From: Clostridia bacterium
GTDB lineage: Bacteria > Bacillota_A > Clostridia > Christensenellales > Aristaeellaceae
Length of the DNA: 46,783 nt
Direction of reading: 5' to 3'
NCBI GenBank assembly: GCA_017509065.1
Contig: JAFWQM010000211.1
Coordinates: 1-46,783, forward strand
This document shows positions 1 through 46,783 of the stretch, one piece after another; the stretch's first letter is position 1; each line of letters starts with the position of its first letter. Made by a program: the position numbers and the translations under genes. Below the pieces are notes generated by a model. It was given only the letters and a program-made list of their open reading frames with translations. It had not been told where the DNA came from and did no database searches.

Positions 1-230
1 ATTCAGATGCGGGATGAGAAATCGTTCCAGACAAGGAACGAAACCGCAGGAATACTGGAGGTATTTCAAGGTTGAGTGACGCAGGATGGACCGATTTATC
101 GCCCGCAGATAATTCATGATTTAGTTGGGCGAGCAATAATTGGCAATTTCCTGGGAACGACCCGCACGGCTGCTTTGTTTCCGGGCTGTCACGTTTATTC
201 TCGAAAAAATACTGTTTTAGATGAACAAAT
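1..230. other. gene-free edge sequence
   Basis: No open frame with a ribosome site or recognisable protein is visible here. The stretch lies downstream of the last gene of the microcompartment operon and is more AT-rich at its right end. I see no clear terminator hairpin with a T-run for the leftward transcript. It could be part of a repeat or of a gene continuing past the window edge, but only one copy is present here. Confidence 0.4.
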
Positions 231-962
231 TCATTTTTCAGTCAGGCATTGAAGGCCGACGTCGGGATAATTTGTGATCAGGATATCAGCGCCTTCCGCC
301 AGCACAGCCCGCAGGGCTTCCGGCGTGTTCACCGTCCAGGTATTGATTTCGATGCCGGCCTTATGCGCCGCGGCGCAATTGCCGCCGGGCGTGATAACCT
401 CCGAAAAATGCGGATGGATGGCGTCCATGCCAAGCGCCACCGCGTAAGCCCACGGCTTAACCAGCGAAGCTTCGTACAGCAGTCCGCAGTACAGCTTCGG
501 ATCGATCGCTTTGACGCGCAGCATGCTATGGTGGTTGAAAGAGGAAAAGATCACCCGATCCAGCATTCCTTCCCGCGCTGCCAGATCGATTACCTTTTTT
601 TCCAGTTCCGGATAGTCGATCAGGCTGTTTTTCAGCTCGATATTGATTCTCATGCCGGTGGGCCGGAGCAGCTGAAACACCTCTTGCAGGGTGGGAATCC
701 GTGCGTTGGCGTATTCCGGATGGGTGCGGTTGAACCGCAGCGCTTTCAGCTCGGTAAGCGTCAGGTCTTTAACCCAGCCTTCCCCGTCCGAAACGCGCTC
801 CACGGTTTCGTCGTGTGTCACCACCAGTTCGCCGCTGCGGCAGATATGCACATCCAGCTCCACGCCGTGCGCGCCCATTTCAGCGGCCAATTGAAAGGCT
901 TCCAGCGTGTTTTCCGGCGCGTAGCCGGACGCGCCGCGATGTGCGAAAATATACTGACTCAT
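231..962 (-). CDS. glycerophosphodiester phosphodiesterase
   Basis: A 243-residue GDPD-family enzyme, which hydrolyses glycerophosphodiesters to glycerol-3-phosphate and an alcohol. The N-terminus carries the family signature HRGASGYAPENT with its catalytic His-Arg, followed by ELDVH and VTHDETVERVSDGEG, which hold the metal-binding acidic residues and second catalytic His. No signal peptide is seen, so it should be cytoplasmic. The start at 962 is chosen because AAAGGAG lies about 8 bases upstream; an earlier ATG at 980 would overlap that site. It is the last gene of the ethanolamine microcompartment operon, separated from the PduT-like gene by a palindromic repeat. From context it may release ethanolamine from glycerophosphoethanolamine, but the substrate is an inference. 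Confidence 0.9.
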   Translation of the reverse strand: MSQYIFAHRGASGYAPENTLEAFQLAAEMGAHGVELDVHICRSGELVVTHDETVERVSDGEGWVKDLTLTELKALRFNRTHPEYANARIPTLQEVFQLLRPTGMRINIELKNSLIDYPELEKKVIDLAAREGMLDRVIFSSFNHHSMLRVKAIDPKLYCGLLYEASLVKPWAYAVALGMDAIHPHFSEVITPGGNCAAAHKAGIEINTWTVNTPEALRAVLAEGADILITNYPDVGLQCLTEK

Positions 963-982
963 GATTCGTTCTCCTTTCAATG

Positions 983-1128
983 TCCTAACCAGGATAAACC
1001 GGAGAAGTTTTCTGGGGGGAACCGCTCTTTGGAGGCCAAAGAGCGGTTCCCCCCAGACCCCCTTCCGAGAAAGCCATAAGGGTTTTCGGACTTTTCGCCA
1101 TTTTGCGAAGAGTTTCGCATATAGGGGC
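983..1128. repeat. palindromic intergenic repeat, copy A
   Basis: The core at 1011-1057 is a perfect inverted repeat of two 22-base arms (TCTGGGGGGAACC... and its complement) around AGG. It is followed by the shared tail GACCCCCTTCC(A/G)AGAAAGCC and a second small hairpin (TGCGAA/TTCGCA, near 1105-1120). The left flank CCTAACC and the right tail match copy E at 16688-16831. It sits between the PduT-like gene and the phosphodiesterase. In RNA it would form a very stable hairpin that could affect processing or coupling of the last two genes. Confidence 0.9.
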
Positions 1129-1133
1129 CTGTA

Positions 1134-1679
1134 TTACAGCATCGCTTCAAAAATCTCATGTCTCGGCGAAGGAATAACGCAGGTGGAAACGAGGGTTCCG
1201 TCCTTCCGGGAGGGGACGGTGCCCGCGTCGATGGCGGCCTGCACCGCCGCCACCTCGCCGCAGAGCGTCACGTAGGATTTCCCGCCGATGCCAAGGCCAA
1301 GCCTTACTTCCATCAGGTGCACATCCGCCGCTTTAGCCGCCAGGTCGCCCGCCACCACCGCCGCGGAAATAGTATAAAACTCCATAACGCCCATGGCGTT
1401 GATTTCGGACGGCGGATTTCCCCCCGCAATCGCCTGCACCATCTGTGGATCGAGGCTCGCGATTGTCAGATCGTCCACCAGGTATTCCCCAGCGTATCGC
1501 TTGCCCGCGTCCATCGCGGCGGAAACCGCCGCCACTTCGCCGTAAATGACCACCGTATACTTGCCGGGACATACGGCCCCGGCTTTGAGCAGCGTTACTT
1601 CCGCGGCTTTCAGCATGGCGTCCCCAGCGATCACGCCACGCGCGATGCTGTTCGTTTCCAAAAGACCCAAAGAAATCAT
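1134..1679 (-). CDS. pduT: PduT-like tandem-domain BMC shell protein with Fe-S site
   Basis: A 181-residue BMC-T protein made of two BMC domains (about 1-90 and 93-181) that forms a pseudohexameric trimer in the shell facet. Domain 1 contains CPGK with Cys37 at the position equivalent to the pore cysteine that holds a [4Fe-4S] cluster at the three-fold axis of PduT; this supports PduT over other BMC-T types. The second domain ends with VIPSPRHE, a typical BMC ending. The start is supported by GGAAAGGAACAGG upstream. It lies just downstream of the PduS-like gene, as expected if the two pass electrons between cytosol and lumen. Cluster binding is inferred from family knowledge. Confidence 0.88.
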   Translation of the reverse strand: MISLGLLETNSIARGVIAGDAMLKAAEVTLLKAGAVCPGKYTVVIYGEVAAVSAAMDAGKRYAGEYLVDDLTIASLDPQMVQAIAGGNPPSEINAMGVMEFYTISAAVVAGDLAAKAADVHLMEVRLGLGIGGKSYVTLCGEVAAVQAAIDAGTVPSRKDGTLVSTCVIPSPRHEIFEAML

Positions 1680-1711
1680 GATCCTGTTCCTTTCCAGTTA
1701 TCATTCACATA

Positions 1712-1790
1712 TCTGGGGGAAAACATTCTTTGGAGGCCAAAGAATGTTTTCCCCCAGGCCCCCTTCCAAGAAAGCCATAAGAGTTTTGTT
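1712..1790. repeat. palindromic intergenic repeat, copy B
   Basis: The core at 1713-1757 has perfect 21-base arms (CTGGGGGAAAACATTCTTTGG and its complement) around AGG, followed by the tail CCCCCTTCCAAGAAAGCCATAAGAG. It is in the same orientation as copy A and faces copy C tail to tail, about 90 bases core to core, between the PduS-like and PduT-like genes. Confidence 0.9.
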
Positions 1791-1829
1791 TTTTTACAGC
1801 AAAAGTCTTTTTAAGACTGTGTTTTATCG

Positions 1830-1912
1830 CTTTTCTCGGGAGGGGTCTGGGGGAACCGCTCTTTGGGCGCCAAAGAGCGGTTCTCCCAGGAATACCTGAA
1901 TCCTAACCCTTT
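1830..1912. repeat. palindromic intergenic repeat, copy C (inverted)
   Basis: The core at 1847-1889 has 20-base arms around GCG with one mismatch. The tail (CTTTTCTCGGGAGGGGTCTG) lies on its left side, so the copy is inverted relative to B. Its outer flank GATTCAGGTATTCC (complement of 1889-1903) reappears next to the fragment at 45753-45776. Confidence 0.88.
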
Positions 1913-1917
1913 CCCCG

Positions 1918-3237
1918 CTACGCGCGCCCGCGGATCACAACCACGTCGGCGTCCGCGCGTTCCACCGTGCCGCAGATGCTCGCGTGAACGTCTGCGCCGA
2001 GAGCGCCTTCCGCCATTTTTCCGATCACATCGCCCCGGTTGACCGCGTCGCCCGCCGCCACGCAGGGAACCGCCGGCGCGCCGATATGCTGTTTCATCGG
2101 AATGCAGACAAAAGGCGCGGCTACAGCGACGGCTTCTTCCGGCACCGGGATATCGTACTGTGCTGCATGAATGCGCGCCAGCACGCGCCCGGAAGGGGCC
2201 TGGTGATAATCCGCCAGCGCCGGGGCGTCCTTGAGCGCAAACACCGGCTTCTCCCCATTCGCTCGCAGCGCGGCCTTCTGCGCCTGCTGGATGCGGCGTG
2301 GATTGAGCCCCATCGGGCAGGCGTACAGCTCGCAGACGCCGCATTCCATGCACAGCGCCGCCGACGGCTCCAGCCGATCCCCAGCGGCGAACGCGCGCAT
2401 GGTCAGGTGGGGATAGATGGGATGCCCCAGCAGATGCCGGGGGCAAAGATCCGTGCAGGTGCGGCACTGAATGCACACGCTGCGGGCGCGAACCCGCGCC
2501 TGCTCCATGGAAAGCTGCGCATGACGCACCAGCGTATGCTCCGCCGGGAGCACGAGCACGCCGCCCAGGGTTTTGGTCACTACGCTTTCGCTGTTCTCAG
2601 CGGCCAAAGGCCCCATCATGGGGCCGCCCAGGATCATTCGATAATCGCGAACCGTAACACCGCCCGCTTCCGCCAAGAGCATGCTGACCGGCATACCCAC
2701 GGGCACACGGTACACGCCCGAACGTTTTACTTCGCCCACCACCGTTACAAATCGTTGGGTGACTGGTTTTCCTTCCAAAGCCCGCAGGGCGTTGAGCGCG
2801 GTAGAAACGCTGACGACGGTGCATCCTACAGCGCCCGGCAGCGCGCCAGGCGGCACGGTTTTGCCCGTGGCGCTGTGCACCAATGCCTGCTCGTCACCGA
2901 TGGGATACACTGTGGGCAGCAGATGGAGGCGAACCGGCGGCGCGTAAGCTTTTTCGCCCAGGGCGTCCTTCAGCGCGGCAATCTGCGGCAGGTAGTGGTC
3001 CTTCAGGCAGATCACCGCTTCACGGGCGTTCACGATCCCAGCTAATCGGGACGCGGCTTCCGCCAGTTCCTTCGCGTAACGGCGCATCAGATACTGGTCG
3101 CTTTTCAGCAGCGGCTCGCACTCCGCGCCGTTGATCAGCAGCTGTTCGGCGGGAGCGGACAGCTTTTTCCAAAGCGGAAAACCGGCCCCGCCGCCGCCCA
3201 CCACGCCGCCGTGCAGCAAAAGCTCCAGGTCGCTCAT
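1918..3237 (-). CDS. pduS: PduS-like cobalamin reductase / RnfC-family Fe-S flavoprotein
   Basis: A 439-residue protein of the PduS/RnfC family. PduS is a flavoprotein that uses NADH to reduce cob(III)alamin or cob(II)alamin for adenosyltransferases inside the microcompartment. A glycine-rich GGVVGGGGAGFP loop at about 10-21 and a following INGAECEPLL match the Complex I 51 kDa-like nucleotide/FMN fold. A ferredoxin region carries two cysteine sets: C255, C258, C261, C265 and C296, C299, C302, C307, sufficient for two [4Fe-4S] clusters. The C-terminal region (about 340-439) looks like an RnfC barrel-sandwich domain. The gene overlaps the eutN stop by 4 bases (ATGA), so translation is probably coupled. 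It ends in TAG. It likely partners the PduT-like shell protein and EutT. Confidence 0.9.
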   Translation of the reverse strand: MSDLELLLHGGVVGGGGAGFPLWKKLSAPAEQLLINGAECEPLLKSDQYLMRRYAKELAEAASRLAGIVNAREAVICLKDHYLPQIAALKDALGEKAYAPPVRLHLLPTVYPIGDEQALVHSATGKTVPPGALPGAVGCTVVSVSTALNALRALEGKPVTQRFVTVVGEVKRSGVYRVPVGMPVSMLLAEAGGVTVRDYRMILGGPMMGPLAAENSESVVTKTLGGVLVLPAEHTLVRHAQLSMEQARVRARSVCIQCRTCTDLCPRHLLGHPIYPHLTMRAFAAGDRLEPSAALCMECGVCELYACPMGLNPRRIQQAQKAALRANGEKPVFALKDAPALADYHQAPSGRVLARIHAAQYDIPVPEEAVAVAAPFVCIPMKQHIGAPAVPCVAAGDAVNRGDVIGKMAEGALGADVHASICGTVERADADVVVIRGRA

Positions 3238-3509
3238 TTCTGTACCTCGTGAATATCAATAATCGCCACAATCGCCGCGTCCACGGGGGAATCCTGCTGG
3301 CCCACCGCCTTGCGGGCCGAAGACCCCTGCGCCACGATCACCATTTCCCCGATGCCCGCGTCGATCGTATCCACCGCCACGAGGGGTTCCCCCGTCGGTG
3401 TACCGTCCAGCCGGGCGGGCTCCACGATCATCAGCTTCCGGCCGATCAGGGTTTCTTCCTTCCTTGTGGCCCACAGGTTGCCGACCACTTTCGCAATAAA
3501 CATGTTCAT
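3234..3509 (-). CDS. eutN: EutN/CcmL-family microcompartment vertex protein
   Basis: A 91-residue pentameric vertex protein that caps the corners of the polyhedral shell. The family features are the start MFIAKVVGNLWATRKEE, the middle segment GEPLVAVDTIDAGIGEMVIVAQGSSAR and the end DAAIVAIIDIHEV; length and order are standard for EutN/PduN. It overlaps pduL upstream and pduS downstream by 4 bases each, so the three are translationally coupled. A single vertex gene is seen in the locus. Confidence 0.95.
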   Translation of the reverse strand: MNMFIAKVVGNLWATRKEETLIGRKLMIVEPARLDGTPTGEPLVAVDTIDAGIGEMVIVAQGSSARKAVGQQDSPVDAAIVAIIDIHEVQK

Positions 3510-4372
3510 TCACCTCCGCATGTCAGGGCGATCCCCAGGGCCTTGGCCGTATCCCGCGCCAACGGCGTGATGATCTGGCCCTTGCGGATACATATCGCAG
3601 TGATATTTTTCCCCTTGAGCGTCCTGATGTCATGCTCCGTGATCAGCTTTCCGGGGAAAGAAAAGCCCGATTCCGCAGCGGGAGCACACTCACTCTTTTG
3701 CGGAGCACGAACAACTCCGCTGGAGCATGACTCCACGGAGCATTTGCCCACGATCTCACATACGCAGTCCTTCCCCGCACCTGCCGCGTTCGCTTCGTCC
3801 GTGTCCATATGCAGCGCCAACGCCGATTGCTCTGTCACGCGAACCGGCACCTGCTCCAGGATCAGCGGGCGGCTTCCCAGCACCCGCACGGACACACAGT
3901 CTCCGTTCGCAACGCCGAAATCCGTCGCGTCCGCAGGCGTCATATGCACATGCCGTTCCGCGACGATTGCCGCTTTGCGCGTAATTACAGTACTACCTGC
4001 CTGGAGGATGATCTCCGCCGCATCCGCAAGCTGTCCCGACAGGCGCACGGGCGCGCTGATGCCCAGCGTTCTCGCGTCCGTCGCCGAGATCTCTACCTGC
4101 GTCGCGCCGCGCGTCGGGCCGAGCACCGCCACATTGTCCAGGATTCCCTTCGGGCCGATCAGCCGCACTCTGCACCCGGACAGAAACTGGCCGGGCTGAG
4201 ATATCTCACGGACGCATTCAAGCTCGTCCAGCCCGAACAGCGTTTTCAGGTCTTCCTTGGACAGGTGCGCATGGCGGGCGGACATTTCCGCCGGAAACCG
4301 ACGTCCGCCGCAGGCCGGTTCGCTTTTCAGCCTGGAAAGCACTTCCGCCACGATGGTATCAATCTGGCTCAT
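3506..4372 (-). CDS. pduL: PduL-type phosphotransacylase with C-terminal extension
   Basis: A 288-residue phosphate acyltransferase that converts acetyl-CoA and phosphate to acetyl-phosphate and recycles CoA in the lumen. The N-terminus (MSQIDTIVAEVLSRL) is an amphipathic encapsulation-type helix. Zinc ligands are visible as H34 and H36 in SARHAHLSKED, HVH in ERHVHMTPADA, and a histidine in ALHMDTDEANAAG. After the core there is a cysteine-rich linker (CVCEIVGKCSVESC), then a roughly 45-residue tail beginning KLITEHDIRTLKGKNI with ITPLARDTAKALGI. This tail resembles the N-terminal segment of EutQ and EutT, and is unusual for PduL, which is normally about 210 residues. It follows eutT by 16 bases and overlaps eutN. 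Confidence 0.9.
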   Translation of the reverse strand: MSQIDTIVAEVLSRLKSEPACGGRRFPAEMSARHAHLSKEDLKTLFGLDELECVREISQPGQFLSGCRVRLIGPKGILDNVAVLGPTRGATQVEISATDARTLGISAPVRLSGQLADAAEIILQAGSTVITRKAAIVAERHVHMTPADATDFGVANGDCVSVRVLGSRPLILEQVPVRVTEQSALALHMDTDEANAAGAGKDCVCEIVGKCSVESCSSGVVRAPQKSECAPAAESGFSFPGKLITEHDIRTLKGKNITAICIRKGQIITPLARDTAKALGIALTCGGE

Positions 4373-4388
4373 TCTCTTCTCCCTCCGA

Positions 4389-5060
4389 TCAGCGGTGCGC
4401 GGCGCGAAGCTGGAGCACGTAAAAGAAGCTGGACAGCCTGTTCAGCGCAAGCACAATATCCTCCCTGCTGACCTTCTGCCCGTCCCAGAATGCCTGAACG
4501 GCGGCAAGCTCCGTTTCGCGCGTCAATGCTCGCAGGCGGTTCAGCTGCGCGGCAAGAAGCCCGTGCTCCTTTGACGGCAGGATGTGGCCCGGAAAGCCGA
4601 ATTCCTGTGGATGGTGGGAGCACCGATGCACCTCTTCCGCGTCCATGCCGTCCAGCTTCCAAACGGGCACCGGCGTGTCCCGCACTTCGGAAGCCAGCAC
4701 CACGCGCGTAAGCGTCAAAGCGTCCTCCAGTGGAGCACGCCATTCAGGCCTGCAGGAGCATTGGAGCACCAAGATCTCGCTTTCCAGCGTGTCCAGCTTG
4801 CCCCGCAGCAGGATGCGCGGATGGTTTTTGCATACCATCTCATGGGCGTTCAGGTTGGTCATGTGCTCCGGCTTGCGTCCGCTGACGGATGGCGTCACAC
4901 TCTGCCGCCGCGCGCGTGTATCGGGATGTTTATACAGTTTGAGATCCAGCAGGTATTGCCGCGCGGCAGGGGTCAGCTGAGCGCCGGGCGGAATCTCATA
5001 CTGTTCCGGAATGCCAGACGCAAACTGATCCCGTAGCTCGCGTTCGGTAATAAATCGCAT
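4389..5060 (-). CDS. eutT: EutT-type corrinoid adenosyltransferase
   Basis: A 223-residue ATP:cob(I)alamin adenosyltransferase supplying adenosylcobalamin to EutBC. It begins with MRFITERELRDQF and LTPAARQYLLDLKL, the EutT/EutQ N-terminal signature. It continues with MTNLNAHEMV, LDTLESEILVLQ, EVHRCSHHPQEFGFPGH and ALNRLSSFFYVLQL, all matching EutT landmarks. The HX11CCX2C metal motif known between the N-terminal segment and the core of Salmonella EutT is absent; only a short Cys-free linker is found there. A CSC pair occurs later. The enzyme may therefore use another route to four-coordinate the corrinoid. It lies between the hexamer shell genes and pduL. Confidence 0.88.
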   Translation of the reverse strand: MRFITERELRDQFASGIPEQYEIPPGAQLTPAARQYLLDLKLYKHPDTRARRQSVTPSVSGRKPEHMTNLNAHEMVCKNHPRILLRGKLDTLESEILVLQCSCRPEWRAPLEDALTLTRVVLASEVRDTPVPVWKLDGMDAEEVHRCSHHPQEFGFPGHILPSKEHGLLAAQLNRLRALTRETELAAVQAFWDGQKVSREDIVLALNRLSSFFYVLQLRAAHR

Positions 5061-5119
5061 AACGAATAAGCCTCCTCATGATGGGAGCTCTAAAGGCGCG
5101 GAATGGAAGAAAAGCCAGA

Positions 5120-5407
5120 TCAGCCCTCGATATGCGGCAGAATACCTTCCACCTCGCCATGAGGCCGGGGAATGACATGCTGGGAAATCAGGTTGCCCAC
5201 GCGCTGAGCCGCCGCCGCTCCAGCGTCCACCGCGGCTTTGACCGCGCCGACTTCGCCGCGCACCATGACGGTCACCAGGCCGCCGCCCACGTGCACCTTG
5301 CCGATCAGCGTCACATCCGCGGCCTTTACCATGGCGTCGGCCGCTTCGATGGAGCCAACCAAGCCGCGTGTTTCGATCATGCCCAATGCGATTCTTTCAG
5401 GATTCAT
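5120..5407 (-). CDS. eutM: BMC-H hexameric shell protein (EutM/PduA type), copy 2
   Basis: A 95-residue single BMC-domain protein forming shell hexamers. It has the classic order [20 protein letters not shown], then [21 protein letters not shown], with the central-pore loop in KVHVGGGL, and ends [14 protein letters not shown]. It is closely similar to the adjacent copy at 5434-5730, so the two are recent tandem paralogs. It differs mainly at the first residues, in ISQH versus VSVH, and in the last three or four residues. Both copies end in acidic or amidic surface tails that could tune facet contacts. The role in the small-molecule pore is from family knowledge. Confidence 0.96.
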
Positions 5408-5433
5408 ATGCTACCTCCTCAATCCGATCATAT

Positions 5434-5730
5434 TTATTTCAGTTCCAGATGGGGCAGAATGCCCTCCACTTCGGGATGGGGACGGGGAATGACATGGACG
5501 GAAACCAATTCGCCCACGCGCTGCGCCGCCGCTGCGCCTGCGTCGGTCGCCGCCTTGACGGCGCCCACGTCGCCGCGCACCATGACCGTGACCAGGCCGC
5601 CGCCTACGTGCACCTTGCCGATCAGCGTCACGTTGGCCGCCTTCACCATGGCATCGGCCGCTTCCACCGAGCCCACCAGCCCCTTGGTTTCCACCATTCC
5701 CAGGGCAATCTTTTCATAATCCTGAGTCAT
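5434..5730 (-). CDS. eutM: BMC-H hexameric shell protein (EutM/PduA type), copy 1
   Basis: A 98-residue BMC-H shell protein, tandem paralog of the next gene downstream. The start [12 protein letters not shown] at 5730 is chosen because AAAAGGAGG lies 7 bases upstream; a longer reading from 5757 would put that site inside the gene. The pore segment KVHVGGGL and the [14 protein letters not shown] ending are identical in kind to copy 2. Its strong ribosome site suggests high expression, as expected for the main facet protein. The 26-base gap to the next gene contains another AGGAGG-type site. Confidence 0.96.
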
Positions 5731-5781
5731 TGTGAACCTCCTTTTATTGTATCTCACAGTTTATTCTGACTGCTTTTTCTC

Positions 5782-7269
5782 TCATCTCATGCCGCGAATC
5801 TGCTGCACGACGGCCTGGACGATGCGTTCCATCTCATCGGCGGTCATGCCGTTTTCCACAGTGGGTTTCGTGCTCCCGGCACAGGAAGAGCATCTGCCCG
5901 GTGCTCCGCCCACTTCCTCCGGCTCGATCAGGCCGTAAGCCGCCCGCCGAATCTGGTACAGATGATGCACCGTCACGTTATCGCTGGTGGCGCTGCCTCC
6001 CACCGCACCGCAGCCCAGCGTAAAGGACGGGCTGATTCCCGTGGTCGCGCCGATTCCGCCCTGGGTGGAGCCGGTATTGACCAGCAGCCGCGAAACGGGC
6101 TTTTTCAGCACAAAGGTGCGCACCAGCTCGGGGTTGTTCGTGTGTATGGACAGGCTGTGCCCGATGCCGCCGAATTGCAGCAGCTGGAGGCACCGCTCGC
6201 AGGCGTGCTGCCAGTCCGGCTCGGTATAGAAAGCCAGCAGCGGCGACAGCTTTTCGATGGAGAAGGGATAATCTTTGCCCACGCCGTCCTGGTGGCAGAG
6301 GATCACGCGGGTATCCTTCGGCACATTGACGCCCGCCATGGCGGCGATTTCCAGGGCGCTCTTGCCCACGATGCGGGGGTTGACCGTCTCTGCGCCGGGC
6401 CGTTTGATGATGGCCTCCAGCTTTTTCTGTTCCTCACCGGACACAAAATATCCGCCCTGGCGCTTGAACTGGGCGATCACTTCATCGCGGATGCACGTTT
6501 CCGTGACCACGCTCTGCTCCGAAGCGCAGATGGTGCCGTTGTCAAAGGTCTTGCTGGCAATGATGCGACGCACCGCGTTGGGAATATCGGCCGTGCGCTC
6601 GATGTACGCGGGCACGTTGCCGGGACCGACGCCCAGCGCAGGCGTGCCCGAGGAATACGCAGCCTTCACCATGGCGGAGCCGCCGGTGGCGATGATCATA
6701 TTGCTTCGCTTCATCAACTCTGCCGTGCCGCCGAGGGTGGGCAGCGTCATCATGGTCACCAGGCCGTCGGGCCCGCCCGCTTCCACAGCGGCGGCGTTCA
6801 GGATGCGAACCGTTTCGCCGATGCAGTTCAGCGCCGATGGGTGGGGGGACACAACCAGCGCGTTTCCTGCTTTTACCGAAATCAGCGCTTTGAAAATTGT
6901 GGTGCTGGTGGGGTTGGTGCTGGGAACCAGGCCCGCCACCACGCCCACGGGAATGGCGACCTCCAGCATTTTCTTTTCCGTGTCCTCGCGGATCACACCG
7001 ATGGTTTTTTGATCCTTGATAAACTGGTATACGGTGCGGGCCGCGAACAGGTTTTTGGTGATTTTATCCTCTTCCTTGCCAAAGCCAGTATCCGCCACAG
7101 CCATTTGCGCCAGCCTGCCCGCAGCGCCTTCCGCCGCATAGGCCATCGCCTCCACGATGCGGTCCACCTGCCGCTGGTCCATATCAGCCAGCACCGTTTG
7201 GGCGGCTTTTGCCTTTTTGACCAGATCCCGCGCTTCCTGAATGGAAGCAAGATCCCTATCCAATTCCAT
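5782..7269 (-). CDS. eutE: CoA-acylating acetaldehyde dehydrogenase with C-terminal encapsulation peptide
   Basis: A 495-residue acylating aldehyde dehydrogenase (EutE/PduP family) turning acetaldehyde, CoA and NAD+ into acetyl-CoA and NADH. The catalytic Cys248 sits in FDNGTICASEQ. The nucleotide-fold segments IPVGVVAGLVPSTNPTST and ATGGSAMVKAAYSSGTP are conserved. The N-terminus lacks the usual EutE targeting helix. Instead, after about residue 455, there is a flexible linker (GAPGRCSSCAGSTKP) and a terminal amphipathic helix (TADEMERIVQAVVQQI), which reads as a C-terminal encapsulation peptide. The start at 7269 has AAAGGAAG 8 bases upstream. The upstream gap holds repeat copy D. PduP-like naming is equally possible. 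Confidence 0.92.
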   Translation of the reverse strand: MELDRDLASIQEARDLVKKAKAAQTVLADMDQRQVDRIVEAMAYAAEGAAGRLAQMAVADTGFGKEEDKITKNLFAARTVYQFIKDQKTIGVIREDTEKKMLEVAIPVGVVAGLVPSTNPTSTTIFKALISVKAGNALVVSPHPSALNCIGETVRILNAAAVEAGGPDGLVTMMTLPTLGGTAELMKRSNMIIATGGSAMVKAAYSSGTPALGVGPGNVPAYIERTADIPNAVRRIIASKTFDNGTICASEQSVVTETCIRDEVIAQFKRQGGYFVSGEEQKKLEAIIKRPGAETVNPRIVGKSALEIAAMAGVNVPKDTRVILCHQDGVGKDYPFSIEKLSPLLAFYTEPDWQHACERCLQLLQFGGIGHSLSIHTNNPELVRTFVLKKPVSRLLVNTGSTQGGIGATTGISPSFTLGCGAVGGSATSDNVTVHHLYQIRRAAYGLIEPEEVGGAPGRCSSCAGSTKPTVENGMTADEMERIVQAVVQQIRGMR

Positions 7270-7299
7270 GGCATTCGCTTCCTTTCACCATGTTACTTA

Positions 7300-7489
7300 C
7301 TGACTCAGATAAACAGGAGGCGTTTTCTGGGGGAAACCGCTCTTTGGTGGCCAAAGATTGCCTTCCCCTCGCAGGGGAAGGTGGCGCGAAGCGCCGGATG
7401 AGGTCTATCCCCCAGACCCCCTTCCGAGAAAGCTATAATTAGAGTTCAGACTTTTTACATATCACGAAATTTCTCGCTCATAAGGACTT
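7300..7489. repeat. palindromic intergenic repeat, copy D, interrupted
   Basis: The left arm (7326-7347) and the first seven bases of the right arm (CCAAAGA, 7351-7357) match the family. The right arm then resumes at 7408 (TCCCCCAGA) after about 50 foreign bases that replace GCGGTT. The tail GACCCCCTTCCGAGAAAGC follows, then a degenerate copy of the tail hairpin (CGAAATTTCTCG). It sits between the extended shell gene and eutE. Confidence 0.85.
7358..7407. repeat. small double-hairpin element nested in repeat copy D
   Basis: Two adjacent hairpins: CCTTCCCCT/AGGGGAAGG (7361-7369 with 7373-7381, loop CGC) and GGCGC/GCGCC (7383-7387 with 7391-7395, loop GAA), followed by GGATGAGG. This is unlike the host palindrome, and it breaks that palindrome's right arm, so it was inserted or substituted later. 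Only this copy occurs in the window. Confidence 0.75.
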
Positions 7490-8071
7490 AATGTATTCTG
7501 CCAGGGCCGAAAGCAGCTGGGCTTTATTGGCATAGCGGATTTCTCCCGCCTTCATGGAGAAACCGGGCAGCTTCCGCGCGAAGCTCCGAAGAGCTACCAC
7601 TTTCCAAGTTTTCAGCTCTTCCAAGGACGGCATAGCGCTGTCGGGCTGTTGCTTGTTTTCCGCCTTTTCTTCAGTCTGCTTTTCTTTTCTTTCCGTAGCC
7701 GATGCCTCCCGACAGCGCCTCAATTCGCGCATCCCGCCTTCACATCCGCCGCAAGCCGCGCAGCCGCCCTGACTGCGCTTGCCTGGCCCCACGCCGGGGT
7801 CGCTGGCCAGCATGCAGAATACCTCCGGCATGGCGCGGGGAATCACATGGGAACTCACGACCACGCCCACGCGCTGGGCCGCCATGGTCCCGGCGTCCAC
7901 CGCCGCCTGCACCGCCGCCACATCGCCTTCAAAGCGCACCATCACCAGGCCACCGCGCACGTAATCCGTGCCCAGCAGCCGAACGTTGGCCGCTTTCAAT
8001 CCGGCGTCCGCCGCCTCAATGGCGGACAGCAGGCCGCTGGTTTCGATCATGCCCAAAGCGGTTATCTCCAT
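7478..8071 (-). CDS. extended BMC-H shell protein with C-terminal SAP/Rho-N-like domain (EutK-like)
   Basis: A 197-residue protein. Residues 1-90 form a BMC domain (ALGMIETSGLLSAIEAADAG, RGGLVMVRFEGDVAAVQAA, HVIPRAMPEV). Then comes a glycine/cysteine-rich stretch (GGCAACGGCEGG), a charged low-complexity linker, and a C-terminal module of about 45 residues (LKTWKVVALRSFARKLPGF, then ANKAQLLSALAEYIKSL). That module resembles small helix-extended-loop-helix folds such as SAP or Rho N-terminal domains. EutK of enterics also joins a BMC domain to a small putative nucleic-acid-binding domain, so the architecture is EutK-like though the domain is not obviously the same. The start at 8071 is set by AAAGGGAG upstream. 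Its partner is unknown. Confidence 0.85.
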   Translation of the reverse strand: MEITALGMIETSGLLSAIEAADAGLKAANVRLLGTDYVRGGLVMVRFEGDVAAVQAAVDAGTMAAQRVGVVVSSHVIPRAMPEVFCMLASDPGVGPGKRSQGGCAACGGCEGGMRELRRCREASATERKEKQTEEKAENKQQPDSAMPSLEELKTWKVVALRSFARKLPGFSMKAGEIRYANKAQLLSALAEYIKSL

Positions 8072-8096
8072 GCGCTGTCTCCCTTTCAATCAATTG

Positions 8097-8759
8097 TCAA
8101 CGCTGCGAAAGCGTGATCGGGCGGGAAGCCACGTCGATCACTGCCCGAGCAAACGCCTCGCAGGCCGCCCGACAGTCCGACTGCGTTCCCGTCAGCAGCC
8201 CGCCGCCGAAGTTGGTGGGCGAGGGCGGGCCGTAAAAATCCACGATGCGCACCTGCGCGGCCTTTAGTGCCTTGTCCAACGCGTACACGCTTTCCAGAGG
8301 CGGAGCGATCAGATAGGCCAGCGGGCTGCCCGCCGGGATCCCGCACTGGGCGGAAAGATAGGTGCCCGTGCGGCTGATGCAGTGCGCGTAATACACCACG
8401 CTGTCCTCGTCGTTGGCGGAATAAAAGCTGGCTTCGTGCTCGATCATGTGCATCGCCGCCGCCATGCCGCTTTCCACGTCGTCCGGGGCAGGCCCCGCCA
8501 GAATCCCTAAAAACTCGCCCGCCAAAGCGGTATTGGCGTTTGCCGCGCCGGCGTACATGGATTGCGCGTAGCACACCGAAACATTGGCTTTCTTCGTCGC
8601 TTCATCCAGCGCGGTATAGCCCACGTCGTCGCTGTCGCAGGTGATCAGCCCCAAAGATTGGATGGTACTGTCCAGCTTGAGGCGTTCACGCAGGCCCATG
8701 TCGACGCGCGGAATGATGCGCGCCGCCAGCACCTTGGCCGGTATGCGATCACCACGCAA
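8097..8759 (-). CDS. eutL: EutL trimeric shell protein
   Basis: A 220-residue BMC-T protein with two circularly permuted BMC folds, forming the large gated-pore trimer of Eut shells. Diagnostic segments are SLGLITCDSDDVGYTALDEAT, YAGAANANTALAGEFLGILAGP, ISRTGTYLSAQCGI, and GGGLLTGTQSDCRAACEAFA. The start appears to be TTG at 8759, preceded by GGAAAGGGGG with a 7-base gap; no better in-frame start is near. It lies 25 bases upstream of the extended shell gene and downstream of eutC. EutL is known to bind ethanolamine and cobalamin in enterics; that is not testable here. Confidence 0.95.
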   Translation of the reverse strand: MRGDRIPAKVLAARIIPRVDMGLRERLKLDSTIQSLGLITCDSDDVGYTALDEATKKANVSVCYAQSMYAGAANANTALAGEFLGILAGPAPDDVESGMAAAMHMIEHEASFYSANDEDSVVYYAHCISRTGTYLSAQCGIPAGSPLAYLIAPPLESVYALDKALKAAQVRIVDFYGPPSPTNFGGGLLTGTQSDCRAACEAFARAVIDVASRPITLSQR

Positions 8760-8800
8760 ATGAACGCCCCCTTTCCAATCTTTGCTCTCTGTGAAATACG

Positions 8801-9661
8801 TTAAACCGGCAGGTCTGTGCCGCTGGCCTTCTTTTCCAGCATCAGCAGGATCAGGTCAACGATATGTGCTCCCGCTTCCACCGCGGGGGTGCCGCCGCGA
8901 TGAATGTTGGCAAGCACAGTGCGCCGCGCCTCGCTCATGCCTACGGTGGGTTTATAAGCGATATAAGCACTCAGGCTTTCCGCCGTCACCAGGCCGGGCC
9001 GCTCCCCCAGCAGCACACAGACCACGTCCGCGCCGGTGGCCTCGCCAATCTGGTCTTCCGTAGCCACGCGGCCAAAACGCACAAAGAAAGGCTCGTTGAC
9101 CGTAAGACCCGCCGCTTTCAGCCCTTCGCTGATCACGGGCAGCATGTTCAGCGTGTTGGCCTGCACCGCGCTGGAGGAAAGCCCGTCCGCTACATAGAGC
9201 ACCACCCGGGTCCCCTGGGGCACCGTTTCCCGAATCTGCCGCAGCGTGTCTTCCGAGAACACCCGCCCCTTATCCGGCCGCGTCAGAAATTCCGCCCGGT
9301 TTTCGCAGGTCGTCTGAAATACTTTCCAGCCAGCCTTATGAAGAAACTCCTCCGGCACGTCGGAAAAGACGGCGTCCTGCGCCGCGGCGTGATCCGCCTG
9401 AAAGCGGAGCATGGTTTCGGTGCGATACCGTGCTCCGGCATGGCCGACGCCGATGCGCGCGGGCGTGCGTTCCTTCATCGCCAGAAAAGCAGCCTGGTCA
9501 TGGGGATGCTCCACCAGGTACTGGGTGCGGATATTGACAGCGGAAAGATCGGGAAGCGCGTCGCCGCTTTCCGCGGGTGCCTGCTCTTTTTCTGCCAGAG
9601 CATCGTTTTGCAGTTGTTGGAGCACCTGCTCCACCACGGCCCGGATCTCCTGTTCCGTCAA
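8801..9661 (-). CDS. eutC: ethanolamine ammonia-lyase small subunit
   Basis: A 286-residue EutC, which with EutB forms the adenosylcobalamin-dependent lyase converting ethanolamine to acetaldehyde and ammonia. The first 17 residues (MTEQEIRAVVEQVLQQL) form a short amphipathic helix joined by an acidic linker: the encapsulation signal of the enzyme. The core carries RIGVGHAGARYRTET, YVADGLSSSAVQAN, CVLLGERPGL and AYIAYKPTVGMSEARRTV. The start is TTG at 9661 with GGAAGG close upstream. It follows eutB by 24 bases. Confidence 0.95.
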   Translation of the reverse strand: MTEQEIRAVVEQVLQQLQNDALAEKEQAPAESGDALPDLSAVNIRTQYLVEHPHDQAAFLAMKERTPARIGVGHAGARYRTETMLRFQADHAAAQDAVFSDVPEEFLHKAGWKVFQTTCENRAEFLTRPDKGRVFSEDTLRQIRETVPQGTRVVLYVADGLSSSAVQANTLNMLPVISEGLKAAGLTVNEPFFVRFGRVATEDQIGEATGADVVCVLLGERPGLVTAESLSAYIAYKPTVGMSEARRTVLANIHRGGTPAVEAGAHIVDLILLMLEKKASGTDLPV

Positions 9662-9685
9662 GCTTCCTTCCCCCTTCCGCTATGC

Positions 9686-11041
9686 TTATAGAAATACGGA
9701 AGCGTCGCCCGCGTTGGGGCCCAGCCGCCCATCCTGCCAGAAGCCCCATTTCTCCATCCATTTTTCAAAGGCGGGAATGGGCCGGAGGTTCATGGCCTCG
9801 CGGATGGCGGCGATGTCGTGATAGCCCGTGGACTGGTAATTCAGCATCACGTCGTCCCCGTGGGGCACGCCCATGAAATAATTGCAGCCCGCGGCGGCCA
9901 GCAGCAGCGCCAGGTTTTCGTTGTCGTACTGGTCGGCTCGCATATGGTTGGTGTAGCAGCAGTCGCAGCCCATGGGCAGGCCGTGGAGCTTGCCCATAAA
10001 ATGGTCCTCCAGGCCCGCCCGGATGAACTGCCTGTTGTCGTACAGGTACTCCGGCCCGATAAAGCCCACCACCGTATTCACCAGGAACGGCTTAAAATGC
10101 CGGGCAAAGCCGTAGCAGCGGGCTTCCATGGTCACCTGATCCCAGCCGTTGTGCGCGTCGGAGGACAATTCGCTTCCTTGCCCCGTCTCAAAATACAGCT
10201 GGTTGGGGCCGTGGGACGTCCCTTCCCGGGCCATCAGGTCCCGGGCTTCCGCGATCATGACGTTATTGATGCCGAAAGCCGCGTTCCCTTTTTCCGAACC
10301 GGCAATGCTCTGGAAAATCAAATCACAGGGCGCGCCCTGACGCACCGCTTCCATGCCTGTGGTCACGTGGGCCAGCACGCAAATTTGCGTAGGGATCATG
10401 TACTTTTCCTTGAGCTCGGCAAAGCGGTTAAGAATCGCTTTCACGCTTTCGGTGGAGGCGTCCACGGGATTGAGGCCGATCACAGCGTCGCCCACGCCGA
10501 AGGTCAGCCCTTCCAAGGTGGAGGCGGTGATTCCTTCCAAATCGTCGGTGGGATGGTTGGGCTGGAGCCGTGCTGACAGCGTGCCTTCCTCTCCAATGGT
10601 GGTGACGCAGGTCGCCGTCACGCGCATTTTTTTCGCCGCGTAAACGAGATCCAGGTTGCTCATCAGCTTGCAAACCGCCGCGATGACCTCGCTGGACAGC
10701 CCCCGCCGCATCACTTCGATTTCCTCCGGCGGACAGGCCAGGATACGCTCCCGAAGCGCGCCGATGGGCATATCCTGATATTGGCGGTAGATGCGCGTAT
10801 TCAGATCGTCCAGGATCAGGCGGGTCACTTCGTCCTTTTCATAAGGCACAGCCGGATGCTCGCAAATTTCCCGCACCGTCAGATGGCTCAGCACCACTCT
10901 GGCCGCCACGCGCTCCTGGGGCGTTTCCGCCGCGACACCGGCCAGCCGGTCGCCGGACTTTTCGTCGTTGGCCTTTCCCATCACCTCACGCACGTCGTGA
11001 AAGCTGTAGGAATGGCCGCCCAATGTCACGCTGAGCCGCAT
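9686..11041 (-). CDS. eutB: ethanolamine ammonia-lyase large subunit
   Basis: A 451-residue catalytic subunit, full length compared with enteric EutB (about 453). The start MRLSVTLGGHSYSFHDVREV at 11041 is chosen over a longer frame because GGGAGGT lies 6 bases upstream, inside the end of eutA. Conserved parts include ANDEKSGDRLAGVAA, LNPVDASTESV, FQSIAGSEKGNAAFGIN, YFETGQGSELSSDAHNG, and the C-terminal YFMGVPHGDDVMLNYQSTG. It requires adenosylcobalamin, supplied by EutT, and is reactivated by EutA. It begins 4 bases after the eutA stop. Confidence 0.97.
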   Translation of the reverse strand: MRLSVTLGGHSYSFHDVREVMGKANDEKSGDRLAGVAAETPQERVAARVVLSHLTVREICEHPAVPYEKDEVTRLILDDLNTRIYRQYQDMPIGALRERILACPPEEIEVMRRGLSSEVIAAVCKLMSNLDLVYAAKKMRVTATCVTTIGEEGTLSARLQPNHPTDDLEGITASTLEGLTFGVGDAVIGLNPVDASTESVKAILNRFAELKEKYMIPTQICVLAHVTTGMEAVRQGAPCDLIFQSIAGSEKGNAAFGINNVMIAEARDLMAREGTSHGPNQLYFETGQGSELSSDAHNGWDQVTMEARCYGFARHFKPFLVNTVVGFIGPEYLYDNRQFIRAGLEDHFMGKLHGLPMGCDCCYTNHMRADQYDNENLALLLAAAGCNYFMGVPHGDDVMLNYQSTGYHDIAAIREAMNLRPIPAFEKWMEKWGFWQDGRLGPNAGDASVFL

Positions 11042-11045
11042 CTCG

Positions 11046-12461
11046 TTACCTCCCCGCATCCTGAGAAAAAGCGAATGTTTTGATGATGACGGGCACGACC
11101 CTGCCGTCGCCCAGAGGTGCGCCGATATCCACCGTATCCCCATAGGCCAGTTCGATCCCGTCCAGGCAGAGAAACGATGTGCCCGCGGGCCACGCACGGG
11201 ACAGCGCCTGCCCCAGGGCTTTTGCCATATCCTCCCGCAGGATGACCACCTTGGGGTTATACGGCGCCATCGCGGCAGCGATTTCCCGCGCCGCCGCCGT
11301 GACCGTGCTCCAATCAGGCGACGCAATGCCCTGCATGTACACGGCGCACTCGCCGTCAAATATGCTGTACTGAGCCTCAATCGCCTGTCGGAGGCTGGCG
11401 ATATCCCTCTCCGTGGTAAGCGGAACCGTGCAGACGGGCAGGGATTTTAGGGGGAGCCGCATATCCCGGAACTGGATCGTGCTCCCGGATACCGCCACGC
11501 TGTACGCGCCCGCCCCAATCACCGTGGCATGGCTGGTCTCCGCAGGACGGAGCACGCGCTGATCCACAAAAAACCGGGAACGCGCCACTGCCCTTCCGAG
11601 CGTCTCGCCCAAATCGTAAAACCGGATGGAATCCCGCGCTGCCCCATAGATACAATCTGCCACGCCGCCGGAAAAAGTGAACAGCTCAGGTTTGATCCCT
11701 ACGGGAAGGCTGTGTTCTACCGTCAGCGTTTGATGCAAAGGTGTGCGCTCCCGCAGCCCGGCAGCCTCTTCCAGCACCTCCGCCATACGATCCGCCAGCC
11801 GGGTTTGTTGGGCTTCGTCCAGCGCTATCCCCTGCCGGAGCACGATGCCACAGTCAGCGGCGATTTTCTCCATGGCCGGGCTGTAGGAGAGCACCGTCCT
11901 TCCGTCCTCCTGAAAACGAAGCAGCCTCCCACCGATATCCAGGCAGCCTTCGCACACCGGCAGACCCTTTTCAAACAGAGCCATATTGGTGGTTCCGCCT
12001 CCGATGTCCAGGTTCAGAACGGATCGGCCTCTGCTTTCGGATAACTCGGCGGCTCCTGATCCGCGCCCGGCCAGAATCCCTTCCAGAGCAGGCCCTGCCG
12101 TCGCTACGACAAACTCTCCCGCCAGTTCGGACAGCGCCTGCGTTACCGCTCTTGCGTTGGCCTTGCGGGCAGTTTCTCCCGTAATGATGACCGCGCCCAG
12201 CCGGATATCGGCGGGGGAAATGCCTGCTTGCCGGTAGTCCTCACGAATCATGGATTCCAGCGCGGCGCTGTCGATGGTGTCTGCCTGGAGCAGCGGTGTC
12301 AGGCGAATGGGAGCACGGTAGAGCACGGCCTTTTCGGTGATCCGGATGCGCGGGACGGAGAACGCGGAAGCAGTGTTACTGAGGGTCAGGCGACTGAAAA
12401 CGCACTGCGTCGTAGACGTGCCGATGTCGATCCCCACGCTCAGCAGCTGCTCCTCCCGCAT
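11046..12461 (-). CDS. eutA: ethanolamine ammonia-lyase reactivating factor
   Basis: A 471-residue EutA, an actin/Hsp70-fold ATPase that releases damaged cobalamin from EutBC. ATPase landmarks are GIDIGTSTTQ near the N-terminus and LDIGGGTTNMALFEKG in the middle; ETARKANARAV and ATAGPALEGILAGRGSG are further family segments. The start at 12461 has AAGGAG 6 bases upstream; a longer reading would begin with TTG at 12482 and swallow the ribosome site. It is the first gene of the operon, about 60 bases downstream of a SigA-type promoter. Confidence 0.95.
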   Translation of the reverse strand: MREEQLLSVGIDIGTSTTQCVFSRLTLSNTASAFSVPRIRITEKAVLYRAPIRLTPLLQADTIDSAALESMIREDYRQAGISPADIRLGAVIITGETARKANARAVTQALSELAGEFVVATAGPALEGILAGRGSGAAELSESRGRSVLNLDIGGGTTNMALFEKGLPVCEGCLDIGGRLLRFQEDGRTVLSYSPAMEKIAADCGIVLRQGIALDEAQQTRLADRMAEVLEEAAGLRERTPLHQTLTVEHSLPVGIKPELFTFSGGVADCIYGAARDSIRFYDLGETLGRAVARSRFFVDQRVLRPAETSHATVIGAGAYSVAVSGSTIQFRDMRLPLKSLPVCTVPLTTERDIASLRQAIEAQYSIFDGECAVYMQGIASPDWSTVTAAAREIAAAMAPYNPKVVILREDMAKALGQALSRAWPAGTSFLCLDGIELAYGDTVDIGAPLGDGRVVPVIIKTFAFSQDAGR

Positions 12462-12529
12462 TGCGATCTCCTTCCCCCGCAATCTCCGAAAGACCCGTAT
12501 ATAAACAGAATGAAAACTTCTTCGATATT

Positions 12530-12559
12530 ATTCTATCACATGCAGTGCTCCCGTGTCAA
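12530..12559 (-). promoter_or_regulatory. SigA-type promoter of the eut operon
   Basis: TTGACA (12554-12559, minus) and TAGAAT (12530-12535) are separated by 18 bases. Transcription should start near 12523, giving an untranslated leader of about 60 bases before eutA. No EutV-type tandem hairpin antiterminator or cobalamin riboswitch fits in that leader. The divergent promoter for the plus-strand cassette lies about 40 bases away, so the two may be co-regulated. Confidence 0.75.
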
Positions 12560-12595
12560 TGAATATTCTATGCGTCTCGTATCGCTTTCTGTTTC

Positions 12596-12624
12596 TTGAC
12601 AGCAAATAGGGCATATATTATAAT
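12596..12624 (+). promoter_or_regulatory. consensus SigA promoter of the cobalamin cassette
   Basis: Perfect TTGACA (12596-12601), a 17-base spacer and perfect TATAAT (12619-12624). Transcription should begin near 12631. The TTG in the -35 box opens a longer in-frame reading of the next gene, but it cannot be a start because it precedes the transcript. Confidence 0.88.
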
Positions 12625-12667
12625 ATCAGTCACAAAGGTCTGCATAACGGAAAGGGGGGAACGCGCT

Positions 12668-13291
12668 ATTCAACCTTCCTGTGATTCTGCTTATCACCTG
12701 GATTCAGTGGAAGAGCACCTGAAAGACGCGCTGCTGCACGGGGATCGCGTCGCTGTCGCGGCCCTGCTGAAAAGCCATGATCCTGAGGCTTTGATCCGGC
12801 AGAAAAATGCCCTCCTGGAGGACCTGACAAACCGTTACCTGTCCGGTGCTCTTCCTTTTTGCCAACTGACCGCGGTGGCACATGCCGCTTGTGCTTTTCC
12901 CAATAGCTCCCTTCCTCCCGTCGCCTGCTGCGGCGCGGCGGCGGGTAACACCAGCGCGGCCGGGAGGGACTATACGCTGATGCTCCTTGCTGCATGGGGG
13001 ATTCCCACGCTGGATCTGGGCGTCGATGTATCTCCTGAAGCCTTTCTTGCAACAATCGCCGAAAACAGCCTGCAATATGCTGTCTGTGTGATCTTCACAG
13101 CAGCGGACGCCGAATGCGCGCTTCAGATGCACACCCTCGCCGAAGCGCGGGGCATACGGAAGCGCTTCCGCCTGGTGGTCTGCGGGATGAGTGAATCGGA
13201 AGACGCGGCATTGCGCAGCTTGCCCGCGGACTTTTTAACGCGCCGTTCCGCCGCGGCGGCGCAATGGGTGATGAACTCATGGAAAAAATAA
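12668..13291 (+). CDS. cobalamin-binding-fold protein next to the eut operon
   Basis: About 207 residues. The N-terminal half is helical (VEEHLKDALLHGDRVAVAAL, LLEDLTNRYLSGALPF) like the cap of corrinoid methyltransferase proteins. The C-terminal half follows a B12-binding Rossmann pattern (LLAAWGIPTLDLGVDVSPEAFLATI, then YAVCVIFTAADAECALQMHTL, then FRLVVCGM). The DxHxxG loop that places the lower-axial histidine is missing: the equivalent stretch is CCGAAAGNTSAAGRDY. It may bind a corrinoid base-on, bind another ligand, or have lost binding. The start is uncertain. The only strong ribosome site (AAAGGGGGG, 12651-12659) leads to a rare ATT codon at 12668; GTG at 12707 fits the family start but lacks a good site. 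It is divergent from eutA and followed by a MetH-activation-like gene. Confidence 0.7.
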   Translation: MQPSCDSAYHLDSVEEHLKDALLHGDRVAVAALLKSHDPEALIRQKNALLEDLTNRYLSGALPFCQLTAVAHAACAFPNSSLPPVACCGAAAGNTSAAGRDYTLMLLAAWGIPTLDLGVDVSPEAFLATIAENSLQYAVCVIFTAADAECALQMHTLAEARGIRKRFRLVVCGMSESEDAALRSLPADFLTRRSAAAAQWVMNSWKK

Positions 13292-13884
13292 CCGTTTATT
13301 CCGGGGAGCATTTCCCCATTCAGCCGGACAAGGCAGAGGTATTCCGCTGGCTTCAATGCGGCGTGGAGCTTCCCTGTCACACGGCTTATGAATCCGCCTG
13401 GGATCAGGCCGTACTCATGCTCCGGCAGACCGCCGCACCCCAGGCAGCTGTCCTTCGGGAAGGAATGGAGCGCCTGACCATCCTGCTGACACTGGGAAGC
13501 CGGGCCGAATCGCTGGCGTCCCGCCTCTTTCAGCGGCAGGAATACATCACCGGCAGTCTGCTGAACGTGCTCTGTGATGAGCTGCTCTTTCAGATGGATC
13601 ACCGCGCTTCCGTGCTCCTACAGCGCGATCTGGCGGAAGAAGGGCTCTCCATGACTGAACGCGCGGAACCCGGAGCGGGTCTTTCCGTCGCGGAGCAGCG
13701 GAATTGCCTTTTACAGATGGAACGCGTGATGCCCGATGTGCGCATTTCGGAGTACGGAATGATCTCCCCCGCGAAATCCATGATGTACCGGGTGACGCTC
13801 TCGCGTCAGGAATGCGGCAACGTGCTCCTGCACGATTGCGCCAACTGCCCGCAAAAAGAATGCCTGTATCGAAGCATCAAGTAA
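13279..13884 (+). CDS. MetH-activation-domain-like protein
   Basis: About 201 residues resembling the reactivation (SAM-binding) domain of cobalamin-dependent methionine synthase. It has LTLGSRAESLASRLFQRQEY, LLNVLCDELLFQMD, a degenerate RAEPGAGLSVAEQ in place of the usual RFSPGYGD segment, and SPAKSMMYRVTL at the position of the PxKSV strand. The C-terminus carries a cysteine group (CGNVLLHDCANCPQKEC) that could bind a metal or Fe-S cluster. The start is ATG at 13279, overlapping the preceding stop; 13264 is an alternative. It pairs with the cobalamin-fold protein. Reactivation or redox handling of the eut corrinoid is a hypothesis. A canonical relative lies at 44116-44772. Confidence 0.68.
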   Translation: MEKITVYSGEHFPIQPDKAEVFRWLQCGVELPCHTAYESAWDQAVLMLRQTAAPQAAVLREGMERLTILLTLGSRAESLASRLFQRQEYITGSLLNVLCDELLFQMDHRASVLLQRDLAEEGLSMTERAEPGAGLSVAEQRNCLLQMERVMPDVRISEYGMISPAKSMMYRVTLSRQECGNVLLHDCANCPQKECLYRSIK

Positions 13885-13899
13885 AACAACCCCATACCC

Positions 13900-13934
13900 A
13901 ACAAAAAAAGCCGCTGCAAACGGCTTTTTTTGTT
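13900..13934. terminator. bidirectional intrinsic terminator
   Basis: An A-rich arm, GCCG (13910-13913), 7-base loop, CGGC (13921-13924) and a T-run form a stem that works in both directions. It separates the convergent cobalamin cassette and ABC transporter operon. Confidence 0.9.
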
Positions 13935-13958
13935 GTATTATATTCCTTACGCGCTGTA

Positions 13959-14969
13959 TTACAGCCCAATCACCAGATCCCGCTTGATGGCAGCGAACAC
14001 CCGGTCGCCGTCGCTGAAATCCATGCGGTTTTCAAACACCACGTCGGCGTTCATCTGGAGGCCGTCAAAATCAACCGAGAAGCGTACCAGATTGCCGTGG
14101 GAAATATGTCCGGAAATCACGCCCTCGGCGACCAGCAGTGTGTCCGTTTCCTGAATCGGCGTTTTGCTGAGGCTGACGATTTCGGGGCGCACCGCCACAT
14201 CCTCGCCCGGAATGTTCCCGCCAAAAACGTGGTTAAAGTCTGCTGCGCGGGGCAGGTTGTAGTTGCCGATAAAGGTGGCGGCGAACCGGGTGGCCGGGTG
14301 GGTATAGATCTGCTCCGGGGTGCCCGACTGCTCGATCTTTCCGTCGTGGAACAGGTGAATCATGTCGGACATGACCATGGCCTCGTCCTGGTCATGGGTG
14401 ACGAAAATCGTCGTGATGCCCAACTGCTGCTGAATACGGCGAATTTCAATCTGCAAATTTTTGCGCAGCAGCGCGTCGATGGCGCTGAGGGGTTCATCCA
14501 GCAGAAGCACCTTCGGCGCGGTCACCATGGCGCGGGCGAGGGCCACGCGCTGCTGCTGGCCGCCGGAAAGCTGCGCCGGATACTGGTGTATCTTTTCACT
14601 CAGGCCCACGATTTCCAGCATCCGTTCCACCTTCTGGCTGATCTCCGCCTTGGGCAGCTTTTTCAGCTTCAAGCCGTAGGCCACATTGTCGCGCACGTTC
14701 ATGTTGGGGAAAAGGGAATATTGCTGGAACACCATGCCGATGCCGCGGCGGCGGGGGATGACATTGGTGATTTCCTGCCCGTCCAGATAAATATGGCCAT
14801 CCGTCACCTGCTCCAGGCCTGCCAGACAGCGCAAAAGCGTGGATTTACCGCAGCCGGAGGGGCCGAGCAGGGTCACCAGCTGTCCCTGTTCCACTTCCAG
14901 GTCAATATCCTTGAGGACGTGGTTCGTGCCGAATACTTTATTGATCTTTTCAAAGCGGATATAGGACAT
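13959..14969 (-). CDS. ABC transporter ATP-binding protein (PotA/PhnT/FbpC type)
   Basis: A 336-residue importer ATPase. Walker A is GPSGCGKST (about residues 36-44), then the Q-loop MVFQQYSLFP, the signature LSGGQQQR, Walker B VLLLDEP and the H-loop VTHDQDEA. A C-terminal TOBE-like region (about 240-336) is typical of the iron/spermidine/aminoethylphosphonate group. It is the last gene of a minus-strand operon and follows the inner permease by 3 bases. The sequence alone does not set the substrate. Confidence 0.93.
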   Translation of the reverse strand: MSYIRFEKINKVFGTNHVLKDIDLEVEQGQLVTLLGPSGCGKSTLLRCLAGLEQVTDGHIYLDGQEITNVIPRRRGIGMVFQQYSLFPNMNVRDNVAYGLKLKKLPKAEISQKVERMLEIVGLSEKIHQYPAQLSGGQQQRVALARAMVTAPKVLLLDEPLSAIDALLRKNLQIEIRRIQQQLGITTIFVTHDQDEAMVMSDMIHLFHDGKIEQSGTPEQIYTHPATRFAATFIGNYNLPRAADFNHVFGGNIPGEDVAVRPEIVSLSKTPIQETDTLLVAEGVISGHISHGNLVRFSVDFDGLQMNADVVFENRMDFSDGDRVFAAIKRDLVIGL

Positions 14970-14972
14970 GGC

Positions 14973-15785
14973 TCATTTTCCCCCGTTTCTGATTTTCTCG
15001 AGCGCGCTTCTGTTCTGCAGAATCAGCACGATGGCGGTGATGGTGAAGGTGATCAGCATGATGACCACGAACACCGCGGAGGATTCCGTGCTGGACCGCT
15101 TCATCGCCTGGTAAAGGAATTTCTGCATGTTGTTCACATTGGAGCTGGACAGGTTGCGGATGATGACGTAATCGCCGAACAGCAGGCCCACGGCCAGGAG
15201 GCTGGAAACCGTGATGCCGGTGATGATGTTGGGCACGATCACCTTGAAGAACGCTTTCAGCTTGCTGTCACCCAGCATCTCAGCCGCTTCCAGCAGGGTG
15301 TTCATTTTGATGGCGCGCATGCCGTTTCGGATACCGTTGTAGATGTGGGGCAGGATGATGATGCAGTACGCGCCGATCAGCATGACCATGCGCTCGCCCA
15401 GCACGCCGCCGCCCTTGGCGTACAGGCTCAGGATCGAAACAGACAGGATGACGCCCTGGATGGTATAGGGAATCATGCACAGCAGCTGCACATACTTTTC
15501 CAGTTTCGGAAAATACACCGTCACCGCGAACAGCGCCAGCAGCATCATTAAAATAGTGATGACGATGGGCACCGCGCACACGATCACCGTTTGGTACATG
15601 GAGGTCAGGAAAGCGGGATCAGAAAAAATCTTCTGATAATTCGCCAGGGTAAACCCGTGGGGCACAATGCCCGTCCAATCCTCAAAAAGCGAATAAATAA
15701 TGGTCGCCAGCAGGGGAATGATCAGCCAGACGATAACGATTGCCATGACGATATTCGCCGACGCTTTTCCTTTTTTCATGTGCAA
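14973..15785 (-). CDS. ABC transporter permease, second subunit
   Basis: A 270-residue inner-membrane permease of the PotC/PhnV-like class. The first membrane helix is at about residues 10-32, and several more follow. The EAA loop that contacts the ATPase is visible as EAAEMLGDSKLKAFFKVIVP. It ends next to the first permease gene with no gap, suggesting translational coupling. The substrate is not known. Confidence 0.92.
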   Translation of the reverse strand: MHMKKGKASANIVMAIVIVWLIIPLLATIIYSLFEDWTGIVPHGFTLANYQKIFSDPAFLTSMYQTVIVCAVPIVITILMMLLALFAVTVYFPKLEKYVQLLCMIPYTIQGVILSVSILSLYAKGGGVLGERMVMLIGAYCIIILPHIYNGIRNGMRAIKMNTLLEAAEMLGDSKLKAFFKVIVPNIITGITVSSLLAVGLLFGDYVIIRNLSSSNVNNMQKFLYQAMKRSSTESSAVFVVIMLITFTITAIVLILQNRSALEKIRNGGK

Positions 15786-16670
15786 TCACCTGCTTTCCCA
15801 TTTGGTCAGCTTCCGCGTGATATAGTTGTTGATCAGGATCACGACGCACATGATCAGCATCATCACCACGGAAAGCGCCGCGCCGAGCTTCGGCTTGGTC
15901 CGGATATCGCCGACGAAGGACGCGGAAATATTGATCGGCAGCAGGGAGAAATTGTTCATCAGCAGCGCGTAGGCCGTCGCGTAGGCGCACAGGGCGTTGG
16001 CGAACAGCACGCTGATGGTGGAAAACAGGCTGGGCAGCAGCACCGGAACGCCCACGTGCATCCAGAAATGGGTATTGGTTCCGCCCAGCAGCATATTGGC
16101 TTCGTTCCACTCCTGACGGATGCCGTTGAACGCCGGAATCAGCAGCAGCGTGGACAGCGGAATCTGGAAATAAATATACATCATCGTAAGGCCGCTGCTG
16201 GTATACAGGTCGAAGTTCTGGATGAATTCAATGCCGTAGGTGCTGGCGATTTGCTTGAGCACACCGGCGTTGCCCAGGATGATCATATAGGCGAAGGCCA
16301 GGGGAACGCCCGCGAAATTGGAGGTCATGTTGAGCACGGTCAAAAAAACGTTGCGGAATTTGCCCCGCGAAGTATGCGCAGCCCGTGCGCCGAGAAACGC
16401 GATCACGATGCCGAAGGCCGTGGAGATCGCCGTGATTTTCAAGCTGTTCAGAATGGCTTTCGTGTAGCTGAGGGTGGTAAATATTTTGGTATAGTTGTCA
16501 AAGGTAAAGCGCACGCTGGGGTCCTTATCGAGGCCAAAGCTGTCCACCGCCAGCATGATCAGCGGCAGCAGCTCATAGAGGAGCACCACCAAAAGAAAGG
16601 GGAGCAGCGCCAGCAGATAGATGTATTTACTGTTTGAGCAGCCTGCCCGTTTTGATTTTTGCAGTTCCAT
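15786..16670 (-). CDS. ABC transporter permease, first subunit
   Basis: A 294-residue permease of the PotB/PhnU-like class, with an N-terminal helix (YLLALLPFLLVVLLYELLPL) and an EAA loop around NEANMLLGGTNTHFWMHVGVP. The start MELQKSKRAG at 16670 is chosen because GGAGAG lies about 7 bases upstream. Longer starts at 16685 or 16727 would run into repeat copy E. It is separated from the binding-protein gene by that repeat and a terminator, so it is likely expressed at a lower level. Confidence 0.9.
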   Translation of the reverse strand: MELQKSKRAGCSNSKYIYLLALLPFLLVVLLYELLPLIMLAVDSFGLDKDPSVRFTFDNYTKIFTTLSYTKAILNSLKITAISTAFGIVIAFLGARAAHTSRGKFRNVFLTVLNMTSNFAGVPLAFAYMIILGNAGVLKQIASTYGIEFIQNFDLYTSSGLTMMYIYFQIPLSTLLLIPAFNGIRQEWNEANMLLGGTNTHFWMHVGVPVLLPSLFSTISVLFANALCAYATAYALLMNNFSLLPINISASFVGDIRTKPKLGAALSVVMMLIMCVVILINNYITRKLTKWESR

Positions 16671-16687
16671 AGGTTTTCTCTCCATCC

Positions 16688-16831
16688 TAACCTGAATAAA
16701 ACGGAAAAGTTTTCTGGGGGAAACCATTCTTTGGAGGCCAAAGAATGGTTTCCCCCAGACCCCCTTCCAAGAAAGCCAGAAGGGGTTCTGGACTTTTTGC
16801 CATTTTGCGAAAACTTTAACTTATAAGTGCC
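16688..16831. repeat. palindromic intergenic repeat, copy E
   Basis: The core at 16713-16759 has perfect 22-base arms around AGG. The flank CCTAACCTGAATAAAACGG, the tail GACCCCCTTCCAAGAAAGCC and the distal ACTTTTTGCCATTTTGCGAA match copy A almost throughout. This defines a full element of about 145 bases. It lies between the binding-protein and permease genes. Confidence 0.92.
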
Positions 16832-16833
16832 CT

Positions 16834-16869
16834 AAAAAACCGGGGGCGCACTTTTTGGAGTACGCCCCC
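16834..16869 (-). terminator. intrinsic terminator between binding protein and permeases
   Basis: On the minus strand GGGGGCG (16863-16869) pairs with CGCCCCC (16842-16848) and is followed by GG and six T. It lies directly after the binding-protein stop. Partial read-through would give more binding protein than permease, a common arrangement. Confidence 0.85.
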
Positions 16870-16893
16870 TCAGGCAATCAGAGAATCAAAGCA

Positions 16894-17955
16894 TCAATCC
16901 AGCAGCGGGATAATGTTCTCAGCCCACCATTCGGAGATTTCGGCGCAGACTTCAGCGTACTGGGCGGCGTCGGAGATGCCGACAGCATTGGCGTAGGTCG
17001 CGGGATCGAAGGTGTTGGCAATGATGTCGGCGGGGATTTCCACGTTGGTGCGGGTAGGAACAGCGCCGGACTTGGCCAGGTTGATCTGCCCGGCGTCGGA
17101 GAAGATATACTCGCGGGCCAGGGCGGCGGCGAAGGGCGTGTCGCTGTTCTTGCTGATGACGCTGGCATAGCCCACCAGGATCGCGCCGTCAGAGGGAATG
17201 CCCACGGTGATGTTGTAGTTGGGGGTTTCGTCGCGGTAGGTCAGCACGTTGTAGCTCCAGCTTACGCCGCACTCTACTTCACCGGCCTGGATGCGGGCCA
17301 GCAGGATGTCGCCCTTGTCGATGCGGCCGGCCTTGGCCATCTCGGTCCAGAAGTCGAAAGCGGGCTGCAGGTTATCCAGGCCGCCGCCGAAAGCGAAAGC
17401 GGTAGCGACCACAACGCCCTGGCCGGTCGCGCCGCCCACCACGTCGCCGATGGTCAGCTTGTAGGTGCCCTCACGGACATCCTGCCAGCTGGTGGGCATC
17501 TTCTGGCCGTTCGCCAGATCGTTGTTGAAGATGAAGCTGGTGCAGCCGGTATAGGCGATCATCCATTTGCCGTCCTCGCCCTTGGCCCAGTCGGGAACGC
17601 TGTCCCAATAGCTGGTCTTGTAGCCCTGCACCAGGTCGGCATCGATGGCTTGCTGAGTGAAGGCCAGGCCCACGTCGCCGATGTCGCGGGTGCTGTCGTT
17701 GGCGAACATGTTCAGCTCTTCAGCGCTGCTCATATCGTCGTCGGTATGGGCAATGCCGTAGGTTTCGGTCAGACCCTTCCAGCTGTCGCCCCAGTTGGCC
17801 CAGCTGTCCGGCATGCCGACGGATTCCACGTGGCCTTCTTCTTTGGCCTTTTCAATGATCTCATCCAGCGTATAGCTGTTCAGATCGGCAGCCATCGCGC
17901 TGCACACGGTCAGCAGCATGGCAAGCGCCAGGAATACGGATACAAGTTTCTTCAT
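16894..17955 (-). CDS. ABC transporter extracellular solute-binding protein
   Basis: A 353-residue secreted binding protein. The signal peptide is MKKLVSVFLALAMLLTVCSA with AMA/ADL as likely cleavage; the cysteine near its end could also make it a lipoprotein. The mature part is a two-lobe type (SPNN.. absent; TGCTSFIFNNDLANGQKMP, WQDVREGTYKLTIGD, VPTRTNVEIPADI) seen in iron, polyamine and aminoethylphosphonate importers. The start at 17955 has GGAGGA 6-8 bases upstream. The neighbouring microcompartment operon raises the idea of an ethanolamine-related substrate, without direct evidence. Confidence 0.9.
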   Translation of the reverse strand: MKKLVSVFLALAMLLTVCSAMAADLNSYTLDEIIEKAKEEGHVESVGMPDSWANWGDSWKGLTETYGIAHTDDDMSSAEELNMFANDSTRDIGDVGLAFTQQAIDADLVQGYKTSYWDSVPDWAKGEDGKWMIAYTGCTSFIFNNDLANGQKMPTSWQDVREGTYKLTIGDVVGGATGQGVVVATAFAFGGGLDNLQPAFDFWTEMAKAGRIDKGDILLARIQAGEVECGVSWSYNVLTYRDETPNYNITVGIPSDGAILVGYASVISKNSDTPFAAALAREYIFSDAGQINLAKSGAVPTRTNVEIPADIIANTFDPATYANAVGISDAAQYAEVCAEISEWWAENIIPLLD

Positions 17956-17980
17956 GTTTTTTCCTCCTGCTTTTTTGTTT

Positions 17981-17997
17981 CCACATATACGATGTGG
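17981..17997. promoter_or_regulatory. leader dyad CCACAT-5-ATGTGG
   Basis: A perfect 6+6 inverted repeat lies between the promoter and the ribosome site of the binding-protein gene. It could be an operator or a small leader hairpin. Only one copy is seen. Confidence 0.4.
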
Positions 17998-18012
17998 CTT
18001 TTTCTGTATCAT

Positions 18013-18041
18013 ATTATACAGCATGGAACCCAAAAAGTCAA
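18013..18041 (-). promoter_or_regulatory. SigA-type promoter of the ABC transporter operon
   Basis: TTGACT (18036-18041), a 17-base spacer, and TATAAT (18013-18018) on the minus strand, about 60 bases before the binding-protein start. Confidence 0.85.
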
Positions 18042-18104
18042 ACGATATATTGAAAAAGTAGGAGGCGCGGGCAGGGCTGAAGATGAGTCTCCGCGTATTC
18101 ATTC

Positions 18105-19070
18105 TTATACTGTTTTTTTGTGCTGAAGCCAAATCTGCCAGGACAGGGAAAACAGCGCATACAGGGCAATCGTGATCAATGCGATACTGATGAGGTCATG
18201 CTCCAAAAAGAAACTCGGCGTATGGATGCCTTTGATCAGGAAATGCGCAATGACGTAAGACACAGGGGCAAAGAACAATTGACGAAGAATCCAGCTGTAA
18301 TCCCATTTTCTGAAAACCACCCAGGCCAGGCCGCATAACACTGCCAATGCCGCAGCGATCATCAAGTAATACGACAGCGCCAGGCGCGGAAGGATTTCTG
18401 CCCCGCCGTTCAGAGGGGTTCCCCACAGCAGTTTCTGCGGCTGTTCAAATCCATAGATCAGTCGATCAGGCACAGGATAGTAGGTCAGTTCGTAATATGA
18501 CTGTGCCTGACGACCGGAGCCTTGATTCGTGCTGACTGCCTGCATGACGACGGTTGTTGTGCCGTCATCCTCAACAATCACATGTTCATGGAACCCGTTG
18601 ATAATACTGCTTACATTCAAAATCAGCGCTTCACCGGTATATTCATCAGAAGCAGGGACTGCTGTCGGCGTGGGTTCAGCTTCATCGGCTTCTGAAAAAA
18701 GTCCATCGGCGGCCTCCCCATCCGCAGGATGGATGGTTTCGACGCGGGATACTTCAATCAGGCCTTCCTGCCATGGGACAAATTTCATGCTCGCAGCATG
18801 ACAGAAGTATGTATACAGTCCGACAAAAACAATCAAAGCAGCAAGAATGGCAGCATACCAACGGCGCTTTCGTATTTGCCTCTTCAAAGCCATGAGCGGT
18901 TTTTCGGATTCGACGGGAGAAACGGTTTTTGTTTCAATTTCAGCCAGTTTCTGACGGCATTCCGCGCATCCTTCCAGATGTTCTTCAACCATTTTTGTCG
19001 TTTCGTCTTCCGTAATCTTCTCCGCATACAGGGGAAGAAGATCTCTGACAACAGCGCAAGGCAGTTTCAT
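18105..19070 (-). CDS. anti-sigma factor with zinc-finger and membrane segments
   Basis: A 321-residue membrane protein. The N-terminal zf-HC2-type segment (about residues 1-45) has CAVVRDLLPLYAEKI and VEEHLEGCAECRQKL, an HxxxCxxC zinc site that holds the sigma factor. A first membrane helix (AAILAALIVFVGLYTYF) follows, then an extracytoplasmic domain (about 95-215), and further helices near the C-terminus (YYLMIAAALAVLCGLAWVVF and two more). The start at 19070 overlaps the sigma stop by 4 bases; a longer frame lacks support. It presumably restrains the ECF sigma encoded upstream until an envelope signal arrives. Confidence 0.88.
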   Translation of the reverse strand: MKLPCAVVRDLLPLYAEKITEDETTKMVEEHLEGCAECRQKLAEIETKTVSPVESEKPLMALKRQIRKRRWYAAILAALIVFVGLYTYFCHAASMKFVPWQEGLIEVSRVETIHPADGEAADGLFSEADEAEPTPTAVPASDEYTGEALILNVSSIINGFHEHVIVEDDGTTTVVMQAVSTNQGSGRQAQSYYELTYYPVPDRLIYGFEQPQKLLWGTPLNGGAEILPRLALSYYLMIAAALAVLCGLAWVVFRKWDYSWILRQLFFAPVSYVIAHFLIKGIHTPSFFLEHDLISIALITIALYALFSLSWQIWLQHKKTV

Positions 19071-19558
19071 GGCTGCACCTCCATTTCTTCTTTGATCCTG
19101 GCACGGGCACGGTGATAAACCACGCAGGCCCAATTCTCAGATTTGCCGAACAGTTCCCCAATGTCCCGGAAACTAAGCTGTCCCAAAGTCCGTAAGGTGA
19201 AAACCTCCCTGTATGGCTCATCCAGACGGTGAAGCAGCCGATAGATGCGCATGCTTTCATCCTGACGCATGATGGATTCTTCCGGGCCTATGGCGGGATC
19301 GGGAAGAATCGCTGCCTCGTCAATTGGCTGCGCCTTTTTCTTCCGCCGCTCAGAGAGCCATAGATTTCTGGCAATCGCGCACAGCCAGCTTTTCAAACTG
19401 CTGTCTCCGCGAAACTGATCCAATGATCGCAGCGCTTTGAAAAAGGTTTCCTGGGTGATTTCTTGGGCGGCATGGGGATCCCGTGAAAGGGAGAGCGCAT
19501 AACGATATACCGGGTCAAAGTAAGTTTGATAGATCTGATCAAACGAATTGCTTTCCAT
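19067..19558 (-). CDS. ECF-type RNA polymerase sigma factor
   Basis: A 163-residue sigma-70 family extracytoplasmic-function factor. Region 2 is seen in FDPVYRYALSLSRDPHAAQEITQETF and the WLCAIARNLW segment; region 4 in REVFTLRTLGQLSFRDIGELF and SENWACVVYHRARAR. The start at 19558 has AAAGGAGGG upstream, so the longer reading from 19579 is rejected. It is co-transcribed with its anti-sigma factor. Confidence 0.93.
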   Translation of the reverse strand: MESNSFDQIYQTYFDPVYRYALSLSRDPHAAQEITQETFFKALRSLDQFRGDSSLKSWLCAIARNLWLSERRKKKAQPIDEAAILPDPAIGPEESIMRQDESMRIYRLLHRLDEPYREVFTLRTLGQLSFRDIGELFGKSENWACVVYHRARARIKEEMEVQP

Positions 19559-19586
19559 CGGTTTGCTCCCTCCTTTCACTCTGTTT

Positions 19587-19612
19587 GACGCAGGTCAGAA
19601 GAAAATCTTACA
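19587..19612 (-). promoter_or_regulatory. possible ECF-type autoregulated promoter
   Basis: On the minus strand TGTAAG (19607-19612), a 16-base spacer and CGTC (19587-19590) fit the general ECF layout of a TGTAA/TGAAAC-like -35 and CGTC -10. It lies about 30 bases before the sigma start, leaving a short leader. Self-activation is typical for ECF factors but is inferred here. Confidence 0.45.
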
Positions 19613-19822
19613 AAAACCTGAAAATATTTTTCGGGGCGGTTTTTCCGATTTCCTCCATGCATGAGAGTTTACTTCTCATATTCTCATGTTTTTCTAATCA
19701 TTTTCCTCCTGGTGTTTTCATTTTCCGGGTTTATTCTGTAACCGTTCCAAGGGAGAGCAGAAAAACTTCTCCCGGGGAAGCACAGAAAAGAAACAGGCTT
19801 CAACGCCAAGGAGGAAATAAAA

Positions 19823-20314
19823 ATGGATCATTATGAAATGGTAGAAAACCTGCGGACCAAGGCCAGCGTCACCTACGAAGAAGCGAAAACCGCCCTGGAA
19901 GCCAGCGATTGGGACATGCTGGACGCGCTGGTGCTGCTGGAAAGCGAAGGAAAGGTGAACGACGTTCCCGAATTTACCACCAAGGAAAAGGTCGATGAGA
20001 CCCGGCCATCTGTCCGCAATGGGAAGGGGAGCCTGTCCAAACTGGGAGCCTGGATCAGGAAGATGTTCGCCCTTGGCAACAAAAACCAGTTCGTCATCAA
20101 CCGCAAAGGCAATGAGATGGTGTCCATGCCCATCACCGTGATGATTCTTCTGACGGTTCTGGTCTGGCCCTTCTCTCTGATCCTGCTGTTCGTAGGGCTC
20201 TTCCTGGGCACCCGGTATTCCTTCCGCGGCCCGGATATCAACACCGCAGTCAATGATTTTGTGAACAAAGCGCAGGAAAAGACGGCTATGGTGGTCGAGG
20301 CCCAGGTGGAATAA
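19823..20314 (+). CDS. DUF4342-like small membrane protein with UBA-like N-terminus
   Basis: A 163-residue protein. Residues 1-45 (VENLRTKASVTYEEAKTALEAS then WDMLDALVLLESEGKV) form a UBA/TS-N-like three-helix segment. A basic linker follows, then one hydrophobic segment (VMILLTVLVWPFSLILLFVGLFLG, about 110-133), and a short cytoplasmic tail. AGGAGG is present before the start. Proteins of this layout are often near envelope-stress genes, and this one is divergent from the ECF sigma. The function is not known. Confidence 0.75.
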   Translation: MDHYEMVENLRTKASVTYEEAKTALEASDWDMLDALVLLESEGKVNDVPEFTTKEKVDETRPSVRNGKGSLSKLGAWIRKMFALGNKNQFVINRKGNEMVSMPITVMILLTVLVWPFSLILLFVGLFLGTRYSFRGPDINTAVNDFVNKAQEKTAMVVEAQVE

Positions 20315-20343
20315 TTGACAAAAACGCCCCTCCCCCTTATAAT
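20315..20343 (+). promoter_or_regulatory. consensus SigA promoter of the GlsB-like gene
   Basis: TTGACA (20315-20320) begins right after the preceding stop codon, with a 17-base spacer and TATAAT (20338-20343). The following gene therefore has its own transcript. Confidence 0.88.
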
Positions 20344-20398
20344 TCTTTCGTGGAAAGGCGTTTGCCGGACTGCTGAAAACACAAAGGAGTGAAATGAA

Positions 20399-20644
20399 AT
20401 GCTGCTTCATCTGTTAGCATCACTGATTATCGGGGCTCTGTCCGGAGCGGTAGCCAACAGGATCATGAATGGCAATCCAAAAAGCTTTTTCCAGAACGCG
20501 CTGCTCGGTATTGTCGGCGGTCTCGTCGGCGGATTCCTGGGAGACCTTCTCGGAATAGGCGGCGGGGGCTGGCTTTCCAGCATCCTTCTCGCCATCGCGG
20601 GTTCCTGCCTGATCGTATGGGTTGCCAGAAAGATCGTGAAATAA
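20399..20644 (+). CDS. GlsB/YeaQ/YmgE-family membrane protein
   Basis: An 81-residue, glycine-rich, three-helix membrane protein of the transglycosylase-associated/stress-response family. It shows LLASLIIGALSGAVANRIM, FFQNALLGIVGGLVGGFLGDLLG, and a final helix ending VWVARKIVK. AAAGGAG lies upstream. The family is linked to general and envelope stress, but the molecular role is not settled. Confidence 0.88.
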   Translation: MLLHLLASLIIGALSGAVANRIMNGNPKSFFQNALLGIVGGLVGGFLGDLLGIGGGGWLSSILLAIAGSCLIVWVARKIVK

Positions 20645-20687
20645 CCGCTGCCATCAGGCCTTATACCTTTGTTTTCCGGATACTTGA

Positions 20688-20720
20688 GGAACTGCTTCAA
20701 ATAGGGGCGGTTCCTTTTTT
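20688..20720 (+). terminator. intrinsic terminator after GlsB-like gene
   Basis: GGAACTGC (20688-20695) pairs with GCGGTTCC (20707-20714, one G-T pair), followed by six T. Confidence 0.88.
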
Positions 20721-20740
20721 GGTACTGAAATGAAAAATGC

Positions 20741-21316
20741 TTACATAAAAGAACCGATCATCAAAAAAGACACGCCGATGATTCTGAAAATGTCGGCATA
20801 CCTATTATGGAGCACCTGCCAGTCTGCCTGGGAATGAAGCGATTTTTCTGTACGTATGCCCCATATGCTGCCAAACGGAACAGCAGGCAATATGCAACCG
20901 TATATCCACAGCACACAGCCAATGGCCATTACAGCAGTCAGCAGCCACGGAACCTGCGCGGAGCCGCCCTGAAACCAGCAATAATACAGATGGGCGATGG
21001 CGGCGGCGTCCAGAAGAAGAAAGCCCGGGTCTGCCAGCGCGAGAAAAGAAAGCGCGTTCATCCCCGGACTTGCCTGTGTTTCTCCGTCCTTCTGCTGTTC
21101 TTTACGCAGGCGCTTATCAGCCATGTATCCAAGCGCCATGAGCAGGAACACCCACAGCATCAGCGCCCAGCGGGGAACAGTGAAACCCGGCAGCGCTTCA
21201 ACCTGTTCAGGCAAACGGTGCAGGTTCAGCGCAGTCAGCAATATACCCATATATTTCGCCACGGGATAACAGAGGCGGAGGGTGGTTTCAAAGATATTCC
21301 TTTTTCCTTTCCTCAT
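20741..21316 (-). CDS. SdpI-like membrane protein
   Basis: A 191-residue membrane protein with about five hydrophobic segments (for example WALMLWVFLLMALGYMA and LLTAVMAIGCVLWIYGCIL). The C-terminal IWGIRTEKSLHSQADWQVLHNRYADIF resembles the GIRTxxTL...W...H signature of SdpI/YhfL-type proteins, which give immunity to or sense membrane-active peptides in Bacillus. It overlaps the GntR gene stop by 4 bases, so the two are coupled. A true SdpI role is only a suggestion. Confidence 0.65.
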   Translation of the reverse strand: MRKGKRNIFETTLRLCYPVAKYMGILLTALNLHRLPEQVEALPGFTVPRWALMLWVFLLMALGYMADKRLRKEQQKDGETQASPGMNALSFLALADPGFLLLDAAAIAHLYYCWFQGGSAQVPWLLTAVMAIGCVLWIYGCILPAVPFGSIWGIRTEKSLHSQADWQVLHNRYADIFRIIGVSFLMIGSFM

Positions 21317-22017
21317 GGCTTTTCATCTCCAAGCGGCTCGAAATAAGAAGCATAGGTCGTATACAAGTGTGGACCCAACCGCCGCACGCCGCCGTACAGG
21401 TGCCTTTTCAGCAGCGGCTCGATCTGAGAGGCGTCCCCGTTTTCAATCAGGCGCAATATGGAAGCGTGCTCTTCCATTACATCCGGCACGTTGCCGCCCG
21501 CCAGGATGTCGAGCATACAGAAGCGGGTGTAGCTGGACTGGGGGCTGGAAAGCCGCTTCCATAAAAAAGACAGATTCATCCGGCGAAACCATTCACTGTG
21601 CATGCCCAAGTCAGCCCGGAGAAACGAATCAATTTGAAAATCATCTGTGCCATAGTCAGCGGCGGCTTTTTCCATCTGAGCGTATAAATACCGGACCTTT
21701 TCCACGTCCGTAGGCGTGCGCACCGCAATATAGTCCCGCAGCACCATGCTTTCCACGGCCACGCGCTCATAGATCAGCTGGTTGATGGTATCCAGACTCA
21801 GCTTCGTCACCAGGCTGCCCCGCTTCGCCTCAATCTGCACCAGCCCGTTTTCCCGCAGGCGCTGCAATAAACTGCGCACAGGGGTTCGGGACAGGGAAAA
21901 ACGCTGGCATAAATAGTTTTCGCTGATGATCTCCCCAGGCTTCCATTGAAAATGAAGGATTTCGTTTTCCAGCAGCCGGTACTGCTGTTCATGATCCAAA
22001 GCAGCCGTTTCACTCAT
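21313..22017 (-). CDS. GntR-family (FCD-type) transcriptional regulator
   Basis: A 234-residue regulator. The winged helix (about residues 10-75) shows LENEILHFQWKPGEIISENYL, FSLSRTPVRSLLQRL, ENGLVQIEAKRGSLV. The C-terminal all-helical ligand domain (about 80-225) carries FLRADLGMHSEWF and the EEHASILRLIENGD segment with a metal-binding-type histidine, as in FCD domains. It is divergent from the TRAP transporter, with two identical TGTATACA sites in the shared region, so it probably represses the transporter in response to its organic-acid substrate. Confidence 0.9.
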   Translation of the reverse strand: MSETAALDHEQQYRLLENEILHFQWKPGEIISENYLCQRFSLSRTPVRSLLQRLRENGLVQIEAKRGSLVTKLSLDTINQLIYERVAVESMVLRDYIAVRTPTDVEKVRYLYAQMEKAAADYGTDDFQIDSFLRADLGMHSEWFRRMNLSFLWKRLSSPQSSYTRFCMLDILAGGNVPDVMEEHASILRLIENGDASQIEPLLKRHLYGGVRRLGPHLYTTYASYFEPLGDEKP

Positions 22018-22054
22018 GGATGAAAACGCCTCCTGATCCTAATGCTTTTTCTTT

Positions 22055-22083
22055 ATTCTACCGGAACAAGATGGAAAAGTCAA
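22055..22083 (-). promoter_or_regulatory. SigA-type promoter of the GntR gene
   Basis: TTGACT (22078-22083), 17-base spacer, TAGAAT (22055-22060) on the minus strand. An operator-like TGTATACA lies 6 bases upstream of the -35. Confidence 0.78.
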
Positions 22084-22089
22084 GTTATA

Positions 22090-22097
22090 TGTATACA
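22090..22097. promoter_or_regulatory. GntR operator candidate 1
   Basis: The palindrome TGTATACA, extended as ATGTATACAAG, is the type of site bound by FCD-class GntR regulators. It lies just upstream of the GntR promoter. Confidence 0.6.
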
Positions 22098-22178
22098 AGT
22101 TTGAAAAGAATTTAACTGCATACTGTGCATTTGTATAAATTGGCATGATAAAATACAAAAGAAAAAGCAAAAAAGGAC

Positions 22179-22207
22179 TTGAAAAGGGATAAAAGCTGTG
22201 ATATGAT
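22179..22207 (+). promoter_or_regulatory. SigA-type promoter of the TRAP operon
   Basis: TTGAAA (22179-22184), 17-base spacer, TATGAT (22202-22207), about 50 bases before dctP. The -10 box touches operator candidate 2. Confidence 0.78.
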
Positions 22208-22214
22208 GTATACA
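22207..22214. promoter_or_regulatory. GntR operator candidate 2
   Basis: A second TGTATACA, extended as ATGTATACAAG on the same strand as site 1 and 117 bases from it. It covers the transcription start region of the TRAP operon, a position suited to repression. Confidence 0.65.
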
Positions 22215-22259
22215 AGAAACGCGAGATAAAGCGTGTAATGATGAAGGAGGTTCTCTTCC

Positions 22260-23279
22260 ATGAAGAAACTGTTGGCTGCTGTCCTGGCTGCGGTGCTGGT
22301 GCTTTCCTGCGCCGCTGCGCTGGCCGATGACGATCCCTATGCGAATCTTGGCAACTTTGAAATGATGGTGGGCCACGCCCAGCCCGAAGGCAATCCCCGC
22401 TATGTATCCATGGAAAAATTCGCCGCTGACGTGGCGGAAAAGACCCACGGCCATGTGACCGTGACCGTGTTCGGCAACGGCCAGCTGGGCACCGAAAAGG
22501 AAATGTTGGAGCAGGTCGTCCAGGGCGTAACCCAGGGCATGCGCGGCGGCCAGTTTGACTTCAGCCCCCGGCTGCTGATGTTCACCGCTCCCTTCCTCAC
22601 CAACACCCGCGCCGAAGTGACCGCCCTGCTGCACAGCGACCTGGCCAAGAAGGTGTGCGCGGAAGCCGAAGAAACCACCGGCACCGTGATCATCAACCTC
22701 TGCGACGCCGGCGGCTACCGCCAGTTCTCCAACAACAAGCATCCCATCACCAAGCCCGAAGACCTGCAGGGCCTGAAAATGCGCACCAACGGCATGAAGA
22801 CCATTGACATGACCTTCATCGCCATGGGGGCCACAACCACCACCGTGCCTTATGCCGACCTGTACATGGGCCTCAAGACCGGCATCGCCGACGGCCAGGA
22901 AAACCCCTGGGTCAACGTGCTGGGCATGAAGTTCTATGAAGTGCAGAAATACTTCACCCAGGTGAACTACCAGTTCCATCCCGATCCCTTCTACGTCAAC
23001 GCCGACTGGTGGAACAGCCTGCCCGAAGAATTCCGCACGATCATCTCCGAATGCGCCACCGAAATGGGCGAATACAACGACCAGCTGATCGACGAGAACA
23101 GCGAAGCGGCCAAGCAGGCCATCATCGACAGCGGCGCGGAAGTGTACGTGCCCACCGACGACGAGCTGAAAGCCTTCCAGGATGCCTGCCAGGGCGTGTA
23201 TCAGCAGATGATCGACGAAGGCATCTGCACCCAGGAAGAAATGGACGAGATGCTGGCCATCGTCGCTGCCGCCAAATAA
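22260..23279 (+). CDS. dctP: TRAP transporter solute-binding protein
   Basis: A 339-residue DctP-family periplasmic or surface binding protein. The signal peptide is MKKLLAAVLAAVLVLSCAAA with cleavage near ALA/DD. The mature protein has the family segments FAADVAEKTHGHVTVTVFGNG, LQGLKMRTNGMKTIDMTFIAMGA, and VPYADLYMGLKTGIADGQENP, including the arginine of LKMRT that normally binds the substrate carboxylate. AAGGAGG lies before the start. It delivers an organic acid (sugar acid or dicarboxylate) to DctQM using an ion gradient; the substrate is not set. Confidence 0.94.
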   Translation: MKKLLAAVLAAVLVLSCAAALADDDPYANLGNFEMMVGHAQPEGNPRYVSMEKFAADVAEKTHGHVTVTVFGNGQLGTEKEMLEQVVQGVTQGMRGGQFDFSPRLLMFTAPFLTNTRAEVTALLHSDLAKKVCAEAEETTGTVIINLCDAGGYRQFSNNKHPITKPEDLQGLKMRTNGMKTIDMTFIAMGATTTTVPYADLYMGLKTGIADGQENPWVNVLGMKFYEVQKYFTQVNYQFHPDPFYVNADWWNSLPEEFRTIISECATEMGEYNDQLIDENSEAAKQAIIDSGAEVYVPTDDELKAFQDACQGVYQQMIDEGICTQEEMDEMLAIVAAAK

Positions 23280-23356
23280 TCCCTTACAACGCACTGCATC
23301 AAGCGGGTTGGGGCTTCCGCCCTGACCCGCTTTTCCGAAGAAAGGGGACCTGATTC

Positions 23357-23869
23357 ATGAAGAAAATCGGCTCCATTGCCGAAAAGATATATTTCGGCGT
23401 TGGCGCGGCGGCCATGGGCCTGCTGGCCGTGCTGGTGATCTTCACGGTCATCATGCGCTACTGCTTTTCTCTGAGCTGGAAATCGGTGTCGGAATTCAAC
23501 GTGACCCTGTTCGCCTTCACCACCTTCTGGGGCCTGGGCCTGAACGTGCTGAAAAACGAGCATGTGAGCATTAATATCCTCTACGATAAATTCAAGCCCG
23601 GCCTCAAGCGCTGGATCAGCGTGTTCAACAGCCTGGTCATGCTGGTGGTGGACTGCCTGTTCGTTTATTATTCCTGGCAGTACACGGTCAAGATGGGCAA
23701 GCAGATCAGCCAGGGCATGGAAATCCCCATGTCCTTTATGTACGGCATCATGCCGGTCTGCGGCGTGATCTGCGCCTTGTGCATCATCATCAAAATCGTC
23801 CAGACCATCCGCGCCCCGAAGTCCGCCTTTGAGACGCAGGAAAAAGCGCTGGAAGAAATACACGATTAA
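23357..23869 (+). CDS. dctQ: TRAP transporter small membrane subunit
   Basis: A 170-residue DctQ protein with four membrane helices (about residues 15-35, 45-70, 90-108, 125-145). The family motif is around SWKSVSEFNVTLFAFTTFWGLGL. It joins the binding protein to the large subunit. It is 77 bases after dctP and 14 before dctM. Confidence 0.93.
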   Translation: MKKIGSIAEKIYFGVGAAAMGLLAVLVIFTVIMRYCFSLSWKSVSEFNVTLFAFTTFWGLGLNVLKNEHVSINILYDKFKPGLKRWISVFNSLVMLVVDCLFVYYSWQYTVKMGKQISQGMEIPMSFMYGIMPVCGVICALCIIIKIVQTIRAPKSAFETQEKALEEIHD

Positions 23870-23883
23870 GGAGGAGACAGCAA

Positions 23884-25167
23884 ATGGCAATCGTTTTCTT
23901 ATTGATCGGCCTCATCGTGTTCGCCGCCGTCGGCGTGCCGCTGGCCTTCTCCATCGGCGCGAGCTGCATCACCTATCTGTCCGCGGCCAAGCCCATGTTC
24001 CTGAGCATGATGCCCCAGCGCATCTGGAATGGCGTATACAGCGAATTGATGATCGCCATGCCCCTGTTCATGCTGGCGGGTGAACTGATGAACACCGGCG
24101 GCATCACCAAGCGTATTATTAACTTCTGCATGGAAATTCTGCGGCCCATCCACGGCGGCCTGGGCGAAGTGAACATTGTCGCCTCCATGATCTTCGGTGG
24201 CATTTCCGGCTCCTCCGTGGCGGACACCTCCGCCCTGGGCAGCATCCTGATTCCCGCCATGGAAGAGAAGGGCTATCCCAAGTCCGCTTCCGCGGGCATT
24301 ACAGTGGCGTCCTCCACCATGGGCATGATCATTCCGCCGTCAACACCCATGGTGGTGTACGCCATGGTGTCCGGCGCGTCCATCGGCGCGCTGTTCATGG
24401 CAGGCGCTGTGCCGGGCATTCTGATCGGCCTGACCCAGCTGGTGCTGGTGTTCTGGTTCAGCCATAAGCATGGCTGGCATCCGGCCCGGGAACCCTTCTC
24501 CGCCAAGCGCTTCTGGAAAGCCATGTACGCCGGCATTCCCGCCCTGCTCATGCCTGTTTTCATTATCGTCTGCGTATCCGGCGGCGTCTGCACCGCCAGC
24601 GAAAGTGCTGGCGTGGCCGTGCTGTACAGTATGCTGGTGGGCTTCTTCCTCTATCGGGAGCTGAAATGGAAGAACGTTTGGAACGCGCTGAAAAAGACGC
24701 TGATTTCCTCTTCCTCCGTCATGATCATCATTGGCTTTACGCAAATCTTCACCTGGATTCTGACCATCCAGAAAGTGCCGGACATCGTGGCGAATTTCTT
24801 TATGAGCATGAACGTGTCCCGCATCGGCATCGCTCTGATGTTCGACGTGCTGATTTTGATCATCGGCACTTTCATCGACGTTAGCCCCGCCATCCTGCTG
24901 CTGACCCCCATCATGCTGCCCGTGATGCAGCACTACGGCTTCTCGCCCTTGCAGTTCGGTGCCATGATGATCACCGGCCTGGCTATCGGCCTGGTCACCC
25001 CGCCGGTCGGCATGTGCCTGAACGCCTGCAATAAAATCAACCGGATGCCTATCATCGACATCTTCAAAGGCGCGGCTCCGTATGTGCTGTGCAATGTGAT
25101 CGTCCTCATCGCCATCAGCGTATGGCCCGCCCTGACCGCTTTCCTGCCTGCGTTGCTTGGATACTGA
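23884..25167 (+). CDS. dctM: TRAP transporter large membrane subunit
   Basis: A 427-residue DctM permease with about twelve hydrophobic segments. It includes the family stretches ASMIFGGISGSSVADTSALG, SSTMGMIIPPSTPMVVYAMV, and GLAIGLVTPPVGMCLNACNK, which form the two helical hairpins and ion sites. AAGGAGGAG precedes the start. It completes the tripartite transporter. Confidence 0.95.
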   Translation: MAIVFLLIGLIVFAAVGVPLAFSIGASCITYLSAAKPMFLSMMPQRIWNGVYSELMIAMPLFMLAGELMNTGGITKRIINFCMEILRPIHGGLGEVNIVASMIFGGISGSSVADTSALGSILIPAMEEKGYPKSASAGITVASSTMGMIIPPSTPMVVYAMVSGASIGALFMAGAVPGILIGLTQLVLVFWFSHKHGWHPAREPFSAKRFWKAMYAGIPALLMPVFIIVCVSGGVCTASESAGVAVLYSMLVGFFLYRELKWKNVWNALKKTLISSSSVMIIIGFTQIFTWILTIQKVPDIVANFFMSMNVSRIGIALMFDVLILIIGTFIDVSPAILLLTPIMLPVMQHYGFSPLQFGAMMITGLAIGLVTPPVGMCLNACNKINRMPIIDIFKGAAPYVLCNVIVLIAISVWPALTAFLPALLGY

Positions 25168-25186
25168 TTAAATGAAAAAATGAAGC

Positions 25187-25215
25187 GCCGTGTTCCATTT
25201 CCTTTGGAACGCGGC
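25187..25215 (+). terminator. likely terminator after TRAP operon
   Basis: GCCGTGTTCCA pairs with TGGAACGCGGC (one G-T pair) across a 7-base loop, followed by GGTTTCGTTT. The T-run is weak. Confidence 0.65.
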
Positions 25216-25369
25216 GGTTTCGTTTGCTCTCTGCAGGTGAATGAGATATGGATGATAAAACGTATCGGACGCCATCATTATTTCGATGATGCGGTCACGA
25301 CCATTGCACGGAGCATCACTGTCGGGGAAACTTGGGCATGACTGAATTGTAAAATTTTCCTGAACAGAT

Positions 25370-25397
25370 TTGCCATTTTCATTTTTCGTGGTATACT
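25370..25397 (+). promoter_or_regulatory. possible SigA promoter of the SH3/VanW gene pair
   Basis: TTGCCA (25370-25375), 16-base spacer, TATACT (25392-25397), about 67 bases before the GTG start. The rest of 25216-25464 contains only short frames without support. Confidence 0.55.
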
Positions 25398-25464
25398 ATG
25401 AAGTGGCTTATTCGGCGTAAGCGGGACAAGCCGTCACAGAGGAAACACACGGAGGTTTTTAATC

Positions 25465-26481
25465 GTGAAATTCAAACGGGTTTTACTGTTCGCTTTGGCG
25501 CTGATGCTGCTGGTTTCTTCCGCGCAAGCGGCTGAAAAGAAAAAGGCGGTCAGCACGATTTACTATGGCATCATTACCCGCCGCTTCGCAAGCAGCTATA
25601 CCAACGTATATGAAAAAATGGATTCCGAGAGCAAAGTCATCAGGACCATGAGCCCCGGAAACAAAATCGAAATCGTGGAAATCACCCCCGGCTGGGTGGG
25701 CATCAAGGTTGGCTCCGGCGTGGGCTATGTGCTGCGCCACCGCATCGATGTGACGGACAACCCCAATCACGGCGTCGTGCCGGATTATCCGATCACGCCC
25801 CAGGAATACTATGTCGAAATCGACCGCGACGTGGAAGTGAAGGCTGAAAAGAGCGTTGACAGCGAAACCCTTTCCACGCTCACCGAAGGCGCGCGCGTGT
25901 CCATCTGCGGCATTGAGGAAGGCTGGGCCAAAGTGATCCACAAGCGGGTATACGGCTACATCGACACCAATGATCTGGCCGAGCTGCTGCCCGTTGCGGA
26001 CGATGTGGAAACGGCGGACAGCGAGACACCCATTTCGGTGTTCACTTCCTTTTACAATAACAATCCCGACCGCATCGTGAATCTGGCCCGCTGCTGCGAG
26101 CTGATCAGCAAGGTGCTGCAGCCCGGCGAAAGCATGAACTTCAACAACGTGGTCAGCCCCTTCAGCGCGGCTAACGGCTATCGCCTGGCCCCGGTGCTCA
26201 AGGACGGCGAAACCAAGATGGGATATGGCGGCGGCTCCTGCCAGGTGAGCTCCACCCTGTGGGATTCCCTCATGCAGTTGCCCGGTATCACGGTTACCCG
26301 CCGCAATCCCCACGGCGCCAACGCCGCGTCCTATCTTCCCCACGGGATGGACGCCGCTTCCGGCACTAACACCCAGAACTTTATTTTCCGCAACGATTAT
26401 GATTTCCCCATCCGCATCGACGCGTCCACCCATGACCTGGCGCTGTTCGTGGCGATTTATAAGGAGACGAGCGAAACATGA
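25465..26481 (+). CDS. secreted SH3-VanW domain protein, first of pair
   Basis: A 338-residue exported protein with signal peptide (VLLFALALMLLVSSAQA). Two SH3b-like repeats follow (about 30-95 and 110-170; each has VYEKMDSES or VKAEKSVDSE, then GWVGIKVGSGVGYVLRHRID or GWAKVIHKRVYGYIDTNDL). The C-terminal VanW domain (about 185-330) shows LQPGESMNFNNVVSPFSAAN, YGGGSCQVSSTLWDSLMQLP, and FRNDYDFPIRIDAS. The start is GTG with GGAGG upstream. VanW domains are common in Clostridia and probably act at the cell wall; the reaction is not known. It overlaps the next gene by 4 bases. Confidence 0.88.
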   Translation: MKFKRVLLFALALMLLVSSAQAAEKKKAVSTIYYGIITRRFASSYTNVYEKMDSESKVIRTMSPGNKIEIVEITPGWVGIKVGSGVGYVLRHRIDVTDNPNHGVVPDYPITPQEYYVEIDRDVEVKAEKSVDSETLSTLTEGARVSICGIEEGWAKVIHKRVYGYIDTNDLAELLPVADDVETADSETPISVFTSFYNNNPDRIVNLARCCELISKVLQPGESMNFNNVVSPFSAANGYRLAPVLKDGETKMGYGGGSCQVSSTLWDSLMQLPGITVTRRNPHGANAASYLPHGMDAASGTNTQNFIFRNDYDFPIRIDASTHDLALFVAIYKETSET

Positions 26482-27503
26482 AACGCATCCTGGCCCTGCT
26501 GTTAGCGGCCTTGCTGCTGCCCCTTTCCGGGGCTTTTTGCTTCGCGGAGAATCAACCCGATACCTCTGTGCGGCTATATTACGCCCGCACGCGGCTGGCC
26601 TGCAAGATTTTTTCCGATTGGGAAACCACCAACGGCGTGAACCAGATCGGCATTGTGCCCGAGAATGTGCGCGTGGTCGTGCATGCGCTGAACCCTTCCT
26701 TTGCCCTGGTCACCTATGAAGCCGACCATAAAACGGGCTATGTGAAGCGCGTGTGTCTGGAAAACCCCAAGACCATCGACCCGATGACGACGCCGCCTTA
26801 CGGCGTGGACTTCAACCAGTATCTGGTCACGATCGACGCTCAGGACGCGCCGGTGTGGAGCGCGCCGGGCGGTGGAGAAGCGCTCATCACCCTGCACCAT
26901 GGAGCGAGGGTGAGCCTGATCGGGTTTGAGGAAGGCTACGGCAAGGTGATCTATCACCGGCAGTACGGATACATTGACTCCAGGCTGCTGGGCGACGTGA
27001 TCTGCGTGTACGACATTGCCGAAACCGCCGGCACCGACGCGCCGATCGCTTCCTACACATCCTTCTACAAAATCACGACGGATGAAAGCAACCTGAACCG
27101 TATCAACAACATCAACGTAGCCTGCCAGAAAATGAACGTGTTTCCGATTTACGCCGGAACGGAGCTGAACTTCAACCGCGATATGGGCCCCTACAGCGCC
27201 GCGAGCGGCTATCTGCCCGCAGGCGTGCTGGCAGAAGGCGGGCTGAACCTGGGCTACGGCGGCGGCACCTGTCAGGTGAGCTCCACGCTGTACAACGTGG
27301 TGCTGCAGCTGCCGGGCCTGACCGTGCTCCAGCGCCGCGCGCACGGCGACAACGGCGCAAGCTATCTGCCCATCGGCGTGGACGCAGCGGTCGGCAACAG
27401 CACGCTGAACTTCCGCTTCCGCAACGATTATCCTTTCCCCATCCGCATTGACGCTTCCGCTCAGGACGGCGCGCTGACTATCGCCATTTATAGGGTGCAG
27501 TGA
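26478..27503 (+). CDS. secreted SH3-VanW domain protein, second of pair
   Basis: A 341-residue paralog of the preceding gene. It has a signal peptide (ILALLLAALLLPLSGAFCFA), two SH3b-like regions (about 30-95 and 115-170, with GYGKVIYHRQYGYIDSRLL) and a VanW domain (about 185-335) with YGGGTCQVSSTLYNVVLQLP and FRNDYPFPIRIDAS. The invariant GGGxCQ(V)S motif of the domain is kept in both. The ATGA overlap couples it to the first gene. Both look like tandem duplicates that have diverged in the SH3 region. Confidence 0.87.
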   Translation: MKRILALLLAALLLPLSGAFCFAENQPDTSVRLYYARTRLACKIFSDWETTNGVNQIGIVPENVRVVVHALNPSFALVTYEADHKTGYVKRVCLENPKTIDPMTTPPYGVDFNQYLVTIDAQDAPVWSAPGGGEALITLHHGARVSLIGFEEGYGKVIYHRQYGYIDSRLLGDVICVYDIAETAGTDAPIASYTSFYKITTDESNLNRINNINVACQKMNVFPIYAGTELNFNRDMGPYSAASGYLPAGVLAEGGLNLGYGGGTCQVSSTLYNVVLQLPGLTVLQRRAHGDNGASYLPIGVDAAVGNSTLNFRFRNDYPFPIRIDASAQDGALTIAIYRVQ

Positions 27504-27783
27504 CGATGACGGGATTGTCAATCGTTAAATAATTTATGATACATTGACAAGGTAACGCTGGGGCCTCCGCGGCCCCAATTCCGCAGCCTCAATCGGCGCA
27601 AATCCTTCGGATATTGTTTGTTTCGGCTGATCTCACCGCCGATGAGATTTCCGCCACAGGCGGTCATCGGCGGTTCGTCCCCGCGGCAAAGGATGAAATC
27701 CCTTGCATCCCAATAGGCGAAATAACCTGGTCGGGTAAAGAAAACAATTTTCGCCAGTCGACCCGGGGTTACGGAAGTTAGGG

Positions 27784-27906
27784 GCTTCTGGCCCAGAAAA
27801 GCCGGGAAAATCCCAGGGGAAAGCTCGCTTTCCCCTGGGATTATTCCCCGGCTTTTCCTGGACGCGAAAGCGTCCGGGAAGGTGGCTTCGCCGCCGGGCC
27901 AGAAGC
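27784..27906 (+). ncRNA. candidate structured element with four-way junction
   Basis: P1 is an 11-base perfect closing stem (27784-27794 with 27896-27906). Inside it are P2, a long hairpin (27796-27857) with stems of 11 and 13 base pairs and a CTCG loop; P3, GACGC-GAAA-GCGTC (27861-27874), a GNRA tetraloop on the plus strand; and P4, GGTGGC-TTC-GCCGCC (27881-27895, one G-T pair). The GNRA loop favours a plus-strand RNA, but a mobile or repeat element cut from DNA would look the same. No RNA family is recognised. Confidence 0.45.
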
Positions 27907-28106
27907 TTGACGACATGAGTTTGTCTTTCATTCTCAAGTATCAGCGGGAACAAAGCTTCTTTTTCCTGACTTGTATTTCCGCTATTGAAGTCCAGAGGAC
28001 GAAGTCCTTTGGTTCAGGGGTTTAGGGGGCCGAACAGGCCCCCTGCTTCGTTCTCGTTACTGAGTTAATATATCATCTGAACAGTTACCCTTAATATATA
28101 TAACAA

Positions 28107-28134
28107 CCCCCTGTTTTCTTCCGAAAGCAGGGGG
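28107..28134 (-). terminator. possible terminator of the YoaR/VanW gene
   Basis: CCCCCTG (28107-28113) pairs with CAGGGGG (28128-28134). On the minus strand the stem is followed by TTGTTATATA, a weak T-tract, about 20 bases after the gene's stop. Confidence 0.55.
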
Positions 28135-28153
28135 CATTGTTATGCATAGCTCT

Positions 28154-29668
28154 TTATTCTTCCCGGTTCAGGGTGCCGACGGCGTAGACCGCGCCGCGGG
28201 CTTTGCAGGTATCGCGGCTGACGAACTTTTCCTCGATCAGCTGGCCGTCCTTCCATTTCTGCAGGTAGGTTTCATTGATGAAGCCGTCGCGGGCTTTGCG
28301 CACCTGATAGGGTTCCTCGTCCTTATAAGTGACGTAGGTATGATTGGTATCCTTCTGGTACGTTTCGGTCAGCGGCGCGGGCAGGGTTTCCACGGTCTCG
28401 GTGCGGAGGGTGTAGCTGACGCCGTCCTCCAGCTTGGGGCCGTAAATGCATACCTGGCATTCATAGGTGTTCTTTCTCTTTTCCACCACTTTTGCGGTGA
28501 TGTAGATGGTGCCGTTCAGCGTGTTTTTGAACACCAGGTCATGCCGCCCGTACACCACGGTGGCGTCCTGGCCGAAGGTGGTGTAGGAGACAGGATCGGA
28601 ATGGGAAATGCGGTCGATGATCTGCAGATCGGCCAGAAGCGCGGCCAAGTACATGGTGGTGCTGGCCTGGCATACGCCGCCGCCGATACCCAGCTCCTCC
28701 ATGCCCAGCACGTATTCGATGGCGTATTTGTAGCCATTTTTCAGCGTGCGGTCTTTCGTCACTTTGTTGAAGCTCAGGCGCTCGCCGGGGCCGACGGTCT
28801 TGCCGTTCAGGAATGAAAAGGCGTTGCGGATGTTGCTGTTTCTGTCCTCGGTGGAGGCGGAGGAGATGGGCGTGGTGGCCATGCTGCGAAGCGACACTGT
28901 GGCGCGGATATCCTCGGCGGTCACATTGGCGGGCACTGTCGTGGTCACGAATTCCAGATTGCCGCCTTTTCCCTCGGCGGCGCGCTCAAGGATCTGTTCC
29001 TTGTAGGGAGCAACGTCCAGGGTTGTGCCGGGCTGCTCGGGCTGGATGACGAAGGGGTCGCTCTTGTCGGGATCAAAATAAGCCAGGTAAGCGTCCTGCG
29101 GCGCAGTCGTCAATTCCGCCTGTATCTGGCTGAGGATGGAGTCCAGCCGCTCGTCGGTCATTTCGCTTTCGGTGGTGAAGGCGTGGACGGGATTCTGCGC
29201 CACTTCGTCCATTTCGGCCTTGCGCTCCTCCAGCGTGCCCACCTTGCCTCTTTTGTAAAGGGGCTCCAGCAGCGCGTACACGCTGCCCACGTCGGTGGAC
29301 ACCCCGAAGTCGGAGTAATGCAACGTATAGAAGAGGTGGCTTCGGTAGGTCAGCCCCAGGCTCCAGCTCGTCTGACGCTCCTTGATCTGGGCCAGCACCG
29401 CGTCGATGCCTTCCTGCGCCGTCATGCCGCCCAGGGAAATGCCGTCCACGTAAATGCCGGGCAGGTAGGTGTCGTCATACCGCGAAACGGCGTCCGACAA
29501 AGCCTGTATCCGAGCCCGTTCCTCCCGGGCGCGCTGCGCTGCGGTGTAAGCGTAATACCCGCTCCCGCCCAGCGCGGCAACGATGACAAGAACCAGCAGC
29601 ACGACGGGCCATTTTTTCTTTTTCGGCTTGGGTGGCTGCGGCGGGCGGTAACCCTGTTGGAAATTCAT
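28154..29668 (-). CDS. membrane-anchored YoaR/VanW-type protein
   Basis: A 504-residue protein. A proline- and lysine-rich cytoplasmic start (RPPQPPKPKKKKW) precedes one membrane anchor (PVVLLVLVIVAALGGSGYYAY, about 20-40). The external part has a YoaR/PG_binding_4-like region (GIYVDGISLGGMTAQEGIDAV at about 70-90, to about 280), then VanW (about 295-430) with FSFLNGKTVGPGERLSFN and LGIGGGVCQASTTMYLAALL. A G5-like tail contains LRTETVETLPAPLTETY. It is the last gene of the tilS-hpt-ftsH-PHP group, 10 bases after PHP, and likely acts on the cell wall. Confidence 0.88.
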   Translation of the reverse strand: MNFQQGYRPPQPPKPKKKKWPVVLLVLVIVAALGGSGYYAYTAAQRAREERARIQALSDAVSRYDDTYLPGIYVDGISLGGMTAQEGIDAVLAQIKERQTSWSLGLTYRSHLFYTLHYSDFGVSTDVGSVYALLEPLYKRGKVGTLEERKAEMDEVAQNPVHAFTTESEMTDERLDSILSQIQAELTTAPQDAYLAYFDPDKSDPFVIQPEQPGTTLDVAPYKEQILERAAEGKGGNLEFVTTTVPANVTAEDIRATVSLRSMATTPISSASTEDRNSNIRNAFSFLNGKTVGPGERLSFNKVTKDRTLKNGYKYAIEYVLGMEELGIGGGVCQASTTMYLAALLADLQIIDRISHSDPVSYTTFGQDATVVYGRHDLVFKNTLNGTIYITAKVVEKRKNTYECQVCIYGPKLEDGVSYTLRTETVETLPAPLTETYQKDTNHTYVTYKDEEPYQVRKARDGFINETYLQKWKDGQLIEEKFVSRDTCKARGAVYAVGTLNREE

Positions 29669-29678
29669 AGGAAGCTCC

Positions 29679-30521
29679 TCAATGGTTTTTCACGGTCCGG
29701 TACAATGCCCAGGCGTCGCTCAGCGCCGTGGGCCATTCGGGAATGGTTTCGCCGAGGCTGCCATGATTGGCCCCGTCGCCGTGGAAATCGCTGCCGCCGG
29801 TCACGAGCAGGCCGCGCTGCCGGGCCAGACGGTCCCATTCCGCGTAATGGCCGCGGTTGGCCGGATGATACACTTCCAAACCTTTCAGCCCGGCTTTCTT
29901 CCATTCGTCCAGTAATTGAATAATGCGCTCCATCGGCAGGCGGATTTCTCCCGGATGGGCCACCACCGGCACCGCGCCGCGCTCCTTCAGCAGGGCGATC
30001 GCTTCGGCTGCGGTGGGCAGATTCCGCTTCACATAGGCGGGGCGTCCCCGTTTCAGGTACAGATGGAACGCTTCTCCCGTATCGCCCGCGTAGCCGCGCT
30101 TCACCATCGCGCGGGCCAGATGCGGACGGCCGACGCTGTCTCCGGCGGAATTGAATATTTCTTCCATCGGAAGGACGATGCCCATGTCCGCCAGTTTTTC
30201 GCCCATCCGCGCGATACGTATGATCCTGTCGGCGCGCATGCGCTGGAAAAACGCGGTCAGCACAGGGTCGTCGGGGTTCACCCCATAGCCCAAAACGTGC
30301 ACGTTCGATTCTTCCACTGCGGCGCTGATCTCTACGCCGGGCAGGAAGGCAAGGCCCCGCTCGTAAGCCGCATCGGCGGCTTCGGGCAGGGCGGCCATCG
30401 TGTCGTGATCGGTGACGGCGAAAAGCGTCACGTCCGCCCGCTGCGCCATCCGGGCGACCTGCCAAACCTCGTATTGGCCATCGGACGCGGTGGTGTGGAG
30501 GTGCAAATCAGGACGCCTCAT
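29679..30521 (-). CDS. PHP-domain phosphoesterase
   Basis: A 280-residue PHP protein of the YciV/RnaAM-like group. Metal ligands are visible in [11 protein letters not shown] (residues 5-9), [21 protein letters not shown] and the C-terminal [10 protein letters not shown]. Members hydrolyse nucleoside 3',5'-bisphosphates or trim RNA 5' ends. The start overlaps the ftsH stop by 4 bases. It is cytoplasmic. Confidence 0.88.
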
Positions 30522-32449
30522 GACTGTATGTCTCCGTCGGCGGTATTCAGGGCGGGCGCTTCGGAAGGCGCTTCCTCCTGTTTATCGGCTTTGTTGATAA
30601 AGCGCAGGAAATCTTCTCGGGTCACGGTTTCTTTATCAATGAGCAGTTCGCCCAGACCGCGGAGCTGGTCAATGTGCTCCCGAAGAATCGCCTGGGAATC
30701 GGCGTAGCACTTCGTCAGGATGGCGCGAACCTCGGCGTCGATCAGGGCGGCGGTTTCCTCGCTGTAATCCCGGGTCTGGCCGAATTCCATGCCCACGAAC
30801 ACTTCCTGGTCGTTGCTCAGGTACACGGTGCCGATCTTGTCGCTCATGCCGAAGCGGGTCACCATGCCGCGGGCCACTTCGGTGGCGCGCTTCAGGTCGC
30901 TCACCGCGCCGGTGCAGATGTCGTCCTGCGTCAGGCTTTCGGCGGCGCGTCCGCCCAGCATCATAGTGATTTCCTGGAGCAGGCGCTTCTTGCCCTGATG
31001 GTCGAATTCCTTTTCAGGCAGGCTCAGCGTCATGCCGGCGGCCTGGCCGCGGGGCACCACGGTGATCATATGCACATCGTCGCACAGAGGCAGGTAATGG
31101 CCCACGATGGCGTGGCCCGCTTCGTGGTAGGCCGTGATGCGGCGGTCTTCCTCCAGCACCTTGTGGCTGCGTTTCTCGGGACCCATCTGGATGCGCTCCA
31201 CAGCCTCGATCAGGTGGGTCTGGGTGATGGTGGTCTGCTTTTCGCGGGCGGCCTGGATGGCGCCTTCGTTCATGATGTTTTCCAGATCAGCGCCGGTGGC
31301 GTAGGGCGTGCGCTTGGCGATGTTCTCCAGGTCCACGTCCGGCCCCAGGGGCTTGCCCTTGGAATGCACTTTCAGGATGGCGATGCGTCCGTTTACATCG
31401 GGATAGTTCACCGTCACCTGGCGGTCAAACCGTCCGGGACGCAGCAGCGCGGGGTCCAGGATGTCGCGCCGGTTGGTGGCGGCCATCACGATCACGCCTT
31501 CGTTGGCGGTGAAGCCGTCCATTTCCACCAGCAGCTGGTTCAAAGTCTGCTCGCGCTCGTCATGACCGCCGCCCAGACCTGCCCCGCGGTGGCGGCCCAC
31601 GGCGTCGATTTCGTCGATGAACACGATGCTCGGGCTGTTGCGCTTGGCCTGCTCGAACAAATCGCGCACGCGGGAAGCGCCTACGCCAACGAACATTTCC
31701 ACAAAGTCAGAACCGGAAATGGAGAAAAAGGGCACGTTCGCTTCCCCGGCCACGGCCTTCGCCAAAAGCGTTTTGCCCGTGCCGGGAGGGCCGACCAGAA
31801 GCACGCCCTTGGGAATGCGCGCGCCCAGGTCGGAATAGTGTTTTGGGTTTTTCAGGAAGTCCACGATTTCGCGCAGCTCTTCCTTCTCTTCGTCCGCTCC
31901 GGCCACGTCGGCAAAGGTGACCTTGTTCTTGCTGGGATCGACCATCGCCGCGCGGGACTTGCCGAAGTTCATCACCCGTCCGCCGCCGCCGGTCTGCTGG
32001 CGCATGATGTACCACCACATCACCATCAGCAGCACAATCGGGATCATGTACGGCAGCATTTCGATGTACCAGGGCGTGGAGATGGGGGCCAGGTATTCGA
32101 TTTCAAATCCGAGGTCCTTGACCGAAATGGTGTCCACGCTCACGCCCGCTTTGTTGGCGGCCATGGTCAGCACAGTGTCATAAAAATCCGGGCCGATGGT
32201 GGTTTCAAAATCATAAGCGCGGCTGGGGTAGTCCGAAAGGGACACCTTGCTGTCCTTATAGCGGCCCACCAGGGAAATGTTCCGGATGGACACCCTGTCT
32301 ATCTTGCCCTGATCGATCAGCTTCAGCAGCTGGGGATACTCGATGCGGCGGTCTACCGTATTCACGCCCCCGGACAAAAGCACGATCAGGAAGATGAACG
32401 CCGCGATCATGGCGATATAGCCGATCAGGCCGCGAGACACTTTACGCAA
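30518..32449 (-). CDS. ftsH: ATP-dependent zinc metalloprotease FtsH
   Basis: A 643-residue membrane AAA+ protease. Two membrane helices (about 9-28 and 127-148) flank the extracytoplasmic domain. Walker A GPPGTGKT is at 220-227, Walker B VFIDEID follows, then the second-region-of-homology arginines (LLRPGRFDR) and the zinc site HEAGH near 435 with its distal acidic ligand further on. The start is TTG at 32449 with AGGAGG 9 bases upstream. It degrades membrane and regulatory proteins. It has its own promoter in the short gap after hpt. Confidence 0.98.
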
Positions 32450-32486
32450 AACAGAATCCTCCTAAGCAAAATCGGGATAACGATAT

Positions 32487-32516
32487 ATTATAGCATATAC
32501 CATCAGCATTTGACAA
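32487..32516 (-). promoter_or_regulatory. SigA-type promoter of ftsH
   Basis: TTGTCA (32511-32516), 18-base spacer, TATAAT (32487-32492) on the minus strand, abutting the hpt stop codon. ftsH and the downstream genes can thus be expressed independently of tilS-hpt. Confidence 0.75.
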
Positions 32517-33086
32517 TCATTTTTCTTCGCCGCTGTAGATGCGGGGATGCAGCACGCCGATGTCCGGCAGGTTGCGGTATTTTTCATCATAGTCCAGGCC
32601 GTAGCCCACCACGAAAGCGTCCGGGATGTTGAAGCAGGAGTGGTCCACCGTCAGCTCCACCCGGCGGCGCGCGGGCTTATCCAGCAGCGTCACGATGGAT
32701 ACGGAAGCGGCCTCGCGGTTGGCGAACACCCGCTTGAGGTAATGCAGCGTCATGCCGCTGTCCACGATGTCCTCCACCAGCACCACGTGCTTCCCGACCA
32801 CCGGCTTGTCCAGGTCCTTCACGATCTTGACCACACCCGTGGTCTTGGTGCTGCTGCCGTAGCTGGACACCACCATGAAGTCCGTGGTCAGGGGCAGGTC
32901 GATTTCCCGGATGAGGTCGGTGAAGAATACGCTGGCCCCTTTCAGGATGCACACGAACACCGGGGCGTCCATGCCCCGGAATTTTTCGGTCAGCTTCTGC
33001 CCCAGTTCCTTTACCGCCTTGGCGATATCTTCCCGCGTGACGAGAATGCGATCCAAGTCCTGATAGATGACGGCGTTGGTATCCAT
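32517..33086 (-). CDS. hpt: hypoxanthine phosphoribosyltransferase
   Basis: A 189-residue type I phosphoribosyltransferase that salvages hypoxanthine and guanine to IMP and GMP. The PRPP loop is VLVEDIVDSGMTL. The loop VSSYGSSTKTTG and the purine-contacting region FVVGYGLDYDEKYRNLPDIGVL are diagnostic. It lies between tilS and ftsH, the usual order in Bacillota. Confidence 0.97.
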   Translation of the reverse strand: MDTNAVIYQDLDRILVTREDIAKAVKELGQKLTEKFRGMDAPVFVCILKGASVFFTDLIREIDLPLTTDFMVVSSYGSSTKTTGVVKIVKDLDKPVVGKHVVLVEDIVDSGMTLHYLKRVFANREAASVSIVTLLDKPARRRVELTVDHSCFNIPDAFVVGYGLDYDEKYRNLPDIGVLHPRIYSGEEK

Positions 33087-33100
33087 ACGTTCCTTCCTTT

Positions 33101-34459
33101 CTATTCTTCTTCTGTTTCAGGGTCTTGCTCCGGCGCGTCGCCAGGCAGAAAGCCTTCGTACCGCAGCATCAGCGCGTCGTCTCCGGGCTTGACGCGCGCC
33201 TCCTCGCCAGGACCGACGCCGATAGCCCAGACCGCCCGGTTCCCGATGCACAGCAGCGGCACATAGCGGCGGAAGGGCTGGGGCACTTTTTTGTCCACGA
33301 AATAGTCCTGCATGGATTTGGTTCCGGGAGCGCCCAAAGGATGAATCTCGTCGCCCGGTTGCCAGAAGCGGAGCGCGCACCGGTCAAACACGCTTCGGGG
33401 CATCGCCTGGCAGCGTTTGCCGTCGCCAGTTTCGCCTTGTCTTGGCTGGGCGATCAGCGTGCCGGGCATGGGCAGGGCAGGCGGGATTTCTTTTCCTTTG
33501 GGCGGCAGGAAATGCAGATGCTCCTGTGTGCAGGAGGCCCACCACCCCTCCGGCAGATTCATTTTCCTGCCGGGGGAAAGCGCCATCAGCCGTTCGGTGG
33601 TTTCCCAGTCCAGCTTTACCGGACAGGCCATGCGCAAGACGTAGCGACGCAGCGCCGGATGCAGCCGCTGCAAGGGCACATACTTCACCCAGCGGCAGGG
33701 GTCATACAGACAGGCGTTGCCATCGCCGGAAAGAAACAACCTGGCCTCGCGGCGGAAATACTGGTCTTCCTCCGCCAGGATGCGCGCCGCCCGGCCCATG
33801 GCTTCCTCTGCCTGGGGAAAGCGGGCGGCGATGGCGGGCAGAATATGATGGCGCAGGTAATTGCGCTGGTAGTCGTCCGCGGCGTTGGTTTCGTCCTCTA
33901 TCCAGGGAATGCCCCGCTCTGTCAGAGCGGCGCGGAGGATTTCGGGGGATACATCCAGCAGCGGCCGCCACAGTAACAAGCCCGCGCTTTCCGGCCAGCC
34001 GCGCCAGGAACGCTCCTCCATCGCGCCTAATCCGCCGCTGCCGCTGCCCCGAAACAGGCGCAGCAGCATGGTTTCCGCCTGATCGCGCCGGTGATGGGCC
34101 AGGGCCAGAATGACCGTGCCGTTTTCCATGCAGGCTCCACGGAGCGCTTCGTACCGCGCCCGCCGCGCCGCGTCCTCGCTTTTTCCCCGCACCTGTACGT
34201 GACAGACCGTACAGGGAACGCCTAACTCCCCGCACATCTTCATAACAAATTCCGCGTCCCGCCCGGAGGTTTCCCGCATCCCGTGATCCACATGGGCCGC
34301 GGACAGTTGAATCCCTTCCGTCCGGGCCAGCACCGAAAGAGCATGAAGCAGGGCTACCGAATCTGCGCCCCCCGATACGGCGGAAACAATGCGGCTGAGT
34401 TCACCCAGATCATGCCAGGATTTTCTGACAGTTTCCAACAAAAAAAGCCATTCATTCAT
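33101..34459 (-). CDS. tilS: tRNA(Ile)-lysidine synthetase
   Basis: A 452-residue TilS that converts the C34 of the AUA-reading tRNA(Ile) to lysidine. The N-terminal ATP-pyrophosphatase loop is SGGADS at residues 29-34; HVDHGMRETS and LALAHHRRDQAETMLLRLFRG follow. The middle and C-terminal tRNA-binding domains are present (GDEIHPLGAPGTKSMQDYFVDKKVP). The C-terminus is extended by an acidic tail. The ribosome site is weak. It heads the conserved tilS-hpt-ftsH group. Confidence 0.96.
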   Translation of the reverse strand: MNEWLFLLETVRKSWHDLGELSRIVSAVSGGADSVALLHALSVLARTEGIQLSAAHVDHGMRETSGRDAEFVMKMCGELGVPCTVCHVQVRGKSEDAARRARYEALRGACMENGTVILALAHHRRDQAETMLLRLFRGSGSGGLGAMEERSWRGWPESAGLLLWRPLLDVSPEILRAALTERGIPWIEDETNAADDYQRNYLRHHILPAIAARFPQAEEAMGRAARILAEEDQYFRREARLFLSGDGNACLYDPCRWVKYVPLQRLHPALRRYVLRMACPVKLDWETTERLMALSPGRKMNLPEGWWASCTQEHLHFLPPKGKEIPPALPMPGTLIAQPRQGETGDGKRCQAMPRSVFDRCALRFWQPGDEIHPLGAPGTKSMQDYFVDKKVPQPFRRYVPLLCIGNRAVWAIGVGPGEEARVKPGDDALMLRYEGFLPGDAPEQDPETEEE

Positions 34460-34510
34460 ACTGCTTTATTGTACCCCCGAAACGCCGGAAACGCAAGGGT
34501 TTTTTCAGGC

Positions 34511-34987
34511 TCAGGATTCATTCACCAGTTTTCCCGTCATGTGCTCCGGCACCAGGCGGAACATGAGCGTGCCGGGGCCTGAGCGGGCGATTTCCTTTTC
34601 GATGTAGGCTTCGTCCCGGGTGAATTTCCGGCTCAGCTTCCGGGAAATCTCATAGACGGTTTCCCGTTCTTCAATGATTTCGATCCGCCCGAACACGATT
34701 ACGCTTTTGATGTTCAGCGCCCATTCCCCTTCCCTGCGGAACCCCTGGTCGTACACGCAGAAGGACGCCTTGTCACAGCGTTTGATGGCGTCGATTTTGT
34801 GGCCGGTTTTGCCGCTGTGGAAGTACAGGCAGCCGTCGTCCTCGCTGTAATAGTGATTGATGGGCAGGCCGTAGGGGTAGCCGCCGTCTCCCGCCACGCT
34901 CAGCACGCCCCGCAGTTCTTCCTTCAGTATCCGCACACATTCCCCGTTCCCAAGCTGCTGTTTCTTTCGCGTTATCTCCCGAAACAT
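34511..34987 (-). CDS. pyridoxamine 5'-phosphate oxidase-like flavin-binding protein
   Basis: A 158-residue split-barrel protein (PNPOx-like, NimA subgroup): GVLSVAGDGGYPYGLPINHYY, CLYFHSGKTGHKIDAIKRCDKASFCV and SVIVFGRIEIIEE. The start at 34987 follows AGGAGGGATGCGTC; a longer frame reading upstream has no support. Such proteins bind FMN, F420 or haem and often reduce nitro compounds; the substrate here is unknown. Confidence 0.85.
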   Translation of the reverse strand: MFREITRKKQQLGNGECVRILKEELRGVLSVAGDGGYPYGLPINHYYSEDDGCLYFHSGKTGHKIDAIKRCDKASFCVYDQGFRREGEWALNIKSVIVFGRIEIIEERETVYEISRKLSRKFTRDEAYIEKEIARSGPGTLMFRLVPEHMTGKLVNES

Positions 34988-35008
34988 GACGCATCCCTCC
35001 TGCTCCCC

Positions 35009-35036
35009 ATCATAGCATAACATGAGGAAAAAACAA
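35009..35036 (-). promoter_or_regulatory. possible promoter of the PNPOx-like gene
   Basis: TTGTTT (35031-35036), 16-base spacer, TATGAT (35009-35014), minus strand, just upstream of the ribosome site. Confidence 0.5.
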
Positions 35037-35098
35037 GGGATTTGTAAAAACAGAACACAGTGAACACAAAATAAATTGCGATTGAACAAAGAAAAAAC

Positions 35099-35127
35099 TT
35101 TACTTGCATGCTTTAATGTGTTAAAAT
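35099..35127 (+). promoter_or_regulatory. possible promoter of the YerC-like gene
   Basis: TTTACT (35099-35104), 17-base spacer, TAAAAT (35122-35127), in an AT-rich stretch about 65 bases before the start. Confidence 0.5.
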
Positions 35128-35193
35128 GCCTGTGGGGAATGAAGGAAGGATAAAGCCGTTTCATCCCTTTTCTTGTAAGGAGGGGTACATACC

Positions 35194-35499
35194 ATGGCAA
35201 AGAACATGAAGCAGGAGCGCAGCATGGCGCTGTACGAGGCGATTCTGGCGATCAAAGACCTGGACGAATGCTGCCGTTTTTTTGACGATCTGTGCACGCC
35301 CACGGAACTGCGCAGCATGGAGCAGCGCTACGACGTGGCCGCCGCCCTGATGCAGGAGCAGGTGTACATGGAGATTCAGGAAAAGACCGGGGCCAGCAGC
35401 GCCACCATCAGCCGCGTGCGCCGCAACATCCTGGAAAACTCCAAAGGCGGAGCCATGAAAGAAGTTATTGGCAGGCTGGCGGAAAAGGAAGAAAACTGA
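35194..35499 (+). CDS. yerC: YerC/YecD-type TrpR-like DNA-binding protein
   Basis: A 101-residue TrpR-superfamily protein. Family segments are LYEAILAIKDLDECCRFFDDL, CTPTELRSMEQRYDVAAALM and the helix-turn-helix YMEIQEKTGASSATISRVRR. AAGGAGG precedes the start. YerC homologs are conserved in Bacillota; their regulatory targets are poorly known. It is followed by a 130-base gap with a large inverted repeat before paaK. Confidence 0.92.
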   Translation: MAKNMKQERSMALYEAILAIKDLDECCRFFDDLCTPTELRSMEQRYDVAAALMQEQVYMEIQEKTGASSATISRVRRNILENSKGGAMKEVIGRLAEKEEN

Positions 35500-35513
35500 G
35501 ATGGCGGGAAAGA

Positions 35514-35576
35514 GTTCTAAGTTCCAAGCCTGATATAGCGAGCTGTTTTCGAGCTGTTTTGCTTAAAACTTAGAAC
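35514..35576. repeat. large inverted repeat between yerC and paaK
   Basis: GTTCTAAGTT (35514-35523) pairs perfectly with AACTTAGAAC (35567-35576). The interior contains a short direct repeat, GAGCTGTTTT, twice. There is no T-run to the right, so it is not a plain intrinsic terminator. It may be an operator, an RNA hairpin or a repeat remnant. Confidence 0.55.
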
Positions 35577-35628
35577 AAAAAGCTGAGTATTCTATATTAT
35601 TATTATATTTTTTCATTGGAGGTTTTTT

Positions 35629-36933
35629 ATGGCGGAACGTTATTTTCAACCGGAGATCGAAACAGCCAGCAGGGAGGAAATCAAAGCCCTGCAGGACGAG
35701 CGCCTGGTGAAGCAGGTGCGCCACGTGTGGGAGAACGTGCCCTATTACCGCAAAAAGATGGAGGAAAAGGGCCTGACCCCCGCCGACATCAAGGGCACCG
35801 AGGACCTGCACAAGCTGCCCTTCCTGAGCAAGGCCGACCTGCGGGACGCTTATCCCTACGGCCTGATGGGCGCGCCGCTGAAGGACTGCGTGCGCATCCA
35901 GTCCACCTCCGGCACCACCGGCAAGCGCGTGGTGGCCTTCTACACCAAAGAAGATATTGACCTGTGGGAGGACTGCTGCGCCCGGGCCATCGTGGCGGCG
36001 GGCGGCACCAATGAGGACGTGTGCCAGGTCAGCTACGGCTACGGCCTGTTCACCGGCGGCCCCGGCCTGAACGGCGGCAGCCATAAGGTGGGGTGCCTCA
36101 CCATCCCCATGAGCTCCGGCAACACCGAGCGGCAGATCATGTTTATCCGCGACCTGAACGCCACCATCCTCTGCTGCACCCCCTCCTACGCCGCCTATCT
36201 GGGCGAATCCATGAAGGAAATGGGCCTGACCCCCGCGCAAATTCCCCTGAAAGCGGGCATTTTCGGAGCCGAAGCCTGGAGCGAGGAAATGCGCCAGGAC
36301 ATCCAGAAGACCCTGGGCATCCGGGCCTTTGATATTTACGGCCTCACCGAGCTGTCCGGCCCCGGCGTGGCCTTTGAGTGCTCCGCCCAGACCGGGATGC
36401 ACATCAACGAAGACCACTTCATCGCCGAGATCATCGACCCCAAGACCGGCGAAGTCCTCCCCGACGGAACCCAGGGCGAGCTGGTTTTCACCGCCATCAC
36501 CAAGCGCGCTTTCCCCCTGCTCCGCTACCGCACCAAGGATATTTGCGTCCTGAGCCGGGAGAAGTGCCCCTGCGGCCGCACCCACGTGAAGATGAGCAAG
36601 CCCCGGGGCCGCAGCGACGACATGCTCATCATCCGCGGCGTGAACGTGTTCCCCAGCCAGATCGAAACCGTGCTGCTCAACATGGGCTATCCCGCCAACT
36701 ACCAGATCATCGTGGACCGCGTGAACCACACCGACACGCTCGATGTGCAGGTGGAAATGACCCCCGAAATGTTCACCGACAATATGGGCGACATCGCCCA
36801 GCGCCAGAAGGCATTGGTGGACGGCCTCCGCTCCATGCTGGGCCTCACCGCCAAGGTGTCCCTGGTCGCCCCCAAGTCCATCGTCCGCAGCGAGGGCAAG
36901 GCGGTTCGCGTGATTGATAAGAGGAAGATATAA
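35629..36933 (+). CDS. paaK: phenylacetate-CoA ligase family enzyme
   Basis: A 434-residue adenylate-forming CoA ligase of the PaaK family. The N-terminal VWENVPYYRKKM, the ATP-binding STSGTTGKRV (about 98-107), the FGAEAWSEEMR and DIYGLTELSGPGVAFEC segments, and the C-terminal RGRSDDMLIIRGVNVFPSQIE are all present. In anaerobes this enzyme often activates aryl acids made from aromatic amino acids, with an indolepyruvate oxidoreductase elsewhere. An ACT-domain gene normally follows it, as here, though now interrupted and separated by two palindromic repeats. Confidence 0.95.
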   Translation: MAERYFQPEIETASREEIKALQDERLVKQVRHVWENVPYYRKKMEEKGLTPADIKGTEDLHKLPFLSKADLRDAYPYGLMGAPLKDCVRIQSTSGTTGKRVVAFYTKEDIDLWEDCCARAIVAAGGTNEDVCQVSYGYGLFTGGPGLNGGSHKVGCLTIPMSSGNTERQIMFIRDLNATILCCTPSYAAYLGESMKEMGLTPAQIPLKAGIFGAEAWSEEMRQDIQKTLGIRAFDIYGLTELSGPGVAFECSAQTGMHINEDHFIAEIIDPKTGEVLPDGTQGELVFTAITKRAFPLLRYRTKDICVLSREKCPCGRTHVKMSKPRGRSDDMLIIRGVNVFPSQIETVLLNMGYPANYQIIVDRVNHTDTLDVQVEMTPEMFTDNMGDIAQRQKALVDGLRSMLGLTAKVSLVAPKSIVRSEGKAVRVIDKRKI

Positions 36934-36937
36934 GTCT

Positions 36938-37015
36938 TCTGGGGGAAACCGCTCTTTGAAGGTCAAAGAGCGTTTTCCCCCAGACCCCCTTCCGAGAAAA
37001 CCGTGAGGGGAACAA
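36938..37015. repeat. palindromic intergenic repeat, copy F
   Basis: The core at 36938-36984 has 22-base arms around AGG with one mismatch, beginning 4 bases after the paaK stop. The tail GACCCCCTTCCGAGAAAACC follows. It is tail to tail with copy G. Confidence 0.9.
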
Positions 37016-37054
37016 CCATATTTCACAATTGTATCTATGTGAAAAAACCATTCA

Positions 37055-37138
37055 GCCCCTTCTATGCCTTCTATGGCTTTCTTGGAAAGGGGTGTGGGGG
37101 AAACCATTCTTTGGCCCCCAAAGAATGGTTTCCCCCAC
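37055..37138. repeat. palindromic intergenic repeat, copy G (inverted)
   Basis: The core at 37094-37138 has perfect 21-base arms around CCC. The tail (GGCTTTCTTGGAAAGGGGTG) lies to the left, so it is inverted relative to F. It ends about 5 bases before the AAAAGGAGG ribosome site of the ACT gene and could hide or expose that site. Confidence 0.9.
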
Positions 37139-37157
37139 AAAAAAAGGAGGTTCAACC

Positions 37158-37589
37158 ATGGCAGTCAAACAAATTTCAATATTCCTGGAAAATAAGCCCG
37201 GCTTTCTGGCCGAGGTAACCAAAGTCCTGGCCCAGAACAACATCGACATGCGGGCCTTCTCCCTGGCGGAAAGCAATGATTTCGGCATCGCACGCATCAT
37301 TGTGGACGACGTGTACTAGACCACCACGGTCTTGAAGGACGCGGGATACATCAACAGCGTCATCGATATCCTGGCCGTAGCCATGGACGACGTGCCCGGC
37401 GGTCTCAGCAAGGTGCTCAACGTGCTGGCCGACGCCCAGGTGAACGTGGAATACATGTACGCTTTCCTCGGAGGCAAGACCGGTGGGGCGTATATGGTGT
37501 TCAAGGTGGCCGACCAGGACAAGGCCATCGCCGCGCTGTACAAGTACCGCATCCGCATGGTGGATCAGGAAGAATTGGGAGAACTGTAA
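37158..37589 (+). pseudogene. tandem ACT-domain protein interrupted by an in-frame TAG
   Basis: Two ACT domains lie in one frame of 143 codons. The first ([20 protein letters not shown], then [18 protein letters not shown]) stops at TAG, 37317-37319. The frame continues unbroken as TTTVLKDAGYINSVIDILAV and the second ACT domain ([39 protein letters not shown]) to TAA at 37589. In relatives a lysine or similar residue sits at the stop position, so one base change from AAG, CAG or GAG explains it. The second part has no ribosome site of its own at the break. AAAAGGAGG precedes the first ATG. It may be a recent nonsense mutation, a sequence error, or read-through. The protein normally accompanies PaaK, presumably as an aromatic amino-acid sensor. 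Confidence 0.85.
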
Positions 37590-37593
37590 CGCC

Positions 37594-38196
37594 ATGGAAC
37601 TGCCGAACAAGCTGAGCCTGACAGGCATTGCTTTTCTTCACGAAGAGGAGCGCGTCAGCAAAACGAAAGCGAAGCGGCTGTTTGAGGAACACGTGATCGA
37701 CACCTTTGAAGTGGGCACCTACGCCGGGCTGCAGGCGATTCACCGCTGGCTGTTCGATGATGTTTACGATTTCGCCGGGGAAACGCGGAAGCAGAATATC
37801 GCCAAGGGCAGCTTCCGCTTCGCCTCCGCGCTGTACCTGGATGAAGCGCTCCGGCAGATCAGCGCCATGCCCCAATCCACCTACGAACAGATCATCGCCA
37901 AGTATGTGGAAATGAACATTGCCCATCCTTTTTTAGAGGGTAACGGGCGTGCCACCCGCATCTGGCTGGACTGTATGCTGAAAAAGGAACTGGGCCAGGT
38001 GGTAGACTGGAGCCGGGTCGACCGGGAGGATTACCTGCTCGCGATGGAGCGCAGCCCCGTCCGGGATACGGAAATCCGCCTGCTGCTGCAATCCGCCCTC
38101 ACAGACCGGGTGAATGACCGGATGATCCTCATGCACAGTATCGACGCAAGCTACCGCTACGAAGGATATGACCAGTATAAAACAGAAGATTTATAA
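37594..38196 (+). CDS. Fic-family protein
   Basis: A 200-residue Fic-domain protein, of a family that usually transfers AMP to target proteins. The catalytic loop HPFLEGNGR is intact at residues 111-119. The N-terminal part has the flap-like [20 protein letters not shown]. No clear inhibitory (S/T)xxxE(G/N) helix is seen in the protein and no small antitoxin gene is adjacent. The start at 37594 is 4 bases after the ACT stop, so it depends on coupling or a weak ribosome site. Confidence 0.88.
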
Positions 38197-38203
38197 TTGT
38201 TTG

Positions 38204-38228
38204 CCGCCGGTTTGCCCGGCGGTTTTTT
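38204..38228 (+). terminator. intrinsic terminator after fic
   Basis: CCGCCGG (38204-38210) pairs with CCGGCGG (38216-38222) across a 5-base loop, then six T. Confidence 0.92.
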
Positions 38229-38272
38229 ATGTGGGCAGATACCGGCCTGAAAATTTGTTACAATTCCACCCC

Positions 38273-38301
38273 TTGACAAAGATGGTAGACAAGTGTATAC
38301 T
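38273..38301 (+). promoter_or_regulatory. SigA promoter of blaI-M56
   Basis: Perfect TTGACA (38273-38278), 17-base spacer, TATACT (38296-38301). The spacer and -10 are covered by the operator dyad, so repressor binding would block RNA polymerase. Confidence 0.9.
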
Positions 38302-38322
38302 TATGGTATACAAACGTCTACC
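38284..38322. promoter_or_regulatory. BlaI-type operator, nested dyad
   Basis: Two 17-base arms (38284-38300 and 38306-38322) are inverted with 14 of 17 positions paired. Each arm is itself an imperfect dyad (GTAGACAAGTGTATAC; GTATACAAACGTCTAC) close to the TACA-TGTA pattern of BlaI/MecI/CopY sites. Two dimers could bind side by side and autoregulate the operon. Confidence 0.8.
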
Positions 38323-38348
38323 ACATTTTTTGAAGGGAGTGCAAAGCC

Positions 38349-38720
38349 ATGCCTGATCGCTGCACAGAGGCGGAATGGAAAATCATGGAGGTGCTGTGGG
38401 ACAGCGCGCCACGCACCATGAGCGAAATCACGAAAGCGTTGGAGCCGTCCACGGGCTGGACGCGGCACACGGTCATCACCCTGCTCAAACGGATGCAGGA
38501 AAAGGGCACCGTGGCGGTGGACGAAAGCGGCGAAGTAAAGACCTACACCCCGCTGCTCACGCAGGAAGAAGCGTCCAAAGAGCAGACAAATAAACTCCTG
38601 CGCCGCGTGTTTTCCGGGAAAGCCTCGCTGCTCATCAACCATCTGGTGGATTCCGGGGAAATATCGCTGAAGGAAATGGACGAACTGATGGACATGATGC
38701 GGAAGAACGGAAAGAAATAG
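38349..38720 (+). CDS. blaI: BlaI/MecI-family repressor
   Basis: A 123-residue winged-helix repressor. The DNA-binding half shows EAEWKIMEVLWDSAPRTMSEI, TGWTRHTVITLLKRMQEKG and VKTYTPLLTQEE. The C-terminal dimerisation helices include LINHLVDSGEISLKEMDEL. AAGGGAG is upstream. It should repress itself and the M56 gene until cleaved. It ends in TAG. Confidence 0.93.
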   Translation: MPDRCTEAEWKIMEVLWDSAPRTMSEITKALEPSTGWTRHTVITLLKRMQEKGTVAVDESGEVKTYTPLLTQEEASKEQTNKLLRRVFSGKASLLINHLVDSGEISLKEMDELMDMMRKNGKK

Positions 38721-38732
38721 GAGGGAAAACGA

Positions 38733-40433
38733 ATGCGTACCGCTGTGATTTACAATTACCTGATCGAAGCGACCATCATTGCCGGGATCGCCATTCTGCT
38801 GATGATCCCGGTGCGTAAATTCTTCCGAAAGCAATTGGGCAATAAAGCAATTTGCTTCGCCTGGCTGCTGGTGACAATTAGGCTCCTATGCCCGCTGAGC
38901 CTGCCCAATCCCCTGATCAACGAAATCGTGACGCCTTACAACGACCAGCCCATGGCCATCCGCCCCATTGCCGCGCAGGTGAAAATCCGCCTGTCGGACG
39001 CTCTGGATGATGTTGCGCATCGGAACCTGAACAGGATGGTCAATGAAGGTGTTCCGGTCAAAGAAGCCTTTTACAAAGATGGCTACCGTGTTTTTTCCCA
39101 AATGAGCTGGGATGTCATTAACGGTCGAGGGCCCAAAATTGTTATGGCGGTGTACGCGGGCGGCGCGCTGGCTGTGGCGGGATGGTTCATCCTGGCAAAC
39201 GTGCGGTTCAGGAGGAACCTGAAAAAGAACCGTATGGCCCCGCTGGAAGGGGATTTGCTGACGTATTACCATGACCTGTGCGAGCGGGAAAAGGTAAAGC
39301 CCCTGCCGGTGTATTTCGTTGACCCGCTGTCCAGCGCGTGCCTGGTGGGTGTGATTCACCCGTATATCGCCCTGCCGCTGGCGGCGAATCTCGATCAGGC
39401 CAAACAAATGCTGGCCCATGAAATCTGCCATTACAAGGCGAAAGACCATATCTGGACGTTAATAACGCTGCTCTGCTGTGTGATTCACTGGTTCAATCCC
39501 CTTGTGTGGGCGGCAGCCGACATGAGCCGCATGGACAGGGAACTTCTCTGCGACGACCGTGTGACCCGCGGCATGGACGAGGACAGCCGGAAGCAGTACG
39601 CGGGCACACTGATCCAGTCCGTCACCCGCCGCGTTATCCCCGGCCTGCCCGTGCTGGCCACCGGCATGAGCATGACGGGCCGCAAGCTGAAAACCCGGGT
39701 GGGCAGCATCCTCCGAGGCGGCAGGAGCGTCAAGGCCCTGGCCGTATCCTTTACCGTCCTGACTTCTCTGCTGCTGATTTGCGCTTTCGGCACCGGCGCT
39801 TACGGCGAAGTACCCGACATCTGGCACGTCGATAACCCCGACGACGAATATTATGTGTATGAAGAACAGCAAAGCTGGGAAGAAGCCCTGGCAAGCGAAT
39901 ATGCGGTGAAAACCGAGGAAGAAGCCATTGAAATCGCCAAGGGCATCCTCAGCGGCCTATACTACCGGGTGGATCTGGACAGCCTGAACCTGGCCTGGAA
40001 GGTGGGTAAGGAAACCGGGCCGAGGGGCAAGCAGTATTATGTCGTGATGGGAAAAAACGACAAATATCCTCCCCATGTGCAAGCCTGTATCGCCGTGGAC
40101 GGCGTCAGCGGGTGCTGGAGCGCTTGCAACGGCTTCGATCCCTACTACGCGGAAGATGTGATGGGGCACTATGAAGCGGAGGAAAATATCTCCGACGTGC
40201 TGACTCAGGAACAGCAGGAAGAGATCATCAATTACTGTTACGCCCTGACAGAGCAATTGGAGCCAGGCGAAAGCAACAATTACAAAGGTATGAATATCAT
40301 TTGCTATATCAAGGTGGACGACGTGATCTATATCCAGGTGGAAGCGCCCTATAACGCCAGCTCCGGCAAAACCTTCATTCTGCAAATCAAGCCCGAAATC
40401 CGCGTGATTGACTATTATACCGGGAATGGCTGA
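38733..40433 (+). CDS. BlaR1/MecR1-type M56 membrane metalloprotease
   Basis: A 566-residue protein. Membrane helices lie at about 8-26, 38-55, 135-155, and around 230-245 and 330-350. The zinc site is HEICHYK with the downstream ELLCDD acidic ligand, as in M56 proteases. The C-terminal external part (about 360-566) is not the penicillin-binding domain of BlaR1: no SxxK/SxN/KTG set is seen, and it contains PepSY-like stretches (KTEEEAIEIAKGILSGLYY, YYVVMGKNDKYPPHV). It probably senses something other than a beta-lactam and triggers removal of BlaI. It is 12 bases after blaI. Confidence 0.88.
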   Translation: MRTAVIYNYLIEATIIAGIAILLMIPVRKFFRKQLGNKAICFAWLLVTIRLLCPLSLPNPLINEIVTPYNDQPMAIRPIAAQVKIRLSDALDDVAHRNLNRMVNEGVPVKEAFYKDGYRVFSQMSWDVINGRGPKIVMAVYAGGALAVAGWFILANVRFRRNLKKNRMAPLEGDLLTYYHDLCEREKVKPLPVYFVDPLSSACLVGVIHPYIALPLAANLDQAKQMLAHEICHYKAKDHIWTLITLLCCVIHWFNPLVWAAADMSRMDRELLCDDRVTRGMDEDSRKQYAGTLIQSVTRRVIPGLPVLATGMSMTGRKLKTRVGSILRGGRSVKALAVSFTVLTSLLLICAFGTGAYGEVPDIWHVDNPDDEYYVYEEQQSWEEALASEYAVKTEEEAIEIAKGILSGLYYRVDLDSLNLAWKVGKETGPRGKQYYVVMGKNDKYPPHVQACIAVDGVSGCWSACNGFDPYYAEDVMGHYEAEENISDVLTQEQQEEIINYCYALTEQLEPGESNNYKGMNIICYIKVDDVIYIQVEAPYNASSGKTFILQIKPEIRVIDYYTGNG

Positions 40434-40454
40434 CGCTGTCAGGAGATAACCACG

Positions 40455-40515
40455 AAATAAAAAACCAACCGGGAGCGGAAAGGGCGTATCTGCCTGTTCC
40501 CGGCTGGTTTTATTT
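40455..40515. terminator. bidirectional terminator between M56 and GH27 genes
   Basis: An arm ending CCAACCGGGA (40455-40474) pairs with TCCCGGCTGG plus T-rich sequence (40498-40515); A-runs and T-runs on the outer sides serve both directions. Confidence 0.85.
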
Positions 40516-40516
40516 C

Positions 40517-41758
40517 TCAATATGTGATTTTCCACACCGCCGCGTCGTGGGGCGGGAGGAAGATGGAGAGGGGGCCGGTGGGCTGACCGCTCCATAGCTC
40601 AATGGCGCTTTTACTGCCCGCTTCCAGGGCGTCGGCGGGGAAGGTGACGACCTGTTCATGGTCGGACAGGTTGAATACTGCGGCGTAGCAGCCCTTTCCG
40701 TCCTTGCGCGGCGCGAGCCAGCAGCAGGAGGTTTCAGATGTACAGACCGGATGGCCGCACCAGCTTTCCTTTTCGATGGCGAGCAGCGGGGCGTTCGTAA
40801 GCAGCTTCAAGGTAAATTCATCGTTCTTGGGCAGGTCGCCGCCGATCATGAGCGGAGAGCGCATCATGCACCAGAGGGTCATCATCGTGCGCTGCTCTGC
40901 CGGAGTGAAATGCGTCCAGTCCGGCTTGCCGTAGCACTGCCGCAGCGCGCCGACAGGCAGCATGTCCGCATCCGGCCAATGGCCCGGCCCGGCATGAACG
41001 CACCACTTTTCTGCCCGCTCGAACATGGCCTTGAGCAACCGCCAGTCATCCCAGAAATCGTCGGTGATGCGCCAGAGGTTGGCGTACCGTTTCAGGTGCT
41101 CCGCCTGCTCCACGGGCGCGGGGCCGGGGGAGAGGCTCAGCACAATGTCCCGCCCGCAATTCCGGCAGGCTTCGGAAAGAATTTCGATTTCCCGCTGGCA
41201 GTGGGGATATTCCCGGGCGATGTCGTCGCACTTCACGTAGTCCACGCCCCAGGCCGCGTACAGCCTGAAAATGCTGTCGTAATACGCGCGGGCAGCGGGC
41301 AGGTCGGCCTTTGTTCCGTACATGTCCGGGTTCCAGGCGCAGATAGAATTGGGGTTCGCCGCCTGGTCGCAGCGGGAATCGCTGTTCCAAATGGGAAGAT
41401 GCCCGTGCGCCGCCATCCGAGGGAGACCCCGCATGATGTGGATGCCGAATTTCAGGCCGAGGGAGTGAATGTAATCCGCTAACGGCTTGAAGCCCTGCCC
41501 GTCCGCCGCGCTGGGGAAGCGGTTTTCGGCGGGCAGCAGACGCCCGTAATCGTCCATCACCACGTCGGAAAAGGGTTCGTATGCGTGGGTGGAGGCGGTG
41601 GGCTGATACCACTGAATGTCCACCACCACGTATTCCCAGCCGTATTTCTTCAAGTGCTTCGCCATGTAATCCGCGTTGGCTTTTACCGTGTCCTCCGTGA
41701 CCGCCGCACCGTAGCAGTCCCAGCTGTTCCAGCCCATGGGGGGATATTGCGCGATCAT
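40517..41758 (-). CDS. GH27 alpha-galactosidase
   Basis: A 413-residue glycoside hydrolase of family 27, removing terminal alpha-galactose (or alpha-N-acetylgalactosamine). It begins YPPMGWNSWDCYG. The nucleophile region is DYVKCDD (Asp178 the likely nucleophile); the acid/base lies in RITDDFWDDW (Asp233 likely). GPGHWPDADML and RTMMTLWCMMRSPLMIGGDL are conserved. A C-terminal beta-sandwich is present. No signal peptide is seen, so it is probably cytoplasmic. AGGAGG lies in the short gap after metH, so co-transcription is likely although the functions seem unrelated. Confidence 0.93.
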   Translation of the reverse strand: MIAQYPPMGWNSWDCYGAAVTEDTVKANADYMAKHLKKYGWEYVVVDIQWYQPTASTHAYEPFSDVVMDDYGRLLPAENRFPSAADGQGFKPLADYIHSLGLKFGIHIMRGLPRMAAHGHLPIWNSDSRCDQAANPNSICAWNPDMYGTKADLPAARAYYDSIFRLYAAWGVDYVKCDDIAREYPHCQREIEILSEACRNCGRDIVLSLSPGPAPVEQAEHLKRYANLWRITDDFWDDWRLLKAMFERAEKWCVHAGPGHWPDADMLPVGALRQCYGKPDWTHFTPAEQRTMMTLWCMMRSPLMIGGDLPKNDEFTLKLLTNAPLLAIEKESWCGHPVCTSETSCCWLAPRKDGKGCYAAVFNLSDHEQVVTFPADALEAGSKSAIELWSGQPTGPLSIFLPPHDAAVWKITY

Positions 41759-41771
41759 GATTCTGCCTCCT

Positions 41772-44126
41772 TTATTTGTCGAAAATGATTTTGGCGATGC
41801 CCACGGCGGCGCGGGCGTCCTTGGCGTAGTAATCCGCGCCGACGGATGTTGCCCAGCTTTCCGTCACCACGGCCCCGCCCACCACCACGGCGGGGGGATT
41901 GTCCATGCGGCGCAATTGAGCGATAGTTTCCTCCATGGCGGGGAGGGTGGTGGTCATGAGGGCGGAGAGACCCACCAGCGGGGCATTGTATTCTTTTGTG
42001 GCCTGCACCACCGTTTCCGGCGGCACGTCCTTGCCCAGGTCAATGACCGTGTAGCCGTAGTTTTCCAACACGGTTTTCACGATGTTTTTGCCGATGTCGT
42101 GAATGTCGCCCTGGACGGTGGCAATGACGATTTTGCCCTTGCTGACGGTTTCCGCGCCGGTGTTTGCCAAAGCGGTTTTGATTTCCTCGAACACCGCCTG
42201 CGCCGCCTGGGCAGCGGAAAGCAGCTGCGGCAGGAACACCACGCCTTTTTCGTAGTCCGTGCCCACTTTATCCAGCGCGGGAATCAAATGCTGTTCCACC
42301 AGGGAAAGCGGCGCTTCCGTTTTCAGCGCTTCCTTTGCGATTCGTCCTGCTTCGGTTTTCAGGCCCCGCAGGATGGCGTCGTCCAGGGTCATGGTAAAGG
42401 CGGCGGATACCGGCTTTGCTTCCGGCTGGGCGTTGGTGAAGCGGGCTACGTATGCCTTGCTCTGCTCGTCCTCACCGTTCAGCACCCGGTACGCGGCGAT
42501 AGCGTCCATGATCTCCCGTTGGTTCGGGTTCACGATTGGCAGGGTCAGGCCCGCGTGCAGAGCACGAATTAAAAAGGTCTGCGTCATGAGGAGGCGGTTG
42601 GGCAGGCCAAAGGAAATGTTGCTGACGCCGAGAACGGTTTGCAGGTCCAGCCGATTCCGCACCATGGAAATGGCTTTGAGCGTTTCCTCCGCCTGCTCCT
42701 GCTGGGCGGACACGGTGAGGGTGAGGCAGTCGATCCACACGTCCTCCTTGGGAATGCCCAGGGAAAGCGCGCGGTTCAGGATCTTTTCTGCGATGGCGAA
42801 GCGCTTCTCGGCGGAGTCGGGGATGCCGCTTTCATCCAGCGTCAGACCCACCACCGCCGCGCCGTACTTCTTCACCAGCGGCAGCACGGTGGAAAGGGAT
42901 TCTTCCTTGCCGTTCACGGAGTTCACTGCCGCCTTGCCGTTGTATACACGGAGCGCAGCTTCCAGCGCGGCGGGATTGGCGGAGTCCAGTTGCAGCGGCA
43001 CATCCACCGCCGCCTGCAAAGCCTTGACCACGCGCGGCAGCATGGCCACTTCATCCACGCCGGGGAAGCCCACGTTCACGTCCAGGATCTCCGCGCCCGC
43101 GTCGATCTGCTGAATCGCCACGTCCACAATGTAGTCCAGGTCATTTTCCAGCAGCGCCTGCTGGAAGCGTTTCTTGCCCGTGGGGTTGATGCGCTCGCCG
43201 ATCACCCGCACACGGTCAATGGGCAGGGTAACGGTAGGCGTACAGACCAGGCTTCGGGGTTCGTATCCGCCCGAAACACGCTTGTTTTCTGTAAGAATTC
43301 GCTTTAATGCGGTGATATAATCCGGTCCGGTGCCGCAGCAGCCGCCCACGATGTCCGCGCCCGCCTGAATAATCAGCGCCATGGCGGAGGCGAAGTCAGC
43401 GGGGGAGAGGTCATAGTGTCCGTCGGTCGGGTCGGGCAGGCCCGCGTTGGGCTTGGCGATGACCGGCAAAGAAGTGTTTCTTCGCAGTTCCTTGAGCAGC
43501 GGCAGCAGTTCCACCGGCCCCAAGGAACAGTTGATGCCGATGGCGTCCGCGCCAAGGCCCTCCAGAGTGTGGGCCATGGCGGCGACGGTGCAGCCGGTGA
43601 AGGTGCGGCCTGTGGCGTCAAAGCTCATGGTGACGAACACGGGCAGGTTCGTATGTTCCTTCGCCGCCAACAGAGCCGCCTTGGTTTCGTACAGGTCGGT
43701 CATGGTTTCGATGGCTACCAGATCAGCCCCCGCCGCTTCGCCCGCCTCCATCATTTCGGCGAACTGGTCATAGGCGTCTTCGAAGGTCAAGGTCCCCAGA
43801 GGTTCCAACAGCTCGCCCAGCGGTCCGATGTCCAGGCCCACCAGCGCTTTATCCCCGGCTTCTTTCTTCGCCAGGCGCACGCCTGCGGCGATCACTTCCG
43901 AAACAGAACGGCCTGTCTTTTGCAGCTTGCGGCGGTTGGCCCCGAAGGTGTTGGCGTACACCGCCTGACTGCCCGCCGCGATATACCCCCGGTGCACGGC
44001 GGCGATCATTTCGGGGTTTTCCAGGTTTTTCAGCTCCGGGATCTCGCCGGGCCTGAGGCCGCTCTTTTGCAGCATCGTGCCCATGGCCCCGTCCAATAGA
44101 ACGATCCTGGTAATATCAAAAGCCAC
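41772..44126 (-). CDS. metH: cobalamin-dependent methionine synthase lacking the activation domain
   Basis: A 784-residue MetH. The domains are the homocysteine-binding domain (about 1-285) with zinc cysteines in GINCSLGP and GGCCGTGPDY; the folate-binding domain (about 300-560) with VIGERINPTGKKRFQQAL and ILDVNVGFPGVDE; the cap (about 570-660); and the B12 domain with VQGDIHDIGKNIVKTVLENY, a complete DxHxxG motif, and IDLGKDVPPETVV. The fourth, SAM-binding reactivation domain is encoded separately just upstream, overlapping by 11 bases. It methylates homocysteine with methyl-tetrahydrofolate from MetF. Confidence 0.97.
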   Translation of the reverse strand: MAFDITRIVLLDGAMGTMLQKSGLRPGEIPELKNLENPEMIAAVHRGYIAAGSQAVYANTFGANRRKLQKTGRSVSEVIAAGVRLAKKEAGDKALVGLDIGPLGELLEPLGTLTFEDAYDQFAEMMEAGEAAGADLVAIETMTDLYETKAALLAAKEHTNLPVFVTMSFDATGRTFTGCTVAAMAHTLEGLGADAIGINCSLGPVELLPLLKELRRNTSLPVIAKPNAGLPDPTDGHYDLSPADFASAMALIIQAGADIVGGCCGTGPDYITALKRILTENKRVSGGYEPRSLVCTPTVTLPIDRVRVIGERINPTGKKRFQQALLENDLDYIVDVAIQQIDAGAEILDVNVGFPGVDEVAMLPRVVKALQAAVDVPLQLDSANPAALEAALRVYNGKAAVNSVNGKEESLSTVLPLVKKYGAAVVGLTLDESGIPDSAEKRFAIAEKILNRALSLGIPKEDVWIDCLTLTVSAQQEQAEETLKAISMVRNRLDLQTVLGVSNISFGLPNRLLMTQTFLIRALHAGLTLPIVNPNQREIMDAIAAYRVLNGEDEQSKAYVARFTNAQPEAKPVSAAFTMTLDDAILRGLKTEAGRIAKEALKTEAPLSLVEQHLIPALDKVGTDYEKGVVFLPQLLSAAQAAQAVFEEIKTALANTGAETVSKGKIVIATVQGDIHDIGKNIVKTVLENYGYTVIDLGKDVPPETVVQATKEYNAPLVGLSALMTTTLPAMEETIAQLRRMDNPPAVVVGGAVVTESWATSVGADYYAKDARAAVGIAKIIFDK

Positions 44127-44772
44127 AGTTTGTTCCCCTTTCCCGATATGCGCAGGTTCCTTTCAAGGCGCAATACCCGCAGCCCCGAATCCTCGCGGGC
44201 TGGGGCGTTTCCGATAAGCCGATGATGGCGGTGACGGACTTGGCGGGCAGCATGAGGCAGGTATCCGTCAGCGTCACGCCCAGGCGTTTTTCCGCGTTCA
44301 GCGCGTTCAGTAAATCCGGCTGGACAGACAGCGGCAAATCGCCGTAGCCGGGACTGAACCGGTCGGTGAGATAAGAATGCGGATACCGCGCTGCAATTTC
44401 TTTTTCCACTTCTTCGCAGCCCGCCTCAACATACGCGCTGCCGCAGGCGTTCAGCATGGCCGCCTTCGCCATGTCCCGGGCCTGGGCCATACGGAGCAGC
44501 CGGTCAAACTCCGCGCCTAAGGTACAGCAGAGCAGCGCGGCCTGACCGCAGGATTGCAGCATCCGTCCGGCCAGTTTCCCCGGCAATGACAGTCCTGCCT
44601 CCGGCAGCGATACGCCGCAAGCCGTCTGTTCCACGGTGAAGATTTTGTATACATACCGCGGAACCAGCCGCGCTTCCAATTCGCGCGCCGTCGATTCCAC
44701 GGCGGAAGCGGTTTCTCTGTCGGCATTCGCCGCGCTCAAATAGCGCAAGGCCTCTGAAACATCAATTTTCAT
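44116..44772 (-). CDS. separate MetH reactivation-domain protein
   Basis: A 218-residue stand-alone relative of the MetH activation domain, which reductively methylates inactive cob(II)alamin with SAM. Family segments are CCTLGAEFDRLLRMAQARDM, LNACGSAYVEAGCEEVEKEI, RFSPGYGDLPLSVQPDLLNAL (SAM-binding) and LMLPAKSVTAIIGL. The C-terminus carries CGYCALKGTCAYR, a cysteine set found in clostridial versions. The start MKIDVSEALRYL at 44772 overlaps the metF stop by 4 bases. It lies in a metF-activator-metH operon. Confidence 0.92.
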   Translation of the reverse strand: MKIDVSEALRYLSAANADRETASAVESTARELEARLVPRYVYKIFTVEQTACGVSLPEAGLSLPGKLAGRMLQSCGQAALLCCTLGAEFDRLLRMAQARDMAKAAMLNACGSAYVEAGCEEVEKEIAARYPHSYLTDRFSPGYGDLPLSVQPDLLNALNAEKRLGVTLTDTCLMLPAKSVTAIIGLSETPQPARIRGCGYCALKGTCAYRERGTNCGF

Positions 44773-45638
44773 AGGCATTTCAAATCGCTGATAATCCCCT
44801 TCACCAGCTCCACCCTGCGGAACGGGGTCATGATATAGAATCCGTTCACGCTGTCCCGCATCTGCCGGGCCATGATCATGCACTGCCGCCGCCCCATGGC
44901 CTCGCCGGCTTCCCGGTCAAGCCCCTGATAAGCGGAAAGCAAATCATCGCCGATTTCCATGCCGGTGACCTCTTTTTTGAGGAAGCATGCGTTTTTGTAG
45001 CTCACGATGGGAAACAGCCCGCCCAGCAGCGCGCCTTGCAATTCCTTTCGGGCCTCGCGCAGGTTTTCCAGAGCACGGAGGCTGGACACCGGCTGAGTGA
45101 GGAAGGCGCGGATGCCGCTTTCCTCCTTCTGCCTGGCCCGGTTCAATTCCACTTCAAAGTTGTGCGCGTTGATATTCAGCGCCCCGCAGAGGAAAAAATC
45201 GCCAAGTCTGCCCTGAGCGGACAGATCCACGATGGACTTCGCCAGCGTCTGACTGGTCATCTGGAACACGCCCTTGATCTGTTCCCGGTCCTCATGGCTC
45301 ACCGGGTCGCCCGTCACCAGCAGCACCTGGCCGATGCCCTCCATGGCAAGGCCCATGAGCAAGGCTTTCGCGGCGTTCAGGTTCCGGTCGCGGCAGGCCA
45401 TGTGGGGCAGGGTTTCAATGCCATACTCCCGTTTCAGCTTTGCCGCCAGCATACAGGCGTCGATGCTCGCCTTGCCGATGGGGCAGTCCGCGATGGTGAT
45501 CACGTCCGCGCCCGCGGCGTACAGCTCCCGCGCCCCGCCGATAAACACTTCCGGGCTTTCGTTGCGCGGCGGGTCAAACTCCACCAGGATGGGACAGCGC
45601 CCGTCTTTCAGCATCCGTTCCAAAGAAGCGCCTGCCAT
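44769..45638 (-). CDS. metF: methylenetetrahydrofolate reductase
   Basis: A 289-residue MTHFR making 5-methyl-tetrahydrofolate for MetH. It is a TIM barrel with LVEFDPPRNES, LPHMACRDRNLNA, VLLVTGDPVSHEDRE, and ESGIRAFLTQPV. The ribosome site before the ATG at 45638 is weak. No S-box, T-box or other known methionine riboswitch is visible upstream. Confidence 0.93.
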   Translation of the reverse strand: MAGASLERMLKDGRCPILVEFDPPRNESPEVFIGGARELYAAGADVITIADCPIGKASIDACMLAAKLKREYGIETLPHMACRDRNLNAAKALLMGLAMEGIGQVLLVTGDPVSHEDREQIKGVFQMTSQTLAKSIVDLSAQGRLGDFFLCGALNINAHNFEVELNRARQKEESGIRAFLTQPVSSLRALENLREARKELQGALLGGLFPIVSYKNACFLKKEVTGMEIGDDLLSAYQGLDREAGEAMGRRQCMIMARQMRDSVNGFYIMTPFRRVELVKGIISDLKCL

Positions 45639-45752
45639 GAACCGTCACTTCGCTTTCCGTATCGCAATTCCTTCCTGTTTACTTTACCATTCCTTTCCGC
45701 AATATGCAACCCCTGCCGGCAGCAAAGCCAGGGGAAAAACATTTTCCGTTAC

Positions 45753-45776
45753 GATTCAGGTATTCCTGGGGGAACC
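45753..45776. repeat. truncated fragment of the palindromic repeat family
   Basis: GATTCAGGTATTCCTGGG and the following GGAACC match the complement of the outer flank and first arm bases of copy C (1878-1903). The palindrome itself is missing. It lies in the gap upstream of metF. Confidence 0.7.
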
Positions 45777-45811
45777 CGGGAATTTGACAGTGAAACTGCA
45801 GACAGGAGAGT

Positions 45812-45840
45812 GCAAAGGCTTACGGGGCCTTTGTTTTTTT
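45812..45840 (+). terminator. terminator-like hairpin with T-run
   Basis: CAAAGGC (45812-45818) pairs with GCCTTTG (45826-45832) and is followed by eight T on the plus strand. No plus-strand gene lies before it in this gap, so it may end an antisense or leader transcript, or be a leftover of a deleted gene. Confidence 0.65.
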
Positions 45841-45923
45841 GTCAAGTACGATAATTTTACTATTACATAATATAGCGTAATATGATATAATAAAGGAGGG
45901 ACAGAAGAAAGGAGATGAATGAA

Positions 45924-46019
45924 ATGCGGCTCCAGATCAGCAGGTCAAAGAATTCGGTATTGAAAATGTTATTCTCATTTGGTACAATTGGTTTGGATGA
46001 CAATATTTGCTATTCATAG
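45924..46019 (+). pseudogene. short ORF, possible transposase N-terminal remnant
   Basis: A 31-codon frame with AAAGGAG 9 bases upstream; it begins MRLQISRSKNSVLKM. The RLQISRSKNS start recalls the N-termini of IS1634/IS4-type transposases, which then run for several hundred residues. Here the frame ends at TAG after 31 codons in AT-rich sequence. It may be a decayed insertion-sequence gene or a chance frame; the evidence is thin. Confidence 0.3.
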
Positions 46020-46075
46020 ATGGCATAACTGATGGATGACTTCCCATATTTTTTTCAAGAGAAGGAGTAAAAAAC

Positions 46076-46135
46076 ATGCAAGAGATAAAATGCCCCCATT
46101 GCGGTGAAGTATTCCAAGTGGATGAAGCGGGCTAA
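46076..46135 (+). pseudogene. truncated DUF2130-like gene start
   Basis: A 19-codon frame with GAAGGAG upstream encodes MQEIKCPHCGEVFQVDEAG and then TAA. This matches the first residues of DUF2130-type coiled-coil proteins, which usually continue with a tyrosine at that point and run for 400 or more residues. The remainder is absent, and a terminator hairpin follows within 6 bases. It is probably a deletion remnant. Confidence 0.5.
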
Positions 46136-46140
46136 GAAAA

Positions 46141-46179
46141 CCCCACTTTCTTTTACAGTTTCCTGTCGAGAAAGTGGGG
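46141..46179 (-). terminator. intrinsic terminator, likely of the GAPDH transcript
   Basis: CCCCACTTTCT (46141-46151) pairs perfectly with AGAAAGTGGGG (46169-46179); on the minus strand TTTTCTT follows. An inner ACAG-GAAA-CTGT hairpin sits in the loop. It is about 120 bases after the GAPDH stop. Confidence 0.82.
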
Positions 46180-46299
46180 AAACGTCTATCACAGTCAGTT
46201 GCTGAACGCTTGGTTCAGTTTATACCAGTGTTTTGACTTTTTTCACAGTCAGGCGCGTTTCTTCAATCGCTTGAAATCCCGCAAACCCTTATTCCACCA

Positions 46300-46783
<484 letters not shown>

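Follow-up and report, generated by a model that had tools for sequence, protein, structure and literature searches.

A corrinoid-fold and MetH-activation-fold gene pair with altered functional motifs beside the ethanolamine utilisation genes of a Clostridia bacterium

The window analysed here, a 46,783-nucleotide stretch of contig JAFWQM010000211.1 from a Clostridia bacterium, carries an ethanolamine utilisation (eut) operon on its minus strand. The operon includes eutA (11046..12482; PF06277, E 3e-152), eutB for the large subunit of ethanolamine ammonia-lyase (9686..11068, start approximate) and an EutT-like cobalamin adenosyltransferase gene (4389..5060; PF01923, E 2e-15). Between eutA and an ABC transporter (13959..18022, minus strand, far end approximate; ATPase, two permeases and an SBP_bac_6 binding protein) lie two overlapping ORFs on the plus strand, divergent from eutA. 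Gene A (12668..13291; 207 codons from ATT, plus stop) encodes a degenerate corrinoid-binding-fold protein, and gene B (13264..13884), which starts at ATG 13264 or ATG 13279, encodes a MetH-activation-fold protein. The first-pass annotation had described two coupled genes transcribed away from eutA, and the overlap and the opposed strands are as it stated. A terminator-like hairpin, called on the plus strand, lies at 13899..13935 between B and the converging transporter.

Several neighbouring genes were recorded alongside. Downstream of the eut operon is a GDPD-family phosphodiesterase gene (231-980), with the SBP_bac_6 transporter upstream of the operon, and the two could together serve glycerophosphoethanolamine uptake and cleavage; at another eut locus (L046) a GDPD gene likewise adjoins the ABC transporter. 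A BMC shell-like protein (7478-8089) aligns in its first half with EutM-type shells and carries a C-terminal extension, a form also found in the compared eut operons that reach that far. Next to the transporter, on the same strand, are two further genes (18105-19579), one for a sigma factor with Sigma70 regions 2 and 4, the other anti-sigma-like with a zf-HC2 domain.

A perfect sigma-70-type promoter, TTGACA-17-TATAAT (12596..12624, plus strand), precedes A and B and matches 12 of 12 consensus bases. Exact TTGACA and TATAAT boxes spaced by 17 or 18 bases recur upstream of A in nine of ten loci, and the tenth (L032) has 11 of 12 bases. The ORF had originally been opened at TTG 12596; we rejected this start, which is wrong, as the TTG begins at the first base of the -35 box. 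The likely start of A is instead ATT 12668, a rare start codon, because several homologues begin with methionine there and a Shine-Dalgarno-like AAAGGGGGG (12651..12659, plus strand) lies 8 bases 5' of it. Locus L001 also has ATT at this place, and L002 has GTG one codon earlier. Facing this promoter is that of the eut operon, TTGACA-18-TAGAAT (12530..12559, minus strand), with GAGCAC in its spacer (GTGCTC on the plus strand at 12545).

Structure prediction gives protein A a helix bundle and a Rossmann B12 fold, and its nearest solved relatives are the corrinoid proteins of methyltransferase systems. Pfam returned a weak, sub-threshold match to PF02310 alone. To count residues, we aligned 34 A sequences with MAFFT (the window, nine loci and 24 database proteins) and, likewise, 62 B sequences; the references for alignment were the window MetH, the corrinoid protein of locus L050 and nine canonical activators, and among the 34 and 62 rows a locus and a database protein may represent the same gene. 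Two proteins identical to the window (P0001, P0036) and B proteins shorter than 190 aa were excluded, some partial A proteins were retained, and two sequences were dropped from the counts: P0059, in which A is joined to an XdhC-like part and which looks like an assembly chimera, and P0041, which has an extended reading frame.

The DxHxxG loop reads NTSAAG in the window protein. Across the family its aspartate is asparagine in 34/34 sequences and its glycine is retained in 33/34, and the axial histidine is kept in none (serine in 29, glycine in two, and cysteine, leucine and isoleucine in one each). The serine of the SxL motif is likewise absent throughout (valine 29, threonine 2, alanine 2, methionine 1), and its leucine is phenylalanine in all 34. 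At the GG motif the first glycine is missing from every sequence (cysteine in 27) and the second is present in every one. In CobDH, as described in PMC3727330, the corresponding positions hold the ligand, His102, with Asp100 as its partner, and Ser147, which bonds the nucleotide base. The original reading of A as a B12-binding-type fold without the DxHxxG histidine therefore stands on both the predicted fold and the residue counts.

By alignment, nearly all of the base-off/His-on determinants checked in A are altered, which weighs against corrinoid binding. A could bind no ligand, or a different one such as heme or a small molecule, and the pair could be a scaffold or a sensor of ethanolamine or redox state built on a B12 fold. 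The missing axial histidine, SxL serine and first GG glycine speak for such a reading, as does the heme-binding SCHIC domain of AppA, which, as described in PMC9144470, indicates that a B12 fold can switch to heme. We nevertheless consider it unlikely: the N-x-S-x-x-G loop offers no histidine as a heme ligand, and the eut context is itself cobalamin-dependent. Additionally, radical SAM enzymes include Rossmann cobalamin sites that lack the histidine, according to the account in PMC13331322, so the loss of histidine from A is compatible with cobalamin.

Protein B (206 aa) is predicted to adopt the MetH activation-domain fold, although it had no Pfam match at E values up to 1, and none of the 32 B-family members scanned matched PF02965 even at that level. 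Only two B relatives come with a source name, and both are called hypothetical protein. We compared the 62 B sequences with the nine canonical activators at positions equivalent to Glu1097, Arg1134 and Tyr1139 of E. coli MetH, which we take to be the SAM-site residues. The Glu1097 position is phenylalanine in 62/62 B sequences and glutamate in 9/9 canonical activators, and the tyrosine at position 1139, found in all nine activators, occurs in 0/62 B sequences. In contrast, arginine is kept at position 1134 in 59/62 (9/9 in the activators), and the PxKS motif is present in all 62. Thus B combines, as first proposed, the predicted fold of MetH activation domains with a SAM site that has degenerated. 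The claim that its C-terminal cysteine group was new did not survive the comparison: the three-Cys group is found in 62/62 B sequences and in 9/9 of the canonical stand-alone activators compared, and by this alignment it is ancestral rather than novel. A new cysteine or iron site on B was rejected on the same ground.

Both genes are under purifying selection: over six locus pairs per gene, dN/dS ranges from 0.21 to 0.33 in A and from 0.18 to 0.35 in B. That the replacements are largely uniform, in both partners and under selection, points to reuse rather than decay. The window also holds, as had been noted, a canonical stand-alone MetH activation protein (44116..44772, minus strand; PF02965, E 7e-8), which served as a comparator and which adjoins a 784-aa metH without a PF02965 match and an MTHFR-like gene. 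The A/B pair was accordingly called specialised, and the axial-His loop of A and the SAM site of B have indeed been lost in concert. The folds and the specialisation of the pair are real and were correctly read.

No methyltransferase gene adjoins the pair, whose neighbours in the window are eut and ABC transporter genes (those of L002-L005 were judged by reading ORF lists). Among nine genomes with the pair, URO-D-family genes (PF01208) were found in six, never on the contig that carries the pair; PF01208 in the other three and PF06253 (MTTB) in all nine were absent, which is a soft absence in draft genomes. The earlier statement that the pair has no adjacent methyltransferase partner thus holds, and with URO-D genes elsewhere in six genomes there may be a distant partner. 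On that account A and B might still be an active, divergent corrinoid protein and activator, and the fold, the ancestry and the nearest solved relatives of A fit such a pair. We regard this as extremely unlikely, given the loss of the axial histidine from all A sequences and of the SAM-site glutamate and tyrosine from all B sequences, the absence of URO-D and MTTB genes just described, and the linkage to eut.

Searches at the protein level turned up 35 relatives of B and 27 of A, a tally that includes those of the window itself, and a B profile search found 57 proteins, none of which bridges to the canonical activators. A scan of species genomes gave at least five loci, an undercount since further members surfaced later; all are MAGs whose titles read Clostridia, Clostridiales or Christensenella sp., and two name rumen samples. 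The carriers of the pair are some of the Clostridia of gut and rumen. We then surveyed 308 genomes of one family, scoring at most ten candidates per genome, and found B in nine and EutB in 14 (Fisher p 1.4e-11 for the association, uncorrected for relatedness). EutB is present in eight of the nine B genomes, and in the ninth (G005) B adjoins eutA at a contig end. A lies directly 5' of B in 10/10 loci, and the pair adjoins eutA in seven of the nine genomes (G001, G004, G005, G016, G142, G159 and G184) as well as in the window. In the other two it adjoins the ABC transporter on a contig other than that of eut (G003) or an amidohydrolase-like gene away from eut (G002). The homologues whose genomes were examined thus occur in eut genomes in 9/9 cases and beside eutA in 7/9, rather than mostly apart from eut and next to methyltransferases, and the structure predictions give both of the folds first read from the sequence.

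Eight of 200 genomes in a family draw matched at 1e-5, two of them weakly and without EutB. An order-wide draw gave ten matches to the B profile among 396 genomes at 1e-5, of which G001 is the sole true member; the other nine are weaker and comprise seven canonical-looking activators, of which no fewer than five adjoin metH- or MTHFR-like genes, and the N-terminal domains of two RACo-type activators, both beside URO-D-like genes. Since the distribution is narrow and relatedness inflates the association with eut, the pair might be a lineage-specific gene pair that sits beside eut by chance with no functional link. We consider such hitch-hiking very unlikely: the two genomes in which the pair is unlinked from eut still retain eut, and among the 294 genomes without an EutB match B occurs only in G005, where it adjoins eutA.

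Six of the 14 EutB genomes lack B (G051, G092, G119, G148, G601 and G660), and the pair is therefore dispensable for eut. In two of these (G092 and G660) eutA is immediately preceded by genes for a histidine kinase and an ANTAR response regulator, an EutVW-like pair; the call was Pfam-tested for G660, and the G092 kinase was identified by reading of the gene. The remaining four lack both the pair and EutVW immediately upstream of eutA, so the absence of EutVW is by itself no argument, and there the ABC transporter is divergent from eutA. Because it has this position in pair-less loci as well, the transporter is probably an older neighbour of eut than the pair, which lies between transporter and eutA in most pair genomes that have both on one contig.

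The absence of the usual eut regulators, also remarked on at first, holds for the approximately 20 window proteins scanned, among which no ANTAR or AraC-type domain was found. Neither EutVW nor a riboswitch was found in the pair loci examined, and no cobalamin riboswitch passed the Rfam gathering cut-offs in the window or in 15 loci, pair-less ones included. Mutual exclusion of EutVW and the pair was set aside, as EutVW-like genes occur in two of six pair-less EutB genomes and in no pair locus, numbers too small for the purpose. ANTAR proteins do occur in six of the nine pair genomes; an ANTAR gene lies by a glutamate-synthase-like gene in L063, L064, L067 and L068 and by a glutamine-synthetase-like gene in L065. 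Separately, a CdaR/PucR-type regulator lies upstream of eutA in G002 (L047:3501-4694), the genome whose pair sits elsewhere. It has close orthologues in just two other pair genomes, G016 and G184, the latter copy containing one stop, and a gene resembling this type of regulator is found near EutVW in L082.

Eight of ten pair-bearing genomes (the window, L001, L004, L029, L030, L031, L047 for the eut locus of G002 and L048 for that of G003) carry the sequence TTGACA-N1-4-GAGCAC in their eut promoter; it is missing from L005, which has ACGCAC instead, and from L032. Upstream of eutA it occurs in none of six pair-less EutB loci (L042, L043, L044, L046, L081 and L082), the search in L082, where EutVW precede eutA, covering 108 bases before eutA. 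A comparison of 8/10 with 0/4 gives Fisher p 0.015. GAGCAC in the eut promoter may be an operator or may reflect shared descent. We did not adopt a shared operator, as the eut loci bearing the motif are also closer relatives and the background of GAGCAC/GTGCTC is approximately 0.5-2.3 per kb; a GAGCAC regulon was dropped as well, since a stricter pattern matched three eutA promoters in 13 genomes and missed other known ones.

Taken together, the predicted folds, the gene overlap, selection, the concerted residue changes and the linkage to eut are the basis for reading A and B as a eut-dedicated pair dead for methyl transfer, which we hold to be highly probable. The pair is a novel variant of known protein families with a predicted function tied to ethanolamine utilisation. 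A consensus promoter facing that of eut, the B12 and activation folds and the occurrence in eut genomes would all fit a cobalamin sensor or escort, in line with the initial suggestion that the pair could sense or service the corrinoid of EutBC/EutT or act as a regulator. The probable ancestors of A and B are a corrinoid protein and an activation protein of the MetH type, and the pair would carry out neither His-on methyl transfer nor reductive methylation with SAM any longer. They may form a 1:1 complex with cobalamin held between the Rossmann face of A and the activation face of B, expressed constitutively from its own consensus promoter, and this complex would report or supply cobalamin to the divergent eut system. 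We offer this full proposal tentatively, as quite possible though somewhat short of probable.

Two outputs can be envisaged. The complex might be a co-regulator acting through a DNA-binding partner, or an escort passing cobalamin to EutT/EutBC with EutA. The first is somewhat favoured; the divergent arrangement tips the balance a little from escort towards sensing, though our confidence in this is low. As no DNA-binding domain was found in A or B, regulation would need a further partner. The strong promoter weighs somewhat against a regulator, and the unlinked pairs of G002 and G003 (2/9 genomes) together with the pair-less eut operons weigh against a eut sensor. That the pair is a protein sensor of cobalamin status for ethanolamine utilisation, built from a corrinoid protein and its activator by loss of the axial-His loop and the SAM site with pairing and eut linkage retained, and standing in for EutR or the EutX riboswitch in providing the AdoCbl input, is possible, though less likely than not. 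The pair might instead only chaperone or store cob(II)alamin or AdoCbl between EutT, EutA and EutBC, with no regulation. It adjoins eutA in most of its genomes, EutT is found in these eut operons wherever they extend far enough, and the B relatives of L049 and L050 are N-terminal domains of RACo-type activators with a C-terminal ASKHA ATPase. EutA itself gives weak, sub-threshold matches to FtsA and BcrAD_BadFG, so that B and EutA would resemble a split RACo-type architecture. However, the divergent orientation speaks against a maturation factor for the enzymes of the eut operon, the pair has its own promoter, and B is missing from six of 14 EutB genomes; an escort without regulation is possible but rather improbable.

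If the proposal is correct, a methyl-transfer corrinoid pair has lost its chemistry and been joined to an enzyme system that depends on AdoCbl. The pair would then be a candidate for the B12 input in eut operons without nearby EutVW or a cobalamin riboswitch, and a natural pair, His-less and SAM-site-less, for probing what the corrinoid/activator interface can do by itself. No such pair is described in the titles and abstract openings surveyed.

Known systems differ from the pair in defined ways. MttC, MtaC and CobDH (4jgi) carry DxHxxG, whereas A has N-x-(mostly S)-x-x-G; methyltransferase corrinoid proteins have SxL and GG where A has mostly VxF and mostly CG; and, unlike those systems, the contig of A and B carries no URO-D or MTTB gene. 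Stand-alone MetH activators (PF02965; TM0269, 1j6r) keep the equivalents of Glu1097 and Tyr1139 that are both gone from B, and B genes are not beside metH in the loci examined. The RACE/RACo-type activators of L049 and L050 have a B-like N-terminal domain fused to Fer2 and RACo ASKHA domains, whereas B has neither ferredoxin nor ASKHA domains. In L050 the match to the A profile is a corrinoid protein with an intact DxHxxG, and a URO-D-like gene lies beside the activator; the B-like domain of that activator (L050:1-2148) ends in a similar three-Cys group. The AerR/PpaA co-regulators share with A a helix cap and a Rossmann B12 fold, and AerR regulates through a separate DNA-binding protein, CrtJ, as described in PMC9144470. 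AerR has an axial His145, a ligand that no A sequence keeps, and no CrtJ-like partner was identified for A and B. A functional parallel is proposed with EutR, which takes AdoCbl directly, and EutVW, which receive it via an AdoCbl riboswitch RNA, as the inputs to eut control are described in PMC5821096. No sequence relation of these to the pair was found and Pfam identified no ANTAR or AraC-type domain in A or B, yet they occupy the same biological slot as that proposed for A and B, the AdoCbl input to eut expression.
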